From: an uncultured Prochlorococcus sp.
GTDB lineage: Bacteria; Cyanobacteriota; Cyanobacteriia; PCC-6307; Cyanobiaceae
DNA: 51,435 bases
Reading direction: 5' to 3'
NCBI GenBank assembly: GCA_902535185.1
Contig: CACAST010000005.1
Span: 1 to 51,435 of the forward strand
Below, in pieces: positions 1 to 51,435 of this stretch. Under the pieces are notes generated by a model, which was not told the origin of the DNA, made no database searches, and saw only the letters and a program-made list of their open reading frames with translations. Numbering within the stretch: position 1 is the stretch's first letter; each line of letters starts with the position of its first letter. A program made the translations under genes and the position numbers.

Positions 1-1778
1 AAAAAGGTAATTGGCAAAGTGAAATAATAAAGTCTGGTTTTAATTACACGCTAATTAATTCAATGGTCAGTAAAAATTATCTTGTTAAATCTAAAAGAAA
101 AAAAAATATAAACATTAAATTAAATTCCTTTTTAAATGATCAGATTGCAACGAAAAAACCAAATCTTACGAATGAGCAAAAAATTGCATTTCAAGAATTT
201 CAAACAATGAAACCTGGAGATGTATTACTTCTATGGGGCGAAACAGGTTCAGGTAAAACAGAAGTTTATATGAGAATTGCTGAAGATCAATTTCTTAAGA
301 AAAAAAGTTGTTTGTTACTAGCTCCCGAAATTGGACTAATTCCCCAACTTATTGATAGGTTTAGTCGGCGATTTAATAATGTCGTTTACGAATATCATAG
401 TTATTGTTCTCCCAATCATAGAACTTTAGTGTGGAAGAAAATTATTAATGCTAATGAACCTTTAATAGTAATAGGAACAAGGTCGGCAGTTTTTCTTCCA
501 ATCAAAAATCTAGGATTAATAATAATGGATGAAGAACACGATGTTTCTTATAAGCAAGATAGTCCTATGCCTTGTTATGACGCAAGAGAAATTGCTATTG
601 AAATAGTAAAAAGGAATTCTGCAAAGTTAATTTTTGGTAGTGCAACCCCATCAATGAAGACTTGGAAAAAGTGTATTTTTGATAGGAATTTTAAATTGGT
701 AAGAATGATTCAAAGGATATCCAGTAATGAGACTCCTGAAATAAAAATTATTGATATGCGGGATGAGTTCAAGAAGGGAAATATAAAAATATTTTCCAAT
801 GAATTATTACAATTGCTGCCTCAATTACGCTTAAAAAAAGAGCAAGCAATAATTTTGATCCCTAGGAGGGGGCATAGTGGATTTTTAAGTTGTAGAAATT
901 GCGGATATTTAATAAATTGTCCCAACTGTGACGTTCCTTTATCAGTTCATATCGGATCACAAGGAAAAAAATGGTTACGCTGTCATTGGTGTGATCATAA
1001 ATCAAGATTGATAAATCGTTGCCCAGATTGTCATTCAACTGCTTTTAAACCTTTTGGAATTGGGACACAAAGGGTAATAGAGTTTTTAAATGAAGAATTT
1101 CCTGACTTAAGAGTACTTCGCTTTGATAGAGATACAACCTCAGGAAAGGATGGACATAGAGATATTCTTTCAAAGTTTTCTAAAGGTGATGCTGATATTC
1201 TTGTAGGAACTCAGATGTTGGCAAAAGGTATTGACATCCCCAATATTACTCTTTCAGTAGTTATCGCAGCAGATGGGTTGCTTCATCGCCCAGATATTTC
1301 GGCAGAAGAAAAATCATTACAATTGTTTTTGCAAGTAGCTGGAAGGGCAGGCAGGGATCAAAAAAAAGGAAAAGTAATTTTTCAAACATATAAACCTAAC
1401 CACCCGGTGATTTCGTATCTTCAGAAAAGAGATTATGAAAGATTCTTAATTGAAAACTCGAGATTGAGAAAGGATACCAATTTATTTCCATTTTGCACGA
1501 TTTGCCTTCTTAAATTATCAGGTGATAATTATGAATTAACTGAATCAATTTCAATAAAATTAGCGAAATATTTACTCAATTTTTGTGAGAAAAAGAACTG
1601 GAAATTAATTGGTCCTGCTCCTAGTTTAATTGCTAAAGTCGGCAAAAAATTTAGATGGCAGATATTAATGCATGGTCCGGAAGGAACAAAGATACCTTTA
1701 CCTGATAGATCAATATTATTGAAACTTATTCCAAAAAATGTTTTTTTAACAATTGATGTTAATCCAGCAGAGTTGTAA
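1..1778 (+). CDS. priA: Primosomal protein N' (PriA helicase), 5' end cut by window
   Basis: PriA is a 3'-to-5' superfamily 2 helicase that reloads the replisome at stalled forks. The reading frame is open from base 3, with no stop before the first Met at 63, so the N-terminal part lies outside the window and 63 is not the true start. Visible motifs are the Walker A box GETGSGKT (near base 237), the DEEHD box (near 528), and a paired zinc-binding region with CRNC, CPNC, CHWC and CPDC between about 891 and 1035. The helicase C-terminal motif VAGRAGR follows near 1336. The stop at 1776-1778 abuts the convergent DUF3153 gene. The family is certain; only the missing N-terminus is unknown. Confidence 0.96.
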   Translation, partial: KGNWQSEIIKSGFNYTLINSMVSKNYLVKSKRKKNINIKLNSFLNDQIATKKPNLTNEQKIAFQEFQTMKPGDVLLLWGETGSGKTEVYMRIAEDQFLKKKSCLLLAPEIGLIPQLIDRFSRRFNNVVYEYHSYCSPNHRTLVWKKIINANEPLIVIGTRSAVFLPIKNLGLIIMDEEHDVSYKQDSPMPCYDAREIAIEIVKRNSAKLIFGSATPSMKTWKKCIFDRNFKLVRMIQRISSNETPEIKIIDMRDEFKKGNIKIFSNELLQLLPQLRLKKEQAIILIPRRGHSGFLSCRNCGYLINCPNCDVPLSVHIGSQGKKWLRCHWCDHKSRLINRCPDCHSTAFKPFGIGTQRVIEFLNEEFPDLRVLRFDRDTTSGKDGHRDILSKFSKGDADILVGTQMLAKGIDIPNITLSVVIAADGLLHRPDISAEEKSLQLFLQVAGRAGRDQKKGKVIFQTYKPNHPVISYLQKRDYERFLIENSRLRKDTNLFPFCTICLLKLSGDNYELTESISIKLAKYLLNFCEKKNWKLIGPAPSLIAKVGKKFRWQILMHGPEGTKIPLPDRSILLKLIPKNVFLTIDVNPAEL

Positions 1779-2888
1779 TTACTTTGATGGAAGTTGAGGC
1801 AAATCTGTACCTAATTTAAATCTATAGAATCTTAATAAATAAGCTAATATCATAATCATTAAAATTGTAGATATCCCAATCAAAAGTTTGTTGATGCTCC
1901 AGAAAGAAAATTCAAGACTATTTATCTGCCCTTGATTTAAATTCCAAATTATTTGATTTTTGGTGATTTCTAAATTTGAATTATTTTTATTAGTAAGGGT
2001 AACTTTATTAGGGTGAATAATTTTGAAAATGAGTTCTAAATTTTCAACACCTTGGATAGAAGTTAGATCCAAATCTAACCTGTAGAAGTATTTTTTAAAA
2101 AAAATGAAGTTTTTTTGATTAGTATTAATCTCTATATTTGTTGATCCTCCTGCTAACTCTCCAGCAGTGTTTTGGGTGATTTTAAGAACTTGCTTTGTAT
2201 CTTCTAGATTGAGATTTTTATGTTTCAAAGAAAAGGCTGATTCGTCTTTTTCAATTTCCGCGTCAGGAAAAATATCTTTCATCTTCTCTTCAAATTTTAT
2301 TTGCCAAGGAAATTTCTTTATGTATTTACTTTCTATCACTAAATTATTGGTTATTGAATCAAGTTCGCTAAGATCAAGGGTATCTTCAATTTTAACGCAG
2401 CCACTTAAAAGGGGAATTAATAATAATAGTATTAAAAAAATGATCAGTGAAAACCCTTTTTGAAAGGGTTTTGTTTCACCAGTGGGAGTCTCAGTTACAT
2501 TAATAAATTTCTTTTTCTTGAATACTTCTCTTTTTTGGCGCAGTGAGTTAAGAGATTTTTTATTAAGTGATGGGTTGCTTTCAAACTGAACGTTCCAATT
2601 CTCTGGCTTTTTAATGTCAGGAGAGTCTATAACTTCCATCAAATATTTTGCATTTTCTCTCGTCTTATTATCGTAAGATTTTAGAAGTTCTTTACAAAGT
2701 TTTTTAGCTTCTTCCTTTTTATTGATACCACAAAGAGCAGTAATTAAGATTGTTCTTAAATTCACTCCCTCTTTACTCGACAAAGGAAATGATTCGATTA
2801 AAGGTAAAAGAAATTCAATACAATAATGATACTCACCTTTAGCTAAAGCAAGTTCTACTGTTTCTAAAACTTGCTCATAAGTTTTCAT
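1779..2888 (-). CDS. TPR-like/DUF3153-type membrane protein with internal lipobox
   Basis: A 369-residue protein of unknown function. Residues 1-90 are helical and resemble TPR repeats. A strongly hydrophobic segment (about 145-163) ends in LLSGC with Cys164, which looks like a bacterial lipobox. Residues 165-330 form a predicted extracytoplasmic domain of the type I associate with cyanobacterial DUF3153 proteins, from memory and not from a search. A second membrane helix lies near 333-352. The protein therefore looks like a cytoplasmic helical domain fused in front of a lipoprotein-like domain. Its start lies 3 bases from the argB stop, so it probably follows argB on one transcript. Confidence 0.72.
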   Translation of the reverse strand: MKTYEQVLETVELALAKGEYHYCIEFLLPLIESFPLSSKEGVNLRTILITALCGINKKEEAKKLCKELLKSYDNKTRENAKYLMEVIDSPDIKKPENWNVQFESNPSLNKKSLNSLRQKREVFKKKKFINVTETPTGETKPFQKGFSLIIFLILLLLIPLLSGCVKIEDTLDLSELDSITNNLVIESKYIKKFPWQIKFEEKMKDIFPDAEIEKDESAFSLKHKNLNLEDTKQVLKITQNTAGELAGGSTNIEINTNQKNFIFFKKYFYRLDLDLTSIQGVENLELIFKIIHPNKVTLTNKNNSNLEITKNQIIWNLNQGQINSLEFSFWSINKLLIGISTILMIMILAYLLRFYRFKLGTDLPQLPSK

Positions 2889-2891
2889 AGT

Positions 2892-3743
2892 TCAAGCGAC
2901 TATCATTGTCCCTATGCCGGAATTTGTAAAAATCTCAAGAAGTAACGAATGTTGTACTCTTCCATCAATTATGTGAGCTGCTTTGACTCCTTGGGCTAAA
3001 GCCCTTATGCAGCATTCTGTCTTTGGAATCATACCTTCAGTCACAATTTTTTTATCAATTAAATCTCTTGCCTCTTTGAGATTCGTTTTTTCGACAAGAC
3101 TATTCTTGTTATCCTTTTCTTTTAAAATACCTTGAGTATCAGTAAGAAGAATAAGTTTTTCTGCATTAATTGCAGCAGCAATTTCTCCAGCAACAAAATC
3201 TGCATTAATGTTATGTGAAATACCCTCCACTGTTGAACCAACACTAGAAATAATAGGGATATATCCTTTAGAAATAAGAGGATCTAATATTTCAGGATTG
3301 ATTTTTGTGACCTCTCCCACTAACCCATGGCTCCCATCTCCTAGTTCTCTTGATTGAATTAAGTTGCCATCAAGACCTGATATTCCCACAGCTAAGGATC
3401 CAGTTTTATTAATGCCTTTTACAATTTGTTTGTTAACTCTACCCATTAAAACCATCTCGACAATTTCCATTGTTTTTTGATCAGTAATTCTTAATCCATT
3501 TTCAAATTTAGGAGATATTTCTAATTTCTTTAACCAATTATTAATCTCGGGTCCACCTCCATGAATTACTATCGGACAAACCCCCACAGTTGATAAAAGT
3601 GCTATATCTCTAAAAAAAGCATTTTTTAAATCATCATCCTCCATAACAGAACCACCATACTTGATAACAATTTTTCTGCCTGAGAAACTTTGTATATATG
3701 GAAGTGCTTCGCTTAATATTGATACTCTTTGAGAATCATTCAT
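2892..3743 (-). CDS. argB: Acetylglutamate kinase
   Basis: Phosphorylates N-acetyl-L-glutamate, the second step of arginine synthesis, in the cytoplasm. The 283-residue length is normal for the family. The amino-acid kinase fold is visible: KYGGSVM near the N-terminus binds phosphate, HGGGPEI forms the glycine-rich loop, and [10 protein letters not shown] with LLTDTQGI follows in the C-terminal half. In cyanobacteria this enzyme is the classic target of the PII signal protein, which relieves arginine inhibition; nothing here tests that. It is followed 3 bases later by the DUF3153-type gene on the same strand, and the functional link is not obvious. Assignment is secure. Confidence 0.97.
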
Positions 3744-3807
3744 TATTAAAAATCATTAAAACTTGATTGAATTGAGAAGTTAGGTTTTTACAAATATATC
3801 CCTATAT

Positions 3808-4338
3808 TTAATAAAAGAGAATAAAATCAAATTCTTTTTTATTATCGTCGATAATAAATTCTGATTCAAGACCTTTGACGAAAAACCTGTTGAGTCTTTC
3901 TTGTTTTTCAATCCATTTTTCTAGAGGGACAGCGTTTAATTCGAAACGCATTCTGAGACCATTTTTTTCTTCTTTTGTAATTTCTTCTATTTCTTTTAGT
4001 TGAGGGGGATTATCCTCGTCCCACAAATTTAACGATTCTAATGACGATTCAAGATGAGCTTTTATCCCATATCTCCATCTTGTAACATCTTTAACTAGAG
4101 CTGTTAGTTCTTTTGGTCTATTAAACTTATTTGTCGCAAAATTTGTCTTGTCAAACAACTCCACAGGAGGTATTTCGGAAGTCTTTAAACCTAATCCAAT
4201 TAGAAAAATAGGTACTCCATAAAAAAAAGTAGGTACACTTAAATTTACTGAGTCTGTAAAATAAGCAGTCATTCCAACAAAAGCTAATATACCCCCAACT
4301 GTTACGATTAAGTTTCCAGGCGATAGGTATTTCTTCAT
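3808..4338 (-). CDS. DUF2854-type membrane protein
   Basis: A 176-residue protein with two hydrophobic helices close together near residues 8-27 and 34-52, then a soluble tail of about 120 residues. The pattern matches the DUF2854 family of cyanobacteria and plastids as I remember it; its biochemical role is unknown to me. The tail contains a WRYG motif and ends in an acidic/aromatic stretch. It is divergent from the small gene starting at 4353, with only 14 bases between the two starts, so the promoters must overlap. The start codon ATG at 4336-4338 is the only sensible one before the first helix. Confidence 0.7.
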   Translation of the reverse strand: MKKYLSPGNLIVTVGGILAFVGMTAYFTDSVNLSVPTFFYGVPIFLIGLGLKTSEIPPVELFDKTNFATNKFNRPKELTALVKDVTRWRYGIKAHLESSLESLNLWDEDNPPQLKEIEEITKEEKNGLRMRFELNAVPLEKWIEKQERLNRFFVKGLESEFIIDDNKKEFDFILFY

Positions 4339-4352
4339 TTTAAATTAGTAGA

Positions 4353-4562
4353 ATGAGTTTGTATGGTCTAACAAGTATTATGCAAGATCCTAACACTGCA
4401 AATCAAGGAGATTTAATTTTTAAACTTGATCAAGATAGAGCATGGCTATTAGAAAATCTTGATAAGGGTAAATGGCCAGAAATCAGAAGCGAACTTGCCG
4501 CGCTTGAAAGAAAAATAAGCAAACTAATTATAAGTGTTCAAGAAAATAATGTTGATGATTGA
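4353..4562 (+). CDS. Small conserved-looking hypothetical protein
   Basis: A 69-residue protein I do not recognise. The central part (DQDRAWLLENLDKGKWPEI) and the ELAALERKISKLI stretch look like two amphipathic helices, possibly a short coiled coil. There is no signal peptide or membrane segment. The start is uncertain: ATG at 4353 lies 14 bases from the divergent gene, and a second ATG at 4380 would give 60 residues. It ends 1 base before the convergent ssb stop. Coding is supported by a protein-like, ordered composition in a genome with few long chance frames, and by its fit between neighbours. Confidence 0.6.
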   Translation: MSLYGLTSIMQDPNTANQGDLIFKLDQDRAWLLENLDKGKWPEIRSELAALERKISKLIISVQENNVDD

Positions 4563-4563
4563 T

Positions 4564-4989
4564 TTAAAAAGGTATTTCGTCAACTTCGGGTACTAAAGGT
4601 GAACTATCCCAACTGGAGTTTTTTGTGTTTTCTTTATTTTCGAATGACTCATTATTTTCTTTTTTATCAGACTTAGAAACATCAACTGGCGATATTTGAT
4701 GAATCTTTGAAGCTGTTAGTTCTGGTTGCTTTTCTTTCGTTCCGTCTTTTCTAGTGACAGAATTCATCTTTAGACGTCCCTCAATAACAATATTTTGCCC
4801 CTCCTTTAGTTCATCTACCATTTCTTGGGCAATATTTCCCCATCCTATGATCTTGAGATCTCTGGTTGGATCTTCACTACGTAATCCTTTAAAATTAACA
4901 ATCATTTCTGCAATTGGAGTTTGGTTTTCTTTGGTATACCTCATTTGGGGAGCGCTATTAATGACCGCCTGAATTAAACAATGATTCAT
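4564..4989 (-). CDS. ssb: Single-stranded DNA-binding protein
   Basis: Binds and protects single-stranded DNA during replication and repair. An OB-fold of about 100 residues opens with MNHCLIQAVI and contains the typical IIGWGNIAQEM and VIEGRLKMNS segments. A low-complexity Asn/Lys/Glu/Ser linker follows, and the protein ends in PEVDEIPF, an acidic tip with terminal Phe. In bacterial SSBs such a tip recruits repair and replication proteins, including PriA, whose gene lies nearby. At 141 residues it is slightly short for the family, as the linker is reduced. Assignment is secure. Confidence 0.93.
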   Translation of the reverse strand: MNHCLIQAVINSAPQMRYTKENQTPIAEMIVNFKGLRSEDPTRDLKIIGWGNIAQEMVDELKEGQNIVIEGRLKMNSVTRKDGTKEKQPELTASKIHQISPVDVSKSDKKENNESFENKENTKNSSWDSSPLVPEVDEIPF

Positions 4990-5017
4990 TACTTACTATT
5001 TAATTAAAGACATACTG

Positions 5018-5815
5018 ATGCACAATCAAGAAAATTGCTATAAAAATGTTTGGATCCTATCAGGAACTTCTGATGGACCTGTAATAGCTAATAGGCTACT
5101 TGAACTTAATTATTCAGTCTTTGCAAGTGTTTTAACTTATAAAGCAGGGCAAGCTTATATAGAGAATCCAAAGTTACATATCATTACGGGGAAATTAAAT
5201 AATGAAGATCAAATAATTAATTTCATAAATAAAAATAAAATCACATGCGTTGTCGATGCTACTCATCCGTTTGCCGTAATAATTTCTAAAAATCTTAATA
5301 ATGCATGTAAAGAGATTAATACACCTCTTTTACTATTTGAGAGGAAATCTCTAATAAATAACACTAATAATTTTTTTTATATTAATGATCTAAAGGATGT
5401 AAATAACGTTGAAAATAAAAATATTCTTCTTGCAATAGGATCAAGATTACTTAACGATACAGCTAATTATTATATGAATTGCAAAGCAAATGTATTTACA
5501 AGGGTACTTCCAACTTATGAAAGTATAACTAAAGCTTTTGGATCATGTATAAAAAATTCAAATATAGCGATACTTGAACCGAGTAAAAATAATAAAAGCA
5601 TTTTAGAAAAAAAACTTTGTGATTTTTGGGAGATAGATTATGTTTTATGCAGAGAATCTGGAAGTTATTCTCAGAAAATCTGGGAGAGTATAGTTTCTGG
5701 AAGTAAAATGAAGTTATTTTTGGTTAAAAGGCCGAAAGTTAAAAATGATTATTCTTACTCTTTTGATCAATATCACAATTTGATAAATCACATAATTAAA
5801 AATATTGATGTTTAA
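5018..5815 (+). CDS. cobK: Precorrin-6A reductase (CobK/CbiJ family)
   Basis: Reduces the macrocycle at the precorrin-6A stage of cobalamin synthesis using NADPH. The 265-residue protein begins with WILSGTSDGPVIA, the dinucleotide-binding signature of CobK/CbiJ, and has VVDATHPFA in the first half and the conserved CRESG segment near residue 210. It starts 28 bases from the divergent ssb gene and is followed by cutA after 6 bases, so the two are probably cotranscribed. With cobO further along, it shows that this genome makes its own B12-type cofactor. The sequence is quite diverged, but the motifs are in order. Confidence 0.87.
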   Translation: MHNQENCYKNVWILSGTSDGPVIANRLLELNYSVFASVLTYKAGQAYIENPKLHIITGKLNNEDQIINFINKNKITCVVDATHPFAVIISKNLNNACKEINTPLLLFERKSLINNTNNFFYINDLKDVNNVENKNILLAIGSRLLNDTANYYMNCKANVFTRVLPTYESITKAFGSCIKNSNIAILEPSKNNKSILEKKLCDFWEIDYVLCRESGSYSQKIWESIVSGSKMKLFLVKRPKVKNDYSYSFDQYHNLINHIIKNIDV

Positions 5816-5821
5816 TTCATT

Positions 5822-6127
5822 ATGGAAGCATTAGTTATGATCACAACTGAATCAAGTAAAGGAAATGCTTTGCGAATGGCTAAATTACTAATACAAAATA
5901 GACTTGCAGCTTGTGTTTCGATAAAGAAAATTTTTTCAATCTATATGTGGGATGATGATATTGAAGAAACTAAAGAGTTTGAAATCACAATAAAAAGTAA
6001 ACTAGAATTTAAAGATTGTTTAATTGATTTCGTAAATAAAAATTCCACATATGATGTCCCTCAAATTATTTACAAAAAATACCAAGCTGAGATGAAATAT
6101 TATGATTGGTTGAGTAAGACTATTTGA
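5822..6127 (+). CDS. cutA: CutA1 divalent-ion tolerance protein
   Basis: A 101-residue member of the CutA1 family, small trimers with a PII-like ferredoxin fold. The name comes from a copper-tolerance phenotype in E. coli, but the true function is unsettled. Conserved features visible are NRLAACVSI near residue 30, the YMWDDDIEETKEFEI strand-loop-strand, and the C-terminal YDVPQIIY and YYDWL segments. Length is normal. It follows cobK by 6 bases and is convergent with the PfkB kinase. No signal peptide is present, so it acts in the cytoplasm here. Confidence 0.93.
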   Translation: MEALVMITTESSKGNALRMAKLLIQNRLAACVSIKKIFSIYMWDDDIEETKEFEITIKSKLEFKDCLIDFVNKNSTYDVPQIIYKKYQAEMKYYDWLSKTI

Positions 6128-6133
6128 TTAAAA

Positions 6134-7135
6134 CTATTTTATTAATTCTTTAAGATCAATATCAGATCTAGATCCTAATTGCGTAATTATTTGCCCCGCA
6201 CAAATTGAAGCTATCTCTCCGCATTTTTTGAGGGAACAATTGTTTATTAATCCATGGATAAATCCTCCAGCATAGATATCTCCCGCTCCTGTAGTATCAA
6301 TAATCTTGCCTGTCGTTATTGACTTAATTATTTCAACATTATTTTTGTTAACTATGAGAGAACCATTGCTTCCTAGAGTTACTATGACTAATTGACATAA
6401 GGAAGAAAGGTCTTCTTGGCAGCTTTCTAATTTATCATTTTTAAATAGACTTAACACCTCGGATTCATTACAAAAAACAATGTCTACATATTCATAAATT
6501 AATTCCAAGAAACTCTCACGATGTCTATCTACACAAAATGAATCAGACAAAGAAAGGATTATTTTTGTATTAGATTGTTTTGCAATTTGGGCGGCTTTAA
6601 TAAAAGCTTTTTTAGCTAATTCGCTGTCCCATAAATATCCTTCTAAATATAAGTATTTACTTTCCTTAATTACAGTAAAGTCAATATCTTTTGGTTCAAA
6701 CTCTACAGATGCTCCTAAGTAAGTGCACATAGTTCTTTGCGCATCAGGTGTAACCAAAATGATTGAATGAGCTGTTGGAGCACCTTCAATAGTTGGCGGA
6801 GTATTAAATAAAGTTTTACTTTTTTTTATATCGTCAGAAAAGAAATTCCCAAATTGATCATTTTTCACTCTTCCTATAAACTGCACAAGATTGCCTAATT
6901 CTGCTAAAGAAACAACGGTATTTGCTGAGGACCCACCTGAAATTTGTTTGATCACTTTGCAATTTTCTAACAATCTCTGAGATTCATCAGAATTAATTAG
7001 ATTCATTGATCCTTTATTTAGATTATTTATTTCAAGAAACTTATCTTCAATATTTACAATAATATCTACTATTGCATTTCCCAGACCAATAAGATCAACT
7101 TTTTTATGTTCAGAATGTCTAAAGGATTCCTTCAT
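6134..7135 (-). CDS. PfkB-family sugar/nucleoside kinase (adenosine-kinase-like)
   Basis: A ribokinase-fold kinase of 333 residues. The N-terminal DLIGLGNAIVDI, the substrate-side ISGGSSANT and the C-terminal anion-hole TTGAGDIYAGG (catalytic Asp) are all present. The GNAIVDI start and overall length fit adenosine kinase-like members better than fructokinases, but substrate cannot be read safely from sequence. It lies 15 bases downstream of purA on the same strand, which favours a purine substrate: purA makes adenylosuccinate toward AMP, and an adenosine kinase would salvage adenosine to AMP. I infer, without proof, a purine-linked role. Confidence 0.82.
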   Translation of the reverse strand: MKESFRHSEHKKVDLIGLGNAIVDIIVNIEDKFLEINNLNKGSMNLINSDESQRLLENCKVIKQISGGSSANTVVSLAELGNLVQFIGRVKNDQFGNFFSDDIKKSKTLFNTPPTIEGAPTAHSIILVTPDAQRTMCTYLGASVEFEPKDIDFTVIKESKYLYLEGYLWDSELAKKAFIKAAQIAKQSNTKIILSLSDSFCVDRHRESFLELIYEYVDIVFCNESEVLSLFKNDKLESCQEDLSSLCQLVIVTLGSNGSLIVNKNNVEIIKSITTGKIIDTTGAGDIYAGGFIHGLINNCSLKKCGEIASICAGQIITQLGSRSDIDLKELIK

Positions 7136-7150
7136 TAATTTGGAACTTAA

Positions 7151-8515
<1,365 letters not shown>

Positions 8516-8542
8516 TTACTTTTAAAAAGTAAATGAATTGTA

Positions 8543-8980
8543 TCAACTTTCTCTTAGAACCATTTTTTCAGCAAGAGAAAATTCTTTGGTTAAACGCTCT
8601 TTAAGTTTATCTGGTAAAGGTCTACTTGCAAAGTTTTTGTAATGACCTGCCATAGCATTTAATGCTGTTTGCATTGTAGTAAATGATTGCGTTTTATTCA
8701 CCATCCCTCTATTTCTATATCTGGAAATATAGTCAGTTATGAGTGTAAGAGCCTCACTCCTTATTTCATCTTTGTTTGGAGAATCTTTTGGAGTGTCAAC
8801 AGCTGATTGTAATGTTTTAACAACTGAAATTGTATCTTTTGTGTAGTCACCTGTCATAGCGGTTTTTGCAGCTATGGAAGGGGAACTAAATAGTGTAAAA
8901 ACAACAATTAAGGATATTGCAAAAGATATAGCTTTGGTAAGATTCTTAAAAAATAATTTTGATGTCAATTTCAGTAACAT
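8543..8980 (-). CDS. psb27: Photosystem II assembly protein Psb27
   Basis: Psb27 binds the lumenal side of CP43 in assembly and repair forms of photosystem II. The mature region shows TGDYTKDT, EALTLITDYISRYRN and FTTMQTALNAMAGHY, matching the four-helix bundle family. I chose ATG at 8978-8980 (145 residues) because GGAG lies 7 bases upstream; the frame is open to 9010, but that longer start overlaps proS. A hydrophobic signal segment (about residues 17-37) ends in PSIAAKT, an Ala-X-Ala-like signal peptidase I site. The lipobox cysteine known in other cyanobacterial Psb27 proteins is absent, so this form should not be lipid-anchored. Confidence 0.93.
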   Translation of the reverse strand: MLLKLTSKLFFKNLTKAISFAISLIVVFTLFSSPSIAAKTAMTGDYTKDTISVVKTLQSAVDTPKDSPNKDEIRSEALTLITDYISRYRNRGMVNKTQSFTTMQTALNAMAGHYKNFASRPLPDKLKERLTKEFSLAEKMVLRES

Positions 8981-9006
8981 AACTTTGCTCCAAAAAAAAA
9001 TAAGCC

Positions 9007-10809
9007 TCAAGACCTTTTATTGTACATTATTTCAGATTCGGAAATAAATGTTTCTAACAATTTATCAGTACTAATTTTAATCTTAGTATTATTTGTTCTG
9101 CATAAAAGTTCTACTTCTTTATTAATAGAATCTCTGCCAATAATTATCTGAAAAGGAATACCAATTAATTCCGCATCTTTAAATTTCACTCCAGCTCTAT
9201 CGTTTCTATCATCAAGAAGGACATCAATTTTATTAATTAAAAAGTTTTTGTAGATTTGCTCAGTAAGATCATTTTGAATAGGATCTTTTAGGTTTGTTGG
9301 GATAATAATCACTTTAAAAGGAGAAATCTGGATAGGCCAACAAATTCCTTTTTGATCATGATTCTGTTCGATAGCAGCTTGAGCTATTCTTGTCACTCCT
9401 ATTCCGTAACAACCCATCCATAAATTTTTTAACTGACCGTCCTTATCAGAGAACTTTGCATTTAATTTTTCACTATATTTCTGACCTAGTTGGAAAATAT
9501 GTCCAATCTCGATACCTTTTTTTTCTTCAAGTTCTTCATCATCATGAATACTTATTTTATCTCCTTTTTTGGCATTCCTTATATCCCCAATTAGATAGTC
9601 TTTTGAATTAAAAGAGAATTCTTGAAAAACTTTATGGAAATTAACTTTATTCCCACCACTTATAAACTTTGAAAGGTCACTTGCAGAATGGTCAATTATT
9701 CTTGTCCATTTTTTTTCCCAATTAGAACTCGCTTTAATAGTTTTATTATCTAAATCTGGCCCGATAAAACCTAAGGGTAAATCAACTAGATTTTTTTCAA
9801 TATTATTTTTGTCTTCAATCTTTTTGAGATTAAGGAGATTGAAGCGATGAAGTTTATTGATTAAGTTAAAAAGCTTTACTTCATTTATGTGTTGATCGCC
9901 TCTTATGCATGCAAGAATTGGGACATTAAATTCACCTTCGAACTGTGCGAGAAATATTACTACTTTAATAATCTGACTTGGGGCTAGATTATTATTCTCG
10001 CAAACTTCTAGGATTGTTTTTTGATGAGGTGTTTCCAACCACTCTGAAATATTATCTTTTATTGGAATAGGTTGAGAGGGTAAAGAAACAGCTTTTTCGA
10101 TATTGGCAGCATAAGAACCACTTTGAGTAAACAAAATGGAATCTTCCCCAGCATCAGCAGTGACCATAAATTCTTTAGATGAAGCACCGCCAATTGCTCC
10201 ACTATCAGCTTCAACTCCTACTGTCTGCAATCCACAAGATTTAAAAATATTTTCATACGCATTGCCCACCTTTTCATAGAAAGAAGCTAGATCGTTTTCT
10301 GAAGAATGAAAAGAATAACCATCTTTCATTATAAATTCTCTACTTCTCATCAATCCAAACCTTGGCCTTATTTCATCTCTAAATTTTGTCTGAATTTGGT
10401 AGAAACATTGAGGTAATTGCTTATAGGAGTTGATGGTCTCTGATGCAATACTTGTGATCACCTCTTCGTGAGTTGGTGCCAAACCAAATTCTTTACCTTG
10501 TCTATCTTTGAGATTAAACATTATTCCTTCACCTGCGGTATATCCTTCCCACCTTTCACTTTTTTTCCATAAATCTGCAGGATGAAGTTGGGGTAATAGT
10601 AATTTTGTGCAACCAATGCTATTAAGTTCTTTCTCTATTATTGCGGATATTTTTTCAATAACTCTAAGCATTAGTGGCATGTATGCATAAATACCGCTGT
10701 TAACTCTACGAATGTACCCAGCTTTTAACAGTAATTGATGTGAAATAATCTCAGCTTCAGAAGGTGTGTCACGAAGTGTCCCCAGAGGAAATGAGGTTGT
10801 CACGCGCAT
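9007..10809 (-). CDS. proS: Prolyl-tRNA synthetase (bacterial type)
   Basis: Charges tRNA-Pro with proline. The 600-residue length and order of parts indicate the bacterial ProS: class II catalytic core from the N-terminus (APTHEEV, FRDEIRPRFGLMRSREFIMKDGYSFH), a YbaK-like editing insertion from roughly residue 225 to 400, the rest of the core (GCYGIGVTR), then a C-terminal anticodon-binding domain (LLDDRNDRAGVKFKDAELIGIP). It is divergent from the HTH-like gene across a 174-bp gap. psb27 follows directly on the same strand, a combination of unrelated functions typical of compact cyanobacterial genomes. Assignment is certain. Confidence 0.98.
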   Translation of the reverse strand: MRVTTSFPLGTLRDTPSEAEIISHQLLLKAGYIRRVNSGIYAYMPLMLRVIEKISAIIEKELNSIGCTKLLLPQLHPADLWKKSERWEGYTAGEGIMFNLKDRQGKEFGLAPTHEEVITSIASETINSYKQLPQCFYQIQTKFRDEIRPRFGLMRSREFIMKDGYSFHSSENDLASFYEKVGNAYENIFKSCGLQTVGVEADSGAIGGASSKEFMVTADAGEDSILFTQSGSYAANIEKAVSLPSQPIPIKDNISEWLETPHQKTILEVCENNNLAPSQIIKVVIFLAQFEGEFNVPILACIRGDQHINEVKLFNLINKLHRFNLLNLKKIEDKNNIEKNLVDLPLGFIGPDLDNKTIKASSNWEKKWTRIIDHSASDLSKFISGGNKVNFHKVFQEFSFNSKDYLIGDIRNAKKGDKISIHDDEELEEKKGIEIGHIFQLGQKYSEKLNAKFSDKDGQLKNLWMGCYGIGVTRIAQAAIEQNHDQKGICWPIQISPFKVIIIPTNLKDPIQNDLTEQIYKNFLINKIDVLLDDRNDRAGVKFKDAELIGIPFQIIIGRDSINKEVELLCRTNNTKIKISTDKLLETFISESEIMYNKRS

Positions 10810-10983
10810 ACAAAAAAATCCTTAATAATATTTAATTTTATCAATTAAGGTGAAAAAATAATTTAAAGTGTCTTGAGTCCCTCAACGCGGCTAGTCTAAG
10901 AATATTCTTTCTGCTAACTTCTTCAGTAATGAAGTTCAAACTCTTTAAAAAGTTTATTACTACTAAATCATTTTCTTAAGTTT
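10810..10983. promoter_or_regulatory. Divergent promoter region with three hairpins between proS and the HTH-like gene
   Basis: TTGAG-TCC-CTCAA (10873-10885), AACTTC...GAAGTT (10916-10936) and AAACT...AGTTT (10938-10955) lie in series on the plus strand before the HTH-like gene. The stretch 10868-10900 is about 55% G+C by hand count, well above its surroundings. A small RNA or structured leader is possible. Confidence 0.4.
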
Positions 10984-11334
10984 ATGGAAAATATAGATTC
11001 CAATATTTCTAGTGAAGAGGAATTAGTAGGTATTGATGAAGTTCAAAAATTCCTAAACAGATCAAGAGCTTCTGTCTATAGGTATACTAATACAGATTTA
11101 AGAAATCTAAACCCTAGCTTTAATCCAAGAAAATTAAATCCCGAATTTAGAACTGATCAAAAAGATCCTTTAAAGTTTCATCCTAATGAAGTAGCAAGAT
11201 TTGCAAAGGATATTTTAAGAATTAAGGAGGTTACTGTAGAGGTCTTTAATACACCTTCCTCCGCTGCTCAAAATATACTGGTGCAAATATTGGAGGAACT
11301 AAAATCTATCAGATCTTTGCTAGAAAAAGAGTAA
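10984..11334 (+). CDS. Small helix-turn-helix-like protein
   Basis: A 116-residue protein of unknown function. Residues 14-40 (VGIDEVQKFLNRSRASVYRYTN) have the spacing of a MerR/excisionase-type winged helix-turn-helix, with SRASVYRY as the likely recognition helix. A middle, Pro/Asn-rich segment is followed by HPNEVARFAKDILRI, and the C-terminal 30 residues look like an oligomerising helix. It could be a regulator or nucleoid-associated protein. It starts after a 174-bp gap with several potential hairpins. I recall comparable proteins in picocyanobacteria annotated only as resolvase-like or hypothetical; no recombinase catalytic motif is present. Confidence 0.68.
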   Translation: MENIDSNISSEEELVGIDEVQKFLNRSRASVYRYTNTDLRNLNPSFNPRKLNPEFRTDQKDPLKFHPNEVARFAKDILRIKEVTVEVFNTPSSAAQNILVQILEELKSIRSLLEKE

Positions 11335-11430
11335 TTAAAAAGTTACGAATAGATGTTTTGATTTATTGACATTTTAAATGTAGGATAATGATGTTTAATT
11401 ATCTCCTTAATCTTTACCAATTAAGAGTTC

Positions 11431-11685
11431 TTGAGTTACACGAAATCAAAGCAGTTTATTCAAAGTAAATCAAGTGAAGAATCTTCTCATGGTTCCGCTC
11501 GAAATGATTTTGAAAGAGATGATGATGACCCCTTAAGTATAAGGAGTTTATCAATAACATCTTTAGGTATTATTTTTGCCTTTTTGACAATTTTTTTACC
11601 TTCAATAAGCATTTTAATTGGAAGACCTTTATCTCAAGGAAACGAGATAATTCATAATCACGATTTTAAAAAAGATGGACCTTAG
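11431..11685 (+). CDS. Small single-helix membrane protein
   Basis: An 84-residue protein with a TTG start. The first 46 residues are hydrophilic, with a Ser/Asp/Glu-rich stretch (KSSEESSHGSARNDFERDDDD). One membrane helix follows at about 47-66, and a short charged tail ends the protein. I do not recognise a family. Its last 11 bases overlap the start of ppa at 11675, a layout that suggests translational coupling. It could help localise or stabilise a partner at the membrane, but that is speculation. TTG is the only start that keeps the whole frame; no ATG occurs before the helix. Confidence 0.6.
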   Translation: MSYTKSKQFIQSKSSEESSHGSARNDFERDDDDPLSIRSLSITSLGIIFAFLTIFLPSISILIGRPLSQGNEIIHNHDFKKDGP

Positions 11686-12229
11686 TTCAATACCTCCATC
11701 TCCAATGAAGGGAATAGTGAATATTGTTGTTGAAATACCTGCAGGGAGTAGGAATAAATATGAATATTGCTCTGAAGCAGGAATAATGGCCCTAGACAGG
11801 GTATTACATTCTTCAGTGAGGTACCCTTTTGATTATGGTTTTATCCCAAATACCCTTGCAGATGATGGAGCTCCCCTTGATGCAATGGTGATAATGGACG
11901 AACCTACTTTTGCGGGTTGTCTAATAAAAGCTAGACCTATTGGAGTTTTGGATATGCATGATTGTGGTGCATATGATGGAAAACTTTTATGTGTGCCTAT
12001 GGCTAATCCTAGGCAGGCTAATATAGTTAGTATTAATCAAATTGCTCCTAATCAGCTTGAGGATGTTGCAGAATTTTTTAGAACAAGTAAAGGCCTCGAT
12101 GGAAGAACAGTTCAAATTGATGGTTGGAGGGATTTTGATGTTGTTGAAAATTTATTGAAAAGTTGTATGCCTCTAAAAAAGAAAAACTTTAAAGTACTTA
12201 AGAAATCAAATATTAGTAAATTAAATTGA
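11675..12229 (+). CDS. ppa: Inorganic pyrophosphatase (family I)
   Basis: Hydrolyses pyrophosphate to two phosphates, pulling biosynthetic reactions forward. The 184-residue protein has the family I signature DDGAPLDAMVIMD with the metal-binding aspartates, YPFDYGFIPNT before it, and the KARPIGVLDM strand after. The start ATG at 11675 overlaps the preceding small membrane-protein gene by 11 bases, and the stop overlaps the TTG start of the Spx-like gene by 4 bases, so all three are probably one operon with lepB. Assignment is certain. Confidence 0.97.
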   Translation: MDLSSIPPSPMKGIVNIVVEIPAGSRNKYEYCSEAGIMALDRVLHSSVRYPFDYGFIPNTLADDGAPLDAMVIMDEPTFAGCLIKARPIGVLDMHDCGAYDGKLLCVPMANPRQANIVSINQIAPNQLEDVAEFFRTSKGLDGRTVQIDGWRDFDVVENLLKSCMPLKKKNFKVLKKSNISKLN

Positions 12230-12582
12230 AAAAAATAATTTTTTACAGTTATTTAAAATGCTCTACATGCCGAAAAGCTGCAAAATGGCTTGAAAGCAAA
12301 GATTTTGAATTTCAGTTAATTGATATTGTAAAAGAACCTCCACTTGTTAATTATTTAAATCTAGCCTTAGAACAATACTCTGACGATAAGAAAAGGATTT
12401 TCAATACAAGAGGTAAAGCCTTTAAAACTCTTAATATTGATATTGATCGTTTGTCAAAGGAAAGAATTATTCAACTTCTTTTAAGTGATGGCAAATTAAT
12501 AAAAAGACCATTTTTGATTTCCGAAGGGAAAAAGGTAATATTAGGTTTTAATGAAATTGAATATGCAAACCAATTTATATAA
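12226..12582 (+). CDS. ArsC/Spx/MgsR-family thioredoxin-fold protein
   Basis: A 118-residue thioredoxin-fold protein. The N-terminal KCSTCRKAAKWL gives a C12-x-x-C15 pair, as in Spx/MgsR/YffB-type members, rather than the single-Cys centre of true E. coli-type arsenate reductase. A later FNTRGKAFK segment and a C-terminal LLSDGKLIKRPFLI segment, which carries the conserved Arg-Pro, complete the family pattern. It may be a redox regulator or a glutathione-linked reductase; sequence does not decide. TTG start overlapping the ppa stop by 4 bases implies coupled translation. The next gene, lepB, starts 29 bases later. Confidence 0.85.
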   Translation: MKKIIFYSYLKCSTCRKAAKWLESKDFEFQLIDIVKEPPLVNYLNLALEQYSDDKKRIFNTRGKAFKTLNIDIDRLSKERIIQLLLSDGKLIKRPFLISEGKKVILGFNEIEYANQFI

Positions 12583-12611
12583 TTTTAGACAATCAAGACT
12601 TTATTAATCCT

Positions 12612-13271
12612 ATGAGTGGTTACATAAAAAGTTTTTTAAAAGAATGGGGTCTTTTAATTCTATTAACTTTTTTTGTTTCTTCTTGTAGATCATTTTTTGC
12701 AGAACCACGTTTTATCCCTTCTGGTTCAATGCTCCCAGAATTACAAATAAATGATAGGTTAATTATTGAAAAATTTTCGCTAAGAAACTCTTTACCAAAA
12801 AGAGGAGATATAGTTGTTTTTAACTCACCTTACTCGTTTGACAAAAAATTAATTTCATCAAGATCTAAGCCTTTACCAAAAAAAAGGTATTGTTTTTTTA
12901 TGAGTTTTCCTCCAATGTCTTTCATTCCTGGTTTGAGGGATCAAGCTTGCGATGCTTATATTAAAAGAGTGGTGGCACTTCCAGGAGAAACTGTAAGTGT
13001 AAACTCTAATGGTGAATTAATAATAAACAATAAATTAATTCCTGAACCCTATGTCTCTTTTAAATGCTCATTATCCTTATTTAATAATTGTGGTAAATTT
13101 GAAAACATAAAAGTGCCAGAAGATCATTTTTTAGTTTTAGGTGATAATAGGGCAAATAGTTGGGATGGAAGATATTGGCCTGGAAGTAAATTTCTTCATA
13201 AAAAAGAGATAATTGGTAAAGCATATTTCAGATTTTGGCCTCTTAGTCAAGTTGGCTTTTTAAGTAAATGA
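12612..13271 (+). CDS. lepB: Signal peptidase I
   Basis: Cleaves signal peptides from exported proteins, with a Ser/Lys dyad at the membrane surface. The 219-residue protein has one N-terminal membrane helix (about 11-27), the nucleophile Ser39 in FIPSGSMLP, and the general base Lys118 in YIKRVVALPGE. The late LGDNRANSWDGR box is also intact. A Cys-containing insertion between about residues 85 and 115 separates the two catalytic boxes. It is last in the run after ppa and the Spx-like gene, and its stop faces the tandem phosphatase gene across 52 bases. Confidence 0.95.
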   Translation: MSGYIKSFLKEWGLLILLTFFVSSCRSFFAEPRFIPSGSMLPELQINDRLIIEKFSLRNSLPKRGDIVVFNSPYSFDKKLISSRSKPLPKKRYCFFMSFPPMSFIPGLRDQACDAYIKRVVALPGETVSVNSNGELIINNKLIPEPYVSFKCSLSLFNNCGKFENIKVPEDHFLVLGDNRANSWDGRYWPGSKFLHKKEIIGKAYFRFWPLSQVGFLSK

Positions 13272-13320
13272 AGCCTTTCTCTTACCCTGATTTCATCAAA
13301 ATAAATTTTTAACAAGGCTT
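13271..13320. terminator. Possible weak terminator between lepB and the tandem phosphatase
   Basis: In the convergent gap, AAGCCTT at 13271-13277 pairs perfectly with AAGGCTT at 13314-13320, and a T-rich run precedes the second arm. The loop is long (36 bases), so this is weak, but the placement at two facing gene ends is right for a shared terminator. Confidence 0.35.
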
Positions 13321-13323
13321 AAT

Positions 13324-14652
13324 TTAAAGTGCTCCTGAAGCAGTTAAATCAAGTATTCCCCCTAGGTGTGTTGTGATGTTTAGAGCGCTAATCACAGGGG
13401 GCTTATTGGGATCATTAAAAAGGTCAATAATAGTTATGCCTCCATTACCCTGTTTTATCATCCAAATATTTGAATAATTAATCCCAAAGATATTACAAAT
13501 TAGAGTTTTATTGACTGCATCATGAGCAACCATGAGGGTTTGATCATTATCCTTTTGAGATAAACAAATTTTGTCAAAAGCTTCTACTGACCTTTCTGAT
13601 ACATCTTTTATAGATTCACCTTCGGGCATTAATACTTCTTCAGGTTTATCATGCCAATTTTTTAGTAAAGCAGGCCACTCTTCTCTAATTTCTGCTTCCA
13701 ATTTACCCTCCCATAACCCGTGACTTATTTCTACGAGTGAGTCTATCTTCTCAATTTTTAAATCTTTGTTATTTTGAAGGATTATTTGTGCAGTTTCATA
13801 AGGCCTATGCATTGAACTTGAAAATGCCTTATTAAAAGAAATATTTCTCAAATATTCAAAAGTCTTTCTAGCTTGATCTTTTCCGTTTTCATTTAAAGGG
13901 ATATCAATTTGGCCTTGAAATCTACCTTCTTTGTTCCAGTTAGTTTCACCATGCCTTATGAGAAATATTCTGGAATCTCCAATTTTATTTGGAATATTTT
14001 TATTAAGATGGGAAGTTTGATTTAAGCATTCAATTTGAGTCTTATAAGAGTTTTCTTTCTTTGAAATATTGAGTATAGAGAAAGAAGCATTTTCTAATCT
14101 TATTTTTCTAAAACCTTGCTTAGGCTTTCCTAATAACAAGAGTATTAAACATCTGAGAATTGCATTATGTCCTACAACTAAAATATTTACATCTTCTTTG
14201 TCTGGATAAATTTTTAAAATATCTTCTACAAAATTTGTTGCTTGAAAAAATAACTCTTGAATTGGTTTATAAGTTTTATTATCATTTCTTTTTAAAATAA
14301 GATTTTCTGGATCGTTTTTCCATATAGGGTAAATTTCTGGAAATTTATTTTTTATTTCATCAATTTTTAGACCAGACCATTCACTAAGATCTACCTCTAG
14401 CAAATTATCGTCGAATACAATATTTTGCTCTTTATTTAATTTCTTTGTAATTGTTTTTGCAGTCTCTGCAGCTCTCACAAGTGGGGAGGAATAGATTTTA
14501 TCGAATTTTATTTTTGATAATGCTTCTCCTGCTTTTCGAGCTTGTTCGTATCCTTCATCGGTTAATAATGAATCGTCTGTTCTTCCTTGAATTAATCCTT
14601 TTGCATTGAAACTGCTTAGTCCATGCCTAACTAAAACTAATCTTATAGCCAT
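13324..14652 (-). CDS. Tandem histidine phosphatase (phosphoglycerate-mutase-like), two domains
   Basis: A 442-residue fusion of two histidine-phosphatase domains. Domain 1 (about 1-195) opens with LVRHGLSSFNAKGLIQGR and has a second catalytic His in VVGHNAIL. Domain 2 (about 225-442) opens with LIRHGETNWNKEGRFQGQ and has VAHDAVNKTL. Both keep the RHG motif and the late His, so both look active. Family members include cofactor-dependent phosphoglycerate mutases, alpha-ribazole phosphatase, phosphoserine phosphatase and the plant phosphatases that remove RuBisCO inhibitors. The substrate cannot be assigned from sequence. It stands alone, convergent with lepB and divergent from the CPBP gene. 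Confidence 0.85.
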   Translation of the reverse strand: MAIRLVLVRHGLSSFNAKGLIQGRTDDSLLTDEGYEQARKAGEALSKIKFDKIYSSPLVRAAETAKTITKKLNKEQNIVFDDNLLEVDLSEWSGLKIDEIKNKFPEIYPIWKNDPENLILKRNDNKTYKPIQELFFQATNFVEDILKIYPDKEDVNILVVGHNAILRCLILLLLGKPKQGFRKIRLENASFSILNISKKENSYKTQIECLNQTSHLNKNIPNKIGDSRIFLIRHGETNWNKEGRFQGQIDIPLNENGKDQARKTFEYLRNISFNKAFSSSMHRPYETAQIILQNNKDLKIEKIDSLVEISHGLWEGKLEAEIREEWPALLKNWHDKPEEVLMPEGESIKDVSERSVEAFDKICLSQKDNDQTLMVAHDAVNKTLICNIFGINYSNIWMIKQGNGGITIIDLFNDPNKPPVISALNITTHLGGILDLTASGAL

Positions 14653-14767
14653 TATATAAATTTGAAAATTAAGATTATTTAATCATCTCATGGCGTGATT
14701 AAAATGGATACAAAATATAAATAACTTCAATGATAACTAAGTATAGTTTTCAATAATATAATAAGTT

Positions 14768-16129
14768 ATGACCTTTAAAAATATTTCTAAGTCAAAACTC
14801 ACTTTAGCGTTTATTTCCATAGTTATAACTTTTTTTGTATGGCAGCAAGGCTTAAGAGATAGTTTAAATAGACCGTCTGTTTCATTTGATATAAGTCAAA
14901 AAGAGCAAGAAATTGCTGAACTATCGCTCCAATCAATACCTGTAGATCTTAAAAAGTTCTTTATCATAAATGATCCTGTTGATCAAATAAATAAATCACT
15001 CTCTGAGGTCCCATTTGAAGAGCTAACAGAGAGAAATAAATTAATTCGAGTAATTTCTTCAGAATCAAATGATCCTATAATCTATAAAAATCTATCCAAA
15101 GATTTTGAAAATAAAAACTTTAAATTTCTGATTGATGAGATAGAAAAAAAATCCAATAATAATTCTTATAAACCAAATTCCGATAAATTTGATTTATTTA
15201 AAGGTGATAAATTTTTATATCACCTTTTAAGCAGGAAATTTGATTTTGAAGATAGTTCATTAATAACAAAATCATTTTCAAGCAGAATGTTTTTAAAAAT
15301 ATTAGCCATAAGACTAATACCACTTTTAACAATACTTCTTGGCTCTATTCTGGCTTTGAAAATTTTATGGACTACCATAACTTTGAAAAAGTTTGGTTGG
15401 CAAGAAATAAAATACTTAGATTTAGAGTTAATAGATATGGTTCTATTAATTGCAGGTGGATTTGTTGTTTTAGGAGAAGTGGTATCACCTTTGTTTTCTA
15501 TCAGTTTGGTTGAACTTTTTTCTAAAAATATCTCTAATGAATTGTCTCAATCTTTGAAAATATTCTTTGGATATCTTTTTATGGCTATTCCCCCATTAGT
15601 TATAGTTTATTATCAAATTAAATCTTTGAATGGTGTATTTACTTTTAAAAAGGATTATATACAGTTCAATTTCTTTCCAATAAAATATGCAATTATTCAG
15701 GGAATTAAAGGTTGGTTAACAATTATCCCTTTTGTTTTATTGATTTCTCTAATTATGAATAGTCTGATCGATAATCAGAATGGTAGTAACCCTTTGCTAG
15801 AAATTGTTCTTAATAATAATAATTACTTTTCATTTTTTCTATTATTTATAACAACAACTCTATTAGCGCCCCTATTTGAGGAGATTATATTTCGCGGTAT
15901 TTTACTACCAACTCTTTCAAGAGATTTTGGAGTAATTTCGGGAATTACTATTTCAGCTTTTATTTTTGCATTGGCCCATTTAAGTTTGGGAGAAATGCTG
16001 CCATTATTTGTTCTAGGGATTGGATTAGCAATTACAAGAATTGCATCAGGGAGCTTGTTTTCCTCAGTGATTATGCATTCTTTATGGAATGGATTGACTT
16101 TCTTAAATTTGTTCTTATTGAGGACATAA
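14768..16129 (+). CDS. CPBP-family intramembrane metalloprotease
   Basis: A 453-residue membrane protein of the CAAX-protease/bacteriocin-processing (CPBP, Abi) type. An N-terminal helix (about 10-25) is followed by a 150-residue soluble region, then about eight hydrophobic helices. The catalytic motifs are in the last third: EEIIFRGILLP, then FALAHLSLGE and HSLWNGL, giving the Glu-Glu, Arg and two His pattern. In cyanobacteria such proteins sit in the thylakoid or plasma membrane, and their substrates are mostly unknown. The long lumenal or periplasmic N-terminal domain is the unusual part. It precedes the FtsL-like/ftsI pair by 85 bases. Confidence 0.86.
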   Translation: MTFKNISKSKLTLAFISIVITFFVWQQGLRDSLNRPSVSFDISQKEQEIAELSLQSIPVDLKKFFIINDPVDQINKSLSEVPFEELTERNKLIRVISSESNDPIIYKNLSKDFENKNFKFLIDEIEKKSNNNSYKPNSDKFDLFKGDKFLYHLLSRKFDFEDSSLITKSFSSRMFLKILAIRLIPLLTILLGSILALKILWTTITLKKFGWQEIKYLDLELIDMVLLIAGGFVVLGEVVSPLFSISLVELFSKNISNELSQSLKIFFGYLFMAIPPLVIVYYQIKSLNGVFTFKKDYIQFNFFPIKYAIIQGIKGWLTIIPFVLLISLIMNSLIDNQNGSNPLLEIVLNNNNYFSFFLLFITTTLLAPLFEEIIFRGILLPTLSRDFGVISGITISAFIFALAHLSLGEMLPLFVLGIGLAITRIASGSLFSSVIMHSLWNGLTFLNLFLLRT

Positions 16130-16214
16130 AGAATTTAATTTTTTACTTGCGAATCAAACAAAAAAATGTTTATTTAATTAATAACACATCTTTTATTTAA
16201 ATAAAAAATCATAG

Positions 16215-16643
16215 ATGAAACCTTATGGGAATCAACTTAATTTCAAAAAAAAAGTTTCATATGAAAGTAAAAAAAATTCTGAAAAAATATCCATAATTAG
16301 TATCAAATTAATTCATCAAATTTCCGATACCATTAATATCTCTCTTTTGGTACTAATTTTCATCTTACTTTTCTTGTCTTTTAATAGTCAAAGAAAATGG
16401 TCAAATACATATAAAAACTTATCTAAAACAAGAGCTATCAATAATAATCTCATTGATTATATTTCTAAAATTGAGGAATTTTATATTAGTGAACTAGAGT
16501 CTATTAATACTTATAGAAAAACTAAACCTGAAGATTTAATCTACCTAGATAAACTTCCAGAAAAAAAAGAAAGTTTATTTAAGAAAAATTTAAGAAGTTT
16601 CATTGAAGGTTTCAGTGATAGCAAATATCAAAGAGGATATTGA
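16215..16643 (+). CDS. Bitopic coiled-coil protein, FtsL-like candidate
   Basis: A 142-residue protein with the layout of FtsL: a basic cytoplasmic tail (1-40), one membrane helix (about 43-60) and then a helical, heptad-like segment (about 62-100) outside the membrane. Its stop TGA overlaps the ATG of ftsI by one base, and in many bacteria ftsL directly precedes ftsI. No sequence match to FtsL is obvious to me, but FtsL is poorly conserved. I see architecture and position; the function is inference. No signal peptidase site is apparent, so the helix should stay as an anchor. Confidence 0.62.
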   Translation: MKPYGNQLNFKKKVSYESKKNSEKISIISIKLIHQISDTINISLLVLIFILLFLSFNSQRKWSNTYKNLSKTRAINNNLIDYISKIEEFYISELESINTYRKTKPEDLIYLDKLPEKKESLFKKNLRSFIEGFSDSKYQRGY

Positions 16644-18394
16644 TGAAAAAATATAAGAAAATTGTTCGTCTATTACCTCTTGATCAAACAAGATTTAAAT
16701 TGCTTTATATTTTTAGCTTAATATTATTATTTTTTTTGTTTGGTAGGTTAGTTAAATTGCAAGTCTTTAACGCTTCTGATTTGCAAAGAAAAGCTAGATT
16801 AATACATTCTTCTAAAACTGAAGCTTTAAAAAAAAGAAGAGCGATTGTTGATAGAAATAATAGACTAATCGCTTACGATAAACCACTATATAAATTATGG
16901 GCCCATCCAAAATATTTTAATTTTCCTGGTGATTCAATTAACAGAGTTCGGAGTATTGAAGAAGTTGCAGAAAAATTGTCAGATATATTGGATATTAATG
17001 ATGAAATACTCTTGAGTAAATTTGGTAAAAAAATAAGTGGTATCAAGCTTTTGGATAAAATTTCCGAAGAAAAAGCAGAAAAGATTAAGAACCTTCAAAT
17101 AAGCGGTCTTGATTTGTTTAAATATTCGCAGAGATATTATCCACAAGGGGAGCTTTACTCTAATCTTGTCGGTTTTGTTAATGATGAGAATATAGCTTCA
17201 GCGGGTTTAGAGCTTCATTTAGATAATCAAATTAAAGTTTTTAATAAAAGTAATTTAATAAAAAGAGGAGGAGATGGAACTCCTCTACCAGATAATTCAG
17301 CGCCAGGTGATTTTATTTCTGATTACAAAAGTTTAGGCCTAACTATAGATTCAAAATTACAGAAAGCGTCATTCAATGCATTATCAAAGCAAGTAAGCAA
17401 ATGGAAAGCAAAGAAGGGATTTGCCATAGTTATGGATGTTAATAATGGTCGAATTCTCTCCTTGGTTTCAGCTCCTTCATATGATCCAAATAAATTTTGG
17501 CAGTATGATTCTGAACTTTTTAGGGGTTGGTATTCTCAAGATTTATTTGAGCCTGGTTCAACTTTTAAACCTATTAATCTTGCCTTAGCGTTAGAAGAAA
17601 AAGTAATTCAGAAAGATGGATTTGTTGAAGATATCGGAAAAATTAATGTTGGAGGATGGACACTTTCTAATTGGGATAAAAAAGGTAATGGATACATTGA
17701 CTATCCAAAAGTATTGCAGGTTTCAAGTAATGTTGGGATGGTAAAAATAATGCAAAATTTAGACCCCACAATATATTGGGATTGGCTAAAAAATTTAGGT
17801 ATAAATAAAAATTTAGAGACTGACTTATTTGAATCAACTGCTGGCCAACTAAAGAGAAAAGATTTATTTGTAAATCAATCAATTGAGCCTGCTGTAACTT
17901 CTTTTGGTAAAGGGTTCTCAATCTCACCCCTTAAATTGGTTCAACTTCATGCGGCTCTAGCAAATGGCGGTTTTGAAGTGACTCCTCATGTAACTTCAAC
18001 TTTCAAAGGAAGAGTTAATAAAAATCCAAAAAAACAATTTTTTTCACACGAAGTCTCTAAAACTGTTCTTGAATGGATGGAGAGCGTAGTTGATAAAGGT
18101 AGTGGATCTGGAGTGAAAATCGAGGGTTATAGGATAGCAGGGAAAACGGGCACTTCCCAAAAAGCCTTAAATGGTTCTTACACAAGTAAAAAAGTTTGCA
18201 GTTTTGTGGCGACCTTACCAGTTAATGATCCGAAATATGCTGTCTTAGTAGTTGTTGATGAGCCATCTAAACCTTATGCATATGGTTCAACTGTTGCAGT
18301 ACCAGTTGCTAAAGAAATTATTGAGAGTTTGATAGTAATTGAAAAAATACCTCCCAAGATTAAAGATCATGGAATGATTGTTAAAAAACCCTAA
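16643..18394 (+). CDS. ftsI: Septal penicillin-binding protein, peptidoglycan transpeptidase FtsI
   Basis: A class B penicillin-binding protein that cross-links septal peptidoglycan. It has an N-terminal anchor (about residues 19-38), a pedestal domain and a transpeptidase domain with the three standard motifs: STFK in EPGSTFKPIN, SSN in VSSNVGM, and KTG in AGKTGTSQ. I use the ATG at 16643 (583 residues); a TTG directly before it is less likely. The one-base overlap with the FtsL-like gene suggests translational coupling and a shared septal job. No PASTA domains follow the transpeptidase domain. Assignment to FtsI rather than PBP2 rests on motif context and length. Confidence 0.92.
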   Translation: MKKYKKIVRLLPLDQTRFKLLYIFSLILLFFLFGRLVKLQVFNASDLQRKARLIHSSKTEALKKRRAIVDRNNRLIAYDKPLYKLWAHPKYFNFPGDSINRVRSIEEVAEKLSDILDINDEILLSKFGKKISGIKLLDKISEEKAEKIKNLQISGLDLFKYSQRYYPQGELYSNLVGFVNDENIASAGLELHLDNQIKVFNKSNLIKRGGDGTPLPDNSAPGDFISDYKSLGLTIDSKLQKASFNALSKQVSKWKAKKGFAIVMDVNNGRILSLVSAPSYDPNKFWQYDSELFRGWYSQDLFEPGSTFKPINLALALEEKVIQKDGFVEDIGKINVGGWTLSNWDKKGNGYIDYPKVLQVSSNVGMVKIMQNLDPTIYWDWLKNLGINKNLETDLFESTAGQLKRKDLFVNQSIEPAVTSFGKGFSISPLKLVQLHAALANGGFEVTPHVTSTFKGRVNKNPKKQFFSHEVSKTVLEWMESVVDKGSGSGVKIEGYRIAGKTGTSQKALNGSYTSKKVCSFVATLPVNDPKYAVLVVVDEPSKPYAYGSTVAVPVAKEIIESLIVIEKIPPKIKDHGMIVKKP

Positions 18395-18484
18395 AATTTT
18401 CCAATTTTATAAATATTTAGTTCATTATCTGATGATTTCATCTGGAATAAAAGCTAGTTTATGTATATATATGATTATTTAGAT

Positions 18485-19486
18485 ATGAAATCAATTTTAG
18501 AACAATTGTCATCAATGACCATTGTTGTTGCTGATACTGGAGATTTAGATTCGATAAAAAAATTTCAACCAAGAGACGCCACCACCAATCCATCGCTAAT
18601 ACTTGCTGCTGCTAAGAACCCTGATTATGTGAAATTAATTGATAAAGCTTTAGAAAGTTCAGAAAATGCATTGCCCCAAGGATTTTCCGAAATTGAATTA
18701 ATCAAAGAAACTGTTGATCAAGTTTCAGTATTTTTTGGAAAAGAAATATTGAAAATTATTTCAGGGCGCGTATCTACAGAAGTTGATGCAAGACTAAGCT
18801 TTGATACCGAAGCTACGGTAGAAAAAGCCAGAAAATTGATCAATCTTTATAAAAATTTTGGAATTGAAAAGGAAAGAATTTTGATTAAGATTGCTTCAAC
18901 TTGGGAAGGAATTAAGGCAGCTGAAATTTTGGAAAAAGAGGGTATTAAGTGCAACCTAACTCTACTTTTTAACTTCTGCCAAGCGGTAACTTGTGCCAAT
19001 GCAAAGATAACTCTAATTTCCCCGTTCGTTGGTCGTATATTGGATTGGCATAAAGTAAAAACTGGTAAAACTAGTTTTATTGGTGCTGAAGACCCTGGTG
19101 TTATTTCGGTTACACAAATATACAAGTACTTTAAAGAAAAGGGATTCAAGACAGAAGTAATGGGAGCGAGTTTTAGAAATCTTGATGAAATAAAAGAATT
19201 AGCAGGTTGCGATCTTTTAACAATCGCACCAAAATTTCTTGAGGAACTGAAAAAAGAAAAAGGAGAGTTAGTTAGAAAATTAGATGTAAGTACCCAAATA
19301 AATAATTCTATTGATTACGAATTTGAAGAAAAAGATTTTAGATTAAGTATGCTAGAAGATCAAATGGCAAGTGAAAAGCTTAGTGAAGGTATCACTGGAT
19401 TCAGTAAGGCTATAGAAGAATTGGAAGAGCTGTTACTAAAGAGATATTCAGAGATTAAAAATCATAAATTGATTTCTGCTAACTAA
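18485..19486 (+). CDS. tal: Transaldolase
   Basis: Transfers a dihydroxyacetone unit between sugar phosphates in the pentose phosphate pathway. From the ATG at 18485 the protein has 333 residues, a normal length for the TalB type; the frame also offers ATG at 18461, adding 8 unlikely residues. The N-terminal DATTNPSLI motif and the Schiff-base lysine in [12 protein letters not shown] (Lys135) are present. In picocyanobacteria this pathway supplies NADPH at night. It is convergent with the ChlP-like flavoprotein gene. Assignment is certain. Confidence 0.96.
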
Positions 19487-19512
19487 ATTTAAGTTTGAAT
19501 TGGAAAAAGGAA

Positions 19513-20646
19513 TTAAGTTCCACTTTTTGTTAAAAGTCTTCTAATTACTCTTTTTGCAATATCTTCATAACTCATTTCTCCTGATAATATTTGAGCAATA
19601 CGTTTAGGTGCTGTTTTTCTTTTGACACCTAGTTGGTATCCAGTTCTAGGAAATCTATAAAATACTTGGGCTATTCTCCTTCCCCAAGCCATTGATTTCC
19701 CCCAAATATTGTTAATTTTTTTCGTATAAAGATTTAAATCATCTACTTTTCCTGATAGGCACTGATCTATGTATTCTGCCGCATAAAAACTGCTAATTAA
19801 AGAAGGTCTAATTCCTTCAGCTAAAAAAGGATCACATAGAGACGCTGCATCTCCAACGGCTAAAACTTTGTCACCATTAATTGAGTGGAAGCCATTCCAT
19901 ATTCTCAGTTTCTTACTAATTGTTTTATGAGGAAAATAATCAAAACCGAAGCTTCTGATAACTTGTTTATTTATAGCCTGATTTTCTAAGAGACCATTAT
20001 TTATAAAAGTACCTAAACCAATATTTAAGCTTTCTTTTAAGGGGAATGCCCATGCAAAACCATATTTTATAAATCCAAACTCAAATCTAACTGCATCTCT
20101 AGGTATTTCACCTAACCCTTTCAATCTTAATGAGATTGTGTTAGCAAATTTTGGTTTTCTTGGCCCTAAATTGAAATAACTCGCCCATTGTGATTGGGAC
20201 CCATCTGCAATTACAAGAAATTCTGAAATATATTTTATTTTTTTATTACAAGTAATTTCCCATTTATCATTTTTTTTAATTATTTTTTGTATTAATAATT
20301 GTCTCATTAACTGAACTCCATTACTCAAGGATTCATCAAGTAATAATTGATCTAGTCTTTCTCTTTTAACAATCCAAAATGGGGATTCACCAGTCAGATC
20401 AGCAGTTACATTATCTGCAGCTTTCCATCTGAATTCAACATTCTTAATTTTTGATTCTATGCAATCTTCTATATTTAAAGGAAGAAATTTTTGCATTGAA
20501 GATGCCATCCCACCTGCACATGGTTTGTAATCTTGGGATTTTTCTTTTTCAATAATTAAAACTGAATATCCTTTCTTTGATAGGTTAAAAGCGGTGGAAG
20601 ATCCTGATAAACCTCCACCGATTATTACAACGTCAAATACTATCAA
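19513..20646 (-). CDS. FAD-dependent oxidoreductase, geranylgeranyl-reductase (ChlP)-like
   Basis: A 377-residue flavoprotein with the N-terminal Rossmann motif [10 protein letters not shown], the CAGGM active-site-like segment near residue 43, and the second FAD motif [15 protein letters not shown] near 265. This is the geranylgeranyl reductase/halogenase-like branch. ChlP, which reduces the geranylgeranyl tail to phytyl for chlorophyll and tocopherol, is the closest characterised relative I can name, but this looks like a paralogue and the substrate is open. The start is TTG at 20644-20646, overlapping the frr stop by 3 bases; no ATG or GTG occurs before the FAD motif. Confidence 0.82.
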
Positions 20647-21191
20647 ACTTTTAGAATTTCTTTCTCTTTCTCAGACAATTTATTTTCTATTAAAGCAATA
20701 TATTTATCAGTAATTTTCTGAATTTCAGATTGATTGTCTCTCGATTCGTCAATAGAAATGAGACCATCTTTTTCGTCTTTTTTTTCTTTATCAACAGCAT
20801 CTCTTCTAATATTCCTCAAAGCTACTTTTCCTTCCTCTGCATATTTAGAGGCTAATTTACAAAATTCTTTTCTTCTTTCCTCTGTTAAAGGAGGAACATT
20901 TATTCTTATAACTTTCCCATCATTATTTGGAGTAATACCTAAATCACTCATAGAAATAGATTTCTCTATCGCTTGTAAACATGAAATATCAAAGGGTTGT
21001 ATTGAAATTGTTTGTGAATCAACAGTGCTTATTGTGGCAAGTGATTTAATTGGTGTTTCTGCTCCGTAGTACTCAACACTTACTCTGTCTAACAATGAAG
21101 CATTAGCTCTACCTGTCCTAATTGTATTAAAGTTTCTTTGGGTTGCTTCAATACTTTTATTCATATTTTCTTGAATTTCTTTTTCTTTCAT
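20643..21191 (-). CDS. frr: Ribosome recycling factor
   Basis: Splits post-termination ribosomes together with EF-G. The 182-residue length is standard, and the family signatures are clear: [14 protein letters not shown] near residue 20, [25 protein letters not shown] and ALRNIRRDA. It lies 22 bases downstream of pyrH on the same strand, the usual pyrH-frr order in bacteria, and its stop overlaps the TTG start of the ChlP-like gene. Assignment is certain. Confidence 0.98.
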
Positions 21192-21213
21192 AATAAAAAA
21201 ATTTAAATAAGCT

Positions 21214-21918
21214 TTAACTAATTAATGAACCTATAGGATCCCCAGCAACAGCTTTAGAGATATTCCCTTTCTTGAATATATCAAAAACCATAATAGGGAT
21301 ATTGTTATCTTTGCATAGTGCAATTGCAGTACTATCCATTACTGCGATTTCATCACTGAGAACTTGTTGATAACTAAGAGTAGAATATTTTTTTGCATCT
21401 TTAAATTTATTAGGATCACAATTATATACCCCATCAACTTTGGTAGCCTTCATAACAACTTCAGCATTTATCTCTGCAGCCCGAAGAGCCGCTGTAGTGT
21501 CAGTTGTAAAAAATGGATTTCCGCATCCACCTCCGAAGACTACAACTCTACCTTTCTCAAGGTGTCTCATAGCTCTTCTTCTAATATAAGGTTCTGCAAT
21601 TTCCTGCATTTCGATTGCTGTTTGCACTCTGGTTGCAACTCCTACTCTTTCTAAACCATCTTGAAGTGAAATTGCATTCATTACTGTTGCGAGCATGCCA
21701 ACATAATCCGCCGTAGCTCTATCCATGCCATCTGCAGACCCTTTAAGCCCCCTAAAAATATTTCCACCGCCAACAACTATTGCAAGTTGTACATTATTTT
21801 CGACTACTTTTGAAACATCCTCTGAAATTGACTGAACTATAGCAGGATCAATACCATATGGCTTTTCACCCATTAGTGCTTCACCACTAAGTTTTAAGAG
21901 AACTCTTTTGTAAGTCAT
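21214..21918 (-). CDS. pyrH: Uridylate kinase
   Basis: Phosphorylates UMP to UDP. At 234 residues it is the bacterial hexameric type of the amino-acid kinase superfamily, with [11 protein letters not shown] at the N-terminus, [10 protein letters not shown], and [15 protein letters not shown] in the second half. It is first in the pyrH-frr-flavoprotein run. The 127-bp leader between it and cobO may form a long stem: AAGAC and GCAAG at 21936-21949 against CTTGCGTCTT at 21985-21994. Assignment is certain. Confidence 0.98.
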
Positions 21919-22045
21919 TCAATAATTGTACTTTTAAGACCTTAGCAAGTAAATGCACCAAATTTATTTTTTGTTCAGATTTTGCTTGCGTCTTTAAACA
22001 TTTCTAAACCTGCCTAAAGAAAATTTAAATAATAATTTGCTGTAA

Positions 22046-22738
22046 CTAAAATTCAACACACTTTTGTGCTTTTATTCCTTGTTCTTTAAAAGGATGTCTT
22101 ATTAGTTTCATATCTGTAACTAAATCAGCGTAATTGATAATTGAATCAGATGCTCCCCTTCCAGTTAAAACAATATGATTTTTTCTATTATTTAAGCTAT
22201 TTAAAAAAGTGATAATTTCTTCTGGTGCAAGATAACCAAGTTTTGTAGCGATATTAATTTCATCAAGAATGATAAGTTTATAAGATTTGTTTTTTATATA
22301 TTCTTTGGCTAGTTGCCATGCTTCTTGAACTAATTTTTCATCTCTTATTCTGTCTTGTGTCTCCCAAGTAAATCCTTCTCCTAATGAATGCCAAGATATG
22401 TTTGAAGACAAATTTTTAAGTGCTTTTTCTTCTCCAGTGGTCCAGCCTCCTTTGATAAATTGAATTATTGCCACTTTATAGCCATGCCCTATCGTCCTTA
22501 AAGCCATACCTAAAGATGCAGTTGTCTTGCCCTTGCCATTTCCTGTAAAGACAATCAATAATCCTTTTTTTGTTTTTCTAATTTGTAGTCTTTCGGCTTG
22601 AATATCTTTTCTTTGCTGCATTCTTTTTTTATATGAGCTCTCATCGCTATCTGGGGATAGTTTTCCTCCCATTCCAAGTTTCTGTGCTTGATTATCAAGA
22701 TTAAATATTTTCTCGGAAGATGAATGTTTTTCTTGCAT
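22046..22738 (-). CDS. cobO: Cob(I)alamin adenosyltransferase
   Basis: Adds the 5'-deoxyadenosyl group to corrinoids, giving the coenzyme form of B12. The 230-residue protein is of the CobA/CobO type: Walker A GNGKGKTT near residue 62, IQFIKGGW, and ILDEINIATKLGYL. An N-terminal extension of about 55 hydrophilic residues (Ser, Lys, Gln and Arg rich) precedes the core. Some CobO proteins carry such an extension. It lies 35 bases downstream of the recombinase gene on the same strand. Together with cobK it supports B12 synthesis in this organism. Confidence 0.93.
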   Translation of the reverse strand: MQEKHSSSEKIFNLDNQAQKLGMGGKLSPDSDESSYKKRMQQRKDIQAERLQIRKTKKGLLIVFTGNGKGKTTASLGMALRTIGHGYKVAIIQFIKGGWTTGEEKALKNLSSNISWHSLGEGFTWETQDRIRDEKLVQEAWQLAKEYIKNKSYKLIILDEINIATKLGYLAPEEIITFLNSLNNRKNHIVLTGRGASDSIINYADLVTDMKLIRHPFKEQGIKAQKCVEF

Positions 22739-22773
22739 ATGAACCTAATTTTTTATTTTATGATTATAAATCT

Positions 22774-23943
22774 TTAAGTATTTTTAGCTTTTTTAACTTT
22801 TAATAGTGCATTATTAACTGCTTGTTGTTGATCTCTTTTAGTAATCCAGTGGTGATAAGTTTGTGTATGTAAACTAACCGAATGTCCCATCATTCTAGCT
22901 GCCACAGTATCAGGTAAATCATAAAAAATAGTTCTTACTGCCCAAGCATGCCTTAAATCATATGGTTTTATTTGTAAAGAGTAACGCCTAAACTGGTCTG
23001 TAATTTTTTTCCCAATATTCTGTAAGGTTGTGATTTTAAGGTCTCTTTTAATATTTGGTAGTAGTTCTGGATTTTCACCAAGTTTTGATAATTCGAACTT
23101 TTCCACCCATTCAGGATGAAATGGCCAAACTTGATGCTCCCCAGTTTTAGTTGTAGGTAAAACTCTAATAATTTTGTCCCCAAAATTAGTTAGAGAACTT
23201 AAATCACAAAAAAATACTTCATGATTTCTTAATCCATATGTAGCCATCAAACCAAAAACAAATTTCCAAGATTTGTTTGGTATCTTCTCCCAAAGTTTTT
23301 CTATTAACTCGTCTGTTGGGAGCTCCCTAAATCCTGCTTTGTTTAGACCATATCCTCTAGAATTTAATTTCCAATTTTCTGGAAGTTTAATGTCCAAAAA
23401 CTTAGCCAAAACACTAAGAGAAGTAGCGCATTGTTTTCTACTTCTGCTTCCTTCCTTGTAACTTTCAAGTGTCTTTTGAAATATTTTTTCTAAAGCTTCA
23501 TTTTCGTGATCACTATAAACATCTAGGATTCTTTTTATATACGGTTTGTAAGAACTTCTCCAAGTAGTTTTTCTAGTGCTGGTTCTAAAATCACCTTTTT
23601 TTTCTTTAAAAAAAAATGCCTCAAATTGATTTAATCTTTTTGGGAATTCAAAACCATCTTTTATTTGCTTTTTATAGGGAGTGCCTATCCAATTAATCCA
23701 ATCAAATTGATTCAATTCCAATTGCAAATTGATTAATTGTAATTTTTTTTTGGCTTCCTCTAATCCAGAAATATTAGCCTTTAAACCAAGAGATATTCTT
23801 TGAATTTTAAAGTTATTTTTATCTTCTTTGGAGGGTAGTGAACCACGAATATTTAATTTTTCTCCTCTTTTCTCAATTTTAAGCTTGCTTCCTTGAGTAG
23901 CAAATTTATCATTGACATTATTAATTTCCTGAATTACGTTCAT
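22774..23943 (-). CDS. Tyrosine recombinase / phage-integrase family, solitary
   Basis: A 389-residue protein of the tyrosine recombinase family. The C-terminal catalytic domain keeps Arg239 (TYGLRNHE), Lys266 in the beta-hairpin (TTKTGEH), Arg331 (PYDLRHAW, with Tyr328 where many members have His), His354 (MMGHS) and the nucleophile Tyr363 (QTYHHW). The N-terminal half (1-130) is Lys/Asn-rich, with an arm-type DNA-binding look, and residues 130-190 fit a SAM-like core-binding domain. No excisionase, phage genes or flanking direct repeats are visible. Neighbours are cobO and, divergently, hemH. The enzyme looks intact; its target is unknown. Confidence 0.88.
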   Translation of the reverse strand: MNVIQEINNVNDKFATQGSKLKIEKRGEKLNIRGSLPSKEDKNNFKIQRISLGLKANISGLEEAKKKLQLINLQLELNQFDWINWIGTPYKKQIKDGFEFPKRLNQFEAFFFKEKKGDFRTSTRKTTWRSSYKPYIKRILDVYSDHENEALEKIFQKTLESYKEGSRSRKQCATSLSVLAKFLDIKLPENWKLNSRGYGLNKAGFRELPTDELIEKLWEKIPNKSWKFVFGLMATYGLRNHEVFFCDLSSLTNFGDKIIRVLPTTKTGEHQVWPFHPEWVEKFELSKLGENPELLPNIKRDLKITTLQNIGKKITDQFRRYSLQIKPYDLRHAWAVRTIFYDLPDTVAARMMGHSVSLHTQTYHHWITKRDQQQAVNNALLKVKKAKNT

Positions 23944-24008
23944 TTACTTATATAATTGACCATATAATGACGTTTTTAATGTTTATTTTCAATCTCTATA
24001 AATTTTAG

Positions 24009-25184
24009 ATGGATAAAATAGGCGTCTTACTAATGAATTTAGGGGGGCCTGAACGCATTAACGATGTAGGCCCATTCTTATATAATCTTTTTTCTGATCC
24101 AGAAATAATTAGGACCCCTTTCCCTGTTTTTCAAAAACCCCTAGCCTGGTTAATTAGTACGCTTAGGAGTACTACTTCACAACAGGCCTACCTTTCCATA
24201 GGTGGAGGATCACCTATCAGAAGGATAACTGAACAACAAGCAAGAGAACTACAATCTAAATTAAGGGACAAGGGGTTTAATGCCACTACCTACATCGCTA
24301 TGAGGTATTGGCATCCTTTTACTGAATCAGCAATTGCTGATATGAAAGCAGATGGCATAGATCAAGTTGTTGTAATACCTTTGTATCCGCATTTTTCGAT
24401 AAGTACTAGTGGTTCGAGCTTTAGAGAATTAAAAAAATTGCGAGATTCCGATGATGAATTTAAGAAGGTTCCAATGAGATGTGTAAGGAGTTGGTTCAGT
24501 CAATCAGGTTATTTAAAGTCTATGGTCGAATTAATTTCTGAACAGATTTCACTTTGTGAATCACCTTCAAAAGCCCATATATTTTTCACTGCTCATGGAG
24601 TTCCTAAAAGTTACGTAGAGGAAGCTGGAGACCCCTATAAACAACAAATTGAAGATTGTTCTTTACTAATTATAAATGAGCTTGAAAAATGTTTAGGTCA
24701 TTCTAACCCTCATACACTTTCTTATCAAAGTAGAGTTGGCCCTGTTGAATGGTTGAAGCCTTATACAGAAGAAGTGTTAGCTGATCTTGGGAGGTCAAAT
24801 GTTAATGACCTGATTGTGGTCCCTATAAGTTTCGTTGGAGAGCATATCGAAACATTGCAAGAAATTGATATTGAATATAAAGAAATTGCTGAAAAGGCTG
24901 GTATCAAAAATTTTCGGAGAGTTAAGGCTCTAAATACTCATCCTACTTTTATTGAAGGTCTTAGTGATCTAGTGATTTCCTGCTTGGAAGGGCCTCTTAT
25001 TAATATTGAGGAGGCCTCTCAGTTGCCTGAAAAAGTAAAACTTTATCCTCAGGAGAAGTGGCAATGGGGTTGGAATAATAGTTCAGAGGTGTGGAACGGA
25101 AGAGTTGCAATGATTATTTTTCTTGTGCTTTTTATTGAACTTATTTCAGGCTCTGGACCTTTACATAGATTAGGAATCTTATAA
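24009..25184 (+). CDS. hemH: Ferrochelatase with C-terminal chlorophyll-binding (CAB) helix
   Basis: Inserts ferrous iron into protoporphyrin IX to make haem. The 391-residue protein has LLMNLGGPE at the N-terminus, FTAHGVP with the catalytic His near residue 200, and [10 protein letters not shown] with its glutamates near 280. After residue 340 a linker leads to a membrane helix with [10 protein letters not shown], a light-harvesting (CAB/LHC) motif found in cyanobacterial and plastid ferrochelatases. This ties the enzyme to the thylakoid. It is divergent from the recombinase gene across 65 bases, where the promoters of both must lie. Assignment is certain. Confidence 0.98.
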
Positions 25185-25205
25185 AGAAAAATTGATGTTT
25201 ATATG

Positions 25206-25237
25206 AAAATCTTTAAATTTTTTTTGAGATTTTTTTG
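25206..25237 (+). terminator. Likely hemH terminator hairpin
   Basis: AAAATCT at 25206-25212 pairs perfectly with AGATTTT at 25227-25233, followed by further T residues. The stem is 7 bp and AT-rich, with a 14-base T-rich loop, located 21 bases after the hemH stop. This is a plausible Rho-independent terminator for an AT-rich genome, though weak on stem strength. Confidence 0.45.
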
Positions 25238-25321
25238 AATACATTTCTGACATTACATTTCTAAATGAGGCAAAAGTATTTAATTGAGTTTAATATTTAT
25301 AGTAAATATTGAATTTCTTTA

Positions 25322-27085
25322 GTGACCCTTACTTCGAGATCCTTTTCAAAGGGTAGTTCAAAACATGAGAATCCAGTTTGGATAACTGGTGCTGATGCAC
25401 TAATGGATTCTTTAAAAATTCATGGAGTAAAAGTTATATTTGGATATCCTGGGGGAGCCATACTGCCAATATATGACGCTGTTCATAAGGCAGAACAAGA
25501 TGGTTGGTTAAAGCACTATATGGTTAGGCATGAACAAGGTGGTTCACATGCGGCTGATGGATATGCAAGATCCACTGGTGAAGTAGGAGTATGTTTTGGA
25601 ACCTCAGGCCCAGGTGCAACAAATTTAGTAACTGGAATTGCCACTGCGCAAATGGATTCAGTTCCTCTAGTGGTAGTTACAGGTCAAGTCCCAAGATCTG
25701 CTATAGGGACAGACGCTTTTCAAGAAACTGATATTTTTGGCATAACTCTTCCAATAGTGAAACATTCATGGGTAATAAGGGATCCTTCAGATATCGCGAA
25801 AGTAGTTTCTGAAGCTTTTTTTATAGCCTCATCTGGAAGGCCTGGCCCTGTTTTAATTGATATACCCAAAGATGTAGGTCAAGAGTTCTTTAATTACCAA
25901 AGAGTTTTGCCTGGCGAGATTATTCCTAAAGGATTTAAAAGGAATGGAGAAATTAATGATTGTGATATCAACAAAGCAATTAAATTAATAGCAGATTCTG
26001 AAAGACCTCTTCTATACGTAGGAGGTGGGGCAATATCTTCAGGAGCTCATGATGAAATAAAAACTTTGGCAAAGAATTATCAAATACCAGTTACCACAAC
26101 CTTAATGGGGAAGGGTGCTTTTGATGAAAAAGATAATTTATCAGTAGGGATGTTAGGAATGCATGGAACTGCTTATGCAAATTTTGCTGTTACAGAATGC
26201 GATCTTTTAATTGCTATTGGAGCCAGATTCGATGATAGGGTGACAGGGAAATTAGATACTTTTGCACCTAATGCAAAGGTAATTCATATAGATATCGACC
26301 CAGCAGAAGTTAATAAAAATAGACGTGTAGATGTTGCAATTGTTTCTGATGTTTCAAAAGCTGTTATGAAAATTAATGAACAATCCCTAAAAAGCAAATT
26401 TACTAGTCAGACGAAAAACTGGTTAGAAAAAATTGATTTTTGGAAACACAAACACCCTTTATATGACCCGCCTAAAGAAGGAGAAATTTATCCTCAGGAA
26501 GTTCTTTTAAAAGTGAGGGAACTTTCACCAGAAGCTTATGTAACTACAGATGTAGGACAACATCAGATGTGGGCCGCTCAATATCTTAGGAATTCTCCAA
26601 GAAAATGGATTAGTAGTGCAGGTTTAGGAACTATGGGTTTTGGATTACCAGCGGCAATTGGAGTAAAAGCAGCCTTACCTAATTCAGATGTAATTTGTAT
26701 TGCAGGAGATGCAAGTGTCTTAATGAATATTCAAGAATTAGGAACCTTATCTCAATATGGTCTAAAGGTTAAATTGATTATTATCAATAATCGCTGGCAA
26801 GGGATGGTAAGACAATGGCAGGAAAGTTTCTATGAAGAAAGATATTCCTCATCTGATATGAGTTGTGGTGAACCTGATTTTGTAAAACTTGCAGAGTCTT
26901 TTGGAGTTAAAGGATACTTAATTTCTGATAGAAAACAATTACAGAATGAATTTAAAAAGGCTCTTGATCATGACGGCCCTGCCTTGATTAATATCCTCGT
27001 CAGAAGAGGTGAAAATTGTTATCCAATGGTTCCTCCTGGGAAAAGTAATGCTCAAATGGTTGGATATGTTAATTGTGAAGACTAA
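25322..27085 (+). CDS. ilvB: Acetolactate synthase, large subunit
   Basis: Catalyses the first step of branched-chain amino acid synthesis using thiamine diphosphate. The 587-residue protein begins with a GTG start. It has [11 protein letters not shown] and [15 protein letters not shown] near the N-terminus (the catalytic Glu of the cofactor site), [11 protein letters not shown] in the middle FAD-binding domain, and the ThDP motif from GDASVLMN to NNRWQGMV. The first 20 residues are hydrophilic and may be a non-conserved extension. No small-subunit gene (ilvH) is adjacent. It follows the hemH terminator region; its promoter should lie in 25238-25321. Confidence 0.97.
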
Positions 27086-27156
27086 TTTTTTTTTAAAATT
27101 CGTCATTTTAAAAAATTAACTTTAAGATAAATTTAAAAAATAAAGATATTTCTGAA

Positions 27157-27507
27157 TTGAAAAAATTATCAAAAATTTTAATTATAATCTGCTTGATTGT
27201 TTTTAATCCTGTAATAGTAAACTCGGCCGAAATTATTCAAATCATAAGTTCAAATACTATTTTGGTGGGGGATCAAAATAGAAACTTAACTATTGGATTA
27301 TTTTGTGTAGATGTAAATGAAAATAATGAGATTGAAGCAACTAATCTACTTAAGAGTGAATTTCCAAGGGGGAGCAAAGTGAAAATAAAGCCTTTTGGTT
27401 TCAAAGAGAATGTTTTGTTAGCCAAAGTTTTTAATATTAAGGGTACTAAGGAGATGAGGGAATTATTGGTTGCTAAAAACTTAAGTAGTGAAATTTGTCC
27501 AGGTTAA
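27157..27507 (+). CDS. Secreted small protein, degenerate staphylococcal-nuclease-like fold
   Basis: A 116-residue protein starting at TTG. Residues 1-25 form a clear signal peptide (KKLSKILIIICLIVF core, likely cut after VNSA). The mature part has a run of short strands, then ATNLLKSEFPRGSKVKIKPFG, LLAKVFN and MRELLVAKNLS. The order and spacing resemble an SNase OB-fold (strands, A..L..L, K-V-x-I, L-V-x-x-x-L). However, the acidic calcium ligands and catalytic Arg/Glu of active nucleases are not where expected. I infer a catalytically dead SNase-like periplasmic or lumenal protein. It may be convergently paired with the YfiH gene by chance. Confidence 0.58.
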   Translation: MKKLSKILIIICLIVFNPVIVNSAEIIQIISSNTILVGDQNRNLTIGLFCVDVNENNEIEATNLLKSEFPRGSKVKIKPFGFKENVLLAKVFNIKGTKEMRELLVAKNLSSEICPG

Positions 27508-27513
27508 TTATCT

Positions 27514-28302
27514 TTATGAGCAAATAAGATTCCATTGTCTCAAGATTGTTTTGTTCCTTCTCCAGGAATAAAATTCAGTATTAAATTTGTATGTGCATAA
27601 ATTTGAGATATCTATATTTGTATAGGGGATGTTCTCATTTAAAAGTTGTCTATAGGCAGATCTTTTTAGATCAAGTTGATTTAAGTTTCGCTCTCTGAAG
27701 TGATTTGAATCACTAAAACAAAGATCTTTTTTAGTTTTAGTCAATTTGACAGTTATGTTTTTGTTTTCGGCCTTTCTATAAAATTCTTTGAGTGTCATTT
27801 TATCAACTAGATAATTTTCCTTAGAAATCGCTGGCCCTATTGCAACAAGTAAGTCATCTCTAGATGTCCCAAAAGTATCGAAAATTTTTACCAGATTTTT
27901 TATTATTTTTTTTTCTAAACCTTTTCTTCCACAATGCAAGGTTGCTACATTTCTAGTCCTTTTATCTGCAAAAAATATTGGCATACAATCAGCTGTGTAA
28001 ACCCATAAGTTTTGACTGCATTTATTGCCAACAAGACCATCTGCATCAGTCTTAGTTCCTTTTTTCAAATGAGATCCAAACACTATCACATTACTGTGAA
28101 TTTGATTGGAAACAAAATTTATGGAATTTTCATTAAAGTGATTCCCTAATAATTGAAGAAATTTCTCAGAGCAAGACTTCGTGAAGTATGCGTGTTTGAA
28201 ATTATTTTGACTAAGAATAGGTGATGAATAATACTCAAATTTTTTGTTTTGAATATAAATTTCATCTTTTGAGAAATATATTTCTTTGTAAGGAATAGTT
28301 AT
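27514..28302 (-). CDS. YfiH/laccase-domain (peptidoglycan-editing-factor-like) protein, non-canonical start
   Basis: Member of the multicopper-oxidase-like YfiH (COG1496, DUF152) family, whose members act on purine nucleosides or edit peptidoglycan. Conserved sites are Cys in YTADCMPI and His in ATLHCGRKGLE. The first standard start (GTG, 28087-28089) would exclude the upstream conserved segment NQIHSN, with the third metal-binding His, and KHAYFTK near the N-terminus. The frame is open and family-like back to about 28330, with no ATG, GTG or TTG. AGGAG at 28311-28315 lies 8 bases before an ATA codon at 28300-28302, which I use as the tentative start (262 residues). It follows Tab2 on the same strand. 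Confidence 0.78.
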   Translation of the reverse strand: MTIPYKEIYFSKDEIYIQNKKFEYYSSPILSQNNFKHAYFTKSCSEKFLQLLGNHFNENSINFVSNQIHSNVIVFGSHLKKGTKTDADGLVGNKCSQNLWVYTADCMPIFFADKRTRNVATLHCGRKGLEKKIIKNLVKIFDTFGTSRDDLLVAIGPAISKENYLVDKMTLKEFYRKAENKNITVKLTKTKKDLCFSDSNHFRERNLNQLDLKRSAYRQLLNENIPYTNIDISNLCTYKFNTEFYSWRRNKTILRQWNLICS

Positions 28303-28324
28303 AGTTACTGCTCCTAAACTGAAT

Positions 28325-29230
28325 TTATGAAATTAATTCAATATCTCTTAAAATCCAGAATCCTGCAAATTTTTCGATATATGGCGTTGACTGTATGGAA
28401 ATAAATTGATAACCAAAAGAATTTTTTTTATTTTCTAAAAACTTTGTATTCAAAATGCTTGCATCTTTTTCTGGTAAATCAGTTACTAGCCACTTATCAT
28501 CTTCAGAAGCTTCAAGTATGAGTTGGTTCTTATTTACTACTAATTTAATAGGTTCTAAACAACTAAACCATGCAGAAAGTGCCAAAGATCTATCTTTGCT
28601 AAAAAGTCTTAATCCTGGAACTAAGTAATTATCATCTAAATCTTGATGAATTGGGAAAATATCTCCAAATTCCATAGGCCAATTTTCTGCTGATTTTAAT
28701 TCGCCAATTGATATTTCAGACAAAGTTAAAGCATCACCTCTTACTGCTTCTGGTAGAGGTGTAGGAAGGTTTTCCATTTTAGAAGTAAAAGTAGGAGCTA
28801 ATACACCTTTTACATACCCTTTTTCCTTTGGATAAATCTCTTTTTCAAGAAATTCGATCCTATCTGATAAATTATAAGTTCTCCTACTTACAATAGCCTC
28901 AATACTTACGGCCTCAAGAGATTTTTTAATGATTGATTTCATTGACGACCTCCAGAATCGAACTATGGAAGGTTTCTCCCACCCTTGTTTTTTTGCTTCA
29001 CTTATTGCTTCATTTAGCGCCTTTGTAAGCCACACTGAATTAACTTCATTTGCAGGACACTTTTTATTCCAAAGAAAAACATCTTGTGTCTTATAACTTC
29101 TTGTAGAGCAGATAATTAATTCCCACCTTTTTTTTCCATTTGATTCAATAATTGGTCTTGAGTAAAAATCTAATTCCCAATCTGAAATTTTTAATTTAAG
29201 GCTTGACTCCTTTTTTTTATTAATATTCAT
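28325..29230 (-). CDS. Tab2/Atab2-family RNA-binding protein
   Basis: A 301-residue protein of the Tab2/Atab2 (DUF1092) family. In algae and plants the family binds psaB mRNA and helps its translation; the cyanobacterial member is thought to aid photosystem accumulation. Visible features are the N-terminal WELDFYSRP signature (residues 18-26), the WEKPSIVRFWRSSM segment near 85, YLVPGLRLFSKDR near 205, and the C-terminal tail FWILRD. It starts inside the end of the S1 protein gene (4-base overlap), so the two are coupled. The S1/Tab2/YfiH run thus begins with two RNA-binding translation factors. No membrane segment is present. Confidence 0.9.
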   Translation of the reverse strand: MNINKKKESSLKLKISDWELDFYSRPIIESNGKKRWELIICSTRSYKTQDVFLWNKKCPANEVNSVWLTKALNEAISEAKKQGWEKPSIVRFWRSSMKSIIKKSLEAVSIEAIVSRRTYNLSDRIEFLEKEIYPKEKGYVKGVLAPTFTSKMENLPTPLPEAVRGDALTLSEISIGELKSAENWPMEFGDIFPIHQDLDDNYLVPGLRLFSKDRSLALSAWFSCLEPIKLVVNKNQLILEASEDDKWLVTDLPEKDASILNTKFLENKKNSFGYQFISIQSTPYIEKFAGFWILRDIELIS

Positions 29231-30432
29231 TTATCTTGTTCTTTTTTATCGAAGAGTGCTCTAGTTTTTAGTGCTCTCTCTGTGGCTTCTTGCATAACTT
29301 TTTGCTTATCAATTATTAATTCTCCCGCAGAGTTTTCTAGGAGTGCTGTATTGAGACCAATACGACCTTTTTCGAGGTCTATTTCAGATATTAAAGCTTT
29401 TATCATTTCCCCTTCTCTAAAAACTTCTCTTAAAGAACGAATCGATCCATTTGTGAGTGAGGATTGATGAAGGAGTCCACTAGCTCCTCCTAAATCTATA
29501 AAAAAGCCATATGGTTTTACTGCTAAAACTTCTCCTTCAATTAATTGTCCTAATTCTAAACTTGTAAGTTTAGAGACTAATGATGCTTTCTTTTCAGAGA
29601 GTACTAATTTTCTGGATTCTGGATTCACCTCAAGAAACGCTACTTTTAGAGTTTTGCCAACAAAAGATTGATAATCTTGACCATCTTCTAGTTGGGATCT
29701 TGGGATGAATCCTCTTAATCCATCTACATCACACGTGAGCCCACCTCTATTAAATCCATTAATTAAAACGTTAATTAATTCTCCATTTTTTGCAGAACTT
29801 GATACTTTCTCCCAACTTTGCCTAAGAATTAATGCCCGAGCGCTCACTGTTACCATCCCATCAGCATTTTGTTCTTTGATAACCAAAACTTGCATTTCAA
29901 GGCCTATAGAAAACTTTTCTTTGAAGTTGGTGATGACACCCAAACCACATTCTTTTTTTGGCATATAACCAGGTGCTTTTCCGCCAATGTCAACATATAG
30001 TCCATCACTTTCGATTGCTATAACCTTTCCTGAAATTGTTTCTCCTGTTCCCCCAACTGGCTCATTTGCATTTAAAGCCTCCAAAAAAGCACTTTCATCA
30101 AAATCGAATTCATCAACTGTTCTTTCTAATTGAAATTCTGTGTTTTGCTCAGAAAAATTAAGGGGTCTATTTAAGTCTTGTTGAGTTAAATTTTGTTGAG
30201 AAATATCAAAATCCTTGGTGTTTTCATTATTGTCCACAATTTTTTTTACTGAATCATTTTTAATGATTTGCGGTTTGATTGCGATATCTTCTTTTTTAAT
30301 TTCTTCTTGCGAATTGGTTAGCTCATTATCTATTTTTTGAGTATCTTTCTTGCTTATGTGAAGTACCTGAAGAGGTTTTTTATTGCCCTTTGGTTGGATA
30401 TTATCTTGGGCATTTTTATTACTGACTCCCAT
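29227..30432 (-). CDS. S1-domain RNA-binding protein (ribosomal protein S1 paralogue type)
   Basis: A 401-residue protein with a low-complexity, Lys/Asp/Asn-rich N-terminal region (about 1-130) followed by three S1 domains: GETISGKVIAIESDGLYVDIG (near 133), GELINVLINGFNRGG (near 218), and IEGEVLAVKPYGFFIDLGG (near 302). Cyanobacteria have short S1 proteins with three or four domains and often two paralogues (rps1a, rps1b); this looks like the longer-tailed one. It may bind mRNA leaders to help 30S loading in a genome where strong Shine-Dalgarno sites are few. It overlaps tab2 by 4 bases and is divergent from the creatininase gene. Confidence 0.86.
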   Translation of the reverse strand: MGVSNKNAQDNIQPKGNKKPLQVLHISKKDTQKIDNELTNSQEEIKKEDIAIKPQIIKNDSVKKIVDNNENTKDFDISQQNLTQQDLNRPLNFSEQNTEFQLERTVDEFDFDESAFLEALNANEPVGGTGETISGKVIAIESDGLYVDIGGKAPGYMPKKECGLGVITNFKEKFSIGLEMQVLVIKEQNADGMVTVSARALILRQSWEKVSSSAKNGELINVLINGFNRGGLTCDVDGLRGFIPRSQLEDGQDYQSFVGKTLKVAFLEVNPESRKLVLSEKKASLVSKLTSLELGQLIEGEVLAVKPYGFFIDLGGASGLLHQSSLTNGSIRSLREVFREGEMIKALISEIDLEKGRIGLNTALLENSAGELIIDKQKVMQEATERALKTRALFDKKEQDK

Positions 30433-30498
30433 CGTAGGTAAAATAAGAATAATTAATTATTAACATACTCTAAATGTTATTACTCAAAATTAAAATTA

Positions 30499-31293
30499 AT
30501 GAACTTTAAACCAATACCTAATAAATTTGAATATTTAAATTGGCAAGAAATTGAATGTGTTGCAAAAAACAAAAGATCAACAGTGATTTGGCCATTCGGT
30601 GCTGTTGAGCAGCATGGGCCACATTTGCCTCTTGCTACAGACAGTATTTTTGTTGATGAAATTATTAGCGAAGTTTTTAAATTATTCTCTGCTGATATTC
30701 CATTAAAAAAACTTCCAACACAATATTTTGGTTTTTCTCCAGAACATAAGGGTTTTGCCGGGACAATTTCACTTTCCTCAAATTTATTAACCTCAATGAT
30801 AAAGGAAGTCGGAGGTCAATTATCTGAAATGGGTTTTAAAAGATTGATATTAATTAATGGACATGGAGGTCAAATTTCACTACTAAATACAGCTGCAAGA
30901 GAACTAAGAAGTATCGCACCAGAGATGGCAGTTTTTCCTTGTTTCTTGTGGAGTGGTGTGAATGGATTGAGTGAATTATTAACAAAAACTGAGATTGAGG
31001 ATGGGCTTCATGCTTCTTTAGCTGAAACAAGTTTGATGCTAGCTTTTAAACCAGAATTAGTAGGTGATGAACGCCCAAATGAGGGTAATAAAGTAGAGAT
31101 CCCTGAAGGTTGGAGTCTAGAGGGCAATGCACCTACTGCTTGGCTTACTGAAGACTTCAGTAAATCAGGTGTTATTGGAGATAGTAGAGGAGCAAATGAG
31201 TCTTTAGGGAAAAATTTAAAGGAATTATTGATTAATCATTGGTTCAAATTGATTATGAATCTGATGCAATCAGATTGGCCAAACAATTCTTAA
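30499..31293 (+). CDS. Creatininase-family amidohydrolase
   Basis: A 264-residue member of the creatinine amidohydrolase family, metal-dependent hydrolases that also include cyclic amide and MftE-type enzymes. Metal-site motifs are visible: GAVEQHGPHLPLATD near residue 35-48, INGHGGQ near 123, and HASLAETSLML near 173. The natural substrate is unknown in cyanobacteria, where free creatinine is unlikely. It lies between the S1-protein promoter region and the alkane genes. A gap of 110 bases separates it from the ado start, with a good -10 box for ado. Confidence 0.86.
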   Translation: MNFKPIPNKFEYLNWQEIECVAKNKRSTVIWPFGAVEQHGPHLPLATDSIFVDEIISEVFKLFSADIPLKKLPTQYFGFSPEHKGFAGTISLSSNLLTSMIKEVGGQLSEMGFKRLILINGHGGQISLLNTAARELRSIAPEMAVFPCFLWSGVNGLSELLTKTEIEDGLHASLAETSLMLAFKPELVGDERPNEGNKVEIPEGWSLEGNAPTAWLTEDFSKSGVIGDSRGANESLGKNLKELLINHWFKLIMNLMQSDWPNNS

Positions 31294-31358
31294 ATAAGTT
31301 TAAATAAAAATGTGACTTAACAATTGAAACTATTTTCATGATATTTAAATAAACTCTC

Positions 31359-31364
31359 TATAAT
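31359..31364 (+). promoter_or_regulatory. -10 box for ado
   Basis: TATAAT, a perfect sigma-70-type -10 hexamer, lies 40 bases before the chosen ado start at 31404, giving an expected leader of roughly 30 bases. No clear -35 element is visible at the usual distance. This supports ado having its own promoter rather than depending only on the creatininase gene. Confidence 0.6.
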
Positions 31365-31403
31365 CATGTAATATTCATGCATAATGAGCTAAAGATTACT
31401 GAC

Positions 31404-32132
31404 ATGCAAACTCTAGAATCAAATAAAAAAACTATTGAAGAATCGACTAATCCGATTTCTTTAGATTTGCCCGACTTTACTACAGATTCTTACAAGGATG
31501 CGTACAGCAGAATTAATGCAATTGTTATAGAGGGAGAGCAAGAGGCTCATGATAATTACATTTCAATAGCAACTTTAATTCCAAATGAGTTAGAGGAATT
31601 AACTAAATTAGCGAGAATGGAAATGAAGCATAAAAAAGGCTTTACAGCATGTGGAAGAAATTTAGGCGTAGTGGCCGATATGGAATTTGCTAAAAAATTC
31701 TTTTCTAAATTACATGGTAATTTTCAAGTTGCTCTTGAAAAAGGAAATTTAACAACATGTCTTTTAATACAAGCTATTTTAATTGAAGCATTTGCAATTT
31801 CTGCTTATAACGTCTACATAAGAGTTGCGGATCCTTTTGCAAAAAAAATAACAGAGGGAGTGGTTAAAGATGAATATCTTCATTTAAATTATGGTCAAGA
31901 GTGGCTTAAAGAGAATCTATCTACTTGTAAAGAGGAATTAATGGAAGCTAATAAGGTTAATCTTCCGTTAATTAAAAAGATGTTAGATGAAGTAGCAGAT
32001 GACGCATCAGTTTTAGCTATGGACAGAGAAGAATTAATGGAAGAATTTATGATTGCTTATCAAGACACATTGATGGAAATAGGTCTAGATAACAGAGAAA
32101 TTGCAAGAATGGCTATGGCAGCTATTGTCTAA
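31404..32132 (+). CDS. ado: Aldehyde-deformylating oxygenase (alkane synthesis)
   Basis: Converts fatty aldehydes to alkanes plus formate, the last step of cyanobacterial hydrocarbon synthesis. From the ATG at 31404 the protein has 242 residues, and the di-iron ligands fall at Glu45, Glu73, His76, Glu128, Glu157 and His160, the numbering of the crystallised Prochlorococcus enzyme. An earlier ATG at 31377 would add 9 residues and is not favoured. Core motifs are EGEQEAHDNY, MEMKHKKGF, IEAFAISAY and VKDEYLHLNYG. It precedes aar by 109 bases, the standard cyanobacterial pair. Assignment is certain. Confidence 0.97.
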   Translation: MQTLESNKKTIEESTNPISLDLPDFTTDSYKDAYSRINAIVIEGEQEAHDNYISIATLIPNELEELTKLARMEMKHKKGFTACGRNLGVVADMEFAKKFFSKLHGNFQVALEKGNLTTCLLIQAILIEAFAISAYNVYIRVADPFAKKITEGVVKDEYLHLNYGQEWLKENLSTCKEELMEANKVNLPLIKKMLDEVADDASVLAMDREELMEEFMIAYQDTLMEIGLDNREIARMAMAAIV

Positions 32133-32241
32133 TCACATTTCTAATTAATTAAGAATTTTAATAATTAATCAATGCTATTTTAAGTAGTTACCTCTGTGCT
32201 ATTGTTCATAACATCGTATAGAAACCATTTATAAATTTTAA

Positions 32242-33282
32242 ATGTTTGGGTTAATAGGCCACTCAACCAGTTTTGAAGATGCAAAAAGAAAAGCTTCGAT
32301 GCTAGGCTTTGATCATATTGCTGATGGCGACTTGGATGTTTGGTGTACTGCTCCTCCTCAGCTTGTTGAAAATGTAGAAGTTAAGAGTGCTACTGGAATA
32401 ACTATTGAAGGTTCTTATATAGATTCTTGCTTTGTTCCTGAAATGCTTTCTAGGTTTAAAACGGCTAGAAGAAAAGTACTAAATGCGATGGAACTAGCTC
32501 AAAAAAAAGGGATTAACATTACCGCTTTAGGAGGATTTACTTCTATTATTTTTGAGAATTTTAATCTTCTCCAGCATAAACAAATTAGAAATACTTCATT
32601 AGAGTGGGAAAGGTTTACTACTGGCAATACTCATACTGCCTGGGTTATTTGTAAGCAATTAGAAATAAATGCGCCTCGCATTGGGATAGACCTTAAAAAA
32701 GCAACTGTTGCTGTAATTGGTGCTACAGGTGATATTGGAAGTGCTGTTTGTAGATGGCTTATCAATAAAACTGGGATTTCAGAACTTCTTATGGTAGCAA
32801 GACAACAAGAACCATTAGTGCTATTACAAAAAGAATTAGATGGTGGCACCGTAACAAGCTTAAATGAGGCATTGCCTCAGGCGGATATTGTTGTATGGGT
32901 CGCAAGTATGCCTAAAACTATTGAAATTGATATAGATAACTTAAAAAAACCATGTTTAATGATTGATGGCGGATACCCCAAAAATCTTGATGAGAAATTT
33001 CAGGGTGAAAATATTCATGTTTTAAAAGGAGGTATAGTAGAGTTTTTCAATGATATTGGTTGGAATATGATGGAACTTGCGGAAATGCAAAACCCTCAGC
33101 GAGAAATGTTTGCTTGCTTTGCAGAAGCTATGATTTTAGAATTTGAAAAGTGTCATACAAACTTTAGTTGGGGAAGAAATAATATTTCTCTTGAAAAGAT
33201 GGAGTTTATTGGAGCAGCATCTTTAAAGCATGGTTTTTCTGCGATTGGACTTGATAAGCAGCCTAAAGTATTAACTGTTTAA
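32242..33282 (+). CDS. aar: Long-chain acyl-ACP reductase
   Basis: Reduces acyl-ACP to fatty aldehyde with NADPH and feeds ADO. The 346-residue protein has an N-terminal alpha/beta domain, a Rossmann NADPH motif GATGDIG (160-166) and the catalytic Cys292 in MFACFAEAM, matching the acyl-thioester cysteine near residue 294 of the characterised enzyme. It is followed after 3 bases by accA on the same strand. That link couples the commitment step of fatty acid synthesis with the step that drains acyl-ACP toward alkane. Assignment is certain. Confidence 0.97.
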
Positions 33283-33285
33283 ATT

Positions 33286-34293
33286 ATGGCTAAACGTTAT
33301 CTCCTTGATTTTGAAAAGCCTCTTGTTGAACTTGAGAAGCAGATAGAGCAAATTAAAGAATTAGCTCGAGATTCAGAAGTAGATGTTAGTCAACAGCTTC
33401 TGCAGCTGGAAACCTTAGCTGCTAGGAGAAGAGAAGAAATATTTAAATCTCTCACCCCTGCTCAAAAGATTCAGGTAGCTAGACATCCTCAAAGACCTAG
33501 TACGTTGGATTTTGTTCAAATGTTTTGTGATGACTGGATTGAATTACATGGAGACAGAAATGGTGGCGATGATATGGCACTAATTGGTGGGATAGGTTCG
33601 ATAAATAATAGACCAGTGTTAATGTTAGGGCATCAGAAAGGAAGGGACACGAAAGAAAATGTAGTAAGGAACTTTGGGATGGCAAAACCAGGTGGTTACA
33701 GAAAAGCTCTTAGATTAATGCAGCATGCAAATAGATTTTCTTTGCCAATTCTTACTTTTATTGATACTCCTGGAGCTTATGCTGGTTTAAAAGCTGAAGA
33801 ACAAGGTCAAGGTGAAGCGATTGCAAGAAACCTTCGAGAAATGTTTGGATTGAAAGTTCCAATTGTGGCTACTGTCATTGGAGAAGGAGGTTCTGGAGGA
33901 GCACTTGGAATAGGTGTTGCCGATAGGTTACTAATGTTTGAACACAGTGTATATACAGTTGCTAGTCCGGAAGCATGTGCATCAATTTTGTGGAGAGATG
34001 CTGCGAAGGCACCAGAAGCTGCATCAGCACTCAAAATCACAGGCAAAGATTTACTTAAATTAGGTATAATAGATGAGGTTTTGCCAGAACCTTCTGGTGG
34101 GAATAATTGGGCTCCTTTAGATGCTGGTAAAATACTAAAAGAGGCTATTGAGAAACACCTTAATGCTTTACTGCAAATGCCTGAAGACGAATTAATTGAG
34201 GAAAGATACAAAAAGTTTAGGGTTTTAGGTAAATTTATCGAAGCAAATAATATTGAAGAGATTTATAGTGAAATCCCCCAAAAAACTGAATAA
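33286..34293 (+). CDS. accA: Acetyl-CoA carboxylase, carboxyltransferase alpha subunit
   Basis: Together with AccD it transfers the carboxyl group from biotin to acetyl-CoA, giving malonyl-CoA for fatty acids. The 335-residue length is standard. Family features include [35 protein letters not shown] and the [12 protein letters not shown] oxyanion-type loop. It follows aar by 3 bases, and the SDR gene begins inside its 3' end, so aar, accA and the SDR gene probably form one transcript. Assignment is certain. Confidence 0.98.
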
Positions 34294-35002
34294 CTTGAAA
34301 CTAGCTTTTATAACGGGTGCTACGAAAGGTATTGGTAGATCCACCGCAATTACTTTTGCCAATGCTGGCTGGGATTTAATTTTACTCTCCAGGAATATGG
34401 ATTTAATGAAGAAACTAAAGAGCGAACTGTTGCCCACTAAATCAAAAATTAACCTAGTGAAGTGTGATTTATCTAATCCTCTAGAAATAGAGAATTGCGT
34501 TACGGAGGCAATTGAGAAGTATGGGTGCCCTTCAGTATTGATAAATAATGCCGGTTGCGCATTTAATGGCCCTTTAGTTGAAATGGATTTAGGTCAATGG
34601 GAAAAAACTATTCAAATAAACCTCACAAGTGTTTTTCAAATTTGTAGTTCAATAATTCCTCAAATGAGAAAAAATGGGGGTTTAGTTATTAATGTTAGTA
34701 GTCATGCCTCTTATAATCCATTCCCCCAATGGGGAGCTTATTGTATTTCAAAATCTGCATTAGCTATGTTTACTAAATGCTTGAGGGAGGAGGAGAGATC
34801 TAATTCAATAAGAGCATGCACAATAACTCTTGGTTCAGTAAATACTCCTCTATGGGACTCCGAATCAATCAATTCTGATTTTGATAGAAATTCTATGCTC
34901 TCCGCAAAAGAGGTATCAGAAACTATTCTCTATATGGCTCAAAAACCTGAATCACAATTGATCGAAGACTTGACTTTGATGCCCTCTGGCGGAGCCTTTT
35001 AA
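34268..35002 (+). CDS. Short-chain dehydrogenase/reductase
   Basis: A classical SDR with the NAD(P) motif [26 protein letters not shown] with the active-site serine, and catalytic YCISK. I place the start at GTG 34268 (244 residues); TTG at 34253 is also open. Either start lies within accA, so the genes overlap by about 26 to 41 bases, and the SDR is probably translated by coupling. The fold is FabG-like, but this is not the main FabG by context, and a role in fatty aldehyde, ketoacyl or other oxidoreduction cannot be chosen from sequence. The gap after it (35003-35155) contains an inverted repeat, ACATTCT with AGAATGT. Confidence 0.83.
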
Positions 35003-35080
35003 ACATTCTTTTTATCTGATTAATCTTAAAACAGTGATTTTTTTTAGTGCTATTTGAACCCGATTAAACAAGAGAATGTG

Positions 35081-35086
35081 ATATAG
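35081..35086 (+). promoter_or_regulatory. Possible -10 box for folE
   Basis: TATAGT lies 70 bases upstream of the folE start, in the 153-bp gap after the SDR gene. A TTGAAC at 35053-35058 is too far away (22-base spacer) to serve as a standard -35. It directly follows the second arm (35072-35078) of an inverted repeat whose first arm is at 35003-35009. Confidence 0.4.
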
Positions 35087-35155
35087 TATGTAAGTAATTA
35101 AGCTATTGGAAGATACAGTTAATTAAGTTGCATACAATTTTCTGTTAAGAATTTT

Positions 35156-35896
35156 ATGACCTCTACATTACCCAACGATAATATTAGAAACTTTGACGAC
35201 CAGATTACTAATAAACTAATTTCTGAAATTATAAGAGACAGAATTAAGAATTCTGGTACAAGATTTAGTGCTAATGATAATATTTCTGATTTTATAAATC
35301 CTGGTGAATTAGAAATTTTAGAAAAAGAAGTTGCTTCAAGAGTTAAAGACTTACTAAAATCTCTAGTAATTGATGTTGAGAATGATCATAATACTCAAGA
35401 AACTGCTGAAAGAGTTTCCAAAATGTATCTAAATGAAGTTTTTAAAGGCAGATATCATGAACAACCTAAAGTTACAAGTTTCCCTAATGATAAGAATCTT
35501 GATGAAATTTATACAGTAGGTCCAATTTCGGTTAGATCTGCATGCTCACATCACCTAGTTCCAATTCTAGGAGAGTGTTGGATAGGTATTAAGCCTGGAA
35601 ATAAAGTTATAGGACTTTCAAAATTTGCTAGAGTTGCTGATTGGGTTTTTTCAAGACCTCATATTCAAGAGGAAGCTGTAATGATTCTTGCAGATGAAAT
35701 TGAAAAACTGTGTGAACCTAAAGGTCTAGGCATTATTGTAAAGGCCCAACATTATTGTATGAAGTGGAGGGGAGTCAAAGAACCCAATACAAGTATGATT
35801 AATTCTGTGGTGAGAGGTGATTTTAGACACGATTTAAGTTTAAAACAAGAATTTTTTGAACTTGTAAAACAGCAGTCCGCTACTAATAATTACTAA
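35156..35896 (+). CDS. folE: GTP cyclohydrolase I
   Basis: Opens the guanine ring of GTP to form dihydroneopterin triphosphate, the first step of folate synthesis. The 246-residue protein has an N-terminal extension of about 60 residues, then the core with TPERV-like TAERVSKMY, the zinc-ligand segments SACSHHLVPI and HYCMKWRGV, and GLSKFARVADW. The two Cys and the His needed for zinc are all present, so this is the canonical zinc-dependent type IA enzyme. Its stop overlaps the convergent trpF stop by 4 bases. Assignment is certain. Confidence 0.97.
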   Translation: MTSTLPNDNIRNFDDQITNKLISEIIRDRIKNSGTRFSANDNISDFINPGELEILEKEVASRVKDLLKSLVIDVENDHNTQETAERVSKMYLNEVFKGRYHEQPKVTSFPNDKNLDEIYTVGPISVRSACSHHLVPILGECWIGIKPGNKVIGLSKFARVADWVFSRPHIQEEAVMILADEIEKLCEPKGLGIIVKAQHYCMKWRGVKEPNTSMINSVVRGDFRHDLSLKQEFFELVKQQSATNNY

Positions 35897-36549
35897 TTTC
35901 TTTTTAAAAACTTAAAAAGATCCTCTGTTTTTTTAATATCTTTTAAACCTGGAGATATTTCAATACTACTTGAAATATCTAATCCATCTGGTTTGAAGTC
36001 AGTTAGGATTTCATCAATCCATTTAATTGATATCCCACCTGCAAGCCACCATGGTTTGCTAAATTGCAAATTCTTTAGATAAATAGAATTAATTTTTTTC
36101 CCTGAACCCCCATAAGTATCCTTATTCCAAGAATCAAGTAGTATCGCATCTACAAAATCCTCAAAAGGTTTTATTTTATCTATGTCCTTTTCCGTTTTTA
36201 TTCTGAAAGCCTTCCATAGGCCAATATTGGGAATTTTTTTCCTTATTTCTTTGCAATAATCAATATCTTCATCTCCATGTAATTGAATGATAGTTTCACT
36301 TGGTTTTCCTAAGAAATTTTGAATAATTAAGTCTATTGGACAATTTTGTACAACCGATACCCTCTCGATTTTTGGATACAACCTTTCTAATGTTGTAAAA
36401 ATATTTTTCTTAATTTCAGCTGATATATATCTTGGTGACTCTTCCACTGAAATAATGCCGATAGCATTCGCTCCTAATTTTGCGACTTGAAGAGCTTGCT
36501 CTTTTGAAGTTAGGCCGCAAATTTTAATTAAAGTATTAGTCTTGGGCAT
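35893..36549 (-). CDS. trpF: Phosphoribosylanthranilate isomerase
   Basis: Isomerises N-(5-phosphoribosyl)anthranilate in tryptophan synthesis. The 218-residue TIM barrel has the catalytic Cys in KICGLTS near residue 11, VVQN and QLHGDED on the middle strands, the catalytic Asp in LLDSWNKD near 140, and the phosphate-binding YGGSGKK and LAGGIS loops. It is isolated from other trp genes, as is common in cyanobacteria. It is divergent from the M50 protease gene. Assignment is certain. Confidence 0.95.
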   Translation of the reverse strand: MPKTNTLIKICGLTSKEQALQVAKLGANAIGIISVEESPRYISAEIKKNIFTTLERLYPKIERVSVVQNCPIDLIIQNFLGKPSETIIQLHGDEDIDYCKEIRKKIPNIGLWKAFRIKTEKDIDKIKPFEDFVDAILLDSWNKDTYGGSGKKINSIYLKNLQFSKPWWLAGGISIKWIDEILTDFKPDGLDISSSIEISPGLKDIKKTEDLFKFLKRN

Positions 36550-36605
36550 ATTAATTATCCTGTATGTAAAATTAATATTATTGCTAAATATAGCGGAGAT
36601 TATTT

Positions 36606-37829
36606 TTGAGAAGTTGGCAAATTTTTAAAATATGGGGAATTCCCTTTAAAGTTCATCCTTATTGGTTTGCTATTCTTTTTTTATTTTCATGGAGTATAAG
36701 TAATCAGGTTAATTTAACCTCAGGTAATATTTACAATACTAAAGAAGCTTGGATTATAGGGTTTTTAACTTCTTTTTTCTTATTAGCTTCGATTATTTTT
36801 CATGAGGTTTTTCATACTTTTGTTTCTCTTAATCAGGGTGTAAAAATAAAAAAAATTACTTTTTATTTTCTAGGCGCAATTTTACAAATAGATAAGTATT
36901 GCCAAACTGCTTTAGGTAATATAAAAATTGCAATTGTTAGACCTCTTTTATGTTTTGTTACAGCATCTATCCTACTTTTAATTAGTAATAACAGTGCATC
37001 TCAAGAACAAATAGCAGTTAATGTTATTTCAAGAGTAGGTATATTTAATTTATTCTTAGGCTTCTTAAATTTGATTCCGATTGGTTCTTTAGATGGAGGG
37101 AATTTATTAAAAAGTATTATTTGGCATTTCTCAGGGAGTAAAAATAAAGGAAGAAATTTCCTCAATAAAGTAAATTTATTATTATCTTTTTTTGTTTTAT
37201 TTTTTGGGATAATTTGTTTATTTAAATTTAACTTTTACTTTGGTTTTATTCTTTCTTTTTTGGGCTTGTTTGGAATTAATTCTTCAAAATCTGAAAGTCA
37301 ATTTTTTAAAATTGAAAACATACTTAAATTTAGTAAAGTTTCTGAGATCAAATTAAAACCTTTGAGGAAAATTGAATACGATTCAAATTTCTCAGAATTT
37401 AATAAATTAATAAAAAATAAGAAGGATGCATCGGACAAATATTTTTTTGTTACGAATAATGGTAGATGGACTGGTTTTGTTGATGAGAATATTTTAAAAA
37501 CTGCTTCTTTAAAAAAATGGGAACGGAACTTTGTTGGAGATTTTAAGAAACCAATCGATAGTTTTGACAGCGTATCTTATAACGATAAATTATGGAGAAC
37601 TATAGAAAGACTTGAAGAAACAAATGAAGGTTTTTTATTGGTTCTCAATGCTGCTGATATCCCCTTAGGGATAATTGATAGGTCAAAAATTGGAAACTTT
37701 GTATTGAATAGATTAGGTTTTAATTTGCCTTTAGACATTGTTGACAAATTAAACTTTAAAAATCATTATCCCTTAGGAATTGAATTGCCGAGAATAATTA
37801 ATTTGATGAAGCAGAAAGGAGATCTTTAA
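36606..37829 (+). CDS. M50 (site-2-type) membrane metalloprotease with C-terminal CBS-like region
   Basis: An intramembrane zinc protease of the site-2 protease class. TTG is the start. The first helix follows IPFKVHPYW, HEVFH at residues 66-70 carries the two His and the Glu of the active site, and LNLIPIGSLDGG at 152-163 gives the Asp161 ligand. About six membrane segments end near residue 225. Residues 255-390 look like a CBS-domain pair, which could sense a nucleotide or other ligand. Such proteases cut membrane-bound regulators; no substrate is evident here. It ends in a 4-base overlap with the convergent lipoate ligase gene. Confidence 0.88.
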   Translation: MRSWQIFKIWGIPFKVHPYWFAILFLFSWSISNQVNLTSGNIYNTKEAWIIGFLTSFFLLASIIFHEVFHTFVSLNQGVKIKKITFYFLGAILQIDKYCQTALGNIKIAIVRPLLCFVTASILLLISNNSASQEQIAVNVISRVGIFNLFLGFLNLIPIGSLDGGNLLKSIIWHFSGSKNKGRNFLNKVNLLLSFFVLFFGIICLFKFNFYFGFILSFLGLFGINSSKSESQFFKIENILKFSKVSEIKLKPLRKIEYDSNFSEFNKLIKNKKDASDKYFFVTNNGRWTGFVDENILKTASLKKWERNFVGDFKKPIDSFDSVSYNDKLWRTIERLEETNEGFLLVLNAADIPLGIIDRSKIGNFVLNRLGFNLPLDIVDKLNFKNHYPLGIELPRIINLMKQKGDL

Positions 37830-38578
37830 TAATTCTTGTCATTAAATTTTCTATTTTTATTATCTATGGCAACATTTTTGAAATTTATATTTGATTTATT
37901 TTTCAGGAATGAATTTCTCAAATGTTGAACTATTTCATCATTTGTTAGGTTTAAGTTTACTTTTGGTGGAGCTTCTTCTTTGAATAATTTGAACCACAAA
38001 TCTCTTGAAGGATTTGTTTGAATTTCTCCATGTTGAAGGAATGCTCCTTTTTTACGAAATTGAGCACTACCTATTCTCTTATATCCATCCTGATCAACTA
38101 AATCGGAAATTAATGAAGTCCCAAAACAATTGGTTTTTATGCTTGATTTTCTTAAATTTCCATACTGTAAGTTTAGACCTAATTCTTTAAAACTTTTAAT
38201 TAACCAATTATTAACCATTTCATAACTTAAAACTTTATAGTAATTTTTTTTAAATGTTAATGCATATGTTATCCCTCCTGAATGCAGGACAGCACCCCCG
38301 CCAGAGGGACGTCTAACAATATTAATTTCTCCATTTGATAATAAATTTTTCCAATGAAGAGGAATTTCCTTTTGGTGATAGCCAATTGAAAGCCAATCCC
38401 CAGTCCAATAGTAGAACCTCAATGTGAGAATTATTTCAGGATTCGAAATTGTCTGATCTAGAGAATTTAAATCTAATTCCATCTGATCAAATCCAGGTAA
38501 ATTATTTGTTGAAAAAATTAAAGCCTGATTTTCAATTCCCAAAATTAACTTTGTAGGTTTATTTATGATAATTTTCAA
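37826..38578 (-). CDS. Lipoate-protein ligase A family (biotin/lipoate ligase fold)
   Basis: Member of the LplA/LipM superfamily that attaches or transfers lipoyl or octanoyl groups to lipoyl domains, for example on pyruvate dehydrogenase and the glycine cleavage H protein. The 250-residue protein has the core motif [19 protein letters not shown] near residue 88, and the strand [17 protein letters not shown] before it. The conserved Lys expected after this motif cannot be placed confidently by eye. It is convergent with the M50 protease gene and divergent from psaM. Ligase and octanoyltransferase activities cannot be told apart here. Confidence 0.84.
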
Positions 38579-38679
38579 TAAATTTTTTCTTTCAATTTGT
38601 TAATTACGTAACATCATTTTGTAATAGTGTTTCAAATCTTCTCTTTTCGGTGGAGAATATAGAAAATAATTTTTTTACC

Positions 38680-38784
38680 ATGGAGCCAACTCAAACAATA
38701 AACCTTATTGCATTAAGCCTCATAGTTGTTATGCATGCAGGAGTTTTAGCATTAAGACTAGGAATTAGTTTAGGTAGGAACTAA
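38680..38784 (+). CDS. psaM: Photosystem I subunit PsaM
   Basis: A 34-residue single-helix subunit of photosystem I, near the trimer interface, and too short for many gene finders. The peptide starts [14 protein letters not shown], continues with [13 protein letters not shown], and ends SLGRN; length and helix match PsaM. It stands alone between the divergent lipoate ligase gene and a TTG-started bitopic protein 84 bases downstream. No strong Shine-Dalgarno sequence precedes the ATG; GGTGGAG occurs about 24 bases upstream, too far to be used normally. Assignment is secure. Confidence 0.94.
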
Positions 38785-38868
38785 AGTCTATTAGAAAATT
38801 TTAAATTTATAAGGTAATAATAAAGTAAAGCTGAATTTATTTATTCAGTAAAATATCAAGTACTTAAT

Positions 38869-39216
38869 TTGTCAAAATCTTTTTATAAAAATAGTATTTT
38901 CTACAAAAAATATTTAGGGCCTGTATTTATAAAAAGACAACAGAAAAATGATAATTTTGTATCATTGATTTTTTTAATTATAAAAATTAGCTTTTCCCTT
39001 TTAGCAATAATAAGCCTGATTAAGCTTGGCTATAGTTCTAAAGTAAGGTTGACCAGATTAAGGGAAATTGAAGAATCATTTTTATACGAAAAATATAGAT
39101 TTAATGTTTTAACAAGTAAGTTTGATGATTTATTCTCTTCTGAAGGTGAGCAAAGATTTATGAAGGATCAGGATCAAATAATTTCTAGGGACATTATCAG
39201 AGTAATATGGCGTTGA
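38869..39216 (+). CDS. Bitopic coiled-coil protein of unknown function
   Basis: A 115-residue protein with a TTG start. Residues 1-28 are basic, a membrane helix spans about 31-52, and the rest is charged and helical (VRLTRLREIEESFLYEKYRF, then FMKDQDQIISRDIIRVIWR). The layout resembles FtsB/DivIC or other bitopic coiled-coil proteins, but I see no diagnostic motif. It is placed between psaM and por, so it could equally have a photosynthetic role, such as assembly or thylakoid organisation. The start is uncertain because no ATG occurs before the helix. Confidence 0.6.
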   Translation: MSKSFYKNSIFYKKYLGPVFIKRQQKNDNFVSLIFLIIKISFSLLAIISLIKLGYSSKVRLTRLREIEESFLYEKYRFNVLTSKFDDLFSSEGEQRFMKDQDQIISRDIIRVIWR

Positions 39217-39270
39217 TAAGGGTGATCTTGAATCATTCTACTTTTCATTTTTCAATTAACTTTTTTGCTA

Positions 39271-40275
39271 GTGAGTAAGAACATTAAGGGTTTAGTCCTA
39301 ATAACAGGAACAACTTCAGGAGTTGGATTAAATACTCTGAAACCTCTTTTAAGATTTGGATGGGAGGTTATAGCAGTTAATCGATCAAATAAAAGAGCTA
39401 TAAAAATAGCTAATGAATCCTTGTCAAAGGAGGAAGTTAAAAATGTTCACTTTATAGAAATAGATCTCTCTAACTTGGAAGATGTGAGAAAAGGTTGCGA
39501 TGAAATATTAGAAAGATTTCAGAAGCCAATAAATTCTCTTATTTGTAATGCAGCAGTTTATAAACCGAGACTAAAGAGACCTGAAAGGTCTGCTCAGGGG
39601 TTTGAAAACTCTATGGCAGTAAATCATTTTGGGCACTTTCTTATGATAAACCTACTTATGGAAGATATTTTATCTTCTGAAAGAGAAATTGTTTTAAATG
39701 GCAAATCAACTGTATTCAAGCCAAGAATTACAGTATTAGGGACTGTTACGGCTAATTATTCAGAATTTGGAGGAAGGATCCCCATCCCTGCCCCAGCTGA
39801 TTTGGGAGATTTATCAGGCTTCAAAAATGGTTTTTTATCTCCAATAAGTATGGCGAATGGAAAGAAATTTAAACCTGGTAAGGCTTATAAGGATAGTAAA
39901 CTTTGCAATATGGTGACCGTTCAGGAATTATCAAAAAGATATCCTCCAGAGAAGATTATTGTAAATTCTCTTTATCCTGGATGTGTTGCTGATACAAAAC
40001 TTTTTAGAGATACACCTTGGTTATTTAGATTTCTTTTCCCGATATTTCAAAAATTCATAACAAAAGGATATGTTTCACAAAGACTGGCAGGAGAGAGGGT
40101 CGCTCAAGTGGCAACTTATAAAGAATTTGCTAAACCATCAGTCCATTGGAGCTGGGGAAATCGTCAAAAAACTGGCAGAAAAGCTTTTCCACAAAAGTTG
40201 TCAAAAAGAATAATTGATACGAAGACCTCTCAGCAAACTTATGATTTAACAAGCCAATTGGTTGGATTAGATTAA
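39271..40275 (+). CDS. por: Light-dependent protochlorophyllide oxidoreductase
   Basis: Reduces protochlorophyllide to chlorophyllide using light and NADPH. This SDR-type enzyme has LITGTTSGVGLNT at the N-terminus, NAAVY, and catalytic YKDSK (Tyr206/Lys210 with the chosen start), followed by LCNMV. I use the GTG at 39271 (334 residues), as a TTG two codons earlier adds only Met-Leu. It is convergent with chlL, six bases apart, so the light-dependent and light-independent enzymes for the same step are encoded tail-to-tail. Assignment is certain. Confidence 0.97.
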   Translation: MSKNIKGLVLITGTTSGVGLNTLKPLLRFGWEVIAVNRSNKRAIKIANESLSKEEVKNVHFIEIDLSNLEDVRKGCDEILERFQKPINSLICNAAVYKPRLKRPERSAQGFENSMAVNHFGHFLMINLLMEDILSSEREIVLNGKSTVFKPRITVLGTVTANYSEFGGRIPIPAPADLGDLSGFKNGFLSPISMANGKKFKPGKAYKDSKLCNMVTVQELSKRYPPEKIIVNSLYPGCVADTKLFRDTPWLFRFLFPIFQKFITKGYVSQRLAGERVAQVATYKEFAKPSVHWSWGNRQKTGRKAFPQKLSKRIIDTKTSQQTYDLTSQLVGLD

Positions 40276-40281
40276 TTTGGA

Positions 40282-41169
<888 letters not shown>

Positions 41170-41361
41170 TTAAAGCTTAAAAACACATTATTATTTATAT
41201 TCTTGCAGCGTAAATACACATGAAATATGTTTCTAAACAAATATGTATTTAATTGTATTAAAAGTTGGAAATATGTTCTTATAACTGAATTTTTAGTGTG
41301 AAATCTATTAAATTATGAGTGAAAATACTCATGACTTAATTATAGTTTATTAGTATACAAA
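41170..41361 (-). promoter_or_regulatory. chlB-chlL gap with three AAATATGT repeats and an inverted repeat
   Basis: Plus-strand AAATATGT occurs at 41223-41230, 41239-41246 and 41269-41276; the outer two share GAAATATGTT. ATGAGT at 41315-41320 faces ACTCAT at 41327-41332, a 6-bp stem with a 6-base loop. The repeats lie 54 to 107 bases upstream of the chlL start, a good place for regulator binding sites; the stem may end the chlB transcript. All functions are inferred. Confidence 0.5.
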
Positions 41362-42933
41362 TTAACTGAAATATGCTTTGGCATCGTAAAGAGTTTCATC
41401 GCTTATTTCTGGAATTCCTCTCAAGATTGCGTATTTTTCAGTATTGGTTTTAACTTTACCTCTTACAAAAAATGGAACTTTTGTTAATTCAGCTCTACCA
41501 GATTCAGTCCAGATAATTCCTTCTTTACTATTTTTTTCTTTTTTTTCGTCAGAATTCAAAAAGTCCTTTGTTTGCGTAGCTGTATGCCCTAAATGGCTTT
41601 GATGACCATCAACAAACTCAAAGTCATGTTTGAACATATCAATAAGATGCTCTTCTAAGCCCATCATTAGGGGATGCACCCAGTCATCAAAAATCACATT
41701 TGCTCCTTCCCATCCCATTTGAGGGCTGTATCTTGCAGGAACATCTTGAACATGCATTGGTGTACTTATTACTGAACATGGAATTCCGAGCCTTTTTGCA
41801 CTATGCCTTTCCATTTGGGTCCCTAAAACTAGTTCAGGGGCAGCTTTCTTTAAAGCATCTTCCACTTCTAGATAATTGTTGGTTATAAGAGCTTCTACAT
41901 TTAGATCTTTCGCAGTTGCTCTTACCTGTCTTGCCATTTCCCTACTATATGTACCAAGACCAACTACTTCAAAACCCAATTCCTCTTTGGCAATTTTTGC
42001 AGCCGCGATTGCATGTGTTCCATCACCAAAAATAAAAACCCTTTTGCCAGTTAAGTAATTAGAGTCAACTGATTTTGAGTACCAGGGAAGTTTTGACTTG
42101 TTTTCTAATTCTTCTTTATTAGTCAAAGGGAGATCCAACTTGTTATGAACTTCATTGATAAATTCAATTGTATTTTTTATTCCAATTGGAATAGTATTTG
42201 TATATTCCATTCCAAAGTTCCGTTTAAGCCATTCACATGATGCTTCAGCAATTTCTTGATAAAGACAAATATTTAGTTCAGCATCAATTAATCTTTCAAT
42301 ATCGCCTGGACTAGCGCCTAATGGAGCAACAACGTTTGTATCTATTCCTTGTTCTGAGAGTATACGCTGGATTTCAATAACATCATCCCTGCATCTAAAT
42401 CCCAGTAATGAAGGACCCAGTATATTGACTTTTGGTCTGCGACCTAACTCCTTCCACCTTAGAGGACTTATTTTTTCTGAAGAACTTACTTTCTCTTTCA
42501 AAAGAGTTCTTGTTAATTGATAAAAAGTTTCTGAAGCTCCCCAATTTTCTTTCTTGCTATAGGCAGGTAATTCAAGATTAACAATTGGTATATCAAACCC
42601 CATTCCTTTTGCAAGAGCCCCAGGTTGATCTTGGATTAATTCTGCCGTACAACTTTCTCCAACTAAAAGAGTTTTGGGTTTAAATCTTTCGACAGCTTCC
42701 TTAATATTTTTCTTCACTAATTCAGCTGTATCGCCTCCAAGGTCTCTAGCTTGGAAAGTTGTATAAGTTACCGGAGGCCTTTCCCCCCTCCTCTCAATCA
42801 TTGTAAAGAGAAGATCTGCATACGTATCTCCTTGAGGGGCATGAAGCACATAATGTATATCTTTCATTGAAGAGGCGATTCTCATAGCCCCAACATGTGG
42901 TGGCCCTTCATATGTCCATAGAGTTAATTCCAT
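41362..42933 (-). CDS. chlB: Light-independent protochlorophyllide reductase subunit B
   Basis: NifK-like subunit that, with ChlN, binds protochlorophyllide and a [4Fe-4S] cluster. At 523 residues it has the normal length. Motifs include [16 protein letters not shown] at the N-terminus, [15 protein letters not shown] near residue 95, [12 protein letters not shown], and the C-terminal domain ending in a segment (about 455-523) with [13 protein letters not shown]. It starts 7 bases after chlN, so the two are clearly cotranscribed. Assignment is certain. Confidence 0.98.
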
Positions 42934-42939
42934 AGTCTT

Positions 42940-44205
<1,266 letters not shown>

Positions 44206-44286
44206 TCAAGAGATTATATTTCAAGCTTGCATAAACTTTTTAATTTAAGAAAGTAATTAATAAGTTCTCTTACAAAATGAACACAT

Positions 44287-44318
44287 TTAAAAAACTTATA
44301 TGAATGTTAAAAAACTTA
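44287..44318 (-). repeat. 12-bp direct repeat upstream of chlN
   Basis: TTAAAAAACTTA occurs at 44287-44298 and 44307-44318, start to start exactly 20 bases, near two DNA helical turns. It lies 91-122 bases upstream of the chlN start and 36 or more bases past the end of the next upstream gene. This is a candidate regulator site, although A-runs are common here. Confidence 0.5.
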
Positions 44319-44353
44319 AATCAGAATTATGAAAATTATTTTTAGGCTATATT

Positions 44354-44722
44354 CTAATTTCTATAGAAGGAATTTCCTTGACTTGTTTTTGAAAGCTTCC
44401 ATAAATTTCTAGCTATTTTCGTAGCTAATAATCCTGCTCTTTCTAACTTAGATTTTCCTGGCTTAGCTCCAATTAGAGCTGTTACTTCTGAAGTGGTTAA
44501 AGGTGCTCCAGTATTTATAGCTAATTGGGTTAACTCCAATCTATCTCTAAGATTCTTAAGATTTACTTTCTCAATTTTATCTTCTTCTAACCAGCTAAAA
44601 GATGGGTCTTTCTGAGATAGTTTTTGCATCAAGCTTAGGCTAACTAATCCAATAGTTTGATCAGGAGTTAATTCTTTTTCAGTACCAGAAACATTTGGTT
44701 CTTTTTTTTGAGAAGTTCCCAT
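44354..44722 (-). CDS. Conserved-looking hypothetical protein between chlN and csoS1D
   Basis: A 122-residue protein I cannot place in a family. The first 20 residues are charged and probably disordered. From residue 20 it appears all-helical: DQTIGLVSLSLMQKL, then DRLELTQLAINTGAPLTTSEVTALIGAKPG, which has helix-turn-helix-like spacing, then KLERAGLLATKIARNLWKLSK. The protein is divergent from csoS1D, with 97 bases between starts, and its stop leads toward chlN. Such positioning would suit a small regulator, but there is no direct evidence. No membrane segment or signal peptide is present. Confidence 0.65.
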   Translation of the reverse strand: MGTSQKKEPNVSGTEKELTPDQTIGLVSLSLMQKLSQKDPSFSWLEEDKIEKVNLKNLRDRLELTQLAINTGAPLTTSEVTALIGAKPGKSKLERAGLLATKIARNLWKLSKTSQGNSFYRN

Positions 44723-44806
44723 AAAAATGCATATCTTTTACTTGAAGTTATCGTTTTGTGGGAAGCATGCAAGTAAATTTAATAGAAAAAATGAACCATT
44801 ATCCGT

Positions 44807-44812
44807 TATAGT
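44807..44812 (+). promoter_or_regulatory. -10 box directly before csoS1D
   Basis: TATAGT ends only 7 bases before the csoS1D ATG at 44820. If it is the true -10, transcription would begin at or within a base or two of the start codon, giving a leaderless or nearly leaderless mRNA. Confidence 0.45.
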
Positions 44813-44819
44813 CGCGTGA

Positions 44820-45590
44820 ATGGAACCAACTTCTAGTTTAAACAGAGGGGAACGAAAAAAAGGCAGTTCTCTAGTCACAGGATCTGAGGTGCAATCTCAG
44901 GCCAGTGGTGCAAGCTGTTTTATTACAACTGATTCAGAAAAGTCTTTGGTGTCCAGACAAGCAAGTCAAGTTGAGCAAATTGAGTTGAGAACATATGTTT
45001 TTTTGGATTCTCTTCAACCTCAATTAGCTGCATATATGGGGACGGTTAGTAGAGGTTTTTTACCTATACCCGGAGATTCATGCCTTTGGATGGAAGTTTC
45101 ACCTGGGATGGCCGTGCATAGAGTCACTGATATTGCCTTAAAAGCAAGTAATGTAAGACTTGGTCAAATGATTGTTGAAAGAGCATTTGGCTCTCTTGCT
45201 CTTTATCACAAAGATCAAAGTACTGTTTTACATTCTGGAGATGTTGTTCTAGATGCTATTGGAAGTGAAGTTAGAAAAAGAACCAAACCTTCAACAAGTT
45301 GGACAGAAGTTATTCGAGCTATTACTCCAGATCATGCTGTTTTAATAAATAGACAAAACAGAAGTGGATCAATGATTCAATCTGGAATGAGCATGTTTAT
45401 ATTAGAAACTGAACCAGCTGGTTATGTTTTAAAAGCAGCTAATGAAGCTGAAAAGGCATCTAATATAACTGTTGTTGATGTTAAGGCAGTTGGAGCTTTT
45501 GGTAGATTAACTCTCGCTGGGAAAGAAGGGGATGTAGAAGAGGCTGCAGCAGCTGCTATAAGAGCAATTGAAGAAATTTCAAATTATTGA
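44820..45590 (+). CDS. csoS1D: Carboxysome shell protein CsoS1D (tandem BMC domains)
   Basis: A pseudohexamer-forming trimer of two fused BMC domains that makes a gated pore in the alpha-carboxysome shell, thought to pass larger metabolites such as RuBP. It has 256 residues: about 50 N-terminal residues that look disordered, BMC domain 1 (about 55-150) and BMC domain 2 (about 155-256). The gate residues Glu120-Arg121 in MIVERAFG are at the positions reported for the Prochlorococcus protein. It sits apart from the main carboxysome operon, separated by rdgB on the other strand. Assignment is secure. Confidence 0.96.
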
Positions 45591-45616
45591 GATTTTTTTT
45601 TAATTTAAACTTTTTT

Positions 45617-46201
45617 TTAACTTAGACCTATCTCTTTTTTTAAAAAAGGTGACATAATTTTTGCTGCTTTACCTCTACTACCTAATTTATTTAATTGTGA
45701 TTGTGAGAGCTCACCGTAAACACAGTTAGACTCTTTTACCCAAAAAATAGATTCGAATTCCCCGTTTGGATATTTGGGGTTCTTAAGAATTTCTCCCCAG
45801 CAAATTCCTGTTGTATCTTTAACTAAGTTTCCTGAGGGATCGCACAAAACCATACAACTTATAAATCTTGCACTCCTATAAGGACTATCAGAAAGTTCAT
45901 TAATTAATTTTTTAATTTTCTCATCATTAGTTTTGGCATATCGAGCAGAATAAATTCCTGGCCGACCATCTAAAACATCTACTTCAAGACCCGAGTCATC
46001 AGCTAATGCCCAAGTTTTAGTTTCTAAAGCAGCTGCTTTTGCTTTTAGAAGTGCATTCTCAAAATATGTGTTTCCAGTCTCTTCGACATCTAAATATTCT
46101 GGTTGCTTCTGAACCTTTAAAGACAAAACATCCAGCATCTCTGAAATTTCAGATACTTTTCTTTGATTACCACTAGCAATAGTTAGAACTGGAAGGTTCA
46201 A
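45617..46201 (-). CDS. rdgB: Non-canonical purine NTP pyrophosphatase (RdgB/HAM1)
   Basis: Removes dITP, ITP and XTP from nucleotide pools. The 194-residue protein begins with LTIASGNQRKVSEI, has EETGNTYFENALLKA near residue 42 and ALADDSGLEVDVLDGRPGIYSARYA near 66, and ends with the SRGKAA segment. It is convergent with csoS1D and divergent from csoS1 across a 327-bp gap. Any RNA read leftward from the GC-rich island in that gap would run into this gene. Assignment is certain. Confidence 0.97.
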   Translation of the reverse strand: MNLPVLTIASGNQRKVSEISEMLDVLSLKVQKQPEYLDVEETGNTYFENALLKAKAAALETKTWALADDSGLEVDVLDGRPGIYSARYAKTNDEKIKKLINELSDSPYRSARFISCMVLCDPSGNLVKDTTGICWGEILKNPKYPNGEFESIFWVKESNCVYGELSQSQLNKLGSRGKAAKIMSPFLKKEIGLS

Positions 46202-46250
46202 AATAGCAATTAAAATTATTGTGAATATTATCTTACTTCAAAGCTTGATA

Positions 46251-46307
46251 CGGAGACAGGAAAGGTTGAACATTCCACACCTGTATAGACAGGGCCTGCC
46301 TCGTACG
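46251..46307. ncRNA. Candidate structured RNA, strand undecided
   Basis: About 54% G+C by hand count (31 of 57), far above the surrounding DNA. CCTGTATAGACAGG forms a 5-bp hairpin with a 4-base loop; ACAGG before it can pair with CCTGT instead; and TACGGAG near the left edge can pair with CCTCGTA near the right. In very AT-rich genomes, intergenic GC islands often mark structured RNAs. It does not match tRNA, tmRNA or SRP RNA signatures that I know. Confidence 0.45.
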
Positions 46308-46378
46308 GAAATAACATAATGTAAATTTTTTCTTAACACAACAGTATGTTTTGATGCACTAACTAATTTGCATAAGTA

Positions 46379-46408
46379 TTGACATATCAATAGTACCAAG
46401 GGTGATAA
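46379..46408 (+). promoter_or_regulatory. Candidate csoS1/cbb operon promoter
   Basis: TTGACA at 46379-46384, a perfect -35 hexamer, is followed after 18 bases by TGATAA at 46403-46408. The predicted start of transcription near 46415 leaves a leader of just over 100 bases. The -10 overlaps the palindrome at 46405-46419. A second TTGACT at 46462-46467 lacks a convincing -10. Confidence 0.5.
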
Positions 46409-46419
46409 GTTTAACTTAT
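46405..46419. promoter_or_regulatory. 15-bp palindrome over the -10 region (operator candidate)
   Basis: ATAAGTT-T-AACTTAT is a perfect 7-1-7 palindrome. The same ATAAGT/ACTTAT half-site recurs at 46372-46377 and as the 10-bp palindrome ACTTATAAGT at 46465-46474. The arrangement looks like sites for a dimeric regulator of carbon fixation. Confidence 0.5.
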
Positions 46420-46528
46420 GAATGATAGAAAAAACATTAATGGAGATTTTGTCGAAAACGCTTGACTTATAAGTACTTAATGAAGCATTCTTCGAATTGA
46501 ACATTCCACATTTAGTATTTAGTAGACA

Positions 46529-46840
46529 ATGGCTACAGAAACAATGGGTATCGCTCTCGGCATGATCGAGACACGCGGACTTGTACCTGCAATCGAAGCA
46601 GCAGACGCAATGACAAAGGCAGCAGAAGTTCGCCTTATTGGTCGTGAATTTGTTGGTGGCGGATATGTCACAGTATTAGTTAGAGGCGAAACAGGCGCAG
46701 TTAACGCAGCTGTAAGAGCTGGTGCTGATGCTTGTGAAAGAGTTGGTGACGGTTTAGTTGCTGCTCATATTATTGCTCGTCCTCATAGAGAAGTTGAACC
46801 TGCTCTAGGTAACGGTGAATTTCTTGGTCAAAAGGACTAA
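46529..46840 (+). CDS. csoS1: Major carboxysome shell protein CsoS1 (BMC domain)
   Basis: Forms the hexagonal tiles of the alpha-carboxysome facets. The 103-residue single BMC domain starts MATETMGIALGMIETRGLVP and contains GGGYVTVLVRGETGAVNAAV and VAAHIIARPHREVE. First gene of the operon csoS1-cbbL-cbbS-csoS2-csoS3, 69 bases before cbbL. Its codons are richer in G+C than those of most neighbours, in line with very high expression or with the known foreign origin of the alpha-carboxysome genes. Assignment is certain. Confidence 0.98.
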   Translation: MATETMGIALGMIETRGLVPAIEAADAMTKAAEVRLIGREFVGGGYVTVLVRGETGAVNAAVRAGADACERVGDGLVAAHIIARPHREVEPALGNGEFLGQKD

Positions 46841-46909
46841 TTAAGTAAAGCAAGATTTATAAATTTTGCATAATAATTATTTTCCCTAAAAAGACCTAAA
46901 TTTATCCTT

Positions 46910-48325
46910 ATGAGTAAGAAGTATGACGCAGGGGTAAAGGAGTACAGAGATACCTACTGGACTCCAGAATATGTCCCCCTAGACACCGATTTACTAGCCT
47001 GTTTCAAATGTACAGGTCAGGAGGGTGTTCCAAGAGAAGAAGTTGCAGCTGCTGTTGCCGCTGAATCTTCAACAGGTACTTGGTCAACAGTTTGGTCCGA
47101 GTTACTTACTGACTTAGAATTTTATAAAGGACGTTGTTATCGAATCGAAGACGTCCCTGGAGATCCTGAAGCTTTCTATGCTTTTATTGCATATCCTTTA
47201 GATCTTTTTGAAGAAGGTTCAATTACAAACGTATTAACATCTCTTGTAGGAAACGTTTTTGGATTTAAAGCTCTAAGACATCTACGTCTAGAAGATATTA
47301 GATTCCCAATTGCTTTCATTAAAACTTGCGGTGGTCCACCAAACGGAATCGTAGTTGAAAGAGATCGACTTAACAAATACGGAAGACCTCTACTTGGTTG
47401 TACCATCAAACCTAAATTAGGATTATCTGGTAAAAACTACGGTCGAGTTGTATATGAATGTCTTAGAGGCGGTCTTGATTTAACTAAGGATGATGAGAAT
47501 ATTAATTCTCAACCATTTCAACGTTGGAGAGAAAGATTTGAGTTTGTTGCAGAAGCAGTTAAGCTTGCTCAACGAGAAACTGGAGAAGTTAAAGGTCACT
47601 ATCTAAACTGTACTGCTAACACTCCTGAAGAACTCTATGAAAGAGCTGAATTTGCAAAAGAGCTAGATATGCCAATCATCATGCATGATTATATAACTGG
47701 TGGTTTTACTGCAAATACTGGATTAGCAAACTGGTGTCGTAAAAATGGCATGCTTCTTCATATTCATAGAGCGATGCATGCTGTTATTGATAGACATCCA
47801 AAACACGGTATCCATTTCAGGGTTCTAGCAAAATGTTTGAGACTCTCCGGAGGAGATCAATTACATACTGGAACTGTTGTTGGAAAACTAGAAGGTGATC
47901 GTCAAACAACTCTTGGTTACATTGATAACTTAAGAGAGTCATTCGTTCCCGAAGATAGATCAAGAGGTAATTTCTTTGATCAAGATTGGGGTTCAATGCC
48001 AGGAGTATTTGCTGTCGCATCAGGTGGTATTCACGTATGGCATATGCCTGCACTCCTAGCGATTTTTGGAGATGATTCTTGTCTTCAGTTTGGTGGAGGA
48101 ACACATGGTCATCCATGGGGTTCAGCTGCAGGAGCTGCAGCTAACAGAGTTGCTTTAGAAGCTTGTGTAAAAGCCCGTAATGCTGGTCGCGAAATCGAAA
48201 AAGAGAGTAGAGACATTCTTATGGAAGCTGCTAAGCATAGTCCTGAATTAGCTATTGCTCTAGAAACTTGGAAGGAAATTAAGTTTGAGTTTGACACTGT
48301 CGACAAGCTTGATGTTCAGGGTTAA
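46910..48325 (+). CDS. cbbL: RuBisCO large subunit (form IA)
   Basis: Carboxylates ribulose 1,5-bisphosphate inside the carboxysome. The 471-residue protein has the active-site segments [30 protein letters not shown] (with the carbamylated Lys), and [12 protein letters not shown], then [17 protein letters not shown] (loop 6). The N-terminus [15 protein letters not shown] is typical of form IA, as found with alpha-carboxysomes. An 89-base gap with two hairpins separates it from cbbS. Assignment is certain. Confidence 0.99.
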
Positions 48326-48339
48326 CTCAAGTTTCGAAA

Positions 48340-48388
48340 TTGAGGAGATTTATTCTCCTCAAACTTATTAAAATCTCGTTTTTACGAG
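48340..48388 (+). promoter_or_regulatory. Two hairpins between cbbL and cbbS
   Basis: TTGAGGAGA (48340-48348) pairs perfectly with TCTCCTCAA (48354-48362), a 9-bp stem with a 5-base loop 14 bases after the cbbL stop. CTCGT (48375-48379) pairs with ACGAG (48384-48388), with a 4-base loop. No strong T-run follows the first, so RNA processing or 3'-end protection is more likely than termination. Confidence 0.6.
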
Positions 48389-48414
48389 TAATTTCATTCA
48401 CATTTTGATTAATT

Positions 48415-48756
48415 ATGCCTTTCCAGAGCACAGTAAGCGACTATCAAACAGTTGCAACCCTGGAAACATTCGGTTTTTTACCACCGATGACCCAGGAAGA
48501 AATATATGACCAAATTGCGTACATTATTGCTCAAGGTTGGAGTCCAGTTATTGAGCATGTTCATCCTAGTGGATGTATGCAAACTTATTGGTCTTATTGG
48601 AAACTCCCATTTTTTGGGGAAAAAGATCTTAACTTGATCGTGAGCGAATTAGAGGCATGCCATAGAGCATACCCTGATCATCATGTAAGAATCATCGGAT
48701 ACGATGCTTACACTCAAAGTCAAGGAACAGCTTTTGTAGTTTTCCAAGGACGTTAA
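48415..48756 (+). CDS. cbbS: RuBisCO small subunit (form IA)
   Basis: The small subunit caps the L8 core of form I RuBisCO. At 113 residues the length is normal for alpha-type enzymes. It has ETFGFLPPMTQEEIYDQI near residue 17, YWKLPFFGE near 62, and VRIIGYDAYTQSQGTAFVV at the end. No clear Shine-Dalgarno site precedes the ATG. It lies between two hairpin regions, so its stability and dose relative to cbbL and csoS2 may be set at the RNA level. Assignment is certain. Confidence 0.98.
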   Translation: MPFQSTVSDYQTVATLETFGFLPPMTQEEIYDQIAYIIAQGWSPVIEHVHPSGCMQTYWSYWKLPFFGEKDLNLIVSELEACHRAYPDHHVRIIGYDAYTQSQGTAFVVFQGR

Positions 48757-48779
48757 AGCTACTTATCGTAGTTAATATC

Positions 48780-48807
48780 TTTCTCCAAAACATTTTTTTT
48801 GGAGAAA
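48780..48807 (+). terminator. Strong hairpin between cbbS and csoS2 (attenuator or processing site)
   Basis: TTTCTCCAAAA (48780-48790) pairs perfectly with TTTTGGAGAAA (48797-48807), an 11-bp stem with a 6-base loop, 24 bases after the cbbS stop and 32 bases before the csoS2 start. GTTTTTC follows, a short T-run. It could act as a partial terminator so that RuBisCO is made in excess over CsoS2. Confidence 0.6.
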
Positions 48808-48838
48808 GTTTTTCAAAAGAGTTTCACATTTGAAGATT

Positions 48839-51133
48839 ATGTCAAAAAAAACCAGTAGAGAGATTGCACTTGAAAGAAGAAAGGCGATGAGTGATAGCGG
48901 TAAAAAAGCTGCTGCTTATTCTTCAACTACCAAAGATAGAGTTCGATCTTCTCAAGATATACAGATTTCTGGGACTCAGTCTTCTCCTAATAATCATAAT
49001 ATTTCAAAACCAGCTTCAAAACATATTCCAAAAACTCAAGTAAACAGAAATTCTTCAACAACTTTATCTAGTAAAGAGTTAGTAATAGAGAGAAGAAAAG
49101 CAATGTCTACCCATGGAAAATCAGCTATAACTTCATCCGATAGAACGCGTACTGATGTTAAAAAAGAAAGTCCTGTAAACATAGTTAATCCAACTATAAA
49201 TAAAAATCAAGAAAGTCAGGATTCGACCAGTACAGAATCTAAGTCCCTCAAACCTAGCGTTAAGAGAAGAATTAATCAGAAGAGAAAGCCTATTACTAAT
49301 ACAAGTAGAGATATTGTTTTAGCGAGAAGAGAAGCTCAATCTAAGCATGGTAAATCAGCAACTAAACAAAATACCAGTGCCGCTTCTTTAGCTAGAAGAG
49401 GAGATCCAGATTTAAGTAGTAGAGAAATTTCTCAGAGAGTGAGAGAGTTAAGAAGTAAAACTGGTGCTACAGGCAAAAAAGGTAATGGTAAATGTAGACC
49501 ATGTGGTCCAAATAAAAATGGCGCCAAACAAAATATTGCAGATGCTAGCTGGAAAGTTGGTAAAAGTGAAACTGATTCAGGGCAAATAGTGACTGGAACA
49601 CAAGCTAATAGATCTGTAAAAACTACAGGTAATGAAGCAAGTACATGTAGAACAGTTACAGGCACCCAATACATGGGAGCAGAAGTTGTTGATCAATTTT
49701 GTCAAGATAGACCAAGTTATAAACAACCACTTAGATCTACTGTTACTGCAACAACATCAGGAAATAAAGTGACTGGGAATGAAGTTGGTAGATCTGATAG
49801 GGTCACAGGCGATGAGCCAGGGACTTGTAAAAACCTTACAGGTACTGAATATGTATCTTCTAATCAATCACAGAAGTATTGTGGTGATGTTCCAAAAAAC
49901 CCTTCAAAGGTTAAACACAGTACTACAACCGATGGATTAAAAGTATCTGGATCACTTCCTGGTAGATCAACCCTAGTTACTGGAGATGAATCAGGTTCTG
50001 GACATCAGTTAACTGGAGATCAATATCTTGGCTCTGAGCCAAATCCAAAAGGCAAAGCATTTGAAAAAGTAGGTAGTTACAACACTCTTAATGGGAATAA
50101 TGTAACTGGTACAGGGGTTGGAAGATCAGACCATATGACAGGCAATGAACATGGGAGTTGTAAGAATGTAACTGGCGATGAATATATAGGATCTCAACAA
50201 TACGAGAAGTTTTGCGGTTTAAAACCAAAACCAGAAGCTAGAAAAGTAGGTTTAAGCCTTTCTGCAAAGTCAAATTTAATAAGCGGCACTATGACAGGAA
50301 GATCAGAAATAGTAACTGGAGATGAACCAGGTTCATGCAAAGTGTTAACAGGAACACCATATGCAGGCTTAGATCAGATTAAAGAGAATTGTAATACTGA
50401 AACTTCTGAAGATATGAAATCAAGAGCAACAGTTAATTCTGGAAATAATTCAAATGCCAGACTTACAGGACAACAACCAGGAATTGGCGGAGTAATGACC
50501 GGTGCTAAGAAAGGTGCTTGTAAAAACCTAACAGGTACTCCTTATGTTGGTGGAGATCAGTTCTCACAATCTTGTGATAATCCTCCAAATGATACTGCTT
50601 ATGCTAATCCGGAAAAGTCAGCAGGTAACACTTGGAACGAATTCTCCGTTAAATCACCATCAAGAGATAAATATTCTGAAAAAAATACTCAAGGTGTTAC
50701 TGGCAATGAATATGAAAATGGTTCAAAGGTGACAGGACCTTTTGATATGGCAGTTGATAAGGTCACTGGTACTGAAAAATTTAGATTTGAACCGAATAAA
50801 AATATTACTTATAAACAAAAAATGGAAATTGAAGAGGCAGATCGTGCTGCAAAGACACCAGAAAAAAGAGTCGCATCAAGGATTACTGGTGAAGGACAAT
50901 CAGTGGGAAACGTAACTGGTGATGATTGGGATCGCGGTGATAAGGTAACAGGCACAGAGGGAGCTTCTTCTAGGAAGCGAAATCCATCAAGAGCAGGATT
51001 CATGAGTGCAATGCCCCCTATGGAAATAAAAAGAAATGAGGAAACAGAAAAACCAGATTTCTTGATAACTGGATCTAGTGGTAATACTCGCGAGGGACAA
51101 CTTGTTACCTTTTCAGGTGGTGCAAGAGGTTAA
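48839..51133 (+). CDS. csoS2: Carboxysome assembly scaffold CsoS2
   Basis: An intrinsically disordered scaffold that joins RuBisCO to the shell in alpha-carboxysomes. I use ATG 48839 (764 residues); an in-frame TTG lies three codons earlier. The N-terminal region has four RuBisCO-binding helices with the SREIALERRKAMS pattern, near residues 6, 78, 156 and 194. About six middle repeats (roughly 235-590) carry VTG, TGDEPG, TGT and often Cys pairs (GTCKNLTGTEY type). The third repeat, with SGSGHQLTGDQY, lacks the Cys. The C-terminal region anchors to the shell and ends VTFSGGARG. No frameshift site is evident. Confidence 0.96.
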   Translation: MSKKTSREIALERRKAMSDSGKKAAAYSSTTKDRVRSSQDIQISGTQSSPNNHNISKPASKHIPKTQVNRNSSTTLSSKELVIERRKAMSTHGKSAITSSDRTRTDVKKESPVNIVNPTINKNQESQDSTSTESKSLKPSVKRRINQKRKPITNTSRDIVLARREAQSKHGKSATKQNTSAASLARRGDPDLSSREISQRVRELRSKTGATGKKGNGKCRPCGPNKNGAKQNIADASWKVGKSETDSGQIVTGTQANRSVKTTGNEASTCRTVTGTQYMGAEVVDQFCQDRPSYKQPLRSTVTATTSGNKVTGNEVGRSDRVTGDEPGTCKNLTGTEYVSSNQSQKYCGDVPKNPSKVKHSTTTDGLKVSGSLPGRSTLVTGDESGSGHQLTGDQYLGSEPNPKGKAFEKVGSYNTLNGNNVTGTGVGRSDHMTGNEHGSCKNVTGDEYIGSQQYEKFCGLKPKPEARKVGLSLSAKSNLISGTMTGRSEIVTGDEPGSCKVLTGTPYAGLDQIKENCNTETSEDMKSRATVNSGNNSNARLTGQQPGIGGVMTGAKKGACKNLTGTPYVGGDQFSQSCDNPPNDTAYANPEKSAGNTWNEFSVKSPSRDKYSEKNTQGVTGNEYENGSKVTGPFDMAVDKVTGTEKFRFEPNKNITYKQKMEIEEADRAAKTPEKRVASRITGEGQSVGNVTGDDWDRGDKVTGTEGASSRKRNPSRAGFMSAMPPMEIKRNEETEKPDFLITGSSGNTREGQLVTFSGGARG

Positions 51134-51140
51134 CTAAATA

Positions 51141-51435
51141 ATGCCTTTAAGAGGACTGGCTAAAGCCAAGAACTTCACATTGGGGCCAACCGCTCCGATG
51201 AAAACTTTTACTGAAAATATCCATATACAAACTAAAGATTCAAATAATTTTCGAAATTCTGGAAATTCCCATAAATTAACCAATAATATTCAAAATGAAA
51301 ATCTATTTAGGTATGAAAGCAAAATAAAAAGTGATTTTGACGAAATTGTTCCAACTCTCAAGGAAATTGCCCGAATTCAACATCACGAAGATTTTATAAA
51401 TAAAGCTCAGAAAATATCAAGAAAAAATTTGGGAA
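51141..51435 (+). CDS. csoS3: Carboxysomal carbonic anhydrase CsoS3 (CsoSCA), 3' part outside window
   Basis: The start of the zinc carbonic anhydrase that turns bicarbonate into CO2 inside the alpha-carboxysome. The ATG lies 8 bases after the csoS2 stop. The first 98 codons begin MPLRGLAKAKNFTLGPTAP and run through a Asn/Lys-rich, probably disordered region to IVPTLKEIARIQHHEDF, which leads into the helical N-terminal domain. The catalytic domain is not in the window, so the call rests on operon order and this N-terminal resemblance. Confidence 0.85.
   Translation, partial: MPLRGLAKAKNFTLGPTAPMKTFTENIHIQTKDSNNFRNSGNSHKLTNNIQNENLFRYESKIKSDFDEIVPTLKEIARIQHHEDFINKAQKISRKNLG

Follow-up and report, generated by a model that had tools for sequence, protein, structure and literature searches.

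Prochlorococcus and marine Synechococcus are major carbon fixers of the ocean, and to our knowledge it is poorly understood how carboxysome levels are set with few protein regulators. Primary transcriptomes of MED4 and MIT9313 were reportedly described by Voigt et al. in 2014, and an earlier annotation there of the transcript discussed below is not excluded.

Axmann et al. 2005 (PMC1242208) list as cluster 87 a 336-nt element upstream of rbcLS in MIT9313 and WH8102 (ALIFOLDZ -4.24/-3.64); its row, the part of that paper on which we draw, carries the comment 'conserved promoter', is marked NT (not tested), gives no strand, structure or target, and has no MED4 or SS120 member. By position and length, this cluster is very likely the spacer between rdgB and csoS1 that we describe here. 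Among small RNAs, Yfr10 pulled down csoS1 and csoS2 mRNA in MED4, according to the available part of Lambrecht 2019 (PMC6778093), where csoS1 is given as a Yfr10 target and the present RNA was not found. The main text of Steglich 2008 (PMC2518516), as far as it was available, mentions none of csoS1, PMM0549, PMM0548, carboxysome, rbcL or rdgB, and the 2020 metagenomic sRNA framework (PMC7368042) mentions none of csoS1, rdgB, carboxysome or rbcL. Our literature searches, in which papers were partly accessible and supplementary files lay outside the scope, returned no description of the RNA and no start-site data for the spacer.

The rdgB-csoS1 spacer and its GC-rich island

The window, that is the whole stretch of 51,435 nucleotides that was analysed, comes from an uncultured Prochlorococcus sp., inferred from gene content and genome size to be of high-light (HL) type within the alpha-cyanobacteria, and the spacer within it is bounded by two genes on opposite strands:

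45617-46201, minus strand: rdgB (Ham1 family; PF01725, E 2.5e-47)
46529-46840, plus strand: csoS1, a BMC-domain shell protein (PF00936, E 1.5e-26), followed by rbcL as identified from open reading frames

A first-pass annotation had drawn attention to an island of about 54% G+C in AT-rich DNA. The measured value for the 57 bp at 46251-46307 is 54.4%, against 26.3% in the remaining intergenic region, and only 112 of the 51,379 stretches of 57 bp across the window (0.2%) reach it. Of the two inverted repeats named at the time, CCTGT-ATAG-ACAGG is located at 46280-46293. The outer one, TACGGAG/CCTCGTA, holds in part: TACGGAG is present at 46249-46255, but its partner is imperfect, the complement of 46299-46305 being TACGAGG. 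The outer stem backed by comparison pairs GAGACAGG (46253-46260) with CCTGCCTC (46295-46302) and is extended in the window's lineage by ATAC (46248-46251) with GTAC (46303-46306).

Taken alone, on neither strand does the window's sequence fold significantly better than when it is shuffled (z -0.8 to -1.2), as would also be the case for a chance GC-rich island without function, and the case for an RNA therefore rests on conservation across genera. At the DNA level, the spacer was matched in 207 of 266 genomes of the genus and in 112 of 400 of the family, and in an alignment of 42 spacers the element is among the most conserved parts, together with the csoS1 promoter and the motif GAACATTCC. A covariance model, R1, identified the RNA in at least 187 of 300 family genomes and at least 44 of 59 genera; these counts are lower bounds because the filters were strict, one genome (G298) being unmatched there yet reaching E 0.004 unfiltered (as L213). 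Given its presence in 187 genomes and its compensatory changes, we give the chance reading next to no credence. When 291 genomes from across the class were sampled, a single genome outside the family gave a match, and a weak one (G723, E 0.004).

Structure, strand and predicted promoter of the RNA

The comparison gives good support to the reading of the GC-rich island as a conserved structured RNA, with the following predicted parts:

46248-46306, minus strand: structured RNA, some 55 bases long, read toward rdgB from a predicted 5' end near 46306 (covariance model R1, compensatory changes in P1 and P2, bias of G-U over A-C)
46295-46302, minus strand: RNA 5' arm of the closing stem P1, GAGGCAGG (double changes; lineage extension at 46303-46306)
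46253-46260, minus strand: RNA 3' arm of P1, CCUGUCUC (lineage extension at 46248-46251)
46280-46293, minus strand: hairpin P2, CCUGU-CUAU-ACAGG (double changes in 6 of 7 pairs)
46268-46276, minus strand: near-invariant core, GGAAUGUUC, the proposed pairing seed (intact in 79 of 81 rows of alignment A2; altered in L043 and L230)

R1 matches the window at 46247-46308 on the minus strand with 66.4 bits. In alignment A2, which comprises 81 sequences, double (compensatory) changes are found in all 8 pairs of P1 and in 6 of the 7 pairs of P2, so that the conservation and covariation among relatives whose absence was to have refuted the initial idea are both present. The A2 structure is paired in 94.1% of 1330 cells (88.4% for P2 alone), and both sides have changed in 134 cells (0 of 500 shuffles); controls in which the structure was slid along the alignment gave at most 61.9% of cells paired and at most 30 with both sides changed. 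P1 appears in 36 arm combinations, one of which is an empty truncated row, and has been rebuilt in some genera (GAGACAGG/CCUGUCUC, GGAACCGG/CCGGUUCC, GAAACGGU/ACCGUUUC, GCGUCAGU/UCUGACGC, GCAACACG/CGUGUUGC), a whole swap of its arms being visible by eye in the locus sequences as well. RNAalifold's own prediction on A2 yields 17 pairs, 12 of them with double changes. We note that A2 was itself fitted to the structure of the covariance model, and pair counts therefore lean toward that model. On the first alignment, A1, RNAalifold recovered P1 alone and no double changes, because its 39 sequences are too alike and P2 is misaligned in it; the wider set A2 resolved both. A weak third hairpin around the core shows no double changes in A2, and in predicted folds the seed is partly self-paired, with a mean unpaired probability of 0.63.

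In line with the initial impression that the island fits no known RNA family, Rfam 15 gave no family at gathering score anywhere in the window, and permissive Rfam searches of the spacer and 16 other loci found nothing at the element, with one unrelated sub-threshold hit in the spacer.

The assignment of the RNA to the minus strand, the rdgB side, is likewise well supported by comparison. Stability is no guide here, since the plus strand can also form P1 and P2, folding energies are alike on both strands (the minus strand being lower in 20 of 39, so that energies alone do not decide) and the A1 consensus fold has a z of -3.0 on the plus and -3.6 on the minus strand. It is thus conceivable that the structure belongs to an extended csoS1 leader or to another RNA, of small size, running toward csoS1. 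Departures from Watson-Crick pairing, however, fit the minus strand by 96 to 10 when G-U is counted against A-C (34:3 in P1, 62:7 in P2), 79 of 80 sequences carry a minus-strand TAnnnT box 5-10 nt ahead of the P1 foot, as compared with 6 of 80 for the opposite flank, and csoS1 has its own conserved predicted promoter further downstream. A plus-strand RNA is accordingly very hard to sustain.

The boxes in question read as follows in the window:

46313-46318, minus strand: predicted -10 box of the RNA, TATGTT (form TAnnnT)
46336-46341, minus strand: predicted -35 box of the RNA, TTGTGT, 17 nt from the -10 (sequence prediction)

The TAnnnT count leaves out one truncated sequence (L207), and the box is missing in L206; TTG occupies the -35 place in 50 of the 80 sequences. 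The window's lineage has 10 nt between the box and P1, together with a stem that is about 4 bp longer, which brings the predicted start, 46306, again to the foot of the stem. One mark of a base-pairing regulatory RNA of the trans-acting kind, a promoter of its own at the 5' end, is therefore present, as a prediction from sequence only.

Complementarity to the predicted csoS1 mRNA 5' end

The core has a second copy in the same spacer, which the first-pass annotation had not included, any more than the mechanism proposed below. An exact repeat of 14 nt, TTGAACATTCCACA, occurs at 46266-46279 and at 46497-46510, the latter copy lying behind the predicted csoS1 promoter:

46462-46467, plus strand: predicted csoS1 -35 box, TTGACT (sequence prediction)
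46486-46491, plus strand: predicted csoS1 -10 box, CATTCT, separated from the -35 by 18 nt (a distance shared by all 42 spacers)
46499-46507, plus strand: second copy, GAACATTCC, at the predicted csoS1 mRNA 5' end, the proposed target (exact repeat, duplex energies; pairing possibly to about 46513)
46405-46419, no strand assigned: palindrome ATAAG-TTTAA-CTTAT of T-N11-A type (TGATAAG/CTTATCA form at 46403-46421), upstream of the csoS1 promoter

The last of these, largely conserved in the 42-sequence alignment, is an observation in its own right and presumably a LysR-type (RbcR) box.

The RNA core GGAAUGUUC is the complement of the csoS1-leader motif GAACATTCC. All 42 spacers share the geometry TTGAC[TG]-N18-(-10)-N7-GAACATTCC, and this fixed promoter geometry places GAACAUUCC at the start of the csoS1 mRNA (predicted 46499). 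The start sites of both the RNA and csoS1 remain predictions, without RNA-seq or 5'-end data. TGAACATTCCA is otherwise absent from the window's genome assembly, which is about 65% complete.

Every one of the 38 distinct pairs of RNA and leader is predicted to form a duplex of -20.4 to -31.2 kcal/mol, and 19 further loci give -24.1 to -35.3 kcal/mol. The mean of the RNAs' own pairs beats that of permuted pairs (0 of 2000), and among non-HL pairs (n=29) it was beaten or equalled in 1 of 5000; an RNA's own target is not always its best, the mean rank being about 8 of 38. We asked for a conserved seed that is complementary to an mRNA leader and co-varies with it, and this is what the comparison reveals, clearly so at two flanking positions. 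In a set of 87 loci (one genome, G319, being present twice, as L049 and L247), merged to 66 distinct rows, positions 2 and 3 beyond the core co-vary with the leader (2 and 0 of 2000 permutations within GC classes); of the nine positions tested, position 6 shows a weak effect (49 of 2000), positions 1, 4, 5, 7 and 9 no clear one, and agreement at position 8 falls below that of the permuted data. At position 2, the combination of element T with leader C, an A-C in the duplex, is absent, and element C with leader T (G-U) occurs 7 times; positions 1-6 together have 9 A-C clashes and 37 G-U.

The two copies also tend to be kept together. Of 90 genomes that have the RNA, 88 carry an intact csoS1 copy; of 12 that lack it, 4 do (n=102; Fisher 9e-8). 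The loci compared were chosen partly as model hits and partly as non-hits and are not a random sample: the 102 derive from 108 loci after removal of 4 duplicates (L047, L242, L244, L247) and of 2 in which the csoS1 start could not be read (L220, L253), and the presence of the element was assigned by hand for 10 loci outside A2. Permutation and Fisher values moreover overstate independence because the loci are related by shared ancestry. Among the exceptions, four loci (L211, L216, L217, L222) keep GAACATTCC at csoS1 with no credible match to the RNA, L217 having an element remnant at 16 bits, which suggests either that the leader is under some constraint of its own or that the RNA was recently lost. 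Others keep the RNA with an altered core (L043, L230, L233, L241) or an altered csoS1 leader (L152, L233).

These four leader-only loci, the fixed distance of the csoS1 copy from the -10 box in 42 of 42 and the narrow spacing of the two copies, 230-237 bp within the 42-sequence set, would also suit a constraint at the DNA level, with GAACATTCC as a duplicated operator through which a transcription factor co-regulates or loops the divergent promoters, the RNA structure being otherwise employed. This arrangement breaks down, however, in 18 loci of larger-genome genera (including g6, g10, g23 and g45; L196-L208, L231, L234-L237), where a gene stands between rdgB and csoS1 and both copies are retained 1591-1889 bp apart. 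In the one locus tested (L204; Pfam, E 3e-119), the intervening gene encodes an Sbt_1 bicarbonate transporter; in others of the 18 it is taken as transporter-type only from the similarity of the open reading frames. Folding of 13 of the 18 loci (L196-L208) gave duplexes of -24.5 to -35.3 kcal/mol. In addition, one of the copies lies inside a covarying RNA structure, and the mismatches show the asymmetry of G-U over A-C that is typical of RNA pairing. An operator thus seems to us improbable. Looping at a fixed helical phase was rejected separately, because 230-237 bp is not one phase and the spacing is broken in the 18 transporter-type loci.

Two further sets of sites are recorded here for their own sake. 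At some 47 kb from csoS1, two genomes of the window's genus share a conserved TGAACATTCCA site (L071:743 and L072:694, both flipped) that may be a second target; the DNA around it is conserved as well and precedes an open reading frame that resembles a sigma factor (likeness only). The other TGAACATTCCA sites in nine genomes are mostly in coding sequence and looked like chance. In another genome (G320, genus g56), two intergenic sites (L081:700-790 and L082:690-785) carry GAGACARGG-TTGAACATTCCA in a predicted stem-loop and, downstream, TGTTCGGTT..GGTAG.GCTTTCC. They would complement the RNA over both a P1 arm and the core, and could be a sponge or relocated copies; their exact pattern was found in 1 of 300 genomes.

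Relation to rdgB, proposed function and known systems

The RNA lies upstream of rdgB on the same strand. In most loci 60-105 nt lie between the end of P1 and the conserved rdgB motif, with exceptions of up to 702 nt, and no terminator was recognised between the two when T-runs and sequences were inspected by eye, without a terminator program. The RNA is therefore probably also the 5' leader of rdgB, freed, if at all, by processing. The rdgB gene may nevertheless own a separate promoter, since 50 of 81 loci have a -10-like CAnAAT no more than 75 nt beyond P1 (about 9 in shuffles); CAnAATGG lies between the RNA and rdgB in 29 of 81. The window's lineage has GATAAT in its place:

46227-46232, minus strand: possible second -10 box, GATAAT, for rdgB alone, downstream of the RNA (read from the sequence)

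This position raises the possibility that the RNA is purely a cis-acting leader of rdgB, riboswitch-like or protein-bound, whose structure would govern translation of rdgB or the stability of its mRNA, with the match to csoS1 either secondary or reversed in direction, the csoS1 mRNA acting on rdgB. The RNA is also missing from the five loci for which rdgB was not detected close to csoS1 (L214, L215, L216, L221, L222), as expected if the RNA served rdgB alone. Yet in six others (L210, L211, L212, L218, L219, L223) rdgB is upstream of csoS1 and the RNA is missing, the -10-like CAnAAT motif leaves rdgB a possible promoter of its own, and the near-invariant part of the RNA is just the part that matches the csoS1 leader and co-varies with it at two positions. 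We consider a role confined to rdgB unlikely, without dismissing it.

We instead favour, with a probability of roughly 0.6, a base-pairing regulatory RNA, probably also the rdgB leader, that targets the 5' end of the csoS1 mRNA, a target that is inferred in the absence of transcript data. The minus-strand promoter would start the RNA near 46306, at the foot of the 8-12 bp closing stem P1, which would enclose hairpin P2 and the near-invariant segment with the core GGAAUGUUC. This segment and the adjoining 3' strand of P2, which lengthens the predicted pairing, would pair with the first 14-17 nt or so of the csoS1 mRNA (UUGAACAUUCCACA...), a stretch beginning about 30 nt before the start codon. 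Genome comparison shows the fold, its strand, the promoter box at its foot, the complementarity to the csoS1 leader and the co-variation at two positions; that the RNA is made, that it pairs with the csoS1 mRNA in the cell and that pairing alters how the carboxysome-Rubisco operon mRNA is translated or degraded are inferences. As to the sign of regulation, we lean to repression because the duplex would extend as far as about -16 relative to the start codon, although protection of the 5' end could just as well make the mRNA more stable. The same transcript would also form the rdgB 5' leader, from which the RNA would be released, if at all, by processing.

The two options originally put forward, a regulatory RNA beside the carbon-fixation genes or a leader of rdgB, thus both gain support, from the covarying structure, the rdgB strand and the complementarity to the csoS1 leader, and the same RNA may be both. 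More tentatively, and with somewhat less than even confidence, we suggest that a leader of rdgB, a house-cleaning gene, doubles as a trans-acting antisense RNA on the first nucleotides of the carboxysome-Rubisco mRNA in most genera of the alpha-carboxysome family (Prochlorococcus, marine Synechococcus and Cyanobium types, names inferred). If this is true, carboxysome synthesis would be tied to the divergent rdgB-side transcript. A conserved RNA whose core is copied at the predicted start of the operon mRNA provides a concrete candidate regulator with a directly testable seed and target, one that may help to control the building of carbon-fixing compartments.

Like the present RNA, Yfr1 and Yfr10 of Prochlorococcus are small RNAs with a conserved exposed motif, as described in the available parts of PMC6778093 and PMC2518516. 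Their 11-nt motif, ACUCCUCACAC, is absent from the region, with one match of one mismatch in the window, at 24481; unlike them, the present RNA adjoins csoS1 and carries the complement of its predicted 5' end. Yfr2/Cyano-1 (RF01701) is also a widespread structured sRNA of cyanobacteria. Membership in that family had been suspected from the GAGACARGG-TTGAACATTCCA sites and from a Yfr2-like GTGTGAGGA in L082, and was rejected because the RF01701 matches in the nine genomes searched lie elsewhere, 20 RF01701 loci are without GAACATTCC and permissive Rfam searches gave no match at the element. RblR, an antisense RNA of Synechocystis, is said to overlap rbcL in cis. It is an RNA reported to act on RuBisCo expression, in the accessible part of PMC5306279; unlike RblR, the present RNA would pair through a separate duplicate copy, and it belongs to a different cyanobacterial family.
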